Part shown: one piece after another, positions 1-60,098 of the stretch | Position numbering within the stretch: the first letter of the stretch is position 1 | How the letters are laid out: every line of letters begins with the position of its first letter | Origin: an uncultured Desulfovibrionaceae bacterium | Lineage (GTDB): Bacteria; Desulfobacterota; Desulfovibrionia; Desulfovibrionales; Desulfovibrionaceae | Reading direction: 5' to 3' | NCBI GenBank assembly: GCA_949741925.1 | Contig: CATJOY010000040.1 | Location: 1 to 60,098, forward strand | DNA: 60,098 nucleotides | The notes under the pieces: model-generated | Told to the model about the DNA's origin: nothing | What the model saw: only the letters and a program-made list of their open reading frames with translations | The model's database searches: none | Translations under genes and position numbers: made by a program

Positions 1-404
1 AACGTCTTCTACGGAAGCAAGTAGCATGAAGGGCTAACGTCGGGCCGGGTTAGACTTGGGTGAGCGAATAGCAGGATAAGGCTCGGGCAAAAGCCCGGGA
101 ACCCGCGAAAGACGCTCAAAGAAGGCCTGAGAGGGGAAGGCGCGGCGTTTTTGCGGCGCTGGAAGCTCAGCCGCCCATCCGGGGGGGCGGCTGAGGCAAG
201 GGCCCGGAAGCCGTTCCGGGCCCTTTTCCCTCAAAACCGGAAATACCACGCTGAGGCCATCGCGTTGTGAAGTCGGTCTCCTGCCTAACGAGGGGAAATA
301 CCGGCCGCATGGAACTGCTGAAGTCCGGGCGACGGGAGGCGGTAGCGGCAATGCCTATCGCTCGAAGGGCTTTTAGCTTTCACCCGAAAGCGCTGGAGAA
401 AGCA
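1..404. other. Left-edge non-coding stretch with two hairpins
   Basis: No convincing gene lies here. The first reading frame gives a seven-residue tail ending in TAG at 22-24, which could be the end of a gene outside the window, but nothing supports that. The stretch holds an 11-bp perfect hairpin (arms 166-176 and 185-195) and, directly after it, a second hairpin with a T run (198-227). The rest, 228-404, shows no recognisable RNA gene or promoter. Confidence 0.4.
198..227 (+). terminator. Rho-independent terminator-like hairpin
   Basis: A perfect 10-bp stem (200-209 with 214-223, loop GCCG) is followed by TTTT at 224-227. It reads as a terminator for something transcribed on the plus strand from beyond the left edge. 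A GC-rich hairpin at 166-195 precedes it. Confidence 0.55.
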
Positions 405-719
405 ATGAGTGACTATAGATGCTGCGGGTATTGCCGTCATCGCCGTCGAATCGCCGGCGGCCTGTACGGCTGCCCCAAAGCCTTTGAACAGGCCCGGGAT
501 TACGGCATCCCTGTAGTGGCCTTGTATAAGGATGGCGGATGTCCCTTGCTGCCCGTATCGATGGAGAGCAAGGCCGTCTGTGAAGCAGATTTTGAATTGA
601 TGGATCTTTATGACCTGGCTCGAGAGTGGGGCTGGGATATTGCCCTAGGGGCGCACGGATTCGATCCCGAGGTTGATCCCTTTCTGGAGTATATCCCGGA
701 AGAGCACTGGCAAAGGTAG
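405..719 (+). CDS. Small cysteine-rich hypothetical protein (104 aa)
   Basis: I do not recognise this family. The start at 405 is chosen because GGAGAA lies eight bases upstream and because the earlier in-frame ATG at 267 has no ribosome site. The N-terminal third carries a CCGYC cluster and two further Cys residues (GCP motifs), a spacing that could bind a metal or form disulfides. The C-terminal half is acidic and aromatic, and no signal peptide or membrane segment is visible. It is convergent with cobA-hemD, with a strong hairpin between them. The clean Shine-Dalgarno site and the non-repetitive sequence argue that it is real, but no function can be given. Confidence 0.6.
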   Translation: MSDYRCCGYCRHRRRIAGGLYGCPKAFEQARDYGIPVVALYKDGGCPLLPVSMESKAVCEADFELMDLYDLAREWGWDIALGAHGFDPEVDPFLEYIPEEHWQR

Positions 720-776
720 CGCGGCTGGGAAAACCGCCATCAAGCGGTTGTGCGCTTCGGGCGTGAAGAAGTTTGA

Positions 777-805
777 CGGCGGCCAGGGCAGCGCCCTGGT
801 CGCCG
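777..805. terminator. Strong hairpin between convergent genes
   Basis: A 13-bp stem with one G-U pair (777-789 with 793-805, loop AGC) sits between the ends of the Cys-rich gene and cobA-hemD. There is no T run on either side, so termination is inferred from position and stem strength. A weaker AACCGC/GCGGTT hairpin lies at 730-747. Confidence 0.4.
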
Positions 806-835
806 GAAGCGTACAGGAGAAGATGTTAGGCCTTC

Positions 836-2362
836 TCAAGGGGCACTGGTTCCCAGATTCTGGGTTATGGCTTCCACCAAGGCCGGAATAGTATGGACTT
901 CGGGCATGATGTGGCAAGGCAGGCCGTGTTGCTCAAGGGTTTCGGCCGTCACCGGCCCGATACAGGCAAACCGGAGCGCCGGAAACTGCCGCAGTATCTC
1001 CGGCGGGATCACGCTGAGAAAGTTCTTAACTGCTGAAGACGAAGCAAAACTGAGGGCCTGGATCTCCCCGGCCTGCAGATGGTTTATAAGATCCTGCCGC
1101 CCGTTAACTTCAGGAAGCGTATCGTACACGGTGACGGCGTCAACTCGAGCCCCGGCGGCCGTTAGGGCGTCCGGCAGTATGGTTCTTGCTGAGGAAGCGC
1201 GGGGAATAAGGATGTTTTTGCCCTGCATCCCCTGCGAAAGCAGACCTTGGGCCAAGCTTTCAGCAACAAAGCGCGGCGGAAGATAATCCGCCCTGATGCC
1301 GCGCACTTTCAAAGCCTCAGCAGTGGCTGGTCCGACGGCCGCTGCCTTGGCCATGCCGAGGGCCCGGCTATCGAGACCGAGCAAATCCAGGTGTTCCCAG
1401 AAAAAGCGGACGCTGTTGGCAGAGGTAAAAATAATCCAGTCGTATTCATGAATCCTGTGGATGGCTTCATGAATCGGGGCATACTCACGGCAGGGTTCCA
1501 CCCGAATGGCCGGGTATTCGTAAATTTTGGCTCCCAGGCGGCTGAGATGCTCGGCAATGAGGCTGTTTTGTTCGCGAGAGCGCGTGACCACAATGCCCTT
1601 GCCCAGAAGCGGCTTTTTTTCAAACCAGGCCAGCCGATCATGCAGCCGGGCCACTTCGCCGACGATGATCAGACAAGGCGCGGAAAACCCTTTTTCAATG
1701 GCCTTTTCGTGAAGGGTTTCCAGGCTGGCGACCAGGCTGCGGTGATGTGGCGTGGTGCCCCACTGGACTAGGGCAGCCGGGGTTTGTGGAGCCAACCCCG
1801 CCGCGATCAACTTGGCCGCGATGAGGGGCAGGTTTTTCATGCCCATAAAAAAAACCAAAGTGCTGTTGCTTGCGGCCATGGCTTCCCAGTTATGGGCGGA
1901 GGCCTTTTTGCCGGGATCCTCGTGCCCTGTTGCCAACATCACCGAAGAGGCATAGGCGCGATGGGTGAGGGGAATGCCCGCATAGGCCGTGGCGGCAAGA
2001 GCGCTGCTGATGCCGGGGACGACCTCAAAATCAATGTTTTCCGCCGCCAGCTCCTCGGCTTCTTCAGCACCGCGGCCGAACATATAGGGATCGCCGCCCT
2101 TGAGCCGGGCCACGGATTTTCCCCGCCGGGCGGTCTCGATGAGCAGCCGGGTGATCTCCGCTTGGGGCAAGGTGTGATCGCCGCCTTTCTTGCCCACATA
2201 AATGATCTCGGCATCCGGACGGGCCAGCGACAACAACTCGGGATTGGCGAGATAGTCGTAGATAACTACGTCACAGGCGGAGAGAAGTTCCTTGCCGCGC
2301 AAGGTGAACAGCCCGGGATCGCCGGGGCCTGCGCCAATGAGATAGACCGTGCCCGTTCGCAT
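836..2362 (-). CDS. cobA-hemD: Fused uroporphyrinogen-III methyltransferase / uroporphyrinogen-III synthase (CobA-HemD)
   Basis: This 508-residue fusion makes uroporphyrinogen III from hydroxymethylbilane (C-terminal half, HemD) and methylates it twice with S-adenosylmethionine to precorrin-2 (N-terminal half, SUMT/CobA), feeding siroheme, cobalamin and the siroheme-dependent heme route. Residues about 1-240 carry the SUMT motifs GAGPGDPGL near the start, KGGDPYMFGRG near residue 90 and VVPGISSALAA near 115; residues about 250-505 match HemD. Such fusions are known from sulfate reducers, which need siroheme for dissimilatory sulfite reductase. The start lies two bases after the stop of the preceding secreted-protein gene, so it is probably the last gene of a valS-led transcript. 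The ribosome site (GGAATAA) is weak, suggesting coupling. Confidence 0.93.
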   Translation of the reverse strand: MRTGTVYLIGAGPGDPGLFTLRGKELLSACDVVIYDYLANPELLSLARPDAEIIYVGKKGGDHTLPQAEITRLLIETARRGKSVARLKGGDPYMFGRGAEEAEELAAENIDFEVVPGISSALAATAYAGIPLTHRAYASSVMLATGHEDPGKKASAHNWEAMAASNSTLVFFMGMKNLPLIAAKLIAAGLAPQTPAALVQWGTTPHHRSLVASLETLHEKAIEKGFSAPCLIIVGEVARLHDRLAWFEKKPLLGKGIVVTRSREQNSLIAEHLSRLGAKIYEYPAIRVEPCREYAPIHEAIHRIHEYDWIIFTSANSVRFFWEHLDLLGLDSRALGMAKAAAVGPATAEALKVRGIRADYLPPRFVAESLAQGLLSQGMQGKNILIPRASSARTILPDALTAAGARVDAVTVYDTLPEVNGRQDLINHLQAGEIQALSFASSSAVKNFLSVIPPEILRQFPALRFACIGPVTAETLEQHGLPCHIMPEVHTIPALVEAITQNLGTSAP

Positions 2363-2364
2363 AC

Positions 2365-2805
2365 TTATTCCGCCCTGCGCATGATAATGCCCTGGCCCAC
2401 GATGATGGAGCCGTCTTCACGCAACCGGAGGGTATAGCGGCGGTGTTCTCCGGAGATGATCAGGCTTTTTTCGCTGAGCTCTATATTTTCAATAGTAAAG
2501 CTGCTTTGCGCGCCGCCGGGACCTGTTTCCACGGCCTGGCGGCGGGGAATATCGAGGTTCAGACCAACAGCGGCTATATTGGCACGCAGATCTTCCAATT
2601 CATAGGATTCCATAGGGCGGGTCCTGATATCGCTCAGATGGGTGATGGTGGCGTCAACATCGGGAACCCATCTGCCGCTAAACCATTCAGGCTGATTGGG
2701 AGCGAACCCCGCGCAGAAGGAGGCAGACGGGAACGCTAGGGCCGAGAGTACAACGGAGACCAAAAGGAAGGCGGAGGCGCAACGCGCCCGGAGTATAGCG
2801 GACAT
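2365..2805 (-). CDS. Secreted small hypothetical protein (paralogue family, 146 aa)
   Basis: No named family is recognised. The first about 31 residues form a signal peptide (basic start, hydrophobic stretch, then ASFCAGF). The mature part starts with FSGRWVPDVDATI, a G-x-W-x-x-D-x-x-A-T pattern shared with the next gene upstream and resembling the proteins encoded at 2828-3262 and 18103-18522. The rest alternates short beta-like segments ending in a basic tail, as in small lipocalin-like folds (inference). GAGGAG lies seven bases before the start. It sits between its paralogue and cobA-hemD, 22 bases and 2 bases away, so it is likely co-transcribed. Confidence 0.75.
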   Translation of the reverse strand: MSAILRARCASAFLLVSVVLSALAFPSASFCAGFAPNQPEWFSGRWVPDVDATITHLSDIRTRPMESYELEDLRANIAAVGLNLDIPRRQAVETGPGGAQSSFTIENIELSEKSLIISGEHRRYTLRLREDGSIIVGQGIIMRRAE

Positions 2806-2827
2806 GGGTATCTCCTCAACGTAGTCG

Positions 2828-3262
2828 TCAGCGCGGCCGGGTCAGCACCACGTCGTAGCCAAGGCGCAGCCTGCCGTCAGGCAAGAAAAAGGCCTCTACC
2901 GGATCGCTGTTGCCGTCGAGATAAAGCTGTAATCTACCGGCGGATTTCTCCTCAACCCGGTTGATATAAGAGATTTCCTCGATTTTTTCGACCGTGTCGT
3001 CTATCGGCGTGCCGGTCAGGCGGTAAATCAAGGCATGGTTTTCCAGATCAAACGTTACGGTCATATGCCCGATTGCCTCAAGCATTTTTTCCGTTTCATC
3101 GCGTGGTTCACCATTTTTTTCCACTACCAAATCGAGAGTGGCCGAAATATCGATGGCCCAGGTCCCCGCCAGCGTAGCGACGGAGGCTCCGGCCTCCGCC
3201 GCAAGGATGAGGAGAAAGCACACCAAGGGCGCTATGAAGCGCGTGGCAGTGAGGGGCAGCAT
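2828..3262 (-). CDS. Secreted small hypothetical protein (paralogue family, 144 aa)
   Basis: A signal peptide of about 26 residues ends at AGASVA. The mature protein begins LAGTWAIDISATL, then shows MTVTFDLE in the middle and a hydrophobic strand near LRLGYDVVLTR at the end. The same layout (G-x-W near the N-terminus, M-T-x-T-F-D in the middle, an F-x-L-x-D-G-x-L-like strand late) occurs in the lipoprotein at 18103-18522 and partly in the neighbour at 2365-2805. Function is unknown; a periplasmic beta-barrel-like binding or quality-control role is only a guess. AAGGAAGG lies upstream of the start. It follows valS by 33 bases on the same strand. Confidence 0.75.
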   Translation of the reverse strand: MLPLTATRFIAPLVCFLLILAAEAGASVATLAGTWAIDISATLDLVVEKNGEPRDETEKMLEAIGHMTVTFDLENHALIYRLTGTPIDDTVEKIEEISYINRVEEKSAGRLQLYLDGNSDPVEAFFLPDGRLRLGYDVVLTRPR

Positions 3263-3295
3263 TCTATCCTTCCTTCTTGTTCAGCATCCGGTGGA

Positions 3296-5989
3296 TCAGA
3301 GAGCCTCGCGAAAGCGTTGCTGCAAGGCCAGAAGCTTGACCCGGGCATCCTCAAGTTCAGCCACACGGGCCTTATCGCGTTCCACTATTTCCGCCGGAGC
3401 CCGCTGTACATAGTTTTCGTTGGCCAATTTGCCCGCCAACATGGCGTGTTCCTTAGCCATCTTGGCTAGTTCCTTATCCAGGCGGGTCAGTTCATCCTGG
3501 AAATTCACCGCGCCTTCCAGGGGCAGGATAATTTCATTCCCGGCGGCCACACTACTGGCCGAAGCCTTGGGCGCGTGCGCCTCCGGATCGATAACGCATT
3601 CCCCGAGTCGGGCCAGGAAAACGATCAGGCTGCTGTTCGCCGTGAGGAGCTCCCGGGCCGCGTCATCCTGGGGCCGGATCACTGCCTTGAGACGGAGCGA
3701 GGGGGCGATATTCAGTTCCGCCCGCATAGTCCTGATGGCGGTGATGGCCGCCTGGAGCATTTCCATATCGGCTACGGCCTGCGGATTCAGGCAGGCCGGG
3801 CGTTCAGCCGGGAACGGTTCGCGGGCGATATCCGGAATGCCTCCCTCGCGAATAGGAGCCTGAGGCAGAGCCTTCCAGATTTCCGCCGTGACAAAGGGCA
3901 TGATTGGGTGCAACAGCAGCATGGCTTCGCGCAGAACCAGCCAGAGCACGGCCCTGGCCTTGGCTTGTTCCTCGCCGCCGGCCTGGAGGGCGGGCTTGAT
4001 CAGTTCCAGGTACCAGTCACAGATTTCGTTCCAGATAAAGGTATACAGGGTTAGTGCCGCATCGTTGAAACGGTAGTCTGCTATTGCCGTTTTGAGGGCG
4101 CTTTTGGTTTCTTCCAGGCGGTGCAGTATCCAGCGGTACTGGACGCCTTCCAGGGTTTCCGGCGCTGCGGCAAGACGAAGATAAAGGTTATGGGCTTCCT
4201 CATTTGGAAGGTTCAGCAGGGCAAAGCGGGCCGCATTCCAGATTTTATTCACAAAATGGCGGTAGCCCTCGATACGTTCTTCAGAAAGGCGGATATCCCG
4301 GCCCATGGCCGCAAAGGCGGTCATGGTGAAGCGTAGAGAATCCGTGCCGTATTTTTCGATCATTTCCAAAGGATCAATGACGTTGCCCGTGGATTTGGAC
4401 ATCTTCTTCCCTTCGCCATCCCGCACCAGGGCGTGGATATAGACGTGGCGGAAGGGCACCCGATCCATAAAGTGCAGGCCCATCATCATCATTCTGGCTA
4501 CCCAGAAGAAAAGAATATCAAAGGCCGTCACCAGCACGCTGGTCGGGTAAAAGGCTTCCAGCTCTTTGGTTTTTTCCGGCCACCCCATGGTCGAAAAAGG
4601 CCATAGGGCCGCAGAGAACCAGGTATCCAGCACATCCGGATCCTGGGTTAGGGAAGTTTTACCGCATTGCGGGCAGCAGGAGGGCGTTTCCTCGCTGGCG
4701 AAGAGCTTTCCGCAAGCATCGCAGGTCCAAGCCGGGATGCGGTGGCCCCACCAGAGCTGACGGCTAATGCACCAATCGCGGATGGTGTCCATCCAATGAT
4801 CGTAAGTCTTTAGCCAGGAAGTCGGAAAGATCTGGGTTTCTCCACGCATGGCCTCTTTGGCCCTGGCCGCCAGCGGAGCCACCTTGACAAACCATTGGGT
4901 GGAGACATGCGGCTCGATGACTGATTGGCAGCGGTAGCAGTGGCCGACATTGTGGCCGTACTCCTCCACGCTCTCCAAAGCGCCTGCTGCGCGCAAATCC
5001 TCAACGATCTTTTCTCGAGCTTCTTCCTTGGTCAGCCCTTGGTATTTCCCGGCCTTGGCGTTCATTCTGCCTTCGGCGTCGATAACCTGGATGAATTCCA
5101 GCTTGTGCTTGCGGCCGAGCTCCCAGTCGTTATGGTCGTGGGAGGGGGTGACCTTGAGCGCGCCCGTGCCGAATTCCCTATCTACATATTTATCGGCGAT
5201 GACGGGAATTTCCTTGCCGACCAGGGGCAGAATAACCGTTTTGCCGATGAGGTGCGTATAGCGTTCATCATCAGGGTTCACGGCAACGGCGGTATCCCCG
5301 AGCATGGTCTCGGGCCGAGTGGTGGCGATGGTCAGATGGCCGGAACCGTCGGCCAAGGGGTAACGTATCTTCCAGAGGTGGCCGGCCTGAGGGTGGTGTT
5401 CCACTTCATCATCAGCCAAGGCCGTGTGGCAGCGGTTGCACCAGTTGATAATATAATCGCCTTTATAGATCAGGCCTTCGTTGAACAAGGTGACAAACAC
5501 CTTGCGTACTGCCCGGGAAAGCCCTTCGTCCATGGTAAAGCGTTCGCGGGTCCAGTCTACCGAAGAGCCCATGGCCTTGATCTGGCGGCGGATGTTCTCG
5601 CCGTATTCTTCCTTCCATTCCCAGACACGTTCGATAAAGGCCTCACGCCCGAGGTCGTGCCGGGTTTTTCCTTCGGTTCCCAGACGGCGCTCAACCACAT
5701 TTTGGGTGGCAATGCCGGCGTGGTCCTCGCCGGGAATCCAGAGCACCGTTTTACCGAGCTGCCGGGCGTGGCGGCACAGGATATCCTGTAAGGTCAGGTT
5801 GAAGGCGTGGCCGATATGGAGGTTCCCGGTGACGTTGGGCGGTGGGATAACAATACTGAAGGTTCCTTTGGGGTTTTCCAGGGCCTCTGTGGGGTCCGGG
5901 GTAAAGGCGCGGGTTGTTTCCCAGTGATCCCGCCAGTGCGGTTCAACGGCTTTGGGGTCGTATCCCTTGGGCAGGGCGTTCTCGCTCAT
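3296..5989 (-). CDS. valS: Valyl-tRNA synthetase
   Basis: This cytoplasmic class I aminoacyl-tRNA synthetase charges tRNA-Val and edits mischarged threonine. At 897 residues it has the usual length. The HIGH-type motif appears as LHIGHAF near residue 57, the KMSKS loop as KMSKSTGNVIDP in the middle of the protein, and a Cys-rich zinc region (CDACGK, CCPQCGK) near residue 430. The last about 70 residues form the tRNA-binding coiled coil typical of ValRS. The sequence is intact. It heads a minus-strand series continuing with two secreted proteins and cobA-hemD. No T-box leader was seen upstream. Confidence 0.97.
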   Translation of the reverse strand: MSENALPKGYDPKAVEPHWRDHWETTRAFTPDPTEALENPKGTFSIVIPPPNVTGNLHIGHAFNLTLQDILCRHARQLGKTVLWIPGEDHAGIATQNVVERRLGTEGKTRHDLGREAFIERVWEWKEEYGENIRRQIKAMGSSVDWTRERFTMDEGLSRAVRKVFVTLFNEGLIYKGDYIINWCNRCHTALADDEVEHHPQAGHLWKIRYPLADGSGHLTIATTRPETMLGDTAVAVNPDDERYTHLIGKTVILPLVGKEIPVIADKYVDREFGTGALKVTPSHDHNDWELGRKHKLEFIQVIDAEGRMNAKAGKYQGLTKEEAREKIVEDLRAAGALESVEEYGHNVGHCYRCQSVIEPHVSTQWFVKVAPLAARAKEAMRGETQIFPTSWLKTYDHWMDTIRDWCISRQLWWGHRIPAWTCDACGKLFASEETPSCCPQCGKTSLTQDPDVLDTWFSAALWPFSTMGWPEKTKELEAFYPTSVLVTAFDILFFWVARMMMMGLHFMDRVPFRHVYIHALVRDGEGKKMSKSTGNVIDPLEMIEKYGTDSLRFTMTAFAAMGRDIRLSEERIEGYRHFVNKIWNAARFALLNLPNEEAHNLYLRLAAAPETLEGVQYRWILHRLEETKSALKTAIADYRFNDAALTLYTFIWNEICDWYLELIKPALQAGGEEQAKARAVLWLVLREAMLLLHPIMPFVTAEIWKALPQAPIREGGIPDIAREPFPAERPACLNPQAVADMEMLQAAITAIRTMRAELNIAPSLRLKAVIRPQDDAARELLTANSSLIVFLARLGECVIDPEAHAPKASASSVAAGNEIILPLEGAVNFQDELTRLDKELAKMAKEHAMLAGKLANENYVQRAPAEIVERDKARVAELEDARVKLLALQQRFREAL

Positions 5990-6574
5990 GGCACTTCTCC
6001 GGAGTAAGGTGTCTCGCTGAAAGAATTTTTTATACTACTGTTTTTCACCGCAGTGTACAAGTAGCGGAAAGAGGGGGAAGCGGGCTCCTTTGCCGTGGCT
6101 GTCTCCGGATATGGGGCGTTGCCGTATGCCCTGATAGGGGCGTGAGGGCGGGCAGCTCCCAACGTTTTCCGCTGATATGTTCTCAAAAAGAGAGGCCGGG
6201 CAGCCGCACGGAGCGTTTGCCTCTAGTAAATATTCCAGGAAAGAATAATTCCAAAGAATAGGAAAATATATGTGGGTATGCTGAGAAGAAAAGACAAGAA
6301 GCGGCGCGCCTGCAGTGCTGAATAACCCTGTGCTGCCGCCCCGGCGGGATGCGCCACCACCGGAGCTACCGGCAGTATGCCGGTCCAAGGGCGGTTTATT
6401 GAAAAGAGGTAAGAAACCTTCGTAAGCCCGACAGGCCCGCGGCTTTCTTGGAGCCCCCCTTCTGTTGCGGGCATTGCGCAAGAATCCCTTGCCGCAAGGG
6501 CGGCATTCCGGGAAAGCGGCGTGAAGCCCTTCAGGCGGCTTGAAAACGCGTCAGGGCTCGGGAGCGTTGGGCGT
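5990..6574. other. 585-base gap upstream of valS
   Basis: No gene is supported: the open frames here lack ribosome sites and protein-like composition. Close to valS there is an A/T-rich patch holding a possible promoter (6032-6060). The rest is G+C-rich with short inverted repeats. No tRNA, T-box or other RNA was recognised. Confidence 0.4.
6032..6060 (-). promoter_or_regulatory. Possible sigma-70 promoter of valS
   Basis: On the minus strand TTGTAC (6060-6055) is followed after 17 bases by TAGTAT (6037-6032), inside an A/T-rich patch about 43-70 bases before the valS start. The match to consensus is only partial, so this is a weak call. Confidence 0.3.
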
Positions 6575-6874
6575 TCAATCCGTTGTATCCACGTTCATCC
6601 AGGATTCCAGAACGTCAATGAGTTTTCTGGCTTGATCCGGGCTGGAAATAGTAAATTTGGATTGCTGCCGGTACTCGTTGCCTTTTTTCTGGTAGCGTCG
6701 GATAGTATATTTATCCGGTCCGTAGGCTTCTTTAGCCCGGTTCCACTCCTGGTAACGGAAAATCACCGTGGCCCAGGCCCCTTTGCTGAGAATGGCCTTA
6801 TCCAGTTCCTTGATGATTTGGAGGCCATCTTCCTCATAGGCTATGCTGAGTTCTTCAACCGTGCTTGCGGCCAT
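6575..6874 (-). CDS. Conserved hypothetical protein (99 aa)
   Basis: The start ATG at 6874 is chosen because AAGGAG lies six bases upstream; the ATG two codons earlier abuts that site and is unlikely. The protein is soluble, with an acidic N-terminus (VEELSIAYEEDG), a central KAILSKGAWATVIFRYQEW stretch and a basic middle (YTIRRYQKKGNEY) before FTISSPDQARKLI. From memory, close relatives are widespread in desulfobacteria, but I know of no assigned function. The dense aromatic and charged pattern suggests a compact nucleic-acid- or protein-binding fold (inference). It precedes the valS gap and follows the MFS gene on the same strand. Confidence 0.75.
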   Translation of the reverse strand: MAASTVEELSIAYEEDGLQIIKELDKAILSKGAWATVIFRYQEWNRAKEAYGPDKYTIRRYQKKGNEYRQQSKFTISSPDQARKLIDVLESWMNVDTTD

Positions 6875-6950
6875 TGTCATCTCCTTGTTGCATGGGGGTG
6901 GGGCAACGGGGCGGTTTACAAGCGCCGAACATGCCAACAGCCCGGCCGGT

Positions 6951-8204
6951 TTAGAGCCCCTTAGTCTTAAGCAGAGGATCCACAGTGGTATCGTAAATCC
7001 GCAGCTTGCCGTAATGGAGGAGCCCGACCAAAAATGCCATCAGGCCACAGAGAAGCGCGGCGTTTTGAGGACCGGCGATTTCCGCGATATGCCCGAAAAT
7101 CAGAATTCCTATGGGGCCGAAGCCGAGGCCACCCAGCATGTACAAGCTCATTACCCGGCCGCGCTTGTTCTCGTCAACCACTGATTGCATCAACGAATTG
7201 GAAGCCACGGCCGCTGAAACCACGGTGAAGCCCATAAATGGCATAAGGGCTACCGATAATCTCCAGTCGGTGATAAACGAAAAGACGATAAAAACCAGGC
7301 CGAAGCCCGTCTGCATCCGGCAGAAATGCCGGGGAAGCTGGCGGGTGTGTATTTTGGCGGCCATGTACATAACGCCGACCAGCGCTCCGATGCCCAGGGC
7401 CCCGAGGAGCGAGCCCAGATGACGGGAATCCCCGCCCAATACCTCTTTGGCAAAGAGCGGGAGCATAATGGTGTAGGTCATGGAAAAGAAGTTGAAGGCA
7501 TAGGTAAAAATCAGGTTGAGCCTGATAGGAGCTACGCCCATGGCGTAGGAGAGCCCCTCACGCAAGGCGCTGAGGCGTTTTTGCTCTCTCGGCGCAAGTT
7601 CTCGCTGAGGCAAGCGCATGGCGCAATAAGCATAGAGAACAAACATGTGGGCAATGCCGTTGAGAAGGAAGCAGGAGACTTCCCCCCCGGCCTTGACCAC
7701 AAAGCCGGCCACGGCTGGACCGATGAGGCGGGCCAGGTTGAAGCTGCCGGATTGAAGCGACAGGGCGCTTTGGAGTTGCGAAGGGTGGTTGATCATCTGG
7801 GCGATGCTGGCTTGGCGGGCAGGCATATCCACGGCCGTAATGATGCCCAACAGAAAGCTGAGGAGCAGGATGGCCGGATAACTCAACTGCCCCATATGGA
7901 GCAACAACGCCATGGTAAAGGAATGGACGATCGTCACGGCCTGGGTCGTGATCAAAACCGCGCGCAGGTCGTGCCGGTCCAGAAAGACGCCGATAAACAG
8001 CCCCAGAATGAAAACCGGAGCCTGGTTGACGAATTCCACCAGCCCCATGCGCGAGGCCGAGCGGGTAATTTCCAGCACCAGCCAGGACATGGCCAGACGC
8101 TGCATCCATGTGCCGGTCAGGGCGACGCACTGACCGAAAAAGTAGAGGCGGAAGTTCCGCGCACTTAAGGCCGCAAGAGCCCGTATTTCGGAAATTTGGG
8201 GCAC
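6951..8204 (-). CDS. MFS transporter (MFS_3/DUF894-like exporter)
   Basis: A 417-residue integral membrane protein with about twelve hydrophobic segments. The start is typical of the MFS_3 group: LSARNFRLYFFGQ, then GTWMQRLAMSWLVL. The loop between helices 2 and 3 carries GVFLDRHDLR, and the second half begins after a basic central loop (LAPREQKRLSALREG). This group contains exporters such as EntS-like siderophore exporters, but the substrate here cannot be read from sequence. The start codon is GTG, with GGAG about ten bases upstream. It lies downstream of dapA with a 234-base gap containing a CCGCCCCG/CGGGGCGG-type hairpin near 8229-8246. Confidence 0.85.
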   Translation of the reverse strand: MPQISEIRALAALSARNFRLYFFGQCVALTGTWMQRLAMSWLVLEITRSASRMGLVEFVNQAPVFILGLFIGVFLDRHDLRAVLITTQAVTIVHSFTMALLLHMGQLSYPAILLLSFLLGIITAVDMPARQASIAQMINHPSQLQSALSLQSGSFNLARLIGPAVAGFVVKAGGEVSCFLLNGIAHMFVLYAYCAMRLPQRELAPREQKRLSALREGLSYAMGVAPIRLNLIFTYAFNFFSMTYTIMLPLFAKEVLGGDSRHLGSLLGALGIGALVGVMYMAAKIHTRQLPRHFCRMQTGFGLVFIVFSFITDWRLSVALMPFMGFTVVSAAVASNSLMQSVVDENKRGRVMSLYMLGGLGFGPIGILIFGHIAEIAGPQNAALLCGLMAFLVGLLHYGKLRIYDTTVDPLLKTKGL

Positions 8205-8438
8205 GAGGGTTCCGCTCCCGAATGTCTCCGCCCCGGAGCCGGGGCGGGGAGATGGTTAGAGGCTGGCGCACAATGCCTTTCTGCCGCAACGCCGAAGTGT
8301 TTTTTCCCTGGCGGGGCGTCAGCCGGGAAAAAAACGAGCGCCGCGTATATTCAATATGCCTTCGCCCGCTTTGTTCCATCGTTTTCGCCAGGGAAATCAC
8401 TCGGCGTTGTGCGGACGAAATCTTTTTTGAAACAGCCC

Positions 8439-9317
8439 TTAAAGAAGCTTGAGAGACTCCAAAACACGTTCGAGATAGGCCTCGCTTTGGGGCTGAAGGC
8501 AGACCAGCGGCAGACGCAATTCAGTGCTCATCCACCCCATTTTGGCAAGGGCGGTCTTGACGGGAACCGGATTCGTCTCGATAAAACAGGCTCTATTCAG
8601 CGGGTTCAGCGCATAATGAATGGCCCTGGCTCGAGCAATATCCCCGGCCTGAAAAGAGGAGCAGAGTTCCGCTACTTTGCGGGGCATCAGGTTGGAGGTC
8701 ACCGAGATGACTCCGGCCCCGCCCGCGGCCAGGGTCGGCAAAACGGTAAAGTCATCCCCGGAGAGCAAGCAGAAATCCGGGCCGCACAGCTCAAGGGTTT
8801 CGCTGATTTGAGTCAGATCGGCGGTAGCGTCCTTAACCCCTACCACGTGGGGGATTTCTTGAAACATGCGGGCCATGGTGGCCGGCTTGACGGTAAGGGC
8901 CGTGCGGCCGGGCACGTTGTAGACGATCAGCGGCAGATCCACGGCTTCGGAAATGGCCTTCATGTGGGCGAAGATCCCTTCCTGGGTGGGCTTGTTGTAA
9001 TAGGGGGTGATATGAAGGGCCGCGTCTGCTCCGGCTTGCTTGGCATAGCGGGTCAGGCGGATGGCCTCGGCCGTATTGTTGGAGCCGGCCCCGGCGATGA
9101 CCGGTACTCGGCCTTTGGCCTGCTCAATGCAGATGCGGATAACCTCTTCATGTTCTTCATGGGTCAGCGTTGCTGATTCGCCAGTTGTGCCGCAGGGCAC
9201 CAGACCGTTGATGCCTTCTTGAATCTGCCACTCGATCAGTTCCCTATACTTTTCTTCATCAATCCGGCCGTCCCTGAAGGGAGTGACCAAGGCGGTAAAG
9301 GCGCCGCTGAACAACAT
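8439..9317 (-). CDS. dapA: 4-hydroxy-tetrahydrodipicolinate synthase
   Basis: DapA condenses pyruvate with aspartate semialdehyde, the first committed step to lysine and meso-diaminopimelate, the wall precursor used by MurE in this window. The 292-residue product shows FTALVTPF at the start, PCGTTGESATLTHEEH (substrate loop), the YNVPGRT tyrosine region and GVKDATADL with the Schiff-base lysine. The start at 9317 is favoured over one 13 codons earlier because AAGGAG lies six bases upstream. It has its own upstream gap of 365 bases with a large inverted repeat, so it probably has its own promoter. Confidence 0.95.
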   Translation of the reverse strand: MLFSGAFTALVTPFRDGRIDEEKYRELIEWQIQEGINGLVPCGTTGESATLTHEEHEEVIRICIEQAKGRVPVIAGAGSNNTAEAIRLTRYAKQAGADAALHITPYYNKPTQEGIFAHMKAISEAVDLPLIVYNVPGRTALTVKPATMARMFQEIPHVVGVKDATADLTQISETLELCGPDFCLLSGDDFTVLPTLAAGGAGVISVTSNLMPRKVAELCSSFQAGDIARARAIHYALNPLNRACFIETNPVPVKTALAKMGWMSTELRLPLVCLQPQSEAYLERVLESLKLL

Positions 9318-9682
9318 AGCATGCTCCTTGCCGTCGTCTGGCTGACGGCGTTTCATGGCTTTTTTCTTCCATTAAAAGATAACGTATTGATTGCACACAC
9401 CGGCTTACTGCCGTGAGGAGCGGAACACATCGTCTGCAAATAGGACTTCAGGTATGGTTCCGCTGCCTGCGAGGAGAGCGGGGTATACACTACGCCCCTG
9501 CTTGCAGCAACGAAAGCGGGGCCCGGATATCCCGGCCAGGCCTATTCGCACAAAGAGGAATTCTATTTACCGCCAAGGAAAAGAACTTTTTTGCGAAAGG
9601 CTGTACCCTTATGGCGCCGGGGTAACATAAAAAAGCTTTTCGATACAGCCGGCAGAAAAAAGAACCTTCGCGCGAATAGGCC
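9318..9682. other. 365-base gap between dapA and the HD-domain gene
   Basis: No gene seen. The HD-proximal part (9538-9683) is an imperfect inverted repeat described separately. The dapA-proximal part presumably holds its promoter, but no convincing -35/-10 pair was found. Confidence 0.4.
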
Positions 9683-9683
9683 T
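9538..9683. repeat. About 145-base imperfect inverted repeat
   Basis: Outer arms AGGCCTATTCGC (9538-9549) and its exact complement (9672-9683) enclose nested inner arms: 9587-9606 (CTTTTTTGCGAAAGGCTGTA region) against 9644-9662, and an innermost GTACCC.../GGGGTAAC pair around 9603-9626. The right arm ends on the first base of the HD gene's stop codon. It may be a terminator plus an attached palindromic unit, or a small non-autonomous mobile element. Confidence 0.55.
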
Positions 9684-10243
9684 TAGAATTTTTTGGCAAG
9701 GCCCAGTTCGTTTTCCAATGGCAGCATGGCGGCAATGGAGAGGGCCAGAAATTCGTCGAGGGAGAGGGAGAGTTTTTCGCATTCCCTGATGGTGTCGCGA
9801 CGGACAGAGGCGGCAAAAGCCTTGTCTTTCATCTTTTTCTTAAGGCTTTTGGGCTCCATGCCGTGCATGCCGTCCGGCCGAACCAGGGCGGCGGCGCTGA
9901 CTAAACCGGTAACGGTTTCTGCGCAACGCAAGGCGTAGTCGAGCCTGGTTTCGGGCATCAGACCAGTATGTTCGCCGTTGTGGGCCTTGATGGCCTGTTT
10001 ACTTTCTTCCGGAAGTTCGGGCACAAGTTCCGGCCCGAGGATCCCGTGCCGGGAAGGGTCCTCATGGGTCAAGGGATAATCGATATCATGGGCCAGGCCG
10101 GTGATACCCCATAAATCCGCATCCTCGCCGAATTTTTCGGCCAGGGCTCGCATGATGGCCTCGGAGGCCAGGGCATGGGTGATCAGATGGTGCTCAGGAT
10201 GCTGGGCCCGGATTCTTTCAAGAACCTGCTCTCTGTCAAGCAT
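9683..10243 (-). CDS. HD-domain phosphohydrolase
   Basis: A 186-residue soluble protein with a single HD domain. It begins MLDREQVLERIRAQHPEHH; the metal residues appear as HALASEAIM (first His), LAHDIDYP (His-Asp) and AHNGEH (later His), followed by an all-helical C-terminus. Similar proteins are metal-dependent phosphohydrolases of unassigned substrate. The start at 10243 is chosen because AGGAAGG lies six bases upstream; earlier in-frame ATGs lack such a site. It stands alone on the minus strand between the DeoR gene and dapA. Confidence 0.8.
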   Translation of the reverse strand: MLDREQVLERIRAQHPEHHLITHALASEAIMRALAEKFGEDADLWGITGLAHDIDYPLTHEDPSRHGILGPELVPELPEESKQAIKAHNGEHTGLMPETRLDYALRCAETVTGLVSAAALVRPDGMHGMEPKSLKKKMKDKAFAASVRRDTIRECEKLSLSLDEFLALSIAAMLPLENELGLAKKF

Positions 10244-10485
10244 GGGGAACCTTCCTCGCATGGGGTTGGTACGACGGTTGCCGGAAAAGATATGACTCCA
10301 TTTTTCAGCAAAAGCAACCCCTGCCCGGAGGGAAAGGAAGGCTCGCTGCATGGAGGCCCTGGCCTGGTCCGTTGTTGGGAGAGGCGGCCTCCCCCCTCGC
10401 CCGGCGGCGTCGTTTTTCGGAAATAACAGCAGACCGGAAGGCTGGGCGGCGGCTGTTATTCCGGGAGCCGCTCTGTGTCGTTGCG

Positions 10486-11307
10486 CTACAGGAGGGGGAT
10501 TTCCTCTTTATTGATCGGGGCTTCTGCGCTGGTGGGCTGGACGATCATGAGATTAACGCCGGAGCGGGAAAGTTGGACTTGGGCGGCCTGGGGAAGGCCG
10601 GCATCGGTGATAATGCCGTCCAGTTCTTGGAGTTTGATGATGTTGAAAAAACCGAGTCTGCCAAATTTCGTGGAGTCGGCCACCAAAAAGGAACGCCGGG
10701 CAGCCTTGGCCGCCGCCAGCTTGACGGAAATTTTGGGCTCGCTGGGCGTGGAAATCCATTCGGCATCCCAAGAGGAGGCGGAAAGAAAGGCTACGTCGAG
10801 GTTCAAACGGCTAATGACGTTAGCGGTAATCTCGCCAACGCAGGATTTGTTGGCGCGCAGTACTTCTCCGCCGGTGTGGTACAGCCGGCAGTTGGCGTTA
10901 TGCATCAGGTGGGAGACCACGGTAAAGTCATTGGAAACCACCAACACCGAATCGCGCAGTTCGCTGCGGGCGGTGATGGCCTCGGCAATGGCCAGGCAGG
11001 TGGTTCCGGCGTCAAAGTAGATGGCTGCCCCCGGGCGGATCATGGAAATAGCCTTTCTGGCTATGGCTACTTTTTCGGCGTATTGTAAGCGGCGTTTTTC
11101 CGCTTGGGGAAGTTCGCTGGCAATACGCCCGGTTCGTTGCGCGCCTCCGGAAACCAGGGTAGCGTACCCCTCTTTTTCCAAGGCCTGCATATCCCGGCGC
11201 ACGGTCATTTGAGAAACGCCGAGTTGCCCGGCCATATCCACGATACTGACCATGCCCCTGGAATCAAGGGCGGATCGGATAAACTGTTGCCGTTCGGCTG
11301 GTATCAT
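10486..11307 (-). CDS. DeoR/GlpR-family transcriptional regulator
   Basis: A 273-residue repressor-type protein. Residues about 5-60 form the DeoR winged helix-turn-helix, with the signature VSQMTVRRDMQALEKEGY. Residues about 75-250 form the sugar-phosphate sensor domain (AIYFDAGTTCLAIAE, VVSNDF, LRANKSCVGE, VADSTKFGRLGF). The start ATG at 11307 has GGAAG five bases upstream and is preferred to the GTG two codons earlier. It lies 16 bases after the OtnC-like gene on the same strand and faces the divergent kinase-dehydrogenase-TRAP genes, so it probably controls both arms in response to a phosphorylated intermediate (inference). Candidate operators are the AAAATTTGT repeats at 12012-12275. Confidence 0.9.
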   Translation of the reverse strand: MIPAERQQFIRSALDSRGMVSIVDMAGQLGVSQMTVRRDMQALEKEGYATLVSGGAQRTGRIASELPQAEKRRLQYAEKVAIARKAISMIRPGAAIYFDAGTTCLAIAEAITARSELRDSVLVVSNDFTVVSHLMHNANCRLYHTGGEVLRANKSCVGEITANVISRLNLDVAFLSASSWDAEWISTPSEPKISVKLAAAKAARRSFLVADSTKFGRLGFFNIIKLQELDGIITDAGLPQAAQVQLSRSGVNLMIVQPTSAEAPINKEEIPLL

Positions 11308-11323
11308 TACCACTTCCGCTTTG

Positions 11324-11956
11324 TCATCCCCCGGGAATCAGTTCCCGGATCTGCTCTTCTTCAAGATAACGCACTCCGGCCGGATTCCTTTGCAACAGGA
11401 ACACCAGCTTGGCCGTTTCTTCCAGTTCCTCGGCCGTGTTAACGGCGTCTTCCAGAGTTTTACCGGTAACCACGGGCCCGTGGTTGGCAAGAAGAAAACA
11501 CCCTGCCTGCCGGGCCCGGCTCGCGACAGCCGCGACCAATTCCGGACTGCCGGGTCGATAATACGGCACAAGAGGCAAGGGCGCAACTTTCATTACATAG
11601 TAGGGGGTGAAGGGGCGGATAACGTTTTCCGGGTCAAGATCCCGGAGGCAGGAGAGGCCGGTGGCATAGGTGCTGTGCAGGTGGACCACCGCGCCGCAGC
11701 CGGGGCGGGCCTGGTATATTTTCAGATGGAAAGCGCATTCTTTGGAAGGGGGATCCCCGGAAATGAGGGTTCCGTCGGCGGCGACTAGGGAAAGCCGCTC
11801 CGGCGCTAACCGCCCCAAGGAGGCGTTGGTGGGCGTTGCCAGAATGCTCCCATCCGGGAGCCGGGCAGAGATGTTCCCGCCGCTTCCGGAACTATAGCCC
11901 CTGGCAAACAGGGATGCTCCCAGGGTCACCATTTTTTCGCGAAGTAGCCTTTCCAT
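11324..11956 (-). CDS. otnC: Class II aldolase/adducin-family enzyme, OtnC-like (3-oxo-tetronate 4-phosphate decarboxylase)
   Basis: The 210-residue length, the GSGGNIS motif near residue 25 and the metal ligands expected at E73, H92/H94 (in HLHST) and H159 (in NHGPV) place this in the class II aldolase family. OtnC members decarboxylate 3-oxo-tetronate 4-phosphate to dihydroxyacetone phosphate and CO2. The OtnK-like kinase gene directly across the divergent region supports that role rather than fuculose- or ribulose-phosphate aldolase activity. The start at 11956 is preferred over the upstream ATG because it gives the usual OtnC length; its ribosome site (AGGAT) is weak. It is the first gene of a two-gene minus-strand unit with the DeoR regulator. 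Confidence 0.72.
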   Translation of the reverse strand: MERLLREKMVTLGASLFARGYSSGSGGNISARLPDGSILATPTNASLGRLAPERLSLVAADGTLISGDPPSKECAFHLKIYQARPGCGAVVHLHSTYATGLSCLRDLDPENVIRPFTPYYVMKVAPLPLVPYYRPGSPELVAAVASRARQAGCFLLANHGPVVTGKTLEDAVNTAEELEETAKLVFLLQRNPAGVRYLEEEQIRELIPGG

Positions 11957-12491
11957 AGGGCGTATCCTGTATCCCTCCGTCCTGCACGGGCTTGGCAACC
12001 GGAGGCTGGTGAAAATTTGTGAAGGCAATCCCGATAAAAACTATATTGTTAAAATTTGTTAGAATTTTTTTCAAAAAAAAGCAAGGAAAGACTGCGAAAT
12101 AAGGACGGCGTTGTAACGTAAGTATTTGAAATACGATGCTCCATAGGCAAAATTTGTTGCCGCCCATAGGGTTTTCTATGCTGTTATTCACGATAAAATT
12201 AAAGTCATGATGAAGTAGTTTTCTAGATGGAGACTGTTTGTGTGATAAAAAAAGAAAAAAATTTGTAAAATTCGTATTGCTTTTCCGGATGGCTTGAGCT
12301 ACCTTTTTGTTATCCCGCCTTGTGCCGTCAAGGGATGTGCAAACAGGGCGGCTCCAGGTAGGCGACGGCCTTTTTTTAGTTCCGGCGCACAGGGGCGGAT
12401 GCCTAAGCTGTTTGCCCTGTTGTGGCCGGGTCTGCCCGGCGTCAAGTGGATGCACAAAGGCCATGGGACGCCGCGATTGAGTGAGGTTGCT
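11957..12491. other. A/T-rich divergent control region of the sugar-acid island
   Basis: The 535 bases separate the otnC-deoR unit from the otnK-adh-TRAP genes. Bases 12005-12290 are far richer in A and T than the surroundings. They carry four exact copies of AAAATTTGT plus one variant, described separately. A weak promoter for the plus-strand genes may be TTGCTT at 12277-12282 with TACCTT at 12300-12305. No gene lies here. Confidence 0.5.
12012..12275 (+). promoter_or_regulatory. Repeated AAAATTTGT motif, candidate DeoR operators
   Basis: Exact AAAATTTGT occurs at 12012-12020, 12051-12059, 12149-12157 and 12258-12266; the last is followed directly by AAAATTCGT at 12267-12275. All are in the same direction. 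The second also forms AAAATT(6)AATTTT, a palindrome at 12051-12068. Position between a DeoR-type regulator and its likely targets makes them operator candidates; this is inference. Confidence 0.45.
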
Positions 12492-13766
12492 ATGTATTTA
12501 GGCGTCATCGCGGATGATTTTACGGGCGCAACCGATATTGCGGGCTTTCTTGTTAACAACGGCCTGCCGACCGTGCAGCTCAACGGCGTTACCGATCTTC
12601 CCCTTTCAGACTCCGTGCAGGCTGTGGTTATTTCGTTGAAAAGCCGTTCCTGTCCGGCGGAGGAAGCAGTTTCCCTTTCCTTGGATGCTCTGCGCCATTG
12701 CCGCGCCTTAGGGTGCTCCCGGTTTTTTTTCAAATACTGTTCCACCTTTGATAGCACGGCGAAAGGCAATATTGGTCCGGTTACCGATGCCCTGCTGCGT
12801 GAGCTTGGCGAACGCCTTACCGTTGTTTGCCCGGCCCTGCCGGTAAATGGCCGTACGGTCTACAAGGGGTATCTCTTTGTGGGAGATGTTCCCTTGAATG
12901 AATCGGGCATGCGCAACCACCCGCTGAACCCCATGCGTGACGCCAACTTGATGCGCCTGATGGATGCCCAATCCTCCGGAAAAAGCGGCAATGTGCCGGT
13001 TTCTGTCATCGCCCGGGGAGCTGAGGCGGTTCGCGAGCACCTCAAGACCCTGGAAAAGGAAGGCATTGCGTATGCCGTGTTGGATTCTTTGACCGACGCG
13101 GATCTGGATACACTGGCCCGGGCCCTGGCGGATATGCCCCTGGTTACCGGTGGTTCCGGTTTGGGCGGAGCGCTGGCTCGACTGTACGCCGGCGGCGCCG
13201 CCGTTTCTCCCGGCGGAGAAGGCTGCGCCACGGACCCGGGGCGGCCTTTTGGCGGCAAAACCATTCTGCTCTCAGGTTCCTGCTCAGAAATGACCAACCG
13301 CCAGGTGGCCGTCTACAAGGCCGCGGGGCCGTTCCATCATGTTTCGGTGGAGCGCTGCCTTGAGGATGCCGAAGGCTACGCTCGGGAAATGGCCGGGCAG
13401 TTGGCTTCTGCCGCCCCTGGGGCCTTGCCGCCGCTGGTCAGCGCCACAGTGCCCCCGGCCGAACTGGCCGCAATCCAACAACGGCACGGGCTGGCTTCTT
13501 CCCATGCCCTGGAAAATTTTTTCGCTCGTTTGGCCGTCTCTCTGCGTGAGGCGGGCTATGACCATTTCATTGTGGCCGGGGGCGAAACTTCCAGTGTTAT
13601 TTCTCAGGCCCTTCAAGTGAAAGGATTTTATATCGGCCCGCAGATTGCCCCCGGCGTCCCCTGGGTGCGGGCCATTGGCGAACCGCTCTCCCTGGCCTTG
13701 AAATCCGGCAATTTCGGAGACGAGCGGTTTTTCTTCGCGGCCCTCGAACATATCCCTTCTAAATAG
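12492..13766 (+). CDS. otnK: OtnK-like four-carbon acid sugar kinase (DUF1537 family)
   Basis: The 424-residue product matches the two-domain four-carbon acid sugar kinases that phosphorylate 3-oxo-tetronate or threonate at O4 with ATP. The N-terminal domain starts IADDFTGATDIAGF (residues 6-19) and contains the FKYCSTFDST region near residue 80. The C-terminal nucleotide-binding domain shows GGSGLGGALAR near 220 and VAGGETSSVISQAL near 365. The start at 12492 has GAGTGAGG five bases upstream and gives the family's normal length; an in-frame ATG 66 codons earlier would add an unlike, Arg-rich tail. It is transcribed away from otnC-deoR, with the dehydrogenase 61 bases downstream. The exact substrate (D-erythronate, L-threonate or other) cannot be read. 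Confidence 0.82.
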   Translation: MYLGVIADDFTGATDIAGFLVNNGLPTVQLNGVTDLPLSDSVQAVVISLKSRSCPAEEAVSLSLDALRHCRALGCSRFFFKYCSTFDSTAKGNIGPVTDALLRELGERLTVVCPALPVNGRTVYKGYLFVGDVPLNESGMRNHPLNPMRDANLMRLMDAQSSGKSGNVPVSVIARGAEAVREHLKTLEKEGIAYAVLDSLTDADLDTLARALADMPLVTGGSGLGGALARLYAGGAAVSPGGEGCATDPGRPFGGKTILLSGSCSEMTNRQVAVYKAAGPFHHVSVERCLEDAEGYAREMAGQLASAAPGALPPLVSATVPPAELAAIQQRHGLASSHALENFFARLAVSLREAGYDHFIVAGGETSSVISQALQVKGFYIGPQIAPGVPWVRAIGEPLSLALKSGNFGDERFFFAALEHIPSK

Positions 13767-13827
13767 GTCCGGCCCGCGCTTTGACGCGGCGGCCCCGGGC
13801 CGTGAAACAGCCCAAGGAGAGCGGCAG

Positions 13828-14847
13828 ATGAAAGCAGCAGTGGTGACTGCGACCGGTCAGGTCGAAATTCAGGATATGGCGGAACCGGCAATCAAGGACG
13901 ACGAAGTCTTGATCAAGGTAAAAACTGTGGGCGTGTGCGGTTCTGATCTGCACCTTTTTCAGGGAACCCATGCCTTTCGTAAGCCCCCGGCCGTGTTGGG
14001 GCATGAAGTGGCCGGCGACATTGTGCGTGTGGGCAGTGCGGTAACCCGTTTCAAAGTTGGGGATCGCGTTACTGTAGAGCCGCATCGCGGCTGCGGCGAG
14101 TGCGCGTTCTGCAAACAGAATCTGGTGAACCTTTGCCTGAACAAATCCGCTCCGGGCACGCCGGGATGGATCGGCACCTTTGTTGAATATTTCAATGCAC
14201 CTGAAAGTGCTTTGTATGCCATCGAGGATGCAGTCAGCTATGAGGAGGGCACGCTTATCGAGCCCTTGGCTGTGGCTGTGCATGCCCTTTCCCGCGCCAC
14301 GGTCAAGGAGCGGGAAAGCATCGTCATCTTAGGCGTTGGCACCATCGGCATGCTGTCGCTGGTGGTAGCCAGGGAAATGGGCTTTAAAACCATTATCTGC
14401 ACAGATACTGCTCCTTTTAACCGTGAGGCTGCCCTGAAGCACGGCGCGGCGGCGGCCCTTGACCCGCTGACCGAAGATGTCGTTGCCCGGGTCAAAGAAA
14501 TGACCGGGGGACGCGGGGCGGATTTAGTCTTGGTCTGCGCCGGGGCAGAGGGCATTCTGAGCCAAGCCTCAGAATGTGCCCGCAGGCGCGGGGAAATCGG
14601 TTTGGTGGCCATGATCACCAAAAAAATCCCCTTCTACTGCTACGGTATGGTCTTTAATGAGCAGACTATGTACGGGGCCATGACGTATGAAACCCGGGAC
14701 TTTGCTAAGGCCGCGGAAATGGTCAACAGCGGCCTGGATCTCTCCGGCTTTGTCACCCAGAAGCTGCCGTTGGCTCGAACCCAGGAGGCCCTGGATATTT
14801 TGAGCCAAAAGAAAGAAGGCGTTATCAAGGTGATCGTTACGGTCTGA
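13828..14847 (+). CDS. Zinc-dependent medium-chain dehydrogenase (sorbitol/threonine dehydrogenase-like)
   Basis: A 339-residue MDR enzyme oxidising a secondary alcohol with NAD. Catalytic zinc ligands are C37 (GVCGSD), H59 and E60 (LGHEVAG). The structural zinc is held by C89, C92, C95 and C103 (CGECAFC...C). The Rossmann motif GVGTIG lies at 169-174, and D193 at the end of the second strand favours NAD over NADP. Placed between an OtnK-like kinase and a TRAP transporter, it likely makes the 3-oxo acid that the kinase then phosphorylates. Known tetronate pathways use beta-hydroxyacid or epimerase-fold dehydrogenases at this step, so an MDR enzyme would be a replacement (inference). AAGGAG lies upstream of the start. 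Confidence 0.85.
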   Translation: MKAAVVTATGQVEIQDMAEPAIKDDEVLIKVKTVGVCGSDLHLFQGTHAFRKPPAVLGHEVAGDIVRVGSAVTRFKVGDRVTVEPHRGCGECAFCKQNLVNLCLNKSAPGTPGWIGTFVEYFNAPESALYAIEDAVSYEEGTLIEPLAVAVHALSRATVKERESIVILGVGTIGMLSLVVAREMGFKTIICTDTAPFNREAALKHGAAAALDPLTEDVVARVKEMTGGRGADLVLVCAGAEGILSQASECARRRGEIGLVAMITKKIPFYCYGMVFNEQTMYGAMTYETRDFAKAAEMVNSGLDLSGFVTQKLPLARTQEALDILSQKKEGVIKVIVTV

Positions 14848-15080
14848 GAGCGCAGTACACGGGCCCGAAGCGCAGAGGCCCCCAGCAGGACGCCTTGCTC
14901 TTGTAAAGGCATGGTTGCCGTGCGCTTTGGCGGAGCTTCCCGCGCCGCTTCGGGCCGAGGGCACGATTACTTTAGGAACGGCGGGCGATGTATTACCGCC
15001 GGTAAACCGCAGTGATCGTCTTACAGGCAATGGAGTGTCAGGATACCCACACCGTACCTTAAAGCGAAAAGGATGCCACG

Positions 15081-16082
15081 ATGAAAAAACTTACCGGACT
15101 CATGGCCAAGGCAGTGTTGTTCTGCGCGGTTATCGCGCTGGCCGGGGGGGGCTTTACCCTCACCGCCAACGCCGCCAAGTTGACCCTGAAACTGGGGCAC
15201 ATCCAAACAGAAAATGACTTCTGGCACCTTGGCGCCCTTAAGTTTAAGGAAGAACTGGAAAAACGTTCCAACGGCGATATCACCCTGAACATCTACCCTA
15301 ATTCGACCCTTGGCGGCGACCGTGATTTGGTCGAAGGCATGCAGATGGGCACGGTAGATTTTGGCCTCATCGCCGGGGTGCTTGGCAATTTTGAAGATAC
15401 CATCGGCCTTTTGGAGCTGCCTTATCTTTTTGACTCCCAGGAAGAGTTTAATACGATTATCCATGGTCCCATTGGACAGGAAATCGCCCAGAACGTGCTT
15501 GATAAATCCGGCGTGCGCATCCTGAACTGGTGGGATCGCGGCCCCCGGCAAACCACTTCCAATAAGCCTATCAATAAGCTTGCGGATCTTAAGGGCCTTA
15601 AGATCCGCCTGCCCGAAATTCCGGCTATGGTCGCCAGCTGGCGGGCCATGGGTGCCAATCCTACGCCGATGGCCTGGAGCGAAGTATACACTGGCCTTGA
15701 ACAGAACGTCATTGAAGCTCAGGAAAACCCTGTTCCCTTCATTTATGGTGGGCGCATTCACGAAGTACAAAAATATATCGCTTTGACTGACCACAAATAC
15801 GAATATGTGACCATCGCCATGAGCGACCAGCGCTGGCAATCCTTGAACGACGAGCAGCGCAAAATCATCGTGGATGCGGCCAATGCCGCCACGGCTTATG
15901 AGAACAAGTTGGTGCTGGATAAGACCAACGAACTTCTGGAAACCATGAAGAAAGAAGGCTTGCAGGTAACCCAGCCCGATAAAAAGGAACTCGCCACTGC
16001 CGCCAGAAGTGTGCACGAAGAGTTCGCCAAAACCGTGGACCTCGATCTGTACAAGCGCATTCTGAAAGAGCTCGGCAGATAA
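15081..16082 (+). CDS. dctP: TRAP transporter substrate-binding protein (DctP family)
   Basis: The periplasmic receptor of a tripartite ATP-independent transporter, 333 residues. A signal peptide of about 31 residues ends at LTANAAK. The DctP fold is shown by LGHIQTENDFWH at the mature start, STLGGDRDLVEGMQMG near residue 75, LKGLKIRLPEIPAM (with the carboxylate-binding Arg) near 175 and LEQNVIEAQENP near 215. Such receptors bind organic or sugar acids, fitting a C4 acid as ligand. It starts 233 bases after the dehydrogenase, with AAAGGAT upstream, and is followed by the small and large membrane subunits. Confidence 0.93.
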   Translation: MKKLTGLMAKAVLFCAVIALAGGGFTLTANAAKLTLKLGHIQTENDFWHLGALKFKEELEKRSNGDITLNIYPNSTLGGDRDLVEGMQMGTVDFGLIAGVLGNFEDTIGLLELPYLFDSQEEFNTIIHGPIGQEIAQNVLDKSGVRILNWWDRGPRQTTSNKPINKLADLKGLKIRLPEIPAMVASWRAMGANPTPMAWSEVYTGLEQNVIEAQENPVPFIYGGRIHEVQKYIALTDHKYEYVTIAMSDQRWQSLNDEQRKIIVDAANAATAYENKLVLDKTNELLETMKKEGLQVTQPDKKELATAARSVHEEFAKTVDLDLYKRILKELGR

Positions 16083-16171
16083 AAAAATGCTGATCGCCGC
16101 CGCCCTTGCCGGGCGGCGGCATGATTCTCCCCCCGTGTCCGCCGCCTGGGCGGCAAGATCGGAGGTATGGT

Positions 16172-16645
16172 TTGAAAAAATTCGACGAGCTTCTGTTCAA
16201 GCTTCTTTGTCGGGCCTGCGGCATTTTGATGCTGGCCATGATGGGCGTCATTTTTTCCCAGGTTGTGGCCCGCTATGTGTTCCACCACTCGTTAAGTTGG
16301 TCTGAGGAGGTGGGGCGTTATATTTTCGTCTGGATATCCTTTTTGGGCATGGCTGCGGCCTTCAAAGCCGGGTCCCACGTGGCCCTCGACCTCCTGATCA
16401 AATACTTGCGGGGCGTCTCCCGCAAGACTCTTGAGCTGATTAACGGCGCGCTTGTCGTTGTGCTTTCCTCGGCCTTGTTCGCCGGCGGAGTGAAGCTGTT
16501 TTTTTTGGGCATGCGGCAAAAAAGCCCGGCGCTCAAGCTCCCCATGAATTGGGTGTACATCGTTGTGCCTGTCAGCGGTCTGATTCTGCTGTATTTTGCC
16601 CTGCGTGCCCTCTGGAGCTGTTACCTGGAAAGGAGAAAAGGGTAG
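16172..16645 (+). CDS. dctQ: TRAP transporter small membrane subunit (DctQ family)
   Basis: A 157-residue membrane protein with four hydrophobic segments. The second-loop signature LSWSEEVGRYIFVWISFLG is typical of DctQ. The start is the TTG at 16172, chosen because GGAGG lies six bases upstream; an overlapping ATG meets a stop after one codon and an ATG 22 codons earlier would add a Pro-rich tail. It pairs with the DctM subunit beginning three bases after its stop. Confidence 0.9.
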   Translation: MKKFDELLFKLLCRACGILMLAMMGVIFSQVVARYVFHHSLSWSEEVGRYIFVWISFLGMAAAFKAGSHVALDLLIKYLRGVSRKTLELINGALVVVLSSALFAGGVKLFFLGMRQKSPALKLPMNWVYIVVPVSGLILLYFALRALWSCYLERRKG

Positions 16646-16648
16646 GCC

Positions 16649-17917
16649 ATGCTGGGATTCGTTTTATTCGGCGGTTTTTTTCTGTTTCTGATTATGGGCC
16701 TGCCTGTGGGCTTTGGCCTAGCCCTAGCCTCGTTACTGGCGGTTTTCGTCAGCGGCTATCCTATTACAGTCTTTGCCCAGCGTATGTTCACGGCGGTGGA
16801 TTCGTTTCCGCTGATGGCTATTCCGCTATTCATGCTGGCCGGGGCCTTGATGAGCCACGGGGGCATCACCCGCCGGATTATTGATTTTGCCCTGGCCTTT
16901 GTGGGGGGCGTTCGGGGGAGCCTCGGCCATGTGGTCGCCATCAGCGGGGTCATTATGGGCGGGATTTCCGGTTCAGGTGTGGCGGATGCCGCGGCCTTGG
17001 GCTCGGTGATGATTCCGGAGATGAAAAAAAGGAACTATGATCCCGGCTTTTCGGCAGCGTTGGTTGCCTGTTCCGGCAGCATCGGCCTGATCATTCCGCC
17101 GAGCATCGCGATCATTATTTACGGCGTCACCGCTCAGGCCTCCATCGGCGATCTTTTTATGGCCGCCATCGCCCCGGGCATTGCCATCGGATTGGGGTTT
17201 TTGAGCTACTCTTATTACTTTGCCGTTACAAAGAACTATCCCTGCGAGGGTTCGGTATCCGGGGCCGAACGCTGGCGGCGTTTCAGGGATGCGTTGTGGG
17301 CCCTGATGATGCCGGTCATCATCATCGGCGGTATCCGTGGCGGCATTTTTACGGCCACCGAAGGCGGGGCGGTCATTTCGGTGTATGCGCTTTTGGTGGG
17401 AATGTTCGTTTACCGGGAAATCCGCCTCAAGGATCTGCCTGCAATATGCATTGAAGCGGCCATCAGCACGGCTGTTATTGCCTCGATTATTGCCGCTACC
17501 TCTCTTTTTGGATGGCTGCTCGCGAGTGAACAAATTCCCCAGCGAATCACTGCGGCTCTCTTGAGCGTTACTGATAACAAATACCTCTTGTTGCTCCTGG
17601 TCAACCTCCTGCTGCTCATTTGCGGCATGTTCATCGATAGCGGCCCGGCCATTATGCTCCTGGCCCCTATCCTTGTTCCGGTGGCGCGGAATCTCGGCAT
17701 GGACCCGGTGCAGTTCGGGTTGGTCATGGTCATCAACCTGACTATAGGGTTGTTGACGCCTCCGGTGGGCACCGCCATGTATGTTGCCAGCAATATCTCT
17801 GGTGTGCCCATTATGCGGCTCAGCCGTTGCTTGGTGCCTTTCTGGGCTATTATGCTGCTGGTGCTCTTACTCGTGACCTACTGGTCCGGCTTCACCTCTT
17901 GGGCGATTGCCAGGTAG
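16649..17917 (+). CDS. dctM: TRAP transporter large membrane subunit (DctM family)
   Basis: The sodium-coupled transport subunit, 422 residues with about twelve hydrophobic segments. DctM signatures include AIPLFMLAGALM near residue 52, the ISGSGVADAAALGSVMIPEM region near 105, and LLTPPVGTAMYVASNI late in the protein. It ends the plus-strand otnK-adh-dctPQM series; a strong bidirectional terminator follows at 18006-18040. Confidence 0.95.
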   Translation: MLGFVLFGGFFLFLIMGLPVGFGLALASLLAVFVSGYPITVFAQRMFTAVDSFPLMAIPLFMLAGALMSHGGITRRIIDFALAFVGGVRGSLGHVVAISGVIMGGISGSGVADAAALGSVMIPEMKKRNYDPGFSAALVACSGSIGLIIPPSIAIIIYGVTAQASIGDLFMAAIAPGIAIGLGFLSYSYYFAVTKNYPCEGSVSGAERWRRFRDALWALMMPVIIIGGIRGGIFTATEGGAVISVYALLVGMFVYREIRLKDLPAICIEAAISTAVIASIIAATSLFGWLLASEQIPQRITAALLSVTDNKYLLLLLVNLLLLICGMFIDSGPAIMLLAPILVPVARNLGMDPVQFGLVMVINLTIGLLTPPVGTAMYVASNISGVPIMRLSRCLVPFWAIMLLVLLLVTYWSGFTSWAIAR

Positions 17918-18005
17918 TAGTATGAGCGGGGGATGAAAGAGCCCCGACCACAAACGATTGACTGCTTGCGGTGGCATATAGGCTGTGCTGGCGTGCGGCA
18001 TCAAA

Positions 18006-18040
18006 AAAAAGCGCTCTCCGCTTTGCGGAGAGCGCTTTTT
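18006..18040. terminator. Bidirectional rho-independent terminator
   Basis: An 11-bp perfect G+C-rich stem (18011-18021 with 18025-18035, loop TTT) is flanked by A and T runs, so it can stop both the dctM transcript and the converging lipoprotein transcript. Confidence 0.85.
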
Positions 18041-18102
18041 GTAAAGGCACGAACGCGGCGTCCTCCCCTCAAGGGAAGAACCGGAGAGGCTCCATTTTCC
18101 CC

Positions 18103-18522
18103 CTACTGGCGCTTGAAGATCAGCTTTTCGTCGGAGTCGCCCATTTCCAAAGTTGCCCCCTTGATAGTTACTATGGAGGTTTGGTCCTTGATTTTCAGCT
18201 CCAGTGTATCGCCCGATTCTTTGACCACTTCAAAGGGAATCTTATCCAATTTTTCACCCAAGATATTTCCGGAGATGGTTTTGGCCTTGATATCAAAGGT
18301 CAGTGTCATTTTGCCAAGCATGTCTTCCAACATACCGCGGGCCATTTTTCCGGCTTCGCCTTCGGGAATGGAGGATTTCATGGCCGGGGAGGCATTGATG
18401 GTATCATCAAGGGAAATCACCCAGGAGCCGTTAAGTTTCTCCAGGGGAGCATCACCACAGGAGGCCAGGGCAAAGAGGGCCGGAATCAATAGAGTAAGGA
18501 TCAGAACGCGTGTAGGTTTCAT
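18103..18522 (-). CDS. Lipoprotein of the small secreted paralogue family (139 aa)
   Basis: A lipobox FALASC near residue 22 predicts a lipid-anchored protein. The mature part has LNGSWVISLDDTI, then MTLTFDIKAKTISG in the middle and DTLELKIKD late, mirroring the secreted protein at 2828-3262 (LAGTWAIDISATL, MTVTFDLENHALI). No family name is known to me. It stands alone, convergent with the TRAP genes. AAGGAG lies about 12 bases before the start, a little far. Function unknown; an envelope location is well supported. Confidence 0.8.
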   Translation of the reverse strand: MKPTRVLILTLLIPALFALASCGDAPLEKLNGSWVISLDDTINASPAMKSSIPEGEAGKMARGMLEDMLGKMTLTFDIKAKTISGNILGEKLDKIPFEVVKESGDTLELKIKDQTSIVTIKGATLEMGDSDEKLIFKRQ

Positions 18523-18600
18523 AAAAAGAACGTCTCCTTGGAAAGGGTATGCCCGGGATATTCGGTAACCGTCAGATACGACCGGCAGCGGAATCTCACG

Positions 18601-18636
18601 GGGGGGCGTTTTGCCCTATACGGATCAACGCCCCCC
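18601..18636. other. GC-rich hairpin downstream of the aminotransferase gene
   Basis: GGGGGGCGTT (18601-18610) pairs exactly with AACGCCCCCC (18627-18636) around a 16-base loop. It follows the aminotransferase stop on the minus strand by 34 bases. No T run follows, so termination is uncertain. Confidence 0.35.
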
Positions 18637-18669
18637 TATGGGACGTTATTCCGGTGAATCATGCCGCGC

Positions 18670-19947
18670 TTATTTGCTTCTGTATTCGTCAATCAGGGCT
18701 TTCATCCGGGAAAGGCCTTCGGCTACAACGCTTTCGCCAGGTCCGTACGAGAAACGGACCCAGGAGGCGTAGGGTTCCTCAATATCGCGGACGCCGAGGG
18801 GGCGCACGTCGAAAAAGCGGCCGGGCACCGTCATCACCTTGCGCGACAGGCAGGCGTGGAAAAAGGCATCGCCGTTGTTCAGAGGGGCGGGCAAATCCTT
18901 GATCGTGGCCCAGATATAGAAGGTGCCCTGCGGGTCCACGGCCGGGTGAATACCCATTTCACGGAGTTTCTCCAACATCAGACGGCGCTTTCTGGAGAAA
19001 ACCTGACGCAGGGCCGTGGTTTCTTGATCATAGCGGGCCGGTTCCAGGGCCTCCAGGGAGGCGCGCTGCACTATCATGCTGGGGCCGCCGTCCAGGGCGC
19101 TCCCGGCTCGGTTGATCATTTCGATACAGTGGGAGGGGCCGATGATCCAGCCGGCCCGCCAGCCGGGGTACCTGTGGCTTTTAGTCAGACCATCGACCAG
19201 AATGACCGGGTCTTTTTCCACATCCTCCACATAGGCGGCTGCCGAAATCGGGCCATCCGCCGGGGAGCCGTCGTCATTGTAGGCGAAATGGGAATAGAAT
19301 TCGTCCAGTCCGAGCAGACAGCCGTGCTTGCGGGAAAGCCCCACATAGTTTTCCAGATTCCGACCCTTGATAACGCCGCCGGTGGGGTTGCAGGGGTTGG
19401 AGAAGACGAAAGCCCGTACCCCCTGGCTGGTGATAGCCGCTTCCAGAGCCCGGGGCGTTAGATTAAAGCCATCTTCCTCTCTGGCCATGGCCGGAACCAG
19501 CACCAGGCGGGAACGGTGGTAGGCGAGATAGTCTTCATAGGCCGTGTAGTCCGGATTCTTGTAGAGTATCCGGACCCCGTCTGCCAGCGTGGCGAAAAGC
19601 CGAGTTAGAGCCGGGCGGCCGCCGGAAGCGAAGCTGACGTTATCCGCCGTGTATTGGGATTTCATGCCCTTGCGGTAAAGGCGGTTGTATGTTGCAGCGA
19701 CGGCTTCGCGCACTTCCAGAGAGCCGCCGATGGGGCCGTAAGCCTGATCCGAGGGCTTAAGATCAACATGGGTGATACGCGGCGGAGCGCCTTCCATATC
19801 GGCAACTTCCGGCTGGCCCTGGCCCAGGTTGCACCATTCGGGATGGCCGTTGTAGAAACCAAGCTTGGAGGCTTCGTGGACAACCCAGATGACGCCCATG
19901 TAGGGCACAGGACGTATCATGGAAAACACAGCGCTTTGATCCGACAT
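18670..19947 (-). CDS. PLP-dependent aminotransferase, class I/II
   Basis: A 425-residue fold-type I aminotransferase. It shows the Asn of SNPCNPTGG, LDEFYSHF after the cofactor Asp, and the PLP lysine in DGLTKSHRYPGWRAGW. The C-terminal Arg expected to bind the substrate carboxylate lies in WVRFSYG. The substrate cannot be told; alanine, aspartate and aromatic transaminases share these motifs. AAGGAG lies seven bases upstream. It appears to be a single-gene unit, divergent from the zinc-ribbon gene. Confidence 0.88.
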   Translation of the reverse strand: MSDQSAVFSMIRPVPYMGVIWVVHEASKLGFYNGHPEWCNLGQGQPEVADMEGAPPRITHVDLKPSDQAYGPIGGSLEVREAVAATYNRLYRKGMKSQYTADNVSFASGGRPALTRLFATLADGVRILYKNPDYTAYEDYLAYHRSRLVLVPAMAREEDGFNLTPRALEAAITSQGVRAFVFSNPCNPTGGVIKGRNLENYVGLSRKHGCLLGLDEFYSHFAYNDDGSPADGPISAAAYVEDVEKDPVILVDGLTKSHRYPGWRAGWIIGPSHCIEMINRAGSALDGGPSMIVQRASLEALEPARYDQETTALRQVFSRKRRLMLEKLREMGIHPAVDPQGTFYIWATIKDLPAPLNNGDAFFHACLSRKVMTVPGRFFDVRPLGVRDIEEPYASWVRFSYGPGESVVAEGLSRMKALIDEYRSK

Positions 19948-20101
19948 GTGGTTCTCCTTGTGGTTTCGAGAGCAGGTTGCCGTTGCAAATGCACATGGTC
20001 AGCGGGCCTCCGGCATAGGGGAAACACTTGCCGGGAAGACCGTCGGAAACTATATTGGGAAACTCTTACCGCAGAGCCGGGCTTTTTGAAAGGAAAATAC
20101 G

Positions 20102-20305
20102 ATGGCTTTTTCATCCCCCCGAACAACAGAAACGACGCTGCCCTGTGACGCCTGCGGCAATACCCTGCTGGCCGAGCGGGATTGCCGCAAGGTTATCTTA
20201 CGCTGTTCCGTCTGCGGAGCCCGATACGAGGTCAGGGCGTATGCCTCGCGCATGGATGCAGCCTTGGAACGTTTTTTGGAAAATCTTTACTGCGATCGAA
20301 TCTGA
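20102..20305 (+). CDS. Small dual-CxxC zinc-ribbon-like protein (67 aa)
   Basis: The product carries CDACG near residue 15 and CSVCG near residue 35, giving a four-Cys zinc-ribbon or thiol pair of pairs, followed by a short helix ending LENLYCDRI. A similar class of small dual-CxxC proteins exists in Desulfovibrio, as far as I recall. AAAGGA lies upstream of the ATG. It is divergent from the aminotransferase and is followed by a terminator-like hairpin, so it is probably expressed alone. Function unknown. Confidence 0.65.
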   Translation: MAFSSPRTTETTLPCDACGNTLLAERDCRKVILRCSVCGARYEVRAYASRMDAALERFLENLYCDRI

Positions 20306-20404
20306 CAGGCCTTGCCGAAAATGCGCCGTGTTCGTTTCGGCGGTTGCGCAAGGGAGGGCCGGGTAGAGAGCGTCCTCAAGAGACCGAAAACGCCTGCCGG
20401 AGAA

Positions 20405-20424
20405 GCCGCTTTGAGCGGCCTTTT
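20405..20424 (+). terminator. Terminator-like hairpin after the zinc-ribbon gene
   Basis: GCCGCT (20405-20410) pairs with AGCGGC (20414-20419) and is followed by CTTTT. It is nested in a longer pairing of ACGCCTGCCG with CGGCAGGCGT (around 20390-20436), so the whole forms a two-storey structure between convergent genes. Confidence 0.5.
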
Positions 20425-20466
20425 ACGGCAGGCGTTGTAAGGCGGGTGCATTCCGGATAGCGGGCT

Positions 20467-20901
20467 TTATAGGGAAACATCCTCTCCCCGGCTGGATACC
20501 TCCGGGAGGGTCAGCCCCAGCGAAGCGATTTCATCGAGCAGCACCTTGTGATGGATGGGCTTGACAATATAGCTGGTAGCTTTGCCCAGGAAGAACGCAT
20601 CGTGCACTTCTTTGGAATCTTCCAGCCCCGAGATCATAATAACCTTAACAGCCTTATCCTCAGGAATGCCTTGTTCCTTTTCGATTTCCCGGATTTCCCG
20701 GAGGGCCTCTTGGCCATCCTTGTTGGGCATGAGGATATCCAGGGTAATGAGATCATAGGGCTCCCCTTCGAGAAGCGCCAGACGAAAGGCTTCCACGGCT
20801 TCTTCTCCGTCGGTGGCCACATCCACGAACCCGTGCGGGTAAAGATGCCGTTGCACGATGGTCCGGGATTGAAAATCGTCGTCAACTACGAGAAAACGCA
20901 T
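20467..20901 (-). CDS. Stand-alone CheY-like response regulator
   Basis: A 144-residue single receiver domain without output domain. Acidic pocket DDD at residues 7-9, phospho-acceptor Asp in TLDILMPN near residue 55, Ser in MISG near 95 and Lys in VKPIHH near 115 are all present, so it should be phosphorylatable. No kinase gene is nearby. It begins 30 bases after the phosphoglucomutase stop on the same strand, suggesting a shared transcript. AAGGAAAA lies upstream of the start. Confidence 0.9.
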   Translation of the reverse strand: MRFLVVDDDFQSRTIVQRHLYPHGFVDVATDGEEAVEAFRLALLEGEPYDLITLDILMPNKDGQEALREIREIEKEQGIPEDKAVKVIMISGLEDSKEVHDAFFLGKATSYIVKPIHHKVLLDEIASLGLTLPEVSSRGEDVSL

Positions 20902-20931
20902 ACTGTTTTCCTTGCAAGGCCGCTTGCGCGG

Positions 20932-22578
20932 CTATTGTACGCTTTTCAGGCAGGCGTCTACAATATCTTTGGCCTCTTCCTGAAGCCTGGTCAGATGATC
21001 CCGGCCTAAAAAACTTTCCGCATAAATTTTGTAGATATCTTCGGTGCCGGAGGGTCGGGCCGCGAACCAGCCGTTTTCGGTGACCACCTTCAGCCCGCCG
21101 ATGGGAGCGTTATTGCCCGGGGCGCGGGTTAGAATTGCAGTAATCTTTGAACCTGCCAGGTCTCGGGCCTTTACCGCTTCAGGCGAGAGCGCGGCCAGGG
21201 CCTTCTTTTGGGGGAGCGTCGCCGGGGCATCCATACGCTCGTAAACCGGCGCGCCAAAGCGCTCGGTCAGCATAGTGTACACTTCGGCCGGGTCCATGCC
21301 CAAACGGGCTGTCATTTCAGCGGCCAAAAGATCCATGATCAAGCCGTCTTTATCTGTGGTCCAAGCGCTGCCGTCCAGTTGCAGGAAGGAAGCCCCGGCG
21401 CTTTCCTCGCCGCCGAAGCCTGCCGCCCCCGAGAGAAGCGGTTCCACAAACCATTTAAAGCCCACAGGCACCTCGTAAAGCAGCCGCGAAAGAGAGGCCG
21501 CCACCCGGTCCACCATACTGCTGGTGACAAGGGTTTTGCCCACCCCGGCTTCACGCTTCCACCCTGCCCGATGCTGGAAGAGGTACCAGACGGCGGCAGC
21601 CAGATAGTGGTTAGGATTCATCAGGCCCGCAGGCGTGACAATGCCATGCCTGTCGGCATCTGGATCGTTGCCGAAGGCTAGATCAAAGTGCTTGGCGTTA
21701 TGCAGCAGGTTGGCCATGGCGTAGGAGGAGGAGCAATCCATACGGATTTTGCCGTCATGGTCCAGCGGCATGAAGCTGAAGTCAGGAGCCAGGGCCGGGT
21801 TGGTTACCTTGAGATCCAGGCCGTAGGTCTCCGCGATGGGCTCCCAGTAAGGCAAAGACGCGCCTCCCAGTGGATCAACCCCGAGGCGTAAGCCTGATCC
21901 GGCAATGGCTTCCATATTCAGCACCTTGGCCAGATCCCGCACGTAGGGCATGATGTAATCCGTAACCGTGACTTCACTACTCTTTAAGGCTTTGTCGTAA
22001 TCCAGACGTTTCACTCCGGCGAGATCTTCTGCCAAGAGTTCGTTGGCCCGCTGTTGGATCCAGGCTGTCACGTCGGTATCGGCCGGACCGCCATGGGGCG
22101 GGTTATATTTGAATCCGCCGTCCGAGGGAGGGTTATGCGAGGGGGTGATGACGATGCCATCCGCTTTGGCCCTGTGCCCGGCGGCGTTGTAACGCAAAAT
22201 AGCCCGAGAGATGACCGGGGTCGGCGTGGGCAGGCCGTTTTCCGATATATGCGCGGCCACATTGTTGGCTGCAAGCACTTCCAGGGCATCCCGGGCGGCC
22301 GGACCGGAAAGGGCATGGGTATCCGCGCCGAGATACAGCGGGCCTCCGATGCCTTGGGCTTTGCGGTACTCGCAGACCGCCTGCGTGATAGCCAGCACAT
22401 GGGAACGGGTAAAACTGCCGTCAAGACTTGTTCCCCGGTGGCCAGACGTGCCGAAACTGACCCGCTGGGCCGGGTTGCCTGTATCCGGCCGGATGGTTTC
22501 GTAGTCTTTCAGCAATGCCGGTATGGCAACCAAAGACGAAGCCGGGGCAGGATTGCCCGCGAGAGGATGCACAGCCAT
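20932..22578 (-). CDS. pgm: Phosphoglucomutase (alpha-D-glucose specific)
   Basis: Interconverts glucose 1-phosphate and glucose 6-phosphate for glycogen and cell-surface sugar synthesis. The 548-residue length and the N-terminal [11 protein letters not shown] motif are those of bacterial Pgm. The phosphoserine loop is [15 protein letters not shown], the magnesium loop [11 protein letters not shown], and the sugar loop [14 protein letters not shown] lies seven bases before the start. The response regulator follows closely. A large hairpin (22692-22746) sits in its upstream region. Confidence 0.95.
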
Positions 22579-23258
22579 GGCTTACCTCCAGATCAGAAAT
22601 TTCCGCCCTGTGGGGCTCTCAAGCGGTGCCGCAAAAGGACGAACACCGACCGACCGCGGCACAGCAGACCATATTTCCATTGCGTAAGGCGATGCCCCCC
22701 CTGAAACGAAATCGCGTTTCACCGTGAGGCGCTGCCGGGGGGGCATTGCCAAGATATTCCACTGTCGTAGTGTACCGGTTTGCCTCTCAAGGCACAAGTC
22801 TCTTCACGTAGCGGTTCATTCGGGGTGCGGGCTCTGCTCGCCCCCTGCTGGAAGCATGATTTCCCGGTCCCCGGCTGATGGTTCGGCCCGCAGCAATCAC
22901 CGTAGAGCGGGAGGTGAGGGGGGATTATTTCTCTATCGGAGGCGTGGGAGCGAGCAACCCCTCTCGTTTTTGCTCTGCCTCACGCTGCCGCGGCACCCGG
23001 ATATTCCGGCGGGTACCGGAGCCGTTCCGGGGCAACCGGAACCAGCTCGTAATATCGACGGACCGGCGGGAAATGTGTATGGTCGGGCCACGTGGTGAAG
23101 TATTCTTTGCGAAACGAGGGCCTTGCTCGGCTGCGCCTTGGTTATCGCGTTTCCTATGGCGGGCCGGAACGACGCGCGGTTGTCGGGCTTTTCCTGCTTG
23201 AGGCCTTGCCGCAAGCAAGCGGCAGACCGGATCGGCCGGCCGCTTTCCGGAGGTTTGC
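22579..23258. other. 680-base divergent gap between pgm and the HyfB-like gene
   Basis: No gene is supported; short open frames here lack ribosome sites and overlap each other. The pgm side holds a two-storey hairpin: ATGCCCCCCC (22692-22701) pairs exactly with 22737-22746, and inside it TGAAACG (22702-22708) pairs with 22715-22721. The rest shows nothing recognisable. Confidence 0.4.
22692..22746. other. Two-storey hairpin upstream of pgm
   Basis: A 10-bp perfect outer stem and a 7-bp perfect inner stem lie 114-168 bases upstream of the pgm start. It could be a leader structure, a terminator remnant, or an unrelated palindromic unit. No match to a known riboswitch was recognised. Confidence 0.4.
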
Positions 23259-24980
23259 GTGATTTTGCTGCTTGTCTCCCTCATCATCGCCGTTGTGGCA
23301 GCGTTGTTGCTGCGCGTGCAAAACGGCTCCCGCCTGCGACAAGAGGGCGGCATCGGTGAAGAGCCCCGTGTGCGCCGGGGCCATTCGATCTGTTTGGCGT
23401 GCCTGATTGGCGCGCCGCTGGCCGCGCTGCTGCCTGTAAGTCAGGCTGTCTCCCGGCGTCTTGGAGCTGCGCCGGCGGGCCTGCTTACCGGCGAGGAGCC
23501 CGGATTTCTGGATATTTTCAGGCTGATGATTCCTGATGTGGATCTTTTGCCTCTTGATTTCGGCCCGGCGCGCCTTTCGGTTGATGCTTCGGCGGCGCTT
23601 TTTTTGCTGCCGCTTCTTGTTCTGGCCGCTCTGGCTGCCCTGTACGCGGGGGCAGGCCCGCGGTTTTCCGCGCAAGAAGGCGGTAAAGGGTCCGCCGAGG
23701 GTTCCGGCGTTTCTTGTGACCTGTCCCCGTTCTTCCCGCTGTTCTATAGCGCGGTTCTCCTGTTTTTTGCCGCAGGCAACGGGCTTACCATGGCGGCCGG
23801 CGGGCTGGTCGCGCTCGTGTTGTTTCTCTTGTTGATCCGGCCTGTGGAAGCGCCTTTTGCAGCAGCCGGGCAGGGCCGGGAACTCCCTCCAGCTGCCGCT
23901 GCCTTTGCCGTGCCCGCGTTGGTATTGGGGCTGATCCGTGTCTTCCTTGTTGAGGCCTCGGCTCTGGAATTCGGCGGCGCGCTGTCCGGAGCCTGCATCG
24001 CCGCCTTTGCCGCCTGCGCTGTTTGTATCGGCGTGTGGCAAGGCAGCCGCGCCCCGGTCTTGTCTCTCTGCCTGCACTGGTGCTCTTTGGGGGCGGTGGG
24101 GCTCTGCGGTCTGTTTCTCGGCGCGGGACTGGTCCTTGGCGGACAGGGGCAGGGCGAAGCCGCTTTGTACACTATTACCGGCGCGGCACTGCTGGCCCTC
24201 AATCTGGCCCTGGTTCTCGGTCTACTCTATTTTTGCTGCGCTGCCCTTGAACAGGCGGGGTATCCGGCAGATGGAGACCGCCTCGGCGGGTGGTCTGAGG
24301 CGTGCAAAGTCCCGAAGGCGATGCGAGGTGACGGCTCCGGACCATGCGGGGGCCTGATGCGGGCCATGCCCGTTACTGCTGTCTGTTTCGGATTGGGAAC
24401 TTTGTCGCTTTCCCTGGTCCCGCCGCTGAACGGTTTTTGCGGTGTCTTTGCCGCCTTGGTCGCCCTGGCTGAGGGCGGCGCGGCCGCAGCAGCGGAAGGC
24501 GCGTTCCTCGCTATGCTCTTGGCCTGGGGCGTCCTTCTCGTGGCGGCCTCTGCGCCGGTTCTTTGCCTGCCGGGCCTGGTCCGCCGTTATGCCGCGATAT
24601 TCTTGGGGCCACCCCGGGGCGTTCCGGCTGGAATACGGCTTGATCCTCCGGCGGCCCGGCACTGGATTCTTGCCGCCCTTGCGCTAGCCTGCCTGGCCGC
24701 GGTGGCCTTTGCCCCGGATATCGTCGGCATTGTCGCGGCCGCCCTGGCCCTGCCCGCTGTCGGCGCGGGGGGCGCTTCGGCGGCGTTTGCGGCCGGCGGC
24801 AGCCCCGGTTCCTTTATCCCGCTGGATAACCGCGCCGCGGCGTTCACCGGCGAGCTGGCGCATCTTCCAGCCTCCTTTGCCATGCTCGGGCAGGCCCTGC
24901 TGGTTCTGGCCATGCTCGCGCTCTTGTTTTTTTTGCTCCGACGCAGGATGCTGCGCGACCGGGAGCTTGAATCCGACTGA
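23259..24980 (+). CDS. HyfB/HycC/NuoL-like membrane protein lacking proton-path residues
   Basis: A 573-residue polytopic protein resembling the antiporter-type subunits of hydrogenase-4, formate hydrogenlyase and complex I. Family landmarks remain: GGLMRAMPVTA near 364, VPPLNGF at 387-393, and an FLVEA...GALSG stretch near 229-243 where relatives have WLPEAHP...SALMSG. The charged residues that carry protons are missing: where relatives have LNHALFK the protein has LNLALVL (314-320), and the Lys/His helix before the WLPEAH loop is also neutral. The start is GTG with GGAGG six bases upstream. The NuoH-like gene follows 50 bases later. No hydrogenase or dehydrogenase subunit is nearby. Membership is fairly sure; function is not. 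Confidence 0.65.
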   Translation: MILLLVSLIIAVVAALLLRVQNGSRLRQEGGIGEEPRVRRGHSICLACLIGAPLAALLPVSQAVSRRLGAAPAGLLTGEEPGFLDIFRLMIPDVDLLPLDFGPARLSVDASAALFLLPLLVLAALAALYAGAGPRFSAQEGGKGSAEGSGVSCDLSPFFPLFYSAVLLFFAAGNGLTMAAGGLVALVLFLLLIRPVEAPFAAAGQGRELPPAAAAFAVPALVLGLIRVFLVEASALEFGGALSGACIAAFAACAVCIGVWQGSRAPVLSLCLHWCSLGAVGLCGLFLGAGLVLGGQGQGEAALYTITGAALLALNLALVLGLLYFCCAALEQAGYPADGDRLGGWSEACKVPKAMRGDGSGPCGGLMRAMPVTAVCFGLGTLSLSLVPPLNGFCGVFAALVALAEGGAAAAAEGAFLAMLLAWGVLLVAASAPVLCLPGLVRRYAAIFLGPPRGVPAGIRLDPPAARHWILAALALACLAAVAFAPDIVGIVAAALALPAVGAGGASAAFAAGGSPGSFIPLDNRAAAFTGELAHLPASFAMLGQALLVLAMLALLFFLLRRRMLRDRELESD

Positions 24981-25030
24981 GCCGTAACGTCCAAGACAGC
25001 GCCCGGTACATGTACACAAAAGGAGATGGC

Positions 25031-26068
25031 ATGGCGGTTATTCATGTTCTTCTGGCTCTGATCTTTGCTCCCCTGCTGGGGGGGCTCTTTGCCTGGTGCC
25101 GCTTTGTGGCTTCGGGCGGCAGCCTGGCCAAAGCGCCGTCCCTTATGGGCCGGTATGCGGCGCTGAAAGCGCTTTGTGCCAAAGGCACTGCCTATGGGCC
25201 GGAAATACAGCCCTACACCCCCATAGCGCCGCTGGCCGTGCTCAGTTGCTTGGTCACAGCCTTGTTTATGGTGCCTCTGGGCGGACAGCCGCCCCAATTG
25301 CACTTCACCGGCGACTTTCTGCTCCTGGCCGGGCTCCTTACCCTTGCCCGGCTGCTCGGCCTTCTCGCCGCCCTTGACGGGAGCCCTGTCTACAAGGCGC
25401 CGGGTGCATCTGCCTTTTGTGCCCGCGGCCTGCTAGCCGAACCGCTCCTGCTGTCCGTTTTTCTCGGTCTGGGCCTTGCGGCCGGGTCTTATTCCCTGTT
25501 CGGCATGGTCTCTCTTGCCGAGCTGCGGCTTTGGGAGGAAAACCGTCTGTGGCTGCTGCTGCCGGGCTGTGCCTTGTTCCTGATTGCCCTGGATGAAGAA
25601 TTTGAGTGCGGGGATTGCCGGCTGGTGGAGGTTGCTGCATCCCCGGGGGGGCCTTTGAAAGAGTCTCAGGCCCCGGGGGGAAAGAACATTATCGGCGTAA
25701 AACCCGGCGGGAGGCTGGCCAAGTTGGCCGCCAAAAAGGATGAACTTGAAGCCCGCTGGAATCGGGAACCGGTCGCGGTCAGCGCCAAAGGCGGCCTGGA
25801 TATGGGGATACGGGTTTACGGCGATTCCCTCAAGCTATGGATATACGCGGCCCTGCTGTGTTCTCTGGCGCCTCATACCCCGCAAAATCTTGATTTGGCC
25901 CTGGCCGGCGGGGTGGGCGGCATTTTTCTGGCCGCCATTGTTCTGGGGCTGGGGCGCGGGCTGGCCGCAAGATTCCCGGTCTTGACGCCGAACCTGCTTT
26001 TCAGCTTGTCCGGCATCTCCGCTTTGGTTTTCTGGGGGCTGGTATTTTGGATGCGGCACGCGGCTTGA
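25031..26068 (+). CDS. HyfC/HycD/NuoH-like membrane protein
   Basis: A 345-residue membrane protein of the complex I NuoH family, closest in layout to HycD/HyfC. It shares APLLGG at the start, LARLLGLLAALDGSP...GAS near 105-128 and LLAEPLLL near 135 with those proteins. The acidic quinone-cavity segment (E-x-x-K-x-P-F-D in HycD) is replaced by LDEEFECGD, and an inserted Gly/Lys-rich loop of about 60 residues follows. The start at 25031 has GGAG five bases upstream; an ATG seven codons earlier is also possible. With the preceding gene it forms a two-gene unit that lacks catalytic partners. It may be a structural remnant, or may join a complex encoded elsewhere. Confidence 0.65.
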   Translation: MAVIHVLLALIFAPLLGGLFAWCRFVASGGSLAKAPSLMGRYAALKALCAKGTAYGPEIQPYTPIAPLAVLSCLVTALFMVPLGGQPPQLHFTGDFLLLAGLLTLARLLGLLAALDGSPVYKAPGASAFCARGLLAEPLLLSVFLGLGLAAGSYSLFGMVSLAELRLWEENRLWLLLPGCALFLIALDEEFECGDCRLVEVAASPGGPLKESQAPGGKNIIGVKPGGRLAKLAAKKDELEARWNREPVAVSAKGGLDMGIRVYGDSLKLWIYAALLCSLAPHTPQNLDLALAGGVGGIFLAAIVLGLGRGLAARFPVLTPNLLFSLSGISALVFWGLVFWMRHAA

Positions 26069-26278
26069 AAGGAGTGGGGTCAGCAGGCCGGGCCGTTTGA
26101 GAGCGTTTTTTTCGCTCCCGGAGAGGTTGTGCTTATACCGGCTGCTTTACGTCACAAGGCGTTTTGCCTGTATGCCTGTTTGTCCGCGGAGGCGGAGCTT
26201 GAGAACAAGGGGCGTATTGGCGACCCCTCGCGCTTCGCCGGTGCGGGATAGGAGCAAAGGAACCGTACCCCGCAGGCC

Positions 26279-26737
26279 TTAAAAGGGGTACGGCGTTTTT
26301 AGACTGACGTTTTCATATACCAGGAAGGTTTCGTTGGAGCTGATGCTTTCGGAATAGCGTTCAAGCATAACGTTGAAAAAATCTATGAATTCAAATTCTG
26401 GCGTCAGCATGACAGTGAGAATAAGGTCGTAGCGGCCGGTCACCATGGCTACGGAAATAACTCCCGGCAGGCGTCCCATGGCCTCAGCCGTTTTTTTCAT
26501 GGCCGGAGATTTGAGGCGCACGCCCACATAGGCCGTATGGTACCCCGGGCCGAGATCCCTGGTCGAAACCAGGGCCTTAATCTCGATAAGCCCGGATTCG
26601 ATCATGCGGCCCACCCGCGAGCGCACCGTGGCTTCGGAGAGGCCGACCTCCCGGCCTATTTCCTTAAAAGAGCGTCTACCGTTCTGAAGCAGGCGGAGTA
26701 TTTCGAGGGCCGTCTTATCCATGGTTCCTTTGCTCAT
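26279..26737 (-). CDS. Lrp/AsnC-family regulator
   Basis: A 152-residue regulator. Residues about 8-55 form the helix-turn-helix (FKEIGREVGLSEATVRSRVGRM) and residues about 65-150 the RAM ligand-binding domain (VISVAMVTGRYDLILTV). Its ATG overlaps the stop of lplA as ATGA, so translation is coupled; AGGAA precedes. As last gene of a glycine cleavage and lipoylation unit it may sense glycine or another amino acid and control the unit (inference). Confidence 0.92.
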   Translation of the reverse strand: MSKGTMDKTALEILRLLQNGRRSFKEIGREVGLSEATVRSRVGRMIESGLIEIKALVSTRDLGPGYHTAYVGVRLKSPAMKKTAEAMGRLPGVISVAMVTGRYDLILTVMLTPEFEFIDFFNVMLERYSESISSNETFLVYENVSLKTPYPF

Positions 26738-27840
26738 GCCGGTTCCTTGCACCCTTTCCCGAGGCCGGGATCTTGATTTTTGCCATCGCTGTTCTCGTGT
26801 TCTTCGGCCTGCTCATTGGTTGCCCCGCGCAGCCAGGCGAGAATTTCTTCTTTCTCTGCTTGGCCGTAGAAAATCCGCCTCATGTCAATATCCTGCCAAG
26901 CTGTGGCCCAGGCCTCGGGCGCATCGGCGGGCAGCCCCTTAAGTGCCTCCGCCAACTTTTCTACCGGAATTTGTTCGCCTGCGCCGCCTGGCGTTAAAAA
27001 ATCTCCGGTGATCGTTGCGGTGCGGATACGGTTTTTAGCCGTATCCAGGTGGAGCTCTAGCGAGCCGAAGGCAAAGCGCTTTTTGAGGACCAGGCTGCCC
27101 GGCGGCGCCTGCCCGATGTTCCAGGCCTTGGCGGCATATTTTTCCCGGGCCAGTCGGTGGGCGGCCTCGCGTATTTCTTCCGGCAGGGCAGAGGGATTGC
27201 CGCCGTAAGCCTTCTGGATACCGGCCCACAATTCCGGCAGTTCCAGGGCAAGGTACGGCTTCAAATTGGCCACCCGGGCCCGGAGCGAGGCCACGCCTTT
27301 ACTGCGGAATTTTTCCGGGTCCACCCGCAGGACTTTTTCCAGCATGGAGAGATCAACAGCAAAGAGCAAGGTTCCGTGCAACTGATATTTTCCCGGCAGA
27401 CGCCGTCCCGCTAATCCGGAAACTTTGGCCGGGAGCTGTCCCTCACGTTTTAGGGAAAGATCGTTTCGCCCTGCCATAACCACATCCAGACCTAAGCCCC
27501 TGAGATAGTGCAACAGCGGGGCCAGCAGCTCCTCGGGGCGAGGCTCTTCGCCCGCCTCCAAGGGGAGAATGAAGCTGAAATTGAGGTTGCCGTAATCGTG
27601 ATACACGGCCCCGCCGCCGGTCATGCGCCGGACCAGAGCAATATTGCGCCGGTCGAGTTCCGCCAGGTTGACTTCAGAGCGGGCATCCTGGTGGCGGCCG
27701 ATAATGACCGCCGGGCTGTTTTGCCAGAGCAGGAACCAACCCGGCTCCCCCGGCTGGACAGCCGCAAGCAACGCCTCTTCCACCGCCAGGTTGAAGGGCG
27801 GGTTTGTGGAGCCGGTTTCCAGGGGGAGCATTGCACGCAT
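26734..27840 (-). CDS. lplA: Lipoate-protein ligase A
   Basis: Activates lipoate with ATP and attaches it to lipoyl domains, here presumably GcvH. The 368-residue protein has the LplA core with LVRRMTGGGAVYHDYGN near residue 70 and the Lys of the lipoyl-AMP pocket in LPAKVSGLA. A C-terminal accessory domain spans about 250-345, and a charged tail ends the protein. It starts four bases after the lpdA stop and overlaps the Lrp gene by four bases. The N-terminal ATG is followed by a second ATG three codons later; either may be used. Confidence 0.92.
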   Translation of the reverse strand: MRAMLPLETGSTNPPFNLAVEEALLAAVQPGEPGWFLLWQNSPAVIIGRHQDARSEVNLAELDRRNIALVRRMTGGGAVYHDYGNLNFSFILPLEAGEEPRPEELLAPLLHYLRGLGLDVVMAGRNDLSLKREGQLPAKVSGLAGRRLPGKYQLHGTLLFAVDLSMLEKVLRVDPEKFRSKGVASLRARVANLKPYLALELPELWAGIQKAYGGNPSALPEEIREAAHRLAREKYAAKAWNIGQAPPGSLVLKKRFAFGSLELHLDTAKNRIRTATITGDFLTPGGAGEQIPVEKLAEALKGLPADAPEAWATAWQDIDMRRIFYGQAEKEEILAWLRGATNEQAEEHENSDGKNQDPGLGKGCKEPA

Positions 27841-27844
27841 GGCC

Positions 27845-29251
27845 TCAAGCCCCGTGCAGCGGCCTGCCCACGGCAGAAAGGGCTGCTTCCCAGATGCCTT
27901 CGGGCAAAGTGGGGTGCGCGTGGATAGTTCCGGCCACGGCCTCGGCCGGGAGAGCGTTGCTCACGGCCAGCCCCACTTCGGCAATCAGGCTGGTAGCCGA
28001 GGCCCCTATGATGTGGCCGCCGAGCATTTCGCCTTCCGGCCCGACAACCAGGCGCACCAGGCCGTCGATTTCGCCCATGGCCTGAGCTTTGCCCAACTGC
28101 CTGAACAGGAAATCCCGGGCAACGCTGCCTGGCTTTCTTTCCTCGGCTTGGGCCAGGGTCAGACCCACGCAACCGATCTCCGGCGCGGTGAAAACCGCTG
28201 AAGGTATGGCAGCGTAGTTGACCCGCTCCGTGCCGCCGTACATGTTTTCCACGGCGGCCGAGCCTTCGGCGCCGGCAACGTGGGCCAGCATAATCCGCGA
28301 GGGCCCGAGGCAATCTCCAATAGCCCAGACATGGGGCGCGCTTGTTTGAAAGGATTCGTCCGCCTCGATCCAGCCGCGCGCATCCAGCGTTACGCCGATA
28401 TTCTCCAGGCCCAGTTCCCTGGCCACGGATTTTCTGCCGATGGCTACCAGCACTTTGGAGAACTCCATTTCCCGGCTCTCGCCCTCGCCGGAGAATGGCC
28501 GGAGCAACGCCGTAACCCCGCCCGCCGATTCTCTGATCCCGGCCACGGTCTGCCCGGTGAAGAAGGGTAGCTTAGCTTTTTTCAGGCTGCGCATGAAATT
28601 CTTGGCAATTTCTTCATCAATGCCCGGCACCGGCAGAATACGCGGCAAGCCTTCTACCAGCGTTACCCCTACGCCGAAATCCTGGAAGATTTGGGCCAGT
28701 TCGCAGCCGATAACCCCGCCGCCCACGACCAGCAGGCTTTTGGGCAGTTCCTCCATCCACAAGGCATCGTCGCTGGAAATAACCGTCACACCGTTGACCT
28801 CCAGCCCCGGAATCGAGGCCGGGGCCGAACCACAGGCCACCAACAGGTTGTCGTAAGCAAACTCTCGGCTGCCCTCAGCGGTATCCGCAAGCACAACTCC
28901 CGGCTGTTCCACCCTGGCCGTTCCCCGGATCAGAGCGATGCCCAAGGTTTTGCAGTGCGCGGCAAGGCCGGCAGCTTGGCTTTGCACAATGCTTTGTTGA
29001 CGTTTGCGCACGGTGCTCAGATTCAGCGCCGGTGATGTCGCGCCGCCTTCCACCCCGAATACTCCGGCTTCGCGGACTTGGCGCATGGCGTCGGCACTGC
29101 GCCGCATAATTTTAGAGGGGATGCAGCCCCGGTTCAAACAGGTGCCGCCTATCGTATCCTTATCGATTAGGGTAACCGAAGCCCCGCGCCGCGCAGCCCT
29201 GAAGGCCGCCGCGTACCCGCCGGGTCCCGCGCCGATGATGACCAGTTTCAT
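27845..29251 (-). CDS. lpdA: Dihydrolipoyl dehydrogenase (glycine cleavage L-protein)
   Basis: Reoxidises the dihydrolipoyl arm of GcvH and passes electrons to NAD. The 468-residue flavoprotein has the FAD motif GAGPGG at residues 8-13, the redox disulfide C38/C43 in GGTCLNRGC, the NAD motif VVGGGVIGCE in the middle and the catalytic His-Glu of HAHPTLPE near the C-terminus. GGAGG lies eight bases upstream. It is separated from gcvPB by 261 bases with two hairpins, one a copy of a dispersed repeat. Confidence 0.95.
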   Translation of the reverse strand: MKLVIIGAGPGGYAAAFRAARRGASVTLIDKDTIGGTCLNRGCIPSKIMRRSADAMRQVREAGVFGVEGGATSPALNLSTVRKRQQSIVQSQAAGLAAHCKTLGIALIRGTARVEQPGVVLADTAEGSREFAYDNLLVACGSAPASIPGLEVNGVTVISSDDALWMEELPKSLLVVGGGVIGCELAQIFQDFGVGVTLVEGLPRILPVPGIDEEIAKNFMRSLKKAKLPFFTGQTVAGIRESAGGVTALLRPFSGEGESREMEFSKVLVAIGRKSVARELGLENIGVTLDARGWIEADESFQTSAPHVWAIGDCLGPSRIMLAHVAGAEGSAAVENMYGGTERVNYAAIPSAVFTAPEIGCVGLTLAQAEERKPGSVARDFLFRQLGKAQAMGEIDGLVRLVVGPEGEMLGGHIIGASATSLIAEVGLAVSNALPAEAVAGTIHAHPTLPEGIWEAALSAVGRPLHGA

Positions 29252-29271
29252 GGAATATGCCTCCGGCGGCC

Positions 29272-29354
29272 GGGGGGAGAGGGAAGGAACCTTTTGAGGA
29301 AAGGTTCCTTCCCTCTCCCCCCGGATCCTCCTCTCTCTTTCTCCAAACCTTTTT
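29272..29354 (+). repeat. Dispersed hairpin element, copy A
   Basis: A 23-bp perfect stem (29272-29294 with 29300-29322) closes a TGAGG loop. It is followed by a pyrimidine-rich tail ending CCAAACCTTTTT. Similar units are at 42818-42884, 54586-54665 and, reversed, 32847-32915. It lies 20 bases upstream of the lpdA start codon and so would fold in the gcvPB-lpdA transcript. Confidence 0.75.
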
Positions 29355-29462
29355 CGTGAGAGGAGGAACGTATAGTGTGTGGTATGGTCATGGCCCGGAC
29401 TTTGCCGAGCCGGTTTTAGTCATTGTTGCCTGATACGGAGTTTCTTATGCAGGGGAATGAGG

Positions 29463-29484
29463 GGGGGGGGCACAAGCCCCCCCC
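29463..29484 (-). terminator. GC hairpin just after gcvPB
   Basis: GGGGGGGGC (29463-29471) pairs with GCCCCCCCC (29476-29484) around ACAA, 28 bases after the gcvPB stop. There is no T run, so it may protect the transcript end or attenuate into lpdA rather than terminate fully. Confidence 0.4.
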
Positions 29485-29512
29485 GGTCCGTATCGGCTTA
29501 GAGAGCCGCGTT

Positions 29513-30988
29513 TTACCGCATGTCGCCTGTCAAGCGAGGATGCCGCGCGGCGGTGGTTTCATCGAGTCTCCGGACTTTGGTCATGACCGGAGCGCTGGTT
29601 AAGGTTTCCGGCGAGGATTCCGCTTTCCGGGCAATTTCGAGCATGGCCGCAATAAAGGCGTCGATATCTTCCTTGGATTCAGTTTCGGTCGGCTCGATCA
29701 TGATGGCGTTGCTGACCACCAACGGGAAAAAGACCGTCGGAGGGTGGAACCCCATGTCGATGAGGCCCTTGGCGATATCCAAGGTCGATATTTTGTAGGG
29801 CTGCTGCTTGGCGTCGGTAAAAACGCACTCGTGCATACAGGGCTGATCAAAGGGCAGCTCAAAGGTTCCCTTGAGTTTTTCCTTGATGTAGTTGGCGTTG
29901 AGCACGGCCAGAGCACTGGCTTTTTTGAGTTCCGCGCCCATGGAGAGAATGTAGGCGTAGGCCCGGACCAGGACCCGGAACTGGCCGTAAAAGCTGTGCA
30001 TACGGCCGATGGAAAGGGGCAAGTCTTCGTTCCATTCGTAGCGATCGCCGTTTTTGACCACTCGAGGGCCGGGAAGATACGGCAACAGGGTTTCGCCTAC
30101 GGCTACGGGTCCCGCGCCGGGACCGCCGCCGCCGTGGGGCGTGGATAGGGTTTTGTGGACGTTGTAGTGGACCACATCCACGCCCATCTTGCCGAGATCG
30201 GCATAGCCCATGATGGCGTTGAGGTTGGCTCCATCAGCGTAGACCAGGCCGCCGCGCTGGTGGACCAGCTCGATGATCTCGGCCAGTTCACATTCAAAGA
30301 GCCCCAGCGTATTAGGGTTGGTAACCATCAGGCCGGCAACGTCGTCATCCATCAGCTTTTCGATGGCGGAACGTTCCATGAACCCCTTGGGTCCGAGGGG
30401 CACTTTCACTTCAGAGAACCCGCACATGCTGGCCGAGGCAGGATTGGTGCCGTGGGCCGTATCCGGCAGCAGCACCTTGGTTTTCCTGTGCCCGTGGTGA
30501 CGGTGGTAGGCGGCGATCATCAGCATGCCGCAAAGTTCGCCGTGAGCGCCTGCGCCGGGCTGGAGGCTGGCGGCCTTAAGACCGACGATTTCGGCCAGGT
30601 AGGTTTCAAGCTCGTGGAGCAACCGTAGTTCCCCTTGCGTTGCTTCGGCAGGCAGCAGCGGGTGGGCCTGCGCAAAGCCGGGCAGGGCGGCCATGGCTTC
30701 GTTGATCTTGGGGTTGTACTTCATGGTGCAACTGCCCAAAGGGTACATGCCGGTATCCACGCCGAAATTCCAGGTAGAGAGCCGGGTGTAGTGCCGGGCC
30801 ACTTCTTGTTCGGAAAGATCGGGCCAGTCAGGCCCGGTCCCGGCGAGTTCCGCGGGGAGGGAGGCCGGGGGCAAACCGGATTCGGGCAGGCTCATGCCGG
30901 AGCGGCCTTTTTTGCCCTTTTCCCATAAGAGGTCTTCATTGAGAATCAGGCCGCGCGCGCCGACCTGTTTGAAGGCGTTGCCGCTCAT
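29513..30988 (-). CDS. gcvPB: Glycine dehydrogenase (decarboxylating) subunit 2 (P-protein beta)
   Basis: The PLP-bearing half of the split glycine decarboxylase, 491 residues. The cofactor Lys sits in HYNVHKTLSTPHGGGGPG, and GSCTMKYNPKINE near residue 90 is a P-protein signature. The start at 30988 overlaps the gcvPA stop as ATGA, with GGAGG upstream; a far-upstream ATG would add an unrelated basic tail. It forms the P-protein heterotetramer with GcvPA, decarboxylating glycine and loading aminomethyl onto GcvH. Confidence 0.96.
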   Translation of the reverse strand: MSGNAFKQVGARGLILNEDLLWEKGKKGRSGMSLPESGLPPASLPAELAGTGPDWPDLSEQEVARHYTRLSTWNFGVDTGMYPLGSCTMKYNPKINEAMAALPGFAQAHPLLPAEATQGELRLLHELETYLAEIVGLKAASLQPGAGAHGELCGMLMIAAYHRHHGHRKTKVLLPDTAHGTNPASASMCGFSEVKVPLGPKGFMERSAIEKLMDDDVAGLMVTNPNTLGLFECELAEIIELVHQRGGLVYADGANLNAIMGYADLGKMGVDVVHYNVHKTLSTPHGGGGPGAGPVAVGETLLPYLPGPRVVKNGDRYEWNEDLPLSIGRMHSFYGQFRVLVRAYAYILSMGAELKKASALAVLNANYIKEKLKGTFELPFDQPCMHECVFTDAKQQPYKISTLDIAKGLIDMGFHPPTVFFPLVVSNAIMIEPTETESKEDIDAFIAAMLEIARKAESSPETLTSAPVMTKVRRLDETTAARHPRLTGDMR

Positions 30989-32334
30989 GAGCGTACCTCC
31001 TGGCGCAGGGCCGCCAACAAGGCGTCTATATCGGCCTTGGTTTTGGTTTCGGTGACGCCAAAAAGCCAGGTGTCGCTCAGGTCCGAAATATCCGGGTACC
31101 AGCGGGCCAGGGAGAGGCCCGCAAGGATGTTTCTCTCTTGAAGCTTTTTGTGGACCGCCGCAAACCCGGCAGGTGCATGGAGAGCAAATTCGTTGAAAGT
31201 GGGTGCTGTGGAGAGAGGACGGAACCCGATTTCCGACAGGCCCTTTTTGCAATATTCGGCCAGATCAAGGTTGACCTGGGCGGTTTTCCTGAAGCCGGAG
31301 CCGCCGATGGCCGCCATAAACATAGCAGCGGTCAGGGCACAGTGCCCGGCATTGGAACAAATGTTACTGACGGCCCGGCTGCGGCGAATGTGCTGTTCCC
31401 GAGTGGAGAGCGTCAGCACAAAGCCGCGTTGGCCGTCCAGATCCTCAGTCTGGCCTACCAAGCGCCCGGGGATCTGGCGCACGTAGTCCATTTTGCAGGA
31501 CATAACCCCCAGTGTCGGGCCGCCGAAGCCTTGGGAGAGGCCCAGGCTTTGGGCTTCGCCGCAGACGATATCCGCGCCGAGACTGCCCGGCGATTTGGCG
31601 AGGCCGAGGGCGAAAGGCTCGCTGAAAGAGGAGACTAAGAGCCCCCCTGCGGCATGAACGGCTTGGGCCGCTGCGGGAATATCCTCAAAAACGCCGAGGA
31701 AGTTGGGGGATTGGAGCAGCAGGGCCGCCGGGGCTTCACAGTCTTTCAGAGGGCTGCAATCGGTACGCCCGTCAGAACTCATAGGCAGCGTAATGAGCGT
31801 AACATCTTGCCGGGGTGCCAGGTAGGTTTCAAGCACCTGACGCCAGTGAGGGTGGATCAGGGCGCTGACCGCCAGAGTGCTTTTTTTGGTGACCCGCTGG
31901 GCCATGAGGGCGGCTTCGGCGAGCGCTGTGGAGCCGTCGTACATGGAGGCGTTGGTCACTTCCAGACCGGTCAGGCGGGAGATCAAGGTTTGGAATTCAA
32001 AGATGGCCTGGAGAGTCCCCTGGCTCATTTCCGGCTGGTAGGGAGTATACGAGGTGACAAATTCCGAGCGTGAAGCCAGGTAAGGCACCAGTACAGGAAT
32101 ATGGTGGGCCTGGGAACCTGCTCCGAGGAAAACTTGCCAATCCCCGCCGCTTTTGGCAGCCAGACTCTCGATATGGCGGGAAAGCTCCCATTCGCTCATG
32201 GGGGCGGGCAGATCCAGGGGGCGCTCCCTGCGGCAGGAGGCGGGAATGGTCTCGAAAAGATCATCGAGATCCTTCGCCCCCACTACATCTAGCATTTCCC
32301 AGATATCCTCCGGGGTGTGGGGTAGATATCTCAT
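30985..32334 (-). CDS. gcvPA: Glycine dehydrogenase (decarboxylating) subunit 1 (P-protein alpha)
   Basis: The 449-residue alpha half of the split P-protein. It begins RYLPHTPEDIWEML, and shows the LGAGSQAHHIPVLVPYL and FVTSYTPYQPEMSQG motifs typical of GcvPA between residues about 70 and 110. It begins two bases after the gcvH stop and overlaps gcvPB by four, so the three are translationally coupled. Confidence 0.96.
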   Translation of the reverse strand: MRYLPHTPEDIWEMLDVVGAKDLDDLFETIPASCRRERPLDLPAPMSEWELSRHIESLAAKSGGDWQVFLGAGSQAHHIPVLVPYLASRSEFVTSYTPYQPEMSQGTLQAIFEFQTLISRLTGLEVTNASMYDGSTALAEAALMAQRVTKKSTLAVSALIHPHWRQVLETYLAPRQDVTLITLPMSSDGRTDCSPLKDCEAPAALLLQSPNFLGVFEDIPAAAQAVHAAGGLLVSSFSEPFALGLAKSPGSLGADIVCGEAQSLGLSQGFGGPTLGVMSCKMDYVRQIPGRLVGQTEDLDGQRGFVLTLSTREQHIRRSRAVSNICSNAGHCALTAAMFMAAIGGSGFRKTAQVNLDLAEYCKKGLSEIGFRPLSTAPTFNEFALHAPAGFAAVHKKLQERNILAGLSLARWYPDISDLSDTWLFGVTETKTKADIDALLAALRQEVRS

Positions 32335-32336
32335 GC

Positions 32337-32741
32337 TCAGTGCCCTGCTGTTTCAAGGTGCTTGCGGTAGGCGGCAACATCCATCAGCGTTTCGAGCTGA
32401 GCGGCATCGGAGGGGGTGATCTCAACGATCCAGCCTTCACCGTAGGGATCGGAATTGACCAGGCCGGGGTCGTCGTTCAGCTTTTCGTTGACAGCCGTAA
32501 TTTCACCGGCAACGGGCAGGAAAAGAGGGCTGACGGATTTCGTGGATTCCAGCGTGCCGAATTCATCCCCTTTGGCAAAGGTTGCGCCCACTTCCGGTAG
32601 TTCCACATACGTCAGATCACCGAGGGCATCCTGAGCAAAATCGGAGACCCCGATGCGAAAAGGGGCCGCAGTGGCGATCCATTCGTGTTCCACGTCGTAT
32701 TTGAGGCCTTCGGGGAGGTTCAGATCCTTGATGTCTTTCAT
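32337..32741 (-). CDS. gcvH: Glycine cleavage system H protein
   Basis: The 134-residue lipoyl carrier shuttling the aminomethyl group between P-, T- and L-proteins. The lipoylated lysine is K68 in GTLESTKSVSP, and the fold start EHEWIA is clear. AAGGAG lies ten bases upstream. LplA encoded downstream in the same unit is the likely lipoylating enzyme. A 192-base gap with a hairpin separates it from gcvT. Confidence 0.96.
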   Translation of the reverse strand: MKDIKDLNLPEGLKYDVEHEWIATAAPFRIGVSDFAQDALGDLTYVELPEVGATFAKGDEFGTLESTKSVSPLFLPVAGEITAVNEKLNDDPGLVNSDPYGEGWIVEITPSDAAQLETLMDVAAYRKHLETAGH

Positions 32742-32846
32742 AAGCTATGCTCCTTATGGTTATACGGGGCGGAAAATTCCGGAAACGTTGCCCTTTGCCG
32801 CCTCAGGCGTTTAAAAACGATCGGGCGTTTGATCAACCTGACCGGT

Positions 32847-32915
32847 AAAGATTTGAGGAAAAGAGAGGGGGGCCCGAGGGGCAACCCTTTTTTACAAAAA
32901 CGGGTTGCCCCTCTC
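32847..32915 (-). repeat. Dispersed hairpin element, copy D (reverse orientation)
   Basis: GAGGGGCAACCC (32876-32887) pairs exactly with 32902-32913, extended by a T/A run pairing. On its lower side lies GATTTGAGGAAAAGAGAGGG, which corresponds to the complement of the tails of copies A and C. Twenty bases after the gcvT stop on the minus strand, it is in the position and direction of a terminator or processing site. Confidence 0.65.
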
Positions 32916-32933
32916 CTGGTTTCAACCTCCCGG

Positions 32934-34166
32934 CTATCCTAAGGCTTTCCGTGCGGTACGGGCCGGTCGGATATCCTCCCGGATTTCAACCTTGAGTTCG
33001 CGGCGGGCGTCTTTCAGGGTAATGACCGTGCCGGCGGCCAGGGGGTCGCTCACCTTGACAAAGCCGCAGACCAAGCCGCGCGGAGAGAAATTTTCCGGTT
33101 TATCAGGAGAAGCCAGGCTGTAGATCCGGTTATCCACGCGACCGATGGCCATATCAGCAACACAGGTCAGCACGTGGCCGATCTCCCGCCCGCCCAGCAA
33201 AACTTTCGCGCCGTGGGTTTCGACCTTGCGCGGGTCAAAACCGGCAAAGGGCAGGGTGTGCCCGGCGGTAGCCGGATCAAGGGCAGCGCGTCCCATGAAA
33301 TCTTTGGTGAAAGCGCCGTTTTCGTCTGTGGGCAGAGCCCAGGGCCAGGGGTTGTTGATGAAGGGCCAGGGGCCTATATCCTGGTGACTGAGGGGCAGGA
33401 CAGCCCCGGCGCGGAGGGAATCCCTCGCCGCCAGGCCGCAGGCGGTCAGGCCCTGTTCCGCTCCCATGGCCAGAAGCTCGTTCCAGAGGTTGGCTGCTTT
33501 AGCGGCGGGCAGGAAAATTTCAAAGCCCAGCTCGCCCGTATACCCGGTGCGGGAGAGCAGTATGGGGGTGCCGTCGCGGAGATGGACGGCGCTTTGCGCA
33601 AAATCGAAGTCGCCTTGGAAACTGAAATAGGGAAACTTGGCAAAGACCGCATCCGCGTTCTCTACAAAGGGCCGGAAAATCGCATAGGCAGCAGGCCCCT
33701 GAATATCCAACTTAGCGCAGACCCCGGTCAGGTCAGTCCAGGAAAAGGCCTCGCCGCCGGGCAAGGAGCGCAAGTGGCTGATGACGGTAGCGCTCATCCC
33801 CGCGTTAACAACCAGCCCGAAACGATCCTCGGCAAGAGGATAGATGATGGTGTCGTCAATGCTGAAGCCTTTTTCATTAAGGATGATGCCGTAGGCTGCC
33901 CGGCCGATTTTGAGGCCGGCGATATCCTTGCTCAGGGCAAAGTTGAGAAAGTGGCGGATGTTTGTTCCCCGGCCGACGATGACGGACATGTGGCTGGTAT
34001 CAAAGAGGCCCGCGGCAGTAATGACGGCCAGATGTTCCTTGACCGCGCCGCCGGGATACCAGAGAGGCATCTCCCAGCCGCCGAAATCGACCATGGTGCC
34101 GCCAAGGGCTCGGTGGACGGGGTTCAGGATTGTTTTCCGCAAAGGTTCGCTGCTCGCTGCTGCCAT
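32934..34166 (-). CDS. gcvT: Glycine cleavage system T protein (aminomethyltransferase)
   Basis: Transfers the methylene unit from GcvH to tetrahydrofolate, releasing ammonia. The 410-residue protein is somewhat longer than the usual 360-370. N-terminal FGGWEMPLWY and TSHMSVIVGRG motifs and the folate-binding TGYTGELGFEIF are present. GGGAGG lies upstream of the start. It leads the gcv unit; the long gap upstream probably carries its promoter. No glycine riboswitch was seen there. Confidence 0.95.
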   Translation of the reverse strand: MAAASSEPLRKTILNPVHRALGGTMVDFGGWEMPLWYPGGAVKEHLAVITAAGLFDTSHMSVIVGRGTNIRHFLNFALSKDIAGLKIGRAAYGIILNEKGFSIDDTIIYPLAEDRFGLVVNAGMSATVISHLRSLPGGEAFSWTDLTGVCAKLDIQGPAAYAIFRPFVENADAVFAKFPYFSFQGDFDFAQSAVHLRDGTPILLSRTGYTGELGFEIFLPAAKAANLWNELLAMGAEQGLTACGLAARDSLRAGAVLPLSHQDIGPWPFINNPWPWALPTDENGAFTKDFMGRAALDPATAGHTLPFAGFDPRKVETHGAKVLLGGREIGHVLTCVADMAIGRVDNRIYSLASPDKPENFSPRGLVCGFVKVSDPLAAGTVITLKDARRELKVEIREDIRPARTARKALG

Positions 34167-34474
34167 ATCGCCTCCCTCATCTAGAGTGCATACGATGCGT
34201 ACACGAAAACGGCACGGCCGTTGTTCGGGGCTGCATCAAAACGGAAACGGCCGAGAGGGCGGGCTTGGCCTGGGAATCCCGGCAGAACCGGCAGCCGGTA
34301 AATACTTTGGCGTTATTTGATGTTTTTGTCAATAAACAGGCATATATTTGCGAAAAACAAGAAAAGGTGTATATTTTTTTGTTTTATCGAAGGTGAAACA
34401 ACTCCGGGGCACGGCCCGAGAATGGCGGAACATTTCGGGCATGCCGTTCCGGAAGAATCAGGCGGCGCGCGGCA
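34167..34474. other. 308-base gap upstream of gcvT
   Basis: The half nearest the YbiI-like gene is A/T-rich (about 34300-34390). On the minus strand TTGACA occurs at 34332-34327, a perfect -35 box, but no good -10 lies at 16-19 bases. The gcvT-proximal half holds short inverted repeats. No glycine riboswitch aptamer pair was recognised. Confidence 0.4.
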
Positions 34475-34741
34475 TCAGCGTAATTGGCTGTCTTTACTGC
34501 CTTTGCGGTTGTAGCCGGTGAATCGGGTAGTGTGTTTATCCTGCTCTTCCTGGCAGGCGAGGCACAGCCGTACCCTCGGCAGAGCCCGGCGACGCGCCTC
34601 CGGGATTTGTTCCCCGCATTCTTCACAAGCCATAAGGCTTTCGCCCTTGGGCAGGCGGCTGCGTGCCCTGGCAACTTCATCAGCAATGGAATCGGCTATT
34701 TGGTCATTGATCGCGTTGTCTCCTGCCCAGCCAACAGCCAT
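34475..34741 (-). CDS. ybiI: DksA/TraR-type zinc-finger protein (YbiI-like)
   Basis: An 88-residue protein close to E. coli YbiI over its whole length: AVGWAGDNAINDQI at the start, the zinc finger CEECGEQIPEARR...CLACQ near 39-63, and a GYNRKGSKDSQLR end. The four Cys finger matches the C-terminal part of DksA, which acts in the secondary channel of RNA polymerase, but the coiled-coil acidic tip of DksA is absent. GAGGTGAAG lies upstream. It is divergent from the EamA gene. Confidence 0.88.
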   Translation of the reverse strand: MAVGWAGDNAINDQIADSIADEVARARSRLPKGESLMACEECGEQIPEARRRALPRVRLCLACQEEQDKHTTRFTGYNRKGSKDSQLR

Positions 34742-34884
34742 GGCTTCACCTCACATTGAAACGTTTCCGGCCGTGCGCGCTGTTGGGTTGCGCGTCTGCC
34801 GGGCTCATAGTAATTAAGGGAGTGCATAAAGGGATAAACAGTTTTTTACCGGGCGGCGTATTGCCCCTGGCGGAGCGGTTCGGC

Positions 34885-35304
34885 ATGGAGATGTGGAAAG
34901 TATATGCCTTGCTGTCAGCGGTCTTCGCTTCTCTGACCGCGCTTTTTTCCAAAGTCGGGGTCCAGGGCGTGAACGCAAACGTGGCCACGGCCATCAGAGT
35001 GAGCTTCATCCTTTTTTTGACCTGGGGCATCGTCTGGTTCAGCGGAGCCGCTAAGGAAATTAAGACCCTCAGCGGGCATAGCTTCCTCTTTTTGTTGCTC
35101 TCGGCCCTGACGACGGGCGGGTCTTGGCTTTTTTACTTCAAGGCGCTGCAATTGGGCGATGTCTCTAAAGTGGCCCCCATTGATAAGTTGAGCGTGGCCA
35201 TGACAATTTTCCTGGCTATCCTGTTTTTGAACGAACCGGCCAGCCTCAAGACCATTACCGGCGGGCTGTTGATTACCCTGGGCTCGCTGGTGCTGTTACT
35301 CTAG
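34885..35304 (+). CDS. Single-domain EamA (DMT) family transporter
   Basis: A 139-residue protein of five hydrophobic segments forming one EamA repeat, starting MWKVYALLSAVFASLTALFSK and ending with DKLSVAMTIFLAILFLNEP and a short last helix. Such half-size members act as dimers; the substrate is unknown. The start at 34885 is the family's usual position; the ribosome site is weak. An inverted-repeat element begins five bases after its stop. Confidence 0.85.
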   Translation: MEMWKVYALLSAVFASLTALFSKVGVQGVNANVATAIRVSFILFLTWGIVWFSGAAKEIKTLSGHSFLFLLLSALTTGGSWLFYFKALQLGDVSKVAPIDKLSVAMTIFLAILFLNEPASLKTITGGLLITLGSLVLLL

Positions 35305-35606
35305 GGCGTGGTAACGCTATAGATTTTTGCCCGCCTGCGACGCCAATTTCACCTGATTTTTCGGGCAAGCGCCGGAAGAGTAGGCCTCCTTAAAGCAGGC
35401 ATATCTTTTTTGCCGGCAAACAAAAATTCTATAGTGTTACCAGGCCGCGGGCTTGGCCTCTCACTATTTCCCCATGAAAAACCGGATACATTCTCCCCGG
35501 CAAGCAAGATGGAAAAAGTGAGCGAAGGCGTATCGGGCCTCTATTGTGTCGGCTTTTTCCCGCTGACGAAAAAAGCGGTTTGGCAGCAATCCTGTGGGAA
35601 TGGTCT
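35305..35606. other. 302-base gap between EamA and TPM genes
   Basis: Mostly filled by the inverted-repeat element at 35309-35442. The remainder to 35606 contains no gene or clear terminator. Confidence 0.4.
35309..35442. repeat. 134-base element with 21/22-base inverted ends
   Basis: The left end TGGTAACGCTATAGATTTTTG (35309-35329, quoted in part) is nearly the complement of the right end (35421-35442), with one substitution and one extra base. The 91 bases between have no coding capacity. This looks like a short terminal-inverted-repeat element or a large bidirectional stem between convergent genes. Confidence 0.5.
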
Positions 35607-36899
35607 CTAGAACCGGCTTCCGGCTCCGCCGCCGCCGGACCGGCCGCCGCCCCAAGAACCTCCTCCTCCCCAGGAGCCGCCGCCTCCAAAGCCTCCACTG
35701 CCTCGGCCGCCAAAACCACCCCAGAATATCCCACCGCCCGAATTGCCGCCTCTACCGCCGGAACCCCCGCCGAAGCCGCCCCAGAAGCCTCCTCCGCCGC
35801 CGGGACGGTTTCGAGGCTTGCGCGGGACTGTGCGTTGTCGTCGTTCGCTATGGCCGCAGTTGGAGCATTTGTAAATATCAATGGTCTTGCCTGTATTCTC
35901 GTAGGTGGCCTGGCGGACGATCTCAGAACGCCTGTAACCGAAAGTCCTGTGACCGCAGTTGGGGCAGGTCCGGGCCCGACGCTTAGCGTATATCAGAAAA
36001 CCGATAACAACGGCAAAAAGCAGGAGCACGGTCAGTCCCATGTACGGGGCGGCATCGTCCCCTATGCCTGGAGTAGACTGCCGGTTCCGCATAGCGTTTG
36101 TCTGCTGCCTGGCATCGGCTTCCTGATGAATAGTCTCCAGGTATCGTTGCATGGCGTTGTACAGGGCGGCAGTATTTTCTGCGCTTAAGCCGGCTACCCT
36201 GCCTTGAGCTGGGCCTGAACGCTTCAGGCCGGTCATGGCGTCGCGTTCCAGATCGCTGGCATCTAGATATTGCCGCAGGGCTTTGATCCCCTCCAGCATG
36301 CCGCCGCTGTAATCGCCGTTTTTCATCAACGGCACCATGTAGCGCTGCTGCAGACGGTAGCAGACGGCATCCGGGAGCACGCCTTCCAGGCCATAGCCGG
36401 TTTCAAAAATAATCGAACGTTGGCGCGGCTCGGTGACCAACAGTATCAATAGACCGTTATCCTTGCCTTTTTTGCCAAGGCCCCAGCGGTTGAACAGATC
36501 CGTGGCAAAGACCCGCGGTTCTTCGTCGCCAACGCTTGTAAGCGCTACTACGGCAACTTCCGCGCTGAAGGTCTCCTCCAGGCGGCGGACTTCGGCGTTG
36601 ATGCCGGCAACGGCTGCGGGGCTGAGAATCTGGTCAGGATTACTGACATAATCGTTTTTATCCCGCAGATGGACGTTAGGCACACTTGCCACGGTATACG
36701 CGGCGGCCTGAAGAGAGATAGGCAAAGCGGCAAGGAGGCAGAAGACAAGGAGCGCCGCGAACCGGGCAATGCTCCTGCCCCGCGGCCGGATGGCGGCCGG
36801 GCGGTCGATGCCGTTCGCTCGTTTTGCCGGGGCCGCATAGGGGAGCATCTGTTGAAGGGGATGCATGCCGTTCGGCAGACGTTGGGCTACCCGGGGCAT
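35607..36899 (-). CDS. TPM-domain membrane protein with zinc ribbon and Gly-rich tail
   Basis: A 430-residue protein. A hydrophobic signal or anchor lies near residues 45-67; the TPM domain spans about 75-200 (PDQILSPAAVAGI, then LLILLVTEPRQRSIIFETGYGLEG). A second membrane helix lies near 285-305, followed by a zinc-ribbon-like pair (CPNCGH, CSNCGH) and a tail of Gly, Trp, Phe and Ser. TPM proteins are linked to envelope stress and photosystem II repair; with LemA they form a common pair. The start, two bases after the lemA stop, lacks a clear ribosome site, so translation is probably coupled and the exact start is uncertain. Confidence 0.85.
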   Translation of the reverse strand: MPRVAQRLPNGMHPLQQMLPYAAPAKRANGIDRPAAIRPRGRSIARFAALLVFCLLAALPISLQAAAYTVASVPNVHLRDKNDYVSNPDQILSPAAVAGINAEVRRLEETFSAEVAVVALTSVGDEEPRVFATDLFNRWGLGKKGKDNGLLILLVTEPRQRSIIFETGYGLEGVLPDAVCYRLQQRYMVPLMKNGDYSGGMLEGIKALRQYLDASDLERDAMTGLKRSGPAQGRVAGLSAENTAALYNAMQRYLETIHQEADARQQTNAMRNRQSTPGIGDDAAPYMGLTVLLLFAVVIGFLIYAKRRARTCPNCGHRTFGYRRSEIVRQATYENTGKTIDIYKCSNCGHSERRQRTVPRKPRNRPGGGGGFWGGFGGGSGGRGGNSGGGIFWGGFGGRGSGGFGGGGSWGGGGSWGGGRSGGGGAGSRF

Positions 36900-36901
36900 G
36901 G

Positions 36902-37528
36902 TCAGCGTCCGGTTTCAGAGAAGTTTACGGCAGGCGCGTTTTCCGCGCCGCTTTCCGCGCTAAAGTAGGCCTTGGGTTCAAAGCCGAAAACCCCGGCCAG
37001 AAGGGTATCGGGGAAGGAACGGATGCGCCGGTTGTATTTCTGGGCCGTTTCATTGAAGCGTTTGCGTTCGACGGCAATGCGGTTTTCCGTACCCTCAAGT
37101 TGGGCCTGAAGTTCCCCGAAGCGTTCGTTGGCCTTGAGATCGGGGTAGCTCTCCATGAGGACCATTAAACGGGAAATGCTGGTGCCCAACGCATTCTGAG
37201 CGGCCTGAAAAGAGGCGAGCGATTCTTCATCCAGGTGAGAAGGGTCCACAGTGACGGCAACAGCCCTGGCCCGGGCATTGATAACGCTCGTTAACGTCGT
37301 GCGTTCGTGCAAGACATACCCTTTGACCGTGTTGACCAAATTGGGAATCAGGTCGGCCCGCCGCTGGTATTGGTTTTCTACTTGGCTCCAGGCGGCTTTG
37401 ACATCCTCTTCCTGGGCGACCATGGAGTTATAAACTCCCTTGACCCAGAAAAAGAGCGCCAGGCCAAGGATAAGGGCTGCGATATAGGGAAAAAGTTTCA
37501 TCAACGGGCTGCTTGTATTGCGTTCCAT
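36902..37528 (-). CDS. lemA: LemA family protein
   Basis: A 208-residue membrane-anchored protein: one N-terminal helix (about residues 10-30), then a long helical domain with AWSQVENQYQRRADLIPNLV, AQNALG and the ERFGELQAQLEGTENRI signature. LemA proteins are inner-membrane, helical-bundle proteins of unclear function, usually next to TPM-domain genes as here. AAAGGAAA lies before the start. Confidence 0.93.
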   Translation of the reverse strand: MERNTSSPLMKLFPYIAALILGLALFFWVKGVYNSMVAQEEDVKAAWSQVENQYQRRADLIPNLVNTVKGYVLHERTTLTSVINARARAVAVTVDPSHLDEESLASFQAAQNALGTSISRLMVLMESYPDLKANERFGELQAQLEGTENRIAVERKRFNETAQKYNRRIRSFPDTLLAGVFGFEPKAYFSAESGAENAPAVNFSETGR

Positions 37529-38299
37529 CGGCGTTTCCTTTGGTATGGCGTTGGTTATCCCGGGCCCCCTGAAAGGAGATATGAGCTTATGGTAAAGATA
37601 TAGGGAATACTTGGCCGGCTGGCAAGATGTGCGGCTCTAATAGATCCCCGATGTAAGCCGGGGGAAGGCGCCTACTTTGTGTGGCGGCGGAGCCTCCGGC
37701 CGCTGATGCTTTTTCTTTGCCAACAGCCCCCCGAGAGCTAAGGCGGCAATTTTTGTCGCCGGTAGCGCCGGGGGGCGTGGCTCTACAAACTCCGGCTTTG
37801 TGGAGTTTGTCATCTGTCTGACCGCTCCGCCTGGCGGCGGCGGAGCGGCGTGTGCCGGGAAGGGGAGAGGCGGTCCTTGCCGGCCGGGGCCAGGGCGGCG
37901 GTCACCCAATTGCCCCGCTGATTCGTAACAATATATCTATCCTGCTCGAGCTGTTGACCGGAACAGATGCCTCCCGCCGGGGTGAATCCCGGAGGCTGGC
38001 GCGTAGATTCCCCCTGCCACGAACGATTGGTCGTGCTGTCGGGAAGGCGGCACCCCTTCCCTCCATTCCGACCAGACCGGTTCCGGGGCGGGAGTTCCTC
38101 GGAAAGAGCATCGCCCTTTCCGTAAAATCACTGCCTTTCGTTCCCGGTGGCCGGGAGTCGGCCCGGGCCGCCGGAAACAAACGATACAGAATCTTGTACC
38201 CCTTTTCTCGTTTGCGCTTGTCTGATAGCCAACACGGGCGTTGGGCAATCATGCGGCAAGGAGCAAAGGCGCTCCTTGTGCGTTGCAGGCTTTAATATT
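37529..38299. other. 771-base gap between ftsZ and lemA
   Basis: No gene supported; the open frames on both strands have Pro/Arg-rich shadow composition. A hairpin (ACAAACTCC, 37785-37793, with 37802-37810) and the ftsZ-proximal hairpin at 38257-38278 are the only structures seen. A promoter for lemA-TPM should lie in the lower part but was not found. Confidence 0.4.
38257..38278 (-). terminator. Hairpin after ftsZ
   Basis: CAAGGAGC (38257-38264) pairs with GCTCCTTG (38271-38278), 22 bases after the ftsZ stop. No T run follows on the minus strand, so it is only a possible end of the division-gene transcript. Confidence 0.35.
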
Positions 38300-39562
38300 C
38301 TAGTTTGCCTGTTTGCGCATGAACGAAGGAATCTCAAACTCATCTTCATCAAAAATAAAGGCTTCGCCGCCAGGTACGTGGGCCCTTGGGGCCGCGCCGT
38401 TTTGCAGACCATGGGGCGCCGGCCGCGCTGTTCCCAGCGAACGAGGGTCGGCCTCGGGTTTATTCAGGTACGGGGGGATGGAGCGCGAGGGGGCGGCCTG
38501 GCCGAAATACTGCTCCACCGGAGCTTTGATGACGCCGCCCTGGGAGCGGCTCATGCCCTGCCGTAATTGGGCAATGTTGGCCGTCTGCGCCGCTGCCTGC
38601 TCCACATTGGCGTCGATGCCGGTGGCGATAACAGTGATGCGCATTTCTTCACCCATGGAGTTGTCAAAGACCGTACCAAAGAAGATGCGCGCATCCTCGT
38701 GGGCAGCTTCTTGAATGATCCCGGCTGCTTCAGCCACTTCGTCAATGGAGATGTCCGCGCTGCTGGTGATGTTCATCAGCACGCCGCGGGCTCCGTCAAT
38801 GGAAACATCCTCCAGAAGCGGACTGGTGATCGCGTTGGCGGCGGCTTCCCGAGCGCGGTTTTCGCCCGAGGCCACGCCTTCGCCCATCATGGCCAGGCCG
38901 GATTCGCCCATAACCGCCTGCACATCCGCAAAATCCAGGTTGATCAGGCCGGGGACCATGATCAGATCGGAAATGCCCTTAACGGCCGAATAAAGCACAT
39001 CGTCAGCTCGTTTGAGCATATCGACAAAAGGCGTTTTTTTGGTGGCCTGCTGCACCAACCTGTCGTTGGGGATGGTGATCAGGCTGTCCACATGCTGGCG
39101 GAATTCCTCGATGCCCTTGATGGCCAGATCCATGCGGTTGCGGCCTTCAAAAAAGAAGGGCTTGGTCACTACGCCTACGGTCAGCGCTCCCAGTTCTTTG
39201 GCAACCCTGGCGATAACCGGCGCTGCGCCCGTGCCGGTGCCGCCGCCCATGCCGGCGGTGACAAAAACCATATCCGCCTCGCCGATAGCGGCGCGGATTT
39301 CATCAATGCTTTCCAGGGCGGCGTCACAGCCCACCTGGGGGTTGGCCCCGGCCCCGAGGCCTTTGGTCAGTTTGGTCCCGATCTGAACCTTGTGTTCGGC
39401 CGAGGATCTCCCCAAGGCCTGGACATCGGTATTGGCCACAATAAAGGTAACACCCAGCAATTTGCTGGCGATCATGTTTTCAACGGCGTTTCCGCCTCCG
39501 CCGCCGACCCCGACCACTTTAATTTTCGCCGTGCCGTCTACCATGATTTCTGTAAATTCCAT
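38300..39562 (-). CDS. ftsZ: Cell division protein FtsZ
   Basis: The tubulin-like GTPase forming the Z ring; 420 residues. The GTP loop GGGTGTG lies at 106-112, the N-terminal [14 protein letters not shown] at 17-30, and the conserved C-terminal peptide EIPSFMRKQ near the end should bind FtsA. Between them lies a Pro/Arg-rich linker of about 80 residues. AAGGAG lies upstream. It follows ftsA after 220 bases, so an extra promoter is possible there. Confidence 0.98.
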
Positions 39563-39782
39563 GTGCCTCTCCTTACCTTGAAAATGCCCGCGAGCACACC
39601 GGTTACCGCCGGAAACGCCCCGGGACGGGCCGCCTTTTTTCTTGTTATTGTGGAAAAGCCCGCTCCAACGCTGGGCGTTGGAAACCGGCTGTCCGTTCTG
39701 AAATCATTAACAGCACGCATGTTGCCTCATTTTTAGGGAGCCCGGCCCGCGTGCCCGGCCGGGGGGTCCCGGGAATCAGCTA

Positions 39783-41006
39783 TCAGGAAATATCGCTGAA
39801 CCACTTCCGCATGCGCGAGAGCACTCGGTTAAACATATGCCCGTCGCGAATACGGAATTTATCCACACCTTCCTTTTCCGCGCCATAGCAAAGCAAACCC
39901 ACGGCCGTCGCATACTTGGGGCTGTTAACTACATCCTTGAGCCCGCCCACATTGCGCGGGTACCCGATGCGGGTGGGCAGATTGAAAATCTGCTCGCCCA
40001 GTTCCTGACAACCATCGATCAGGGCTGAACCGCCGGTCAGCACCACGCCCGCTCCGATTAGGTTTTTGCAACCGGAGCGAGTCAATTCTTGATCCAGAAG
40101 AGTTAAAATTTCCTCCATACGCGGTTGGCAAATTTCCGCAAGAATTCTCCGCGAGAGCCGCCTCGGCTCGCGGCCGCCTACACTAGGTACCTCAATAATC
40201 TCATCTTGTTCCACCAGATCAACCATAGCGCAGCCGTACTTGATCTTGATAGCCTCGGCATTGGCCATCGGGGTCCGCAGGCCGAAGGAAATATCGTTGG
40301 TCAGGTTCTGTCCGCCCAAGGCCAGAACGCCGGTGTGCTTGATGGAATCGTTATGGAAAATAGCTACATCTGTGGTGCCGCCGCCTATATCCACCAGGGC
40401 CACGCCCAGTTCACGTTCTTCCTCGGTCAGCACGGCCTTGGCTGAAGCCAAGGCTTCCAGCACGATATCCGAAACATCCAATCCGCTGCCGTGGCAGGAG
40501 CGAACAATGTTTTGGGCGCTGGTCACCGCGCCGGTGACGATGTGCACATGCACCTCCAGACGCACGCCGGACATGCCCAGAGGATCCACAATGCCGCGCT
40601 GGTCATCCACAATATATTCCTGAGGGAGCGTGTGGATAACTTCTCGATCCAGCGGGATGGCAATGGCCTTGGCAGCATCCATGGCCCGTTCCACATCTTT
40701 GGGGCTGACTTCCCCGCCCTTGACCGCAATAACCCCGTGGCTGTTGAATCCTTTGATATGGCTCCCGGCAATGCCCACGTAAACCGAGCGGATTTCGCAA
40801 CCTGCCATCAGTTCGGCTTCTTCGAGGGCTTTTTGGATGGATTTGATGGTCTGCTCGATATTGACCACCACCCCCTTGCGCAGACCCGTAGACGGCGTAA
40901 CGCCAATGCCCACGATATCCACGCCGTCGTCAGTGGCTTCACCAACGACTGTGCAGATTTTGGTGGTGCCTATATCCAGGCCGACTATCAGATCAGATCT
41001 GGCCAT
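39783..41006 (-). CDS. ftsA: Cell division protein FtsA
   Basis: The actin-like membrane tether for FtsZ; 407 residues. VGLDIGTTKI at the start and VDIGGGTTDVAIF in the middle are the phosphate loops. The C-terminus MFNRVLSRMRKWFSD is an amphipathic membrane-targeting helix. The start ATG at 41006 overlaps the ftsQ stop as TAATG; an ATG 17 codons earlier lies inside ftsQ and is not favoured. Confidence 0.97.
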   Translation of the reverse strand: MARSDLIVGLDIGTTKICTVVGEATDDGVDIVGIGVTPSTGLRKGVVVNIEQTIKSIQKALEEAELMAGCEIRSVYVGIAGSHIKGFNSHGVIAVKGGEVSPKDVERAMDAAKAIAIPLDREVIHTLPQEYIVDDQRGIVDPLGMSGVRLEVHVHIVTGAVTSAQNIVRSCHGSGLDVSDIVLEALASAKAVLTEEERELGVALVDIGGGTTDVAIFHNDSIKHTGVLALGGQNLTNDISFGLRTPMANAEAIKIKYGCAMVDLVEQDEIIEVPSVGGREPRRLSRRILAEICQPRMEEILTLLDQELTRSGCKNLIGAGVVLTGGSALIDGCQELGEQIFNLPTRIGYPRNVGGLKDVVNSPKYATAVGLLCYGAEKEGVDKFRIRDGHMFNRVLSRMRKWFSDIS

Positions 41007-41911
41007 TACCCTCTTCCTCCATTGCGGCCGGTAGCCGGCCCTTCCTTGATAACCCATACATGGGGGCCGTGGGCCCTCACCTCACGCACGGAAGTAAGCT
41101 CCCGCCTGCGCTGTAAATCTTCCAATGTCAGGGCCAGCCTTGTGAGGTTGGCCGTCAGATCCTCCTGACCCAAGGAAAACACCATTCGGCTCCCATCCAG
41201 AAAAATTTCCGCGCCCTTGCCATGAGAAAGCCGCACCATGGAAATGGAACTTGTATCCACGGGCAGCTTGGCCGAAAACAGCGCCCGGACCAACTCGGGC
41301 AGGGCCGAAACCAAGGATTCCGCCCCGGGAGCCACTTCCAGCGTGGGGTAGGAAGCAAATCGGCCCGGAACGACGGCCGCAATTATATTCCCATAAATAT
41401 CTGCATAGTATAGCTTGCCCTCGCGGCGGACCCAAAACCGCGGCTCCTCTTCTTCAATAGTGATGGCGATGCCATCCGGAAGGGTACGCTGCACAGAAAC
41501 TTTGCGGACCCAGGGATTCGCGGCCAGCTTCTTTTCCATGCTGCTGATGGAGAGGGCCAAGGAATTATCGCCGGGGGCCAGGGCGATAAGCTCTAGAATT
41601 TCTCTAGATGTTAACCTGAAGTTCCCCTTGATTACAATACTTTTAACTGCAAAATAAGGGCTGCGGGTCAAAAATCTATAGCCGTACAACAGCCCGAGAG
41701 TAATTCCCCCTACCAGCGCCAAGCCCAGAATTCCGTAGCCTATCCCTGCGAAAGCCGATTGCAAACGCGGCAGACGCGGACTGAAGCGGGGCAAACGCCA
41801 TTTTGTTCTTGACCGGTTGTAACGGTTCCCTGAGGGCTTGGCCTTGGGCACGCTTTGGGGGCGTTTTCCCGCGCGACCGGAGCGAGAGAAGGAACGGGAA
41901 ATCAGGCCCAT
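41006..41911 (-). CDS. ftsQ: Cell division protein FtsQ
   Basis: A bitopic divisome protein of 301 residues: about 52 basic cytoplasmic residues, one membrane helix (about 55-80), a POTRA domain beginning SPYFAVKSIVIKGNFRLTSREI, and a beta domain. It links FtsA/FtsK to FtsB-FtsL. The start is preceded by GAGGTAA and overlaps the murB end by ten bases. Confidence 0.92.
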   Translation of the reverse strand: MGLISRSFSRSGRAGKRPQSVPKAKPSGNRYNRSRTKWRLPRFSPRLPRLQSAFAGIGYGILGLALVGGITLGLLYGYRFLTRSPYFAVKSIVIKGNFRLTSREILELIALAPGDNSLALSISSMEKKLAANPWVRKVSVQRTLPDGIAITIEEEEPRFWVRREGKLYYADIYGNIIAAVVPGRFASYPTLEVAPGAESLVSALPELVRALFSAKLPVDTSSISMVRLSHGKGAEIFLDGSRMVFSLGQEDLTANLTRLALTLEDLQRRRELTSVREVRAHGPHVWVIKEGPATGRNGGRG

Positions 41912-42798
41912 ACGATTACCTCGCGTTCCAGCCTAACTCCAAAACGTTGCAGCACGGTTGCTTCGGCCTCGGCCATCAGATCCAGAGCGGCGTTTGCATT
42001 GCCGCCCCCCTCATTGACCAGAAAATTCGCGTGAAGAGGGGAAAAGACCATACCTCCGTTGCGCCGTCCCTTAAAGCCGGCATCCTCCAGCAGTTTTCCC
42101 GCCGCCGGGGCGTTTGCGGGGTTTTTGTAAACACAACCGGCGCTTTTTGCCGTCACTGGCTGTGAAGCCCGTTTTTTTTCCATATTCCGGCGCATGGCCG
42201 CCTTGATCGCTGCGGAAGGCGCTGATCGCAAACGGAGGGTCGCGCCTGTCACCAGGAAAGGCCCTTCCAGACCCCGAATGCCCATATGCCGGTATGCCAG
42301 TTCAAGGGCAGGGCGTTCCAGCTCCAGCAGCCCCCGGCGCAGCGAGTAAACGGAGAGGCTCTGGATCGCATCGCCGATAGTGGAGCCGAAAGAACCGGCA
42401 TTCATGGCTACCGCCCCGCCAAAGCTGCCGGGAATGCCCGCCAGGCCCTCCAGGCCTGAAGCCCCCAACCGGGCCAACTCGCCCAGGACACGGGGCAGCA
42501 TACAGCCGCCTTCCACATAGATTTCCATGAATTCGTCATCCATCCGAAGCAGCCGGGGGCCCTGCTTGAGCGCGAGGGAGAGCAACACAAAGGGCATGTC
42601 CGCATCGCCCGCCAAGATATTGCTGCCCGCGCCCAGAACCTGCCCGCAGCCGCCGAAACCATCCAGCACGTCCCGGAGCGTTTCCAGGCCCGAGGGCGCG
42701 CGCACCTGAATTTCGGCCAAGGCGCGGCCGCCAAGCCCGAGGGTGGTGCGGTCCGCCAGGCGGGGACCGTGATGGATATGCAGACCGTCGCTATGCAT
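41902..42798 (-). CDS. murB: UDP-N-acetylenolpyruvoylglucosamine reductase
   Basis: Reduces UDP-GlcNAc-enolpyruvate to UDP-MurNAc with NADPH and FAD. The 298-residue protein shows LGAGSNILAGD near 55-66 (FAD loop), GIPGSFGGAVAMNAGSFG at 121-138 and SAGCVYKNP at 219-227. The proton donor is Cys (C222) where E. coli has Ser; a Cys or Ser at this position occurs in other MurB proteins. The short form lacking the E. coli extra loops suggests a type II-like enzyme. AAAGG lies upstream. Confidence 0.95.
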   Translation of the reverse strand: MHSDGLHIHHGPRLADRTTLGLGGRALAEIQVRAPSGLETLRDVLDGFGGCGQVLGAGSNILAGDADMPFVLLSLALKQGPRLLRMDDEFMEIYVEGGCMLPRVLGELARLGASGLEGLAGIPGSFGGAVAMNAGSFGSTIGDAIQSLSVYSLRRGLLELERPALELAYRHMGIRGLEGPFLVTGATLRLRSAPSAAIKAAMRRNMEKKRASQPVTAKSAGCVYKNPANAPAAGKLLEDAGFKGRRNGGMVFSPLHANFLVNEGGGNANAALDLMAEAEATVLQRFGVRLEREVIVWA

Positions 42799-42817
42799 GC
42801 ATGTGCCTTTGGCAGCC

Positions 42818-42884
42818 GGAGGGAGAGGGGGAAAACCTTTTGAGGAAAGGTTCTTCCCCTCTCCCTATTTCCAACCCTTTTTGT
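42818..42884 (+). repeat. Dispersed hairpin element, copy B
   Basis: AGGGAGAGGGG...ACCTTT (to 42840) pairs, with two imperfections, with 42846-42866 around a TGAGG loop, followed by a tail ending CCAACCCTTTTT. It lies 20 bases upstream of murB in the murC-murB gap, in the same orientation as copies A and C. Confidence 0.7.
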
Positions 42885-42974
42885 TAGGTAGGGAAGATCC
42901 TTTTTCTGTCTTATCGTCCGTAATGCTGTTTTCCTGACACGTTATATTTTTATTTATTGCCGGCGCTTTTCTCA

Positions 42975-44351
42975 TCATTTCCCCAGATCGGCGTTGTTGA
43001 GCCAGTTTTGGCCTATCGTGTAGATGGACCCTGCGCCCTGGGTAATGAACAGGTCGCCGGGCTTAAGGATTTCCGGCAGGGCGGCTTCAACGGCGGCAAA
43101 ATCCGGGAAATAGGTTACATCGGTTTTAGAGACCTGGCGAATGCCCTGGGCCAGGCTCTGGCTGCTGACTCCGGGTATGGGCGCTTCGGAGGCCGGGTAA
43201 ATCTCCGTGAGCAGGAGCCGATCGACATTTTCAAAGGTGGTGCAGAATTCGCCGAAGAGGGCTTGGGTGCGGGAAAAGCGGTGCGGCTGGAACGCCATAA
43301 CTAGCCTGCGCTCGGGGAAGCAGAGCCGCGCGGTGGCGATAGTGGCTGCGATTTCCGCCGGGTGGTGGCCATAATCATCGATGACTACAATATTGTTTTT
43401 CTCACCTTTGCGTTCAAAGCGGCGGCCTACGCCTTTGAAGGCGTTCAGGCCTTCCAAGCAGGCGGATACGGGAATATCCGCATTGAGAGCCACGCCTATG
43501 GCGGCTAGGGCGTTGAGGATGTTGTGCCGCCCCGGCTGGCCCAGCGTGACGGTGCCGAGAAGGCAACCTTTAAGGCGGACGTTGAAGACGCTGACCTCAT
43601 CACAGCGGGTAACTTCGGCGGTCAGATCGTTCCCGGGAGCAAAGCCATAGGTCATGACCGGCCGGTTGACGCGCGGCAGGATGCGGCGCACGCCGGGGTC
43701 GTCGCCACAAACCACATTGACGCCATAGAAGGGCACATTATTCATAAAGGCCAAAAAGGCGTCATCAATAGCCTGCTGATCCTTGTAGAAATCCAAATGG
43801 TCGAGGTCAACGTTGGTGACCACGTTCATGATAGAAAAGAGGCAGAGGAACGATCCATCGGATTCATCGGCCTCAGCAAGGAGGTATTGGCCCTTGCCGA
43901 GACGGGCGTTAGCCCCATAAGCATTGAGCCTGCCGCCGATGATCACCGTCGGGTCTAGTCCGGCGGCGTCAAAGATAGCGGCGGTGAATGAGGTGGTGGT
44001 GGTCTTGCCGTGGGTGCCGGCAATGGCGATTCCGGTTCTGAGACGCATCAATTCAGCCAGCATTTCAGCCCGGGGAATGATAGGGGTGCCCGCAAGACGG
44101 GCAGCTTCCAGCTCCGGGTTATCCGGCTTAACAGCCGAGGATTTAACCAGCACGTGGGGAGTTTCTACATTGGCGGCGGCATGGCCGATACGGATGCGCG
44201 CGCCGAGGGAACGCAATCTCTGGATAGCCGGGCTATCCGCTATATCCGAGCCGTGCACCTCATAGCCGAGGGTCAACAGCACTTCGGCAATGCCGCTCAT
44301 ACCCGAGCCGCCTATGCCGACCATATGTACTCTGCGAATCCGGTTATGCAT
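42975..44351 (-). CDS. murC: UDP-N-acetylmuramate--L-alanine ligase
   Basis: Adds L-Ala to UDP-MurNAc with ATP; 458 residues. N-terminal [18 protein letters not shown], the P-loop GTHGKTTTT near 109, and [10 protein letters not shown] late are MurC hallmarks. The start at 44351 lies inside the end of murG (8-base overlap); an ATG 20 codons earlier is also in frame but gives an unlike extension. Ribosome site weak, coupling likely. Confidence 0.96.
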
Positions 44352-45474
44352 TGTCTTTTCCCGTGGGGCCGGAAGCATTGCTTTCGGCCAGCAGTTCAAG
44401 TTCATCAACAAGGTCTGAGGCGGCCTTTGGCCGAGCCAGATTTCGCGCGGCGGCGCTCATTTTTTCCAGGGTGTGGGGTTCATCCAACAGTTTGGTCAGG
44501 AGTTGGGCCAGTTTTTCGGGATCGCCGGATTCGCCGGCAATGTCGCTTTGGGCAAGCAGCGCGGCGGCCCCGGCGGTAACCAGTTGCCGGGCGTTGTGGG
44601 TCTGGTGGTCGTGGGTGGCCTGGGCAAAGGGAATGAAGACCGCGGGCAGCGCCGCCACGGTCAGTTCGGCGATAGAGGTGGCCCCGGCGCGGCTGACGGC
44701 AATATCGGCCCAGGCATAGGCTTCGGCCATATCGTGAATAAACGGATCAACCCGCATTGCTTCAGCCCCGGCTTTGCGGTAGGCCTCCCGAACTGCCGCC
44801 AGATCGGCCTGGCCGGTCTGATGCCACAGGGTGATTCCGGCGCTCAACAGGTGAGGCAGAATGGCGGTGACGGCCTGGTTAACCGCTCGCGCGCCCTGGC
44901 TGCCGCCAATGACCAAGACCCGGCGTTTCATATCTTCTGCCCGGTGTGGTTCGTATTCGGCCAGCGCCGCGATAGAGGAACGCACCGGGTTGCCGGTGAG
45001 ACGCGCCTTTGCCATGGGAAAAATGCCGCGCTCATCCGGCAGGGAGAGAAAAATTTTATCCACCCGTTTGGCCAGAATGCGGTTGGCCAGGCCGGGCATG
45101 TTGTTTTGCTCATGAATGGCCGTGGGAATCGCGCGGCGACCTGCCGCGATGACCCCGGCAAAGGCCGCGTATCCGCCGAAGCCGATGACCAGATCCGGCT
45201 TGACCTTATCAATGACGCTTCCGGCCTTGGCAATGCCGCGCATCATGCCCACGGCGGCCGCCAGGGAGCGGATGCCTCGGCCGAGAAAGCCGCGCACGGG
45301 CAAGCCTACATAATCGATGTCCGCCTGCACGGCCAGATCAGCTTCGGGTCCGTGTTTGCTGCCCATGAACAGCAGATTGAGCCCGGGATCGCGGCGGCGG
45401 AGTTCTTCGGCAACGGCAAGGGCCGGAAAAATATGGCCGCCGGTGCCGCCTGTGGTCAGGATAACGCGTTTCAT
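44344..45474 (-). CDS. murG: UDP-N-acetylglucosamine--lipid I GlcNAc-transferase
   Basis: The GT28-family enzyme converting lipid I to lipid II on the inner membrane face; 376 residues. [17 protein letters not shown] at the start, [12 protein letters not shown] near 120 and [12 protein letters not shown] near 190 are conserved. The second of two adjacent ATGs (45474) is chosen because AGGA lies seven bases upstream. A 304-base gap separates it from ftsW. Confidence 0.96.
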
Positions 45475-45778
45475 CATCTCTTCCTGTGGCTTCGTATCAC
45501 TTGTTTGAGCAAGCCCGAGGAGTGGCTCGAGACCGCCCGCAATGGTTTTTTGTCAGGCAGTCCAGCCCGGATGCAGAGGCGATGGGCCTTGCTGCTGTGA
45601 GGCTTGCGGGAGCAGGCCCCGCTCTTCCCCGGTGGTACGGGGATTGCCGTCACTCTGGAGCGGGCCGCCGGGCCCGCTTTGTCTTTGCTCCCCAACCCGC
45701 AGCCCTCTGCAAGGGGCGCGTTTCGGCAAACATTCCGAGTTCGGTTCTCCGGGCCGCGTTTCGCGTTGCCGGGAAGCA
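45475..45778. other. 304-base gap between ftsW and murG
   Basis: No gene. The only strong structure is a hairpin AGCGGGCC (45659-45666) with GGCCCGCT (45671-45678). Its base composition is like the coding neighbours; no promoter was seen. Confidence 0.4.
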
Positions 45779-46939
45779 TCAGGCGTTTCCTCGGGCCGTG
45801 CGCGAATAGTTAAGCAGCAAGCCCACACAGCACATGGTCGCCAGCATGCTGCTGCCGCCATAACTGAGAAAGGGCATGGGCAGCCCTTTAGGAGGAGCCG
45901 CGCCAAGCACCACGGCCATGTTCAGGAGCATGGAGAGGCCGAGGATCAGGGTCAGGCCAAAGGCCGTCAGACGGTCGCGCAAGTTTTCTTGGCTCAAAGC
46001 GACGCGTACGGACCGCCAAAAAAAGAAGGCTAGCAGTAAAAAAACCAGACTGACGCCGATAAAGCCCATTTCTTCGCCCAAGATAGCCATAATGAAATCT
46101 GTGTGGGCATCCGGCAGGAAAAAAAGTTTCTGCCCACTGTCGCCGAGCCCCTGGCCCCAAAATCCGCCGGACCCCAGAGCATAGAGGGATTGGACCAACT
46201 GGTAGCCTTCGTCGCGGGCTACCTTGAAGGGATCCCGGAATGCCAGCAGGCGGCGGAAACGGTAGGAAGATTGCACAACGAGCATGACCCCTACGCCCAT
46301 GACGAACAGGGCCGAGAACCCGAGGTAGATCAGACGGGTGCCTCCGGCTAAACACATGAAGAAAAGCAGGAGCGAGAGCACGGCGGCTCCGCCGAAATCC
46401 GGCTGACGGAGGAGGATCAGGCAGAACAATCCTGTGACCGCGAACGGCGGAATAACCCCCCGGCTGAAGGTTTTGATCATATCCTGTTTGGCGCTCAAAA
46501 AATAGGCCAGATAGAGCACCAAGGCGATTTTGGCGAATTCCATGGGCTGAAGGTTGATCGGGCCGAAGGGAATCCAGCGGGCCGCGCCCTTGATTCGCGG
46601 CGTTAGCGGGGTCAAAGTCAAGAGCAGCAAGAAAAGAGCCAGGAGCAGCGCCGGGTATTGGAGTTTGTTGAGAATGTGGCGCGGGAGCGATGCAGCCAGG
46701 ACCATGATGACGAGGCCCGCGAAAACAAAAATAGACTGGCGTTTAAAAAAGTAGAGCATGTCGTTGTAACGCCGTTCAGCCACCACGCCGCTGGCCGAAA
46801 GCAGGATAATCAATCCGATGCTCAGAAGGACCAAGGTAATGCCGAGCAGCCACCAATCCGGCTGGCCCAACTTGACGCCGGGAGCCGTCGCGGCGACTTT
46901 GGCCTCGCGCCGAGCGTTGGCGTTAGGTGCCGATCTCAT
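45779..46939 (-). CDS. ftsW: Peptidoglycan polymerase FtsW
   Basis: A SEDS-family glycosyltransferase of the divisome; 386 residues with about ten hydrophobic segments. The catalytic-loop region ARWIPFGPINLQPMEFAKIAL and the late segments GDSGQKLFFLPDAHTDFI and MPFLSYGGSS are typical. It likely works with the FtsI encoded upstream. Its start overlaps the murD stop as ATGA. Confidence 0.95.
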   Translation of the reverse strand: MRSAPNANARREAKVAATAPGVKLGQPDWWLLGITLVLLSIGLIILLSASGVVAERRYNDMLYFFKRQSIFVFAGLVIMVLAASLPRHILNKLQYPALLLALFLLLLTLTPLTPRIKGAARWIPFGPINLQPMEFAKIALVLYLAYFLSAKQDMIKTFSRGVIPPFAVTGLFCLILLRQPDFGGAAVLSLLLFFMCLAGGTRLIYLGFSALFVMGVGVMLVVQSSYRFRRLLAFRDPFKVARDEGYQLVQSLYALGSGGFWGQGLGDSGQKLFFLPDAHTDFIMAILGEEMGFIGVSLVFLLLAFFFWRSVRVALSQENLRDRLTAFGLTLILGLSMLLNMAVVLGAAPPKGLPMPFLSYGGSSMLATMCCVGLLLNYSRTARGNA

Positions 46940-48255
46940 TGCAGTTGCCTTGCGATGCGACGGAAATCCTCGCCGCGCTGCTCATAGTTTTTGTAAAGAT
47001 CAAAGCTCGCCGTAGCCGGGGAGAGCAACATAACCTCGCCGGGGCGCATCTCCTTGCGCAAACAGCGCATGGCTTCTTCCAGGCTGGGAAACCAATTGAT
47101 AGGCGCGGCCCCGGTCCAGGCTTTTTCAAAAACATCGCGATGAGCGCCGAAAAGCCCTATAGCGGTCACTTTTTCCCGGATCAAGGGCAACAGGCGGGTG
47201 AGATCCCCCCCCTTGTAGACGCCCCCGGCCAGCAGGCGGACCGGCCGGGCCATGCCGCGCAGGGCCACTTCCAGCGCATCCGGGGTGGTGGCCTTGGAAT
47301 CGTTGATATATTGCCTGCCGTCCCATTCGCCGACGATTTCCAGGCGGTTGGGGAGCGGGGCAAAAGCTTCCACAGCCTTGGCGGCGGTATGTTCATCCAC
47401 GCCGAGCTTGTGGGCGGCCAGGAAGGCGGCCTCCAGATTAGCCTGATTATGGTCGCCCAACAGCAGGGTTTTCGGAAAGCGGGCGCTGGGGGCAAAGCCG
47501 AGGATGGTTGCCCGGATGCCGCGGCGGCGGGCCTCATCTTCCAAGCCCCGGCCGAAAATAGCTGTATCCTCTTCGGTCTGGGCGGCGAACAGCCGGAATT
47601 TGGCATCCCGGTATTCGGTAAAATCCTTATGTTGGTCCAGATGGTTGGGGGAGAGGTTCAGCAAGACGGCCACCCGGGGATGGAAGCTGGAAACGCCCAT
47701 AAGCTGGAAGCTGGATACCTCTAGCACCAAGACATCAGCCTCTTTTTCCGCCCCATCTAAGACGGCCAGGATGTAGCTGGAGAGGGGAGTGCCGATATTG
47801 CCGCCGAGAAAGACCGTGCGCCCTGCTTCTCGCAGCATGGCGGCGGTCAGGCTGGCTGTGGTGGTTTTACCGCTGGTGCCGGTGATGGCGATAACAGGCT
47901 TTTCGGTAAAGCGCGAAGCCAGCTCCAGCTCGGCCATCAACGGAGGATTTCCAGCTTGTTCCAGCAGAGGGCGGAGTACCGTCAGGGGAACGCCGGGGCA
48001 GGGAACAACCAGGGCGGCATCCGCGAAGTGTTCGGGGGCGTGGGGGCCGGTCAGAATTTCCCAGCCGTGTTCGCGGGCTTCTGCCGCGAATTCCGGCGAG
48101 ACGTTAGCCGGGTTTTTTTCCAAAAGCCGCACCCGCGCGCCAAGTCGGCCAAGGAGGCGTGCGGCGGCCTCGCCGGATTTGCCTGCGCCGACGACAACGG
48201 CGATGCGGCCGGGGGTAACGGGGGTACGTGAGGAAAGAAGACAATCGGGCTTCAT
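46936..48255 (-). CDS. murD: UDP-N-acetylmuramoylalanine--D-glutamate ligase
   Basis: Adds D-Glu to UDP-MurNAc-L-Ala; 439 residues. The N-terminal VVVGAGKSGEAAARLL, P-loop GTSGKTTTASL near 115 and NDSKATTPDA late mark MurD. The start at 48255 lies seven bases after the mraY stop; an upstream in-frame ATG inside mraY is not favoured. Ribosome site weak. Confidence 0.95.
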   Translation of the reverse strand: MKPDCLLSSRTPVTPGRIAVVVGAGKSGEAAARLLGRLGARVRLLEKNPANVSPEFAAEAREHGWEILTGPHAPEHFADAALVVPCPGVPLTVLRPLLEQAGNPPLMAELELASRFTEKPVIAITGTSGKTTTASLTAAMLREAGRTVFLGGNIGTPLSSYILAVLDGAEKEADVLVLEVSSFQLMGVSSFHPRVAVLLNLSPNHLDQHKDFTEYRDAKFRLFAAQTEEDTAIFGRGLEDEARRRGIRATILGFAPSARFPKTLLLGDHNQANLEAAFLAAHKLGVDEHTAAKAVEAFAPLPNRLEIVGEWDGRQYINDSKATTPDALEVALRGMARPVRLLAGGVYKGGDLTRLLPLIREKVTAIGLFGAHRDVFEKAWTGAAPINWFPSLEEAMRCLRKEMRPGEVMLLSPATASFDLYKNYEQRGEDFRRIARQLQ

Positions 48256-48262
48256 GGTGCGG

Positions 48263-49390
48263 TTACCTGAGTTTGAGGACGGATAAAGCGGCCAGTCCGA
48301 GTAAAATGGAAATGATCCAAAAGCGGATGATGATCTTAGATTCTGGAATGCCCTTGAGTTCAAAATGGTGGTGTAGCGGGGCCATGCGGAAAATGCGTTT
48401 CCCGCCGGTCAATTTAAAATAGCCCACCTGCAAGACCACCGAGAGGGTTTCGACTACAAAAAGCCCTCCGGCCACCAACAGAATCAACTCCTGCTTGCAA
48501 AGCACGGCCAGAAAGCCCAGAGCGCCGCCGAGGGAGAGAGAGCCCACGTCGCCCATGAAGACCTGAGCGGGATAGGCATTGAACCAGAGAAAGCCCAGAC
48601 CTGCGCCCACCAGTGCCCCGCAGAAAACGGCCACTTCGCCCACGCCGGGCACATAGGGGGTTTGCAAATATCCGGCCATTTGCACGTTGCCTGCCACATA
48701 GATGAAAATGGAGAAGCAGATGCCGGCTACAATAGTCGGTCCTATGGCCAGCCCATCCAGGCCGTCAGTCAGGTTGACCCCGTTGGAGGAACCGACCATG
48801 ACCAAAATGGCGAAGGGGATGTAAAGCCACCCTATATCCGGGCTGATGTTCTTGAAAAAAGGCACGGCCAGCCGGGTGAAGCCGATGGGGTCCACTACGC
48901 GCGTCGCATCCGCGGCCTGGCGGGCCAGTTCCGCGCTCTCGTGCGCCTGCATCAACAGCATCAGAGCTATGGCGGCGACCACGGTCTGGCCCAAAAACTT
49001 GGCCCTGGAGGTCAGCCCTTTGTTGTTTTTGCGCAGGATTTTAAGGTAATCATCCAGAAAGCCCACGGTTCCGAAGCCCAAGTAGACCAGCAGAGCCAAC
49101 CAGATAAAGGGGTTGGCGAGGTTGGCCCAGAGCAGCACGCTGATGACCAGGGAAAAGGCGATGAGCAGCCCGCCCATGGTCGGGGTGCCGTTTTTCTGGA
49201 GGTGGGCTTTGACATCTTCGTGGATATACTGGCCGAACTTGATGCGCTTGAGATAGCGGATAAAGGCCGGTCCCACGGCAATAGAGATGATCAGCGCGGT
49301 CAGAAGCGCCCAGACCGTGCGAAAGGTGATGTAGCGGAAGACATTAAAGAGGCTGAAATCCGCGCTGAACTGGGCAAGGAGACTAAGCAT
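48263..49390 (-). CDS. mraY: Phospho-N-acetylmuramoyl-pentapeptide transferase
   Basis: Transfers the muramyl-pentapeptide to undecaprenyl phosphate, giving lipid I; 375 residues, ten membrane segments. Magnesium residues lie in GFLDDYLKI and [10 protein letters not shown], and the HHHFE motif near the C-terminus is present. GGGAG lies upstream; the start overlaps the murF end by eight bases. Confidence 0.97.
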
Positions 49391-50804
49391 CGGATTCTCC
49401 CAGCTGCTTCCGGAAGGTTTCTACAAAAGCATCCAGACCGTTGGAACGCGAGCCTTTGACCAGAATAATTCCGCTCTTGACGCCGGTTTGCCTGATGGCG
49501 GCAAGGGCTTCCTCGCCGGTTTCCGCCGAAGCGAAGGGGCAGGCCGCACTGGCGGCGCGCAACGTTTGTTCGATGATCTCCGCCTTAGGGCCCTTCCAGG
49601 TTACCAAGGTCGGAGCGAGCGTTGCGATATATGCCGCTATATCGCGGTGCAGCGTATCTTCTTCCGGACCGAGCTCGCCCATGGCCCCCAAGACCAGCAG
49701 AAGCGGTTCGTTTTTAGCCCTGGCCAGGGCGGCGGCATTGGCTGCCATGCGCTTCATGGAAAGCGGGTTAGCGTTGTAGCTGTCGTCGATCAGGGTAAAG
49801 CGGCCAAGGCGCACGGCGTTGTTGCGCTGTGCCGGGGGCCGGGCCAGTTCAAGACCTGCCGCCGTCTCTCGCGGCGAGAGGCCGAGAACGCCTGCCACAG
49901 CGGCTATGGCCGCTGTATTTTCGGCTCCGAGTTCCCCTTGGAAAGGGGCTTTGGCCGTTACTTCCCCTTGGGGCGTTATGATTCGGAATATTCCCCGGGT
50001 TTCCCCGGCCGCGTCCAGAAAGGTCGCCGTATACGGAGCCCGGCCGTTGTGGGTGGAAAAGAAAAGGGTATTGCGGCCGTAAGGTTCGGCTTCCCGGACC
50101 AGATCCGGATAATCGGCGTTGATGACGGCCGTGCCGCCCTTCCGCAGATAGGCCAGGAGCCGGGCCTTGTAGGAGGCTACTCCTTTATCCCCGAGAAATT
50201 CGGTATGCCCCGGCCCGACGTTGAGGATCAGGGCCAGATCGGGCCGGAGGAGAGCGCCCAGTTCGTCCATATCATGAGGGTGGCTGATGCCCGCTTCCAT
50301 TACCCAGAAAGCGGCTTTTTCGGAAGCGTTGAGCATGGAGAAGGGCAGCCCTATCTGGTTGTTCATGTTCAAGGGGTTTCGGGCAACTGCGCTCCGTTGC
50401 GCCAGCACCGTGGCCAGGGCTTCCTTAACTGAGGTTTTCCCGGCCGTGCCGGTGATGCCGATGACTGTGCCCTCGGCGGTATCGCGGTGAGCGGCGGCGA
50501 TGCGCCCCAAGGCCGTAACGGTATCCGAAACCAAGAAGAGCGGCGCGGGCGGTGTTTCCCCGGCAAAGGGATTCCGGGCGGCAAGAACGGCCGAGGCCCC
50601 GGCCTTGACTGCATCCTGGGCAAAGTCGTGCCCGTCCGCACGTTCTCCGGGCAGGCAGAAAAAGAGCTGCCCCGGTTCAACCCGGCGGCTGTCCATGGCC
50701 GCTCCCGTGGGCACAGCCTCCGGATCGCTTCCGGCAAAGAGCGCTGAAGGATTCTCCAGGGGCTGCCCGAGAAGGCGGGCTATCCGGGCCAGGGTCAGTT
50801 GCAT
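49383..50804 (-). CDS. murF: UDP-N-acetylmuramoyl-tripeptide--D-alanyl-D-alanine ligase
   Basis: Adds D-Ala-D-Ala to the muramyl tripeptide; 473 residues. The P-loop [12 protein letters not shown] near 135, NMNNQIGLP just after and [12 protein letters not shown] near 340 are MurF signatures. It overlaps murE by ten bases; AGGAG lies nine bases upstream. No ddl gene is present in the cluster. Confidence 0.96.
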
Positions 50805-52360
50805 CCTAATATCTCCTGCACTGTTTCCCGGTCGCTGAAAGGCAGGCGCTCGCGGCCGATGATCTGGTATGTTTCGTGTCCCTTGCCCGCTACAAGGAGG
50901 GCGTCTCCCGGCCGTAGGGCATCCAGGGCTCGGGCTATGGCCTTTTTTCTCTCCGGCTCTTCGATAACGTCGCGGCAGGCCGTCAGTCCGGGCCGGGCAT
51001 CGGCCATGATGGCCAAGGGATCTTCGGTTCTGGGGTTATCGGAGGTTAGGACAACCACGGAGGAATGCCGAGCAGCGGCTTCGGCCATCAGCGGGCGTTT
51101 GGTCTTATCCCGATCCCCGCCGCAGCCGAAAACCGTGACAATGCGGGTGAAGCCCGCGCCTTTGAGAGCCAGCAAGGCTTTTTCCAGGGCGTCCGGCGTG
51201 TGGGCGTAATCCACAAAAACGGAAAAAGGGGATTTGCCGCTGACTCGTTCCATGCGGCCCGGCACCCCTTGGAAGCCTTCCAGGGCCTCCAGGAGCGCAG
51301 GCTCCAGGCCCAGGGAGAGACCCAGAGCCTGCGCCCCGAGGAGGTTGGAGGCGTTGAATGCGCCTACCAGACCGGAGGAGAGTTCCCAGGTTCTCCCCTC
51401 AAAATGCATGCGCAGCCTAAGCCCGGCCTTGTTTTGCTCCAGGATGGTTCCGTGGAGGTAATATTCCGGCAGCCGGTCCGCGGGAATGTTGTCAAAGCCA
51501 AAGGCGATTCGGTGGGCGGTGATGGGGCATTCGGTGCAGAGCCGGCGGCCGAAGGGATCATCATAGTTTATGGCCAGGGCCTTGGCTCCGAGGGGGTAGC
51601 CTCCGGTCTCGGGCTCGCGGAAGAGTCGAGCCTTAGCTTGATAATAGGCTTCCATGCTTCCGTGGTAGTCCAGATGATCTTGGGTCAGGTTGGTGAATAA
51701 GGCCGCGTCAAAGGCAAGCCCGGCCACGCGTTTTTGATCCAGGGCGTGGGAAGAAACCTCCATGATTGCTGCTTCACACCCGGCCTGGCGCATGGAGCGC
51801 AGCATGGCATGCAGTTCGATGCAGCCCGGCGTGGTCAGCGGCGCGTTTTCCCGATGGCCCGGCCAGCGGTACTCCACCGTGCCGATAACGCCGGTGGCGA
51901 TTCCTCGCGAAGCCAGCAGAGTTTCCAGGAGAAAGGAGCTGGTGGTCTTGCCGTTGGTGCCGGTAATGCCGATCAGCCGCGGCCCGAGCGAATCCGTGCC
52001 GTATTCGGCGGCGGCAAGTTCTCCCAAGGCTTTGCGCGGCAAAGGGTGCTCCACAAAGACAGCCCGTTCCGCCCCGGGAAGGCTGGATGCAGCCGCAAGC
52101 GCCTGATGCCGACAAAGAATATAGGCGGCTCCTGCCTCAAGGGCTGCTCCAATGAATTTTTCGCCCCCCTGGCCGGAAACGCCCTCCCGATCCGGCAAGG
52201 CGATAAAAGCCCGGGCTCCTCCGGCCGCGCCCCGCGGCCGTATAAACCCGTGATGCGGCGCATTGCTCGCTGCCATGGCCGCGGAATGGGCATGCACGCT
52301 GACCGCGCCTTGTTTTACCAGGGCCAGCAGACCGGGATATTCCATGGTGCGCAGGGTCAT
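50795..52360 (-). CDS. murE: UDP-N-acetylmuramoyl-dipeptide--meso-diaminopimelate ligase
   Basis: Adds the third amino acid to the muramyl dipeptide; 521 residues. The P-loop GTNGKTTSSF lies near 141. TSDNPRTEDP contains the DNPR motif that marks meso-diaminopimelate rather than lysine specificity, agreeing with dapA in this window. The start at 52360 overlaps the ftsI stop as ATGA, with GGGGAG upstream. Confidence 0.96.
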   Translation of the reverse strand: MTLRTMEYPGLLALVKQGAVSVHAHSAAMAASNAPHHGFIRPRGAAGGARAFIALPDREGVSGQGGEKFIGAALEAGAAYILCRHQALAAASSLPGAERAVFVEHPLPRKALGELAAAEYGTDSLGPRLIGITGTNGKTTSSFLLETLLASRGIATGVIGTVEYRWPGHRENAPLTTPGCIELHAMLRSMRQAGCEAAIMEVSSHALDQKRVAGLAFDAALFTNLTQDHLDYHGSMEAYYQAKARLFREPETGGYPLGAKALAINYDDPFGRRLCTECPITAHRIAFGFDNIPADRLPEYYLHGTILEQNKAGLRLRMHFEGRTWELSSGLVGAFNASNLLGAQALGLSLGLEPALLEALEGFQGVPGRMERVSGKSPFSVFVDYAHTPDALEKALLALKGAGFTRIVTVFGCGGDRDKTKRPLMAEAAARHSSVVVLTSDNPRTEDPLAIMADARPGLTACRDVIEEPERKKAIARALDALRPGDALLVAGKGHETYQIIGRERLPFSDRETVQEILGCN

Positions 52361-54537
52361 GACGATTTCTCCCCGAGCCAGAGCACGCATTCCAGAGCGC
52401 CATCCTCCCCGTTTGCGTCAAGGGGAGGCAGGGGAGCGCCTGCCGGGGGCAGTTGGCGGATAACAACGCTGCCGCTCCCCTGTATTTCCGGCACCAGACC
52501 CTGGGCTGCGAAATATTCAACGGCCTTGCGTACGGAAAGCCCCACTACTTGCGGCGTAACGGCCCGTTTTGGTTTCTTTTTCCCCGAAGGAGGGGAGGTG
52601 TCTTCCAAGGATGCTTCCAGAATGGACCCCTGGGGATTGAGCAGGGGCAGTTCCCCGGAACGTGGCGGCGTATGCACGGCCGCGGGAGGAACACTTTCCT
52701 TCGCTTCAGCCTGTACGGCCTCCGGTAAAAGCCCGTGGTAAGCCATAGTGCGCATGGCAATATTCTTGAATACCGGCGCGGCCACAACACCGCCGTAGCT
52801 GTTTTTTAACGGCTCGTCAAAAACGACTACGATGAGATATCGCGGATCTTCCGCAGGCAGGAAGCCGGCGAAAGAACCGACCCGGCCTTCGCCGTAACTA
52901 TCGCCGCTGGCTTTTTGGGCCGTACCCGTCTTACCCCCTACATGGATGCCCGGGATGCGCGCCCTGCGGCCGGTGCCTCCTTCGCCCTGAACCACATCAT
53001 AGAGCATGGCGTATACCTGGCGCACCGTTTCTTCACTGAAAATGCGTTCTTCGGGTTCTTTCTCGGTTTCGCCGTCCATGACCAGGCGCAGGGGCCGCCT
53101 CACGCCGCCCGCCGCCAGATACAAGTAGGCCTGAGCCATCTGGAGCCCGGTGGCCGAAAAACTCTGACCAAAGGCCGCTGAGGCGGTATCCACCTCCGTC
53201 CATTGGCCGGGGGAGCGCAGAATGCCCTTGTTTTCTCCGGCCAGTTTCAGGCCGCTTTTGGCTCCGAAGCCCAAGGCCGTCAACACGGCGTAATATTTCT
53301 GCGCCCCCAGGCTCAGGCCGATTTTGCCCACCCCGATATTGCTGGAAACGCGGATGATATCATGGGCGGTTAGAATGCCGTGGGGCGAGGGATCGCGGAT
53401 GGTGATATTGCGCAGCTTCCAGCGGCCGTTTTCACAGTCAAATTCCGTATCCGGCCGCACAACCTCGGCATCCAGAGCCGCCGCCATCAAAAACGGTTTG
53501 ATGGTTGAACCTTGTTCCAAGGCATCCATGGCCAGCTTGTTGCGCCGGGTAAAATTGGAATATTCCTTGAACCGGTTGGGGTTGAAAAAAGGATACTCTG
53601 CCCAAGCCAGAATATCCCCCGTGGGCACATCTACTACAATGCAGCCGGCCCAGCGGGCGTCAAATGTTTTGACTCCTTCGGCCAGAGCGTTTTCAGCCAC
53701 GAACTGAATTTGGGTATCCAGAGTCAGGCGTAAATCTTCCCCGGTCAAATCATCGAAGTTGTCGCCGACCTTGGTATACAATCGCCTCCCCGCGGCATCG
53801 CGTTGCAATACCTGGCGGGAACTCTGCCCGGCTAGGGAATCTTCAAAGGCCATTTCCAGACCTTCAATGCCTTTATCATCCACGTCTACAAAGCCGAGAA
53901 GCTGACCGGCCAGGTGCCGGAACGGGTAAACCCGCTCGAATTCCGTGGTTAGGTAGACTCCACGCAGTTCGGCCGCTTTGACTTCTTCGGCCAGAACCGG
54001 ATCGACCTTACGCTGTATCCAGACAAAGTTTTTTTCACCGGTCAGGCTCTCCCGCACTTTTTTGAGCGGCAGCTTGAGGGTTTTGGCCAGAAAGCGGGCG
54101 GTTTCGGCGGTATTTTCAACCTCGCGCGGCCGAACAAAAATAGAACGGGCTTCCACGCTGCGGGCCAGCACATGGCCGTTGCGGTCCGTAATCATACCCC
54201 TGCGGCCGGTAACCAGTTCGGTGGCCCGCTGGTTGCGGTGGGCATCTTCCGCGTATTCGGGGCCCAGGATAATCTGCACGTAAAACGCCCGGCCCCAAAG
54301 CGCCAGCCACAGCACGGCCATGCAGCAGCAAACCCCAAGGATTCGTACCTTGCCCCAGTCCACATGAGCCCACCGGGCGGCCTTTTTAGCCTCGTCTACG
54401 CCTGAGCGGTATTGGCTCGAGCGGTTCTGATTGCTCTGGCGGCTGATTCGAGAGGCAGGGCGCGACGATTTGCGCGGCACGGGTTTTCCCCGTCCGCTGC
54501 CCAGTATTGCTCCCGATCTGCTGCGTTGTAATGCCAC
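52357..54537 (-). CDS. ftsI: Peptidoglycan transpeptidase FtsI (PBP3) with PASTA domain
   Basis: The septal class B penicillin-binding protein; 726 residues from a GTG start at 54537, chosen because GGAGG lies six bases upstream. About 62 Arg/Ser-rich cytoplasmic residues precede the membrane helix. The dimerisation domain follows, then the transpeptidase with the active Ser of GSTIK at 344-347, the SSN motif and KTGT. The last about 65 residues form a PASTA domain (VTPQVVGLSVRKAVEYF). PASTA-bearing FtsI is common outside enterobacteria. ftsL lies 490 bases upstream. Confidence 0.95.
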   Translation of the reverse strand: MALQRSRSGAILGSGRGKPVPRKSSRPASRISRQSNQNRSSQYRSGVDEAKKAARWAHVDWGKVRILGVCCCMAVLWLALWGRAFYVQIILGPEYAEDAHRNQRATELVTGRRGMITDRNGHVLARSVEARSIFVRPREVENTAETARFLAKTLKLPLKKVRESLTGEKNFVWIQRKVDPVLAEEVKAAELRGVYLTTEFERVYPFRHLAGQLLGFVDVDDKGIEGLEMAFEDSLAGQSSRQVLQRDAAGRRLYTKVGDNFDDLTGEDLRLTLDTQIQFVAENALAEGVKTFDARWAGCIVVDVPTGDILAWAEYPFFNPNRFKEYSNFTRRNKLAMDALEQGSTIKPFLMAAALDAEVVRPDTEFDCENGRWKLRNITIRDPSPHGILTAHDIIRVSSNIGVGKIGLSLGAQKYYAVLTALGFGAKSGLKLAGENKGILRSPGQWTEVDTASAAFGQSFSATGLQMAQAYLYLAAGGVRRPLRLVMDGETEKEPEERIFSEETVRQVYAMLYDVVQGEGGTGRRARIPGIHVGGKTGTAQKASGDSYGEGRVGSFAGFLPAEDPRYLIVVVFDEPLKNSYGGVVAAPVFKNIAMRTMAYHGLLPEAVQAEAKESVPPAAVHTPPRSGELPLLNPQGSILEASLEDTSPPSGKKKPKRAVTPQVVGLSVRKAVEYFAAQGLVPEIQGSGSVVIRQLPPAGAPLPPLDANGEDGALECVLWLGEKSS

Positions 54538-55027
54538 AATATGCCTCCGCCGCCTTTGCGGCTTTCGCGTGCTCGGCATGCGAGCCAGGGGAGGGGGAAA
54601 CCCTCTTTTGAGGAAAAGTTTTTCCTCTTCCCCCGGACCTTCCCCCCTTTTCCTCAAACCTTTTCAGCCGGGGAAGGCGGTCTTTTTGTCGTATCCGGAT
54701 GTTTCGGCAGCCTGTTTCCACGGAGTGCCGTTTTTGGGGGTATCGTTCCGTTCTTGTTTATATATATTTCCGAGAACTCTATGGCCGTTTTGCAGACTTT
54801 TTATTCCGTTATTTTCTTTAACCAGCGCATCTGAAAGTTCGCTGCGTTCATTCCGGTGCCGAGCGGGAGATGAGCGGCTGCCATGCCGCCGGACCAGCCA
54901 AACATGCGCGGCAGGCCGTAACGGCCCATCCTTATGATCGCTCCCGCCTGTGGCGGCTTTCCTGGCGGTATACAGGGGACTCAGGGCGTCGTATTGCCGG
55001 GAACCTCCGCCGTACGCGGGCAGAGGC
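54538..55027. other. 490-base gap between ftsI and ftsL
   Basis: Contains copy C of the dispersed hairpin (54586-54665) and an A/T-rich island around 54740-54860. In the island, GTTCTTG (54750-54756) and CGAGAAC (54771-54777) flank TATATATA, which could be a -10 region for ftsI with a bounding palindrome. No gene. Confidence 0.4.
54586..54665 (+). repeat. Dispersed hairpin element, copy C
   Basis: A purine-rich left arm (54587-54609) folds imperfectly with 54614-54634 around GAGG. The tail CTTTTCCTCAAA (54647-54658) is exactly complementary to 54607-54618 at the hairpin tip, so an alternative fold or pseudoknot is possible. It matches copy A in both hairpin and tail (CGGA followed by pyrimidines and AAACCTTTT). 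Confidence 0.7.
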
Positions 55028-55447
55028 TTATCCTCCTGCCGGAGCGCGGGGCGGAACCCCGCCTTGTCCCTTGGCTTCATCCCCATCGCCTTTGCCCCCG
55101 GCCCCTGCCGTCTCTGCCGCGCCGGCGGGCATGGGCTTGCCGGAGGTATCCAGACGCCTGATCTGCCCGGGCCTTGCGTCACGCAAGCCCAACTCCCGCG
55201 CTTTGGCCTCGAGGATATACGGGGAAAGAAGCCGTTCCCGTTCCACTTCGAGCTTGGCTTGATAGCGCTCTCTGGATTCCGCTTCGCTGCGCAGGCGGGG
55301 CAGGTCATAGCCTAAATCCGTGCGGTGGATAGCCAGCCAAACCAGGACCAGCCCCAAGGCCAGGGCCGTGACAATGGAAAGCACCAAGGCCAGGGTAATG
55401 CCCGCTTGCTCATCGTTTGCCTGATTGCGGCGCAGTTCAGCAATCAT
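55028..55447 (-). CDS. ftsL: Cell division protein FtsL-like
   Basis: A 139-residue bitopic protein: short basic start, one helix (about 17-40), then a periplasmic coiled coil (RLRSEAESRERYQAKLEVERERLLSPYILEAKARELG shortened here to its features) and a Gly/Ala/Pro-rich tail. Position between rsmH and ftsI is the classic place of ftsL. Its start overlaps the rsmH end by 11 bases. Confidence 0.88.
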   Translation of the reverse strand: MIAELRRNQANDEQAGITLALVLSIVTALALGLVLVWLAIHRTDLGYDLPRLRSEAESRERYQAKLEVERERLLSPYILEAKARELGLRDARPGQIRRLDTSGKPMPAGAAETAGAGGKGDGDEAKGQGGVPPRAPAGG

Positions 55448-56423
55448 GGTCCGCCTCCGGCAGTTTTACGGCGGCCCGGAGCTTGGCGCTGGCAGAGCGT
55501 GGGTTTTCCTTCACTTCGCTCGGCAAGGGGGTAACGGGCTTTTTGGTCAGGATTTCGAGCCGGGCCGTATGCCCGCAGGTACAGCGCGGGATATGGCGCG
55601 GGCAGAGGCAGCCGGTGGCTTCCTCGCGGAAGTAGTGTTTTACGATCCTGTCTTCCAGGGAATGGAAGGAAATGACCACCAGCCGCCCTCCCGGGACCAG
55701 ATGCCGGGTTACCGCGGCTAAAAAGTTCTTCAACTGACCAAGCTCGTCGTTGACAACCAACCGTAACGCCTGAAAGGTTCTGGTGGCCGGGTGGTTTCGG
55801 GCCTTAGCCCGCCAGGCGGGAGGATAGGCCTTTTCAACCACGGCGGCTAGCTCCAGGGTAGAGGTGATGGGCTTTTTGGCCCGCGCTTCTACAATGGCCC
55901 TGGCAATACGCCCGGCCTGAGGATCTTCGCCATACTCGGCGATAACCAGCTTGAGTTCCTCAAAGCTCCCTCGGTTGACCAAACGCGCGGCCGGGGCGGC
56001 GCCGCTTGAGGGATTCATGCGCATATCCAGCGGGCCGTCATGAAGGAAGCTGAAACCTCGTTCGGGGGTATCCAGTTGCAGAGAGGAAACACCGATGTCA
56101 ATGAGCGCGCCGTCAAGGCCATCCCAGCCAAGTTCAGCCAGGGGAACCTCAAAATCGGCAAAACGGGCTTGACGGATCTGAACCCGGCTTCCGAAAGGCG
56201 CGAGGCGCTCGTGGGCTAGGGCCAGGGCCTCCGGATCTTGATCCAGCCCGAGGAGAAGCGCTTCCGGAGCTGCGGTAAGCAGAAGCGAAGCGTGACCGGC
56301 CAGGCCAAGGGTACCGTCGAGGTAGCGCCCCCCATCCCGGGGGGCCAAATACTCCAGGGTTTCGGCTTTCAGAACCGGGATATGCGCCGGGGCCTTGCCC
56401 GCGATTTCAGAAGACAAAATCAA
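55437..56423 (-). CDS. rsmH: 16S rRNA (cytosine-1402-N4)-methyltransferase
   Basis: Methylates C1402 of 16S rRNA with S-adenosylmethionine; 328 residues. [13 protein letters not shown] at the start, the cofactor motif [23 protein letters not shown] and [16 protein letters not shown] are characteristic. The start is a TTG at 56423, with AGGAA about eight bases upstream, lying inside the mraZ end (17-base overlap). No ATG suits. Confidence 0.95.
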
Positions 56424-56856
56424 GGCCGCTTTCCTTCATGGAATTGGCCACGTCATCAAAATTCTTGGCCAGTACCGGCGCAAGGCGTGAGGCATCCCAT
56501 ATTTCAAAACGCGGCCCCTGGCCGACGAGCACGGCTTCCTTTTCGATTCCGGCGTAAGACAGTTGTTCCCGGGAAAGGCGAACCCGTCCCTGGGCATCAG
56601 CCGTCATAATCTCGGCTCCGCCGATGACCAGGCGACGGAAATCCCGCACATCCCTGGCGGGGTTCTTAATGCTGTTGATGGCTTCTTCAAACTCCTCCCA
56701 ATCCGGCCAGGGAAACCCTACAATGCAGCCGTCCAACGTGGTCAAGGCAAGGCGTCCGTCCTCGGAACGAGAGAGAAGAATCTCTCGGAAATCAGGAGGA
56801 AGCGTCAGCCTGCCCTTGGGATCAAGGGTGCGGGAAGTACGACCGCGAAAGCGCAT
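56407..56856 (-). CDS. mraZ: Transcriptional regulator MraZ
   Basis: A 149-residue protein with two AbrB-like swapped-hairpin repeats; the first shows [14 protein letters not shown] and the second [21 protein letters not shown]. MraZ binds repeats ahead of its own gene and controls the division cluster. Three such repeats are present 17-41 bases upstream. AAGGG lies seven bases before the start. Confidence 0.96.
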
Positions 56857-56872
56857 TATTTATCCCTTATAA

Positions 56873-56897
56873 ACCACTATTTACCACTTTTAACCAC
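56873..56897 (-). promoter_or_regulatory. MraZ operator: three GTGGT repeats
   Basis: On the minus strand GTGGT occurs at 56897-56893, 56887-56883 and 56877-56873, with an exact 10-base period, immediately downstream of the promoter -10 region. This spacing and the TGG core fit known MraZ boxes. Confidence 0.8.
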
Positions 56898-56925
56898 TTA
56901 TTCTCCAAAATATTTCTTGTGTCAA
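56897..56925 (-). promoter_or_regulatory. Promoter of the division cluster
   Basis: Minus strand: TTGACA at 56925-56920, 17-base spacer, AATAAG at 56902-56897. The -10 region touches the first MraZ repeat, so MraZ would cover the start site. Confidence 0.7.
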
Positions 56926-57441
56926 GGGGAGGCGTTTACAGGCGCAGCGGTGCACACAGAGCGTTCGGCCGGTATGAAAAAACGGCCGTTGCCCGCCCCG
57001 GACCCGCCTGATGCGGCTGTCGTAAAACGATGGCGCGCGGGGGGATTGTGTTCCTTTCAAAAGTTCTTTTTTGGATGGGGAAACTGCTCTACATCCCGCC
57101 GGGGTATGCGCCCTCAGATCTCTGATTGGCGGTTCAACGCAGCGAGGATACGGGAGAGGTATTCCCTTCTCGTGGTTGTGGGCGGGCAGCTCGCCACGTT
57201 TTCTACCGATCCGTTCCGGAATCGGGGGGGAGATCTGTTCCCGCAGGCTGCGCGGCTTGGGTTTTTTGTTCCCTCTGGGCCAACTTCCCCATCCTTTGGG
57301 CCTCATCCTACCGGGAGGAAATACCTCCTTGGAGCTTAAGAAATACGTTTTACAAATGGGGAAAAAAAGGTATCACAATAAAAACGTGCAGGACGGCGCG
57401 GCTGGTGTAGGCATCGTCCGGCTGCAGTGAAAGGGAAGAAT
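56926..57441. other. 516-base gap upstream of pyk
   Basis: Together with the mraZ control sites this is a divergent control region. A CGGCCG hairpin lies near 56965-56988. The last 100 bases before pyk are A-rich, where its promoter should be, but no strong pair of boxes was found. No gene supported. Confidence 0.4.
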
Positions 57442-58884
57442 ATGTTTGGCAAGACCAAAATCATAGCGACTCTCGGCCCCGCTTCAAACTCTCCGGAAAT
57501 GATTACCAAGCTGGCTGAGGCCGGAGTGCGGGTGTTTCGTTTAAATTTTTCTCACGGCAATGCCGCGAGTTTTGTTGAGGTCATCAAAAATATCCGCGAC
57601 GCGGAAATGGAGCTTGGCTATCCGTTAACTATTATGCAGGATCTGGCCGGTCCCAAGATCCGCATCGGAAATCTGGATGTGGATAGCTACACCTTTGCTA
57701 AAGGGGATGAAGCCGTTCTGGCTGTTGAAAGACCCGTCGGGTCGGATCTGCCCTTTTTGCCCTTTGACCACCCCCATATCCTTAAAATGCTGGAAATCGG
57801 CGATCGTCTGGTGGTGGCCGACGGTAGTGTGCGTTTTCGCGTGGTCAGGTCTCTTGGTGAAAATGTCTTTGTCATCAAGGCCGGCAACGGCGGCATTATT
57901 ACCTCGCGAAAGGGCATGGCTTTGCCGGAAAAATCCCTGCCTGTTCCTGCTTTAACGGATAAGGATAAAAAAGACCTGCGCGAGGCTCTGGCTCTGGGCA
58001 TCGATGCCGTGGCCCTCTCTTTTGTGCAGACTGCCGGGGATATTCTTGAAGCCAAAGAGATTATTCGTTCCTGCAAGTGCGCTATCCCGGTGGTGGCTAA
58101 GCTGGAGCGTCAGAATGCCGTGGGCAATCTGGATTCGATCTTGGAAGCGGCGGATATTATTATGGTGGCCCGGGGCGACTTGGGCGTGGAGTGCCCGTTG
58201 CCGGAACTTCCGGCCATGCAGAAGCGGATCATTCGGGCCTGTAACAAGGCGGCCAAGCCGGTTATTGTGGCGACTCAAATGCTGCTTTCCATGGTCAACA
58301 ACCCCAGTCCTACTCGTGCCGAAACCACAGATGTGGCCAACGCCGTGCTGGATGGGGCGGATTGCGTCATGCTTTCTGAGGAGACGGCCATGGGAGCGTT
58401 CCCGGTGCAGACCGTGCGTTTTATGCGCGAGATAGCCGATCAGGCCGAAAAGCTGATGCAGGAAAGGAAGAAGATGTACGCCCGCCTTGAGAAAATCGGC
58501 GTGGGCGTGACCGGCTTTTTATCCAACGCCGCCTGCCAATTAGCCAACGAGATCCAGGCAGACGGCCTGGTTTGTTACAGCATGACCGGCAGTTCGGCCC
58601 GCGCCCTTGCTTCCCATCGTCCCGGCCAGCCCATTTACGCGGCTTCAGTAGATAGCAATACCCTGCACACGCTGAATTTTAGCTGGGGAGTTGCGCCTTG
58701 CCGGATTGAGAAAAGCCAGGCAGGCCATTTGGAAGCTGTGGAAGCGTTTATTGAGGAAAGCTCCTTGTTTCAGCCCGGGGCGACATTGATCGTCACTGCG
58801 GGCCAGCGGCGTTCGGGCCCTGATCAGGATGATGTTCAAGGTATGTCCATCGGAACTAACCTGTTGAAAGTCTTTAAGAAGTAG
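57442..58884 (+). CDS. pyk: Pyruvate kinase
   Basis: Converts phosphoenolpyruvate and ADP to pyruvate and ATP; 480 residues. KIIATLGPASNSPEMI at the start, VFRLNFSHG near 31, MVARGDLGVE near 240 and the MLSEETAMGAFPV signature near 311 are typical; a complete C-terminal domain follows. The ATG at 57442 has AGGGAAG upstream and is preferred to an in-frame GTG five codons earlier. The next gene starts two bases after its stop. Confidence 0.96.
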   Translation: MFGKTKIIATLGPASNSPEMITKLAEAGVRVFRLNFSHGNAASFVEVIKNIRDAEMELGYPLTIMQDLAGPKIRIGNLDVDSYTFAKGDEAVLAVERPVGSDLPFLPFDHPHILKMLEIGDRLVVADGSVRFRVVRSLGENVFVIKAGNGGIITSRKGMALPEKSLPVPALTDKDKKDLREALALGIDAVALSFVQTAGDILEAKEIIRSCKCAIPVVAKLERQNAVGNLDSILEAADIIMVARGDLGVECPLPELPAMQKRIIRACNKAAKPVIVATQMLLSMVNNPSPTRAETTDVANAVLDGADCVMLSEETAMGAFPVQTVRFMREIADQAEKLMQERKKMYARLEKIGVGVTGFLSNAACQLANEIQADGLVCYSMTGSSARALASHRPGQPIYAASVDSNTLHTLNFSWGVAPCRIEKSQAGHLEAVEAFIEESSLFQPGATLIVTAGQRRSGPDQDDVQGMSIGTNLLKVFKK

Positions 58885-58886
58885 CC

Positions 58887-59909
58887 GTGAAAAAAGTCAA
58901 AAAATCGACGATTCCCGATAATATTAGCGAGGAATATTATCAGATCAACCAGGCTATCCTGGCGAGCTTTCCCAAGTACCGGCCTCCTCTTGATTTATTT
59001 CGTTTGAAAGAGGAGATCGGGCAGTTGCAGGTTTACAGTAAAAAGGGCACGCGTCTGACCAACGAGCAGGTAGAAGAGATCCATGCTCTGTGTGCAGAGG
59101 GGGATCTTTTTGTTTCTCGGGCAGACCATCCTATTTACTCGCAGCATATTGTCAAACAGCTTGATCTGGTTTTGGTGGACCAGGATCTCAAAGATGGCGA
59201 GGTTGCGGACATTATTTTGCGGGCTTTGGGCATGCGTCTGGCGGATTTTTTTGAGCAGCCGGTCAAGGCTGTTTTTGATCTTTTGCATACGGATGTTATG
59301 GTTGCCTCGGAGTATATCTGGCAGGATAGGCACCGTCTGAAACTTTTTATGCGTCGTCTCTACACGGGGGAATATTCCTTTATCCAGCAAGCCTGCAATG
59401 CTTTTACTGCTGGTCTGTGGTTATTGGATGCAACGCAGGGGGAAGAATTGCGCCGCCGGGAGTTTGATCGTTCTGCCGTGGCCTTGTTGATCCACGATGT
59501 GGGCATGAGCAAGATTCCTACGTTTATCACCGGCAAGACTATGCCGTTGAAGCAGGATGAAAAGGATAAGATTCCGCCGCATACTGTGCTTGGGGCCAAG
59601 ATTGCCCTCAAGTTGGAGTTAATGAACGACGAGTTCAAGCAGATTATTTTGGAGCATCATGAGCGCATAGATGGTTCAGGTTATCCCCAGAAACTCAAGG
59701 GAGAGCAAATCAGCCGTTTAGGTCGGCTTGCGGCGGTGGCGGATTCTTTTGCCTCGATGATTCAGTCCAGGCCTTACGCCCCGGCCAAGAGTCCTCAGGA
59801 TGCTTCGCGGGAGTTGAGTAACGATAAGGCCCATTATGACCAGCGGTTTTCGGTGCCGTTGATGACGGCCTTTGCGACCAACGCCTTTAGTGTCAAACCA
59901 GGGGCGTAG
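58887..59909 (+). CDS. HD-GYP-like domain protein
   Basis: A 340-residue protein: an unassigned N-terminal region (1-155) and a C-terminal HD-GYP-like domain. HDVGMSKIP (H203, D204), H232, HHERIDGSGYP (H257, H258) and D286 are present. The first His of the canonical set, expected near residue 170, is replaced (QACNAF). HD-GYP enzymes hydrolyse cyclic di-GMP; the loss may change metal binding or activity. The start codon is GTG with a weak AAGAAG site, two bases after pyk, so it is coupled to pyk. No membrane segments. Confidence 0.82.
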   Translation: MKKVKKSTIPDNISEEYYQINQAILASFPKYRPPLDLFRLKEEIGQLQVYSKKGTRLTNEQVEEIHALCAEGDLFVSRADHPIYSQHIVKQLDLVLVDQDLKDGEVADIILRALGMRLADFFEQPVKAVFDLLHTDVMVASEYIWQDRHRLKLFMRRLYTGEYSFIQQACNAFTAGLWLLDATQGEELRRREFDRSAVALLIHDVGMSKIPTFITGKTMPLKQDEKDKIPPHTVLGAKIALKLELMNDEFKQIILEHHERIDGSGYPQKLKGEQISRLGRLAAVADSFASMIQSRPYAPAKSPQDASRELSNDKAHYDQRFSVPLMTAFATNAFSVKPGA

Positions 59910-59921
59910 CCCTCCCCTGGT
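59897..59921 (+). terminator. Hairpin over the HD-GYP-like stop codon
   Basis: ACCAGGGG (59897-59904) pairs with CCCCTGGT (59914-59921), the loop containing the TAG stop. Further G/C hairpins follow at about 59942-59973 and 60000-60032. Confidence 0.45.
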
Positions 59922-59999
59922 TATTGCCCCGGCGTTTTGGCAGGGGAAGCCCCTCTTAAGGGGGGCGCTTCCCGCAGGGGGCATAAAAAGAGGAAGAGC

Positions 60000-60057
60000 G
60001 GGCCTCCCGGTCGTTGGGGTGTGAGGAGGCCCGATGGGCCGGGGGTTTGTTTTTTTC
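60000..60057 (+). terminator. Terminator of the pyk unit
   Basis: GGGCCTCC (60000-60007) pairs with GGAGGCCC (60025-60032); after a short G-rich stretch comes a T run ending at 60057. This is the best terminator candidate for the pyk transcript. Confidence 0.55.
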
Positions 60058-60098
60058 GGAGGTGGTCCGCCTCCAGCGGGGCCAGAGAGGGGGCTATC

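Follow-up and report, generated by a model that had tools for sequence, protein, structure and literature searches.

A diverged HyfB/HyfC-like membrane pair lacking docking segments and proton-path residues in a Desulfovibrionaceae genome

The window, i.e., the whole stretch of DNA that was analysed (60,098 nucleotides), was the entire contig C40 of a 2.79 Mb genome assembled in 109 contigs with 98% completeness. Two adjacent genes were located in the interior of this 60-kb contig, with unrelated genes on both sides. The genes and their ribosome sites, which were read from the sequence, are as follows:

23249–23253, forward strand: GGAGG ribosome site of the hyfB-like gene, 5 bases ahead of the GTG
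23259–24980, forward strand: hyfB-like gene, 573 amino acids, GTG start; antiporter-like subunit without the proton path and without the ND3-like C-terminus
25020–25025, forward strand: AAGGAG ribosome site of the hyfC-like gene, 5 bases ahead of the ATG at 25031
25031–26068, forward strand (ORF open from 25010): hyfC-like gene; NuoH/ND1-like subunit with its docking loops lost

Given the AAGGAG site, a start of the hyfC-like gene at 25031 appears more likely than one at 25010. Both frames were intact and had good ribosome sites, as described in the initial annotation, and the codon usage of the pair resembled that of the neighbouring genes. A phosphoglucomutase gene (pgm, 20932–22578, reverse strand) was divergent from the hyfB-like gene, and an Lrp/AsnC-type regulator gene (26279–26752, reverse strand) was convergent with the hyfC-like gene. 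Past the regulator gene were what we take to be a lipoate ligase gene and glycine-cleavage genes. No sigma-70-like promoter was found upstream of the hyfB-like gene, terminator-like sites were not above chance, and the Rfam search of the window, including the intergenic region 22579–23258, gave no match.

A same-genus genome (G001, 54% complete) had a hyfB-like gene cut to its first 105 codons by a contig end, beside pgm and with the same GGAGG-GTG start as in the window. Conserved neighbours in other genomes had been suggested as a check, and the pgm–hyfB adjacency did recur here for the gene start. An assembly artefact was rejected, since the frames were intact and hyfB was at the same place in G001. 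The fragment was related to the window copy with a Z value of 5.1 and to a normal HyfB (locus L040) with a Z value of 5.8. Extra residues between helices 1 and 2 were shared by the G001 and window proteins, unlike most relatives. A profile search for the remainder of hyfB and hyfC in this 54% complete genome found only complex I. The intergenic region before the hyfB-like gene was 680 bases in the window (22579–23258) versus approximately 240 in G001 (L116, 6429–6669).

According to sequence comparison, the first ORF is a diverged homologue of the antiporter-like HyfB/HycC, and the second ORF is one of the NuoH/ND1-like HyfC/HycD. The first ORF matched a profile built from 12 normal HyfB proteins in three stretches (E=4e-32, 97.6 bits, single-target search) and the NCBIfam hydrogenase 4 subunit B (E=4e-11). 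Its match to Pfam Proton_antipo_M was partial, with a score of 19, under the cut-off of 21.5. The second ORF matched subunit 4 of the formate hydrogenlyase (HycD of E. coli FHL) with E=4e-6, and its match to Pfam NADHdh was just at the cut-off. The landmarks VPPLNGF, LLAEPLLL and LAALDGSP that had been pointed out previously were all found in the translations. The adjacent HyfB- and HyfC-homologous membrane subunits of an Ehr/Hyf-type membrane complex were therefore present. Peptide scans with both proteins across 84,980 species genomes revealed no close relative. Among 149 genomes of relatives, 288 of the family and 395 of the phylum, the latter two sets being partly sampled, only ordinary HyfB and HyfC proteins were found, with at most 39% identity over the longer matches.

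The conserved charged and polar positions of HyfB (at least 90% conserved among 27 full HyfB proteins) were compared with the window protein. Seventeen of the 20 positions were changed or absent, and 3 were kept. The altered regions of the hyfB-like gene are given below:

23655–23921, forward strand: residues 133–221; nothing resembling HyfB profile positions 102–256 could be detected (89 residues for 155)
24192–24218, forward strand: residues 312–320; H371, H375 and K379 of L040 HyfB (H328, H332 and K336 of HycC) are replaced by L312, L316 and L320
24285–24347, forward strand: residues 343–363; hydrophilic insertion ahead of GGL, absent from relatives
24444–24446, forward strand: V396, replacing an invariant Glu (E434 in L040, E391 in HycC)

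The profile positions 102–256, which span approximately TM4–TM8 and include the TM5 Glu and TM7 Lys, had no recognisable counterpart in the window. The TM5 Glu, the TM7/8 Lys and His, and the TM12 Glu/Lys of a proton-carrying antiporter-like subunit (Proton_antipo_M) were missing. The initial annotation had reported neutral residues in place of charged ones, with LNLALVL at residues 314–320. This segment was found at that place, and the alignments agreed with the claim, including the HycC positions H328, H332, K336 and E391. Moreover, the protein stopped just short of the TWDCGY segment, and the entire ND3-like extension was missing.

In the HyfC-like protein, 15 of 26 conserved charged or polar positions were changed or absent by comparison with 26 full HyfC proteins. 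One replaced region was evident:

25598–25792, forward strand: hydrophilic stretch of unrelated sequence replacing the conserved ENCRIPVDDPNTHLELTMIHE loop of HyfC

This ND1/quinone-type loop motif, ENCRIPVDDPNTHLELTMIHE, was found in 45 of 45 other HyfC proteins and was absent from the window protein, in line with the earlier remark that the NuoH-like partner had lost its acidic quinone segment. The new loop contained ECGDC (window 25610–25640), a CxxC motif that relatives lack there and that may be due to chance. The conserved columns were kept in 22 of 26 membrane or periplasmic positions versus 16 of 50 in the cytoplasmic loops (Fisher p 2e-5), where the topology was derived from hydropathy and analogy to ND1 and the alignment within the replaced loop was uncertain. 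The buried charges D102, R114, D123, E144, E196 and K275 were also kept. Two segments that dock the soluble arm in an Ehr/Hyf-type complex, the ND1-type loop of HyfC and the ND3-like C-terminus of HyfB, were both absent. The losses thus fell on the docking face and on the proton path, whereas the membrane core of HyfC was retained.

The soluble arm was searched for in the window and in the whole genome. HyfG, HyfI and HyfF were not found in the window, and none were found in the genome beyond the complex I copies. The search with the Ehr large subunit returned only NuoD in this genome, and the same search gave E values of 1e-193 or better in three relatives. The pair aside, the large, small and antiporter-like subunits of the genome all belonged to complex I on contig C61. 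The soluble large and small subunits (HyfG and HyfI) of an Ehr/Hyf-type complex were thus missing, and the orphan status proposed for the pair held beyond its immediate surroundings, with no catalytic subunit nearby or in the genome except those of complex I. The complex I operon (L054, 7147–13906, contig C61) encoded four antiporter-like subunits (479, 558, 594 and 518 amino acids), one more than the usual three.

The soluble arm may lie outside the assembly or may have diverged too far to be detected. The division of the genome into 109 contigs at 98% completeness leaves room for this explanation. It is nevertheless very unlikely, because searches that were so sensitive in the relatives gave only complex I here, the pair was surrounded by unrelated genes well inside its contig, and the docking loops were also gone. 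Ion translocation may also persist in the pair, through displaced residues or as an addition to the complex I that the genome encodes. The sequence features in favour of this are the buried charges of HyfC. However, only 4 ionisable residues were found within the hydrophobic segments of HyfB, the TM5, TM7/8 and TM12 positions were lost, and complex I is already equipped with a NuoH and four antiporter-like subunits of its own. Persisting translocation is accordingly considered quite unlikely.

Genomes of the same family contained hyfB-hyfC-hyfE-hyfF-hyfG-hyfHI operons, in which HyfB and HyfC had normal key residues. These hydrogenase-4-like operons were located at L040 (4557–12339) and at the similar loci L039, L041–L053 and L055. 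The CxxC nickel-iron ligands were not found at the C-terminus of the 16 large subunits; 15 of the 16 ended in CNKSFNLSYCG.DL, and one was cut by a contig end. Judged by these sequences, the operons probably do not encode hydrogenases. The name energy-converting hydrogenase-related (Ehr) is used for such NiFe-less complexes (PMC6349859). Since the parent complex lacks the NiFe ligands, the term "hydrogenase" should be replaced by "hydrogenase-related". The CxxC ligands of a group 4 NiFe hydrogenase reside in the large subunit, which the pair does not have. In the HyfC tree, the nearest copies by path were those of genus g9 (G049 and G009); this placement was weakly supported because the window branch was so long. 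The pgm of G009 was 71% identical to that of the window. A full hydrogenase adjoining the genes in close relatives had been named as an observation that would speak against the orphan reading. A full operon does exist in relatives, but it is NiFe-less and its HyfB and HyfC are normal; it therefore shows the origin of the pair and does not refute the reading.

The divergence of the pair was large. The branch lengths were 8.67 changes per column for the window HyfC (median 0.32) and 5.68 for the window HyfB (median 0.43), which were 13–27 times the median. By rough counts against G009, dN/dS was 0.77/1.42 for hyfC and 0.82/1.65 for hyfB. The ratio was about 0.5 pairwise and about 0.6 when the window branch was isolated by subtraction, values that are an indication only because dS was near saturation and poorly aligned parts were included. 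For comparison, the ratio between G009 and G049 was 0.17–0.19, and that of pgm was 0.14. Neutral drift down to the identity seen in the pair was simulated in 30 runs for each gene, with no indels. Drift produced a mean of 15 and 6 stop codons (approximately 21 in total; minimum 6 and 2), whereas the pair had none. Furthermore, when stops were forbidden, drift left on average 4 of 14 hydrophobic segments in HyfB (maximum 9) and 3 of 9 in HyfC (maximum 6), whereas the window copies had 14 and 7. The absence of stops and the retained hydrophobic helices indicate that the pair is not free of selection. Selection on it is, however, far weaker than in relatives. The initial annotation had held that the genes are kept by selection; the stops and helices bear this out, but selection was clearly relaxed. 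A dN/dS near one, which it had named as contrary evidence, did not appear in the rough pairwise value, dS being near saturation.

The main rival to a retained function is that the pair is a decaying relic, drifting towards pseudogenes, with its frames intact only because the soluble arm was lost recently or because a damaged membrane protein would harm the cell. The long branches, the rise in dN/dS from about 0.18 to about 0.5, near the expectation for late decay, and the loss of nearly every catalytic feature are consistent with this. However, the same divergence without selection would have introduced the stops noted above and many frameshifts, the hydrophobic helices were retained far beyond drift, and the conserved membrane columns of HyfC were retained selectively. 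Decay is therefore a possibility to be taken seriously, but an unlikely one on balance.

The explanation that we moderately favour is that HyfB and HyfC are the surviving membrane arm of an Ehr-type NiFe-less complex whose soluble redox arm was lost, kept as a non-catalytic membrane pair. The parent Ehr-type hydrogenase-4-like complex would have lost its redox arm. The docking segments of both proteins and the proton-path residues of HyfB are gone, and despite the fast divergence the pair has retained its reading frames, its ribosome sites, an ordinary codon usage and its hydrophobic helices. The pair would then not be driven by a redox arm and would not pass protons along the usual path. HyfB and HyfC may still enter the inner membrane and associate there, and may be kept as a structural or accessory membrane complex that is non-catalytic. 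The pair is probably used by the cell for something besides redox-driven pumping, and may thus serve another task, as the initial annotation had proposed. A stronger statement, that a membrane arm of the complex I family, freed of its redox arm and without a proton path, is now a new non-translocating two-protein membrane complex, is put forward only tentatively. Single-sequence AlphaFold models of the two proteins had low confidence (pLDDT 44 and 46).

A modular origin is assumed for the relatives of complex I. If the favoured explanation is true, a membrane module that outlived its redox module, lost its docking surfaces along with the proton path and yet remained under selection would be a natural experiment that separates the folding needs of the membrane arm from its coupling needs, and may be a case in which such a module was recruited to a different role. 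If the pair is only in late decay, it shows a common stage of gene loss. An orphan pair of this kind was not described in the open-access papers searched, and a description may exist elsewhere.

The best PDB match was the arm of E. coli FHL, HycC/HycD (PDB 7z0s; PMC9474812), which is likewise a minimal pair of antiporter-like and ND1-like subunits. HycC, to which a NiFe hydrogenase docks, has E135, H328, K336, E391 and the ND3-like C-terminus, all of which are missing from the window pair, as is the hydrogenase. A loop of the ND3-like extension of HycC touches HycD and HycE (PMC9474812). The Ehr-type hyfB-C-E-F-G-HI operons resemble the pair in HyfB and HyfC homology over most of the length, in gene order and in the nearest HyfC-tree path. 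They differ in having all subunits and key residues, whereas the pair consists of two membrane subunits with the docking loops and the proton path lost. DabB resembles the pair as an antiporter-like protein that works without the complex I redox arm. The partner of DabB is DabA, and the proton path of DabB is believed to be in use, whereas the path is lost in the window pair.
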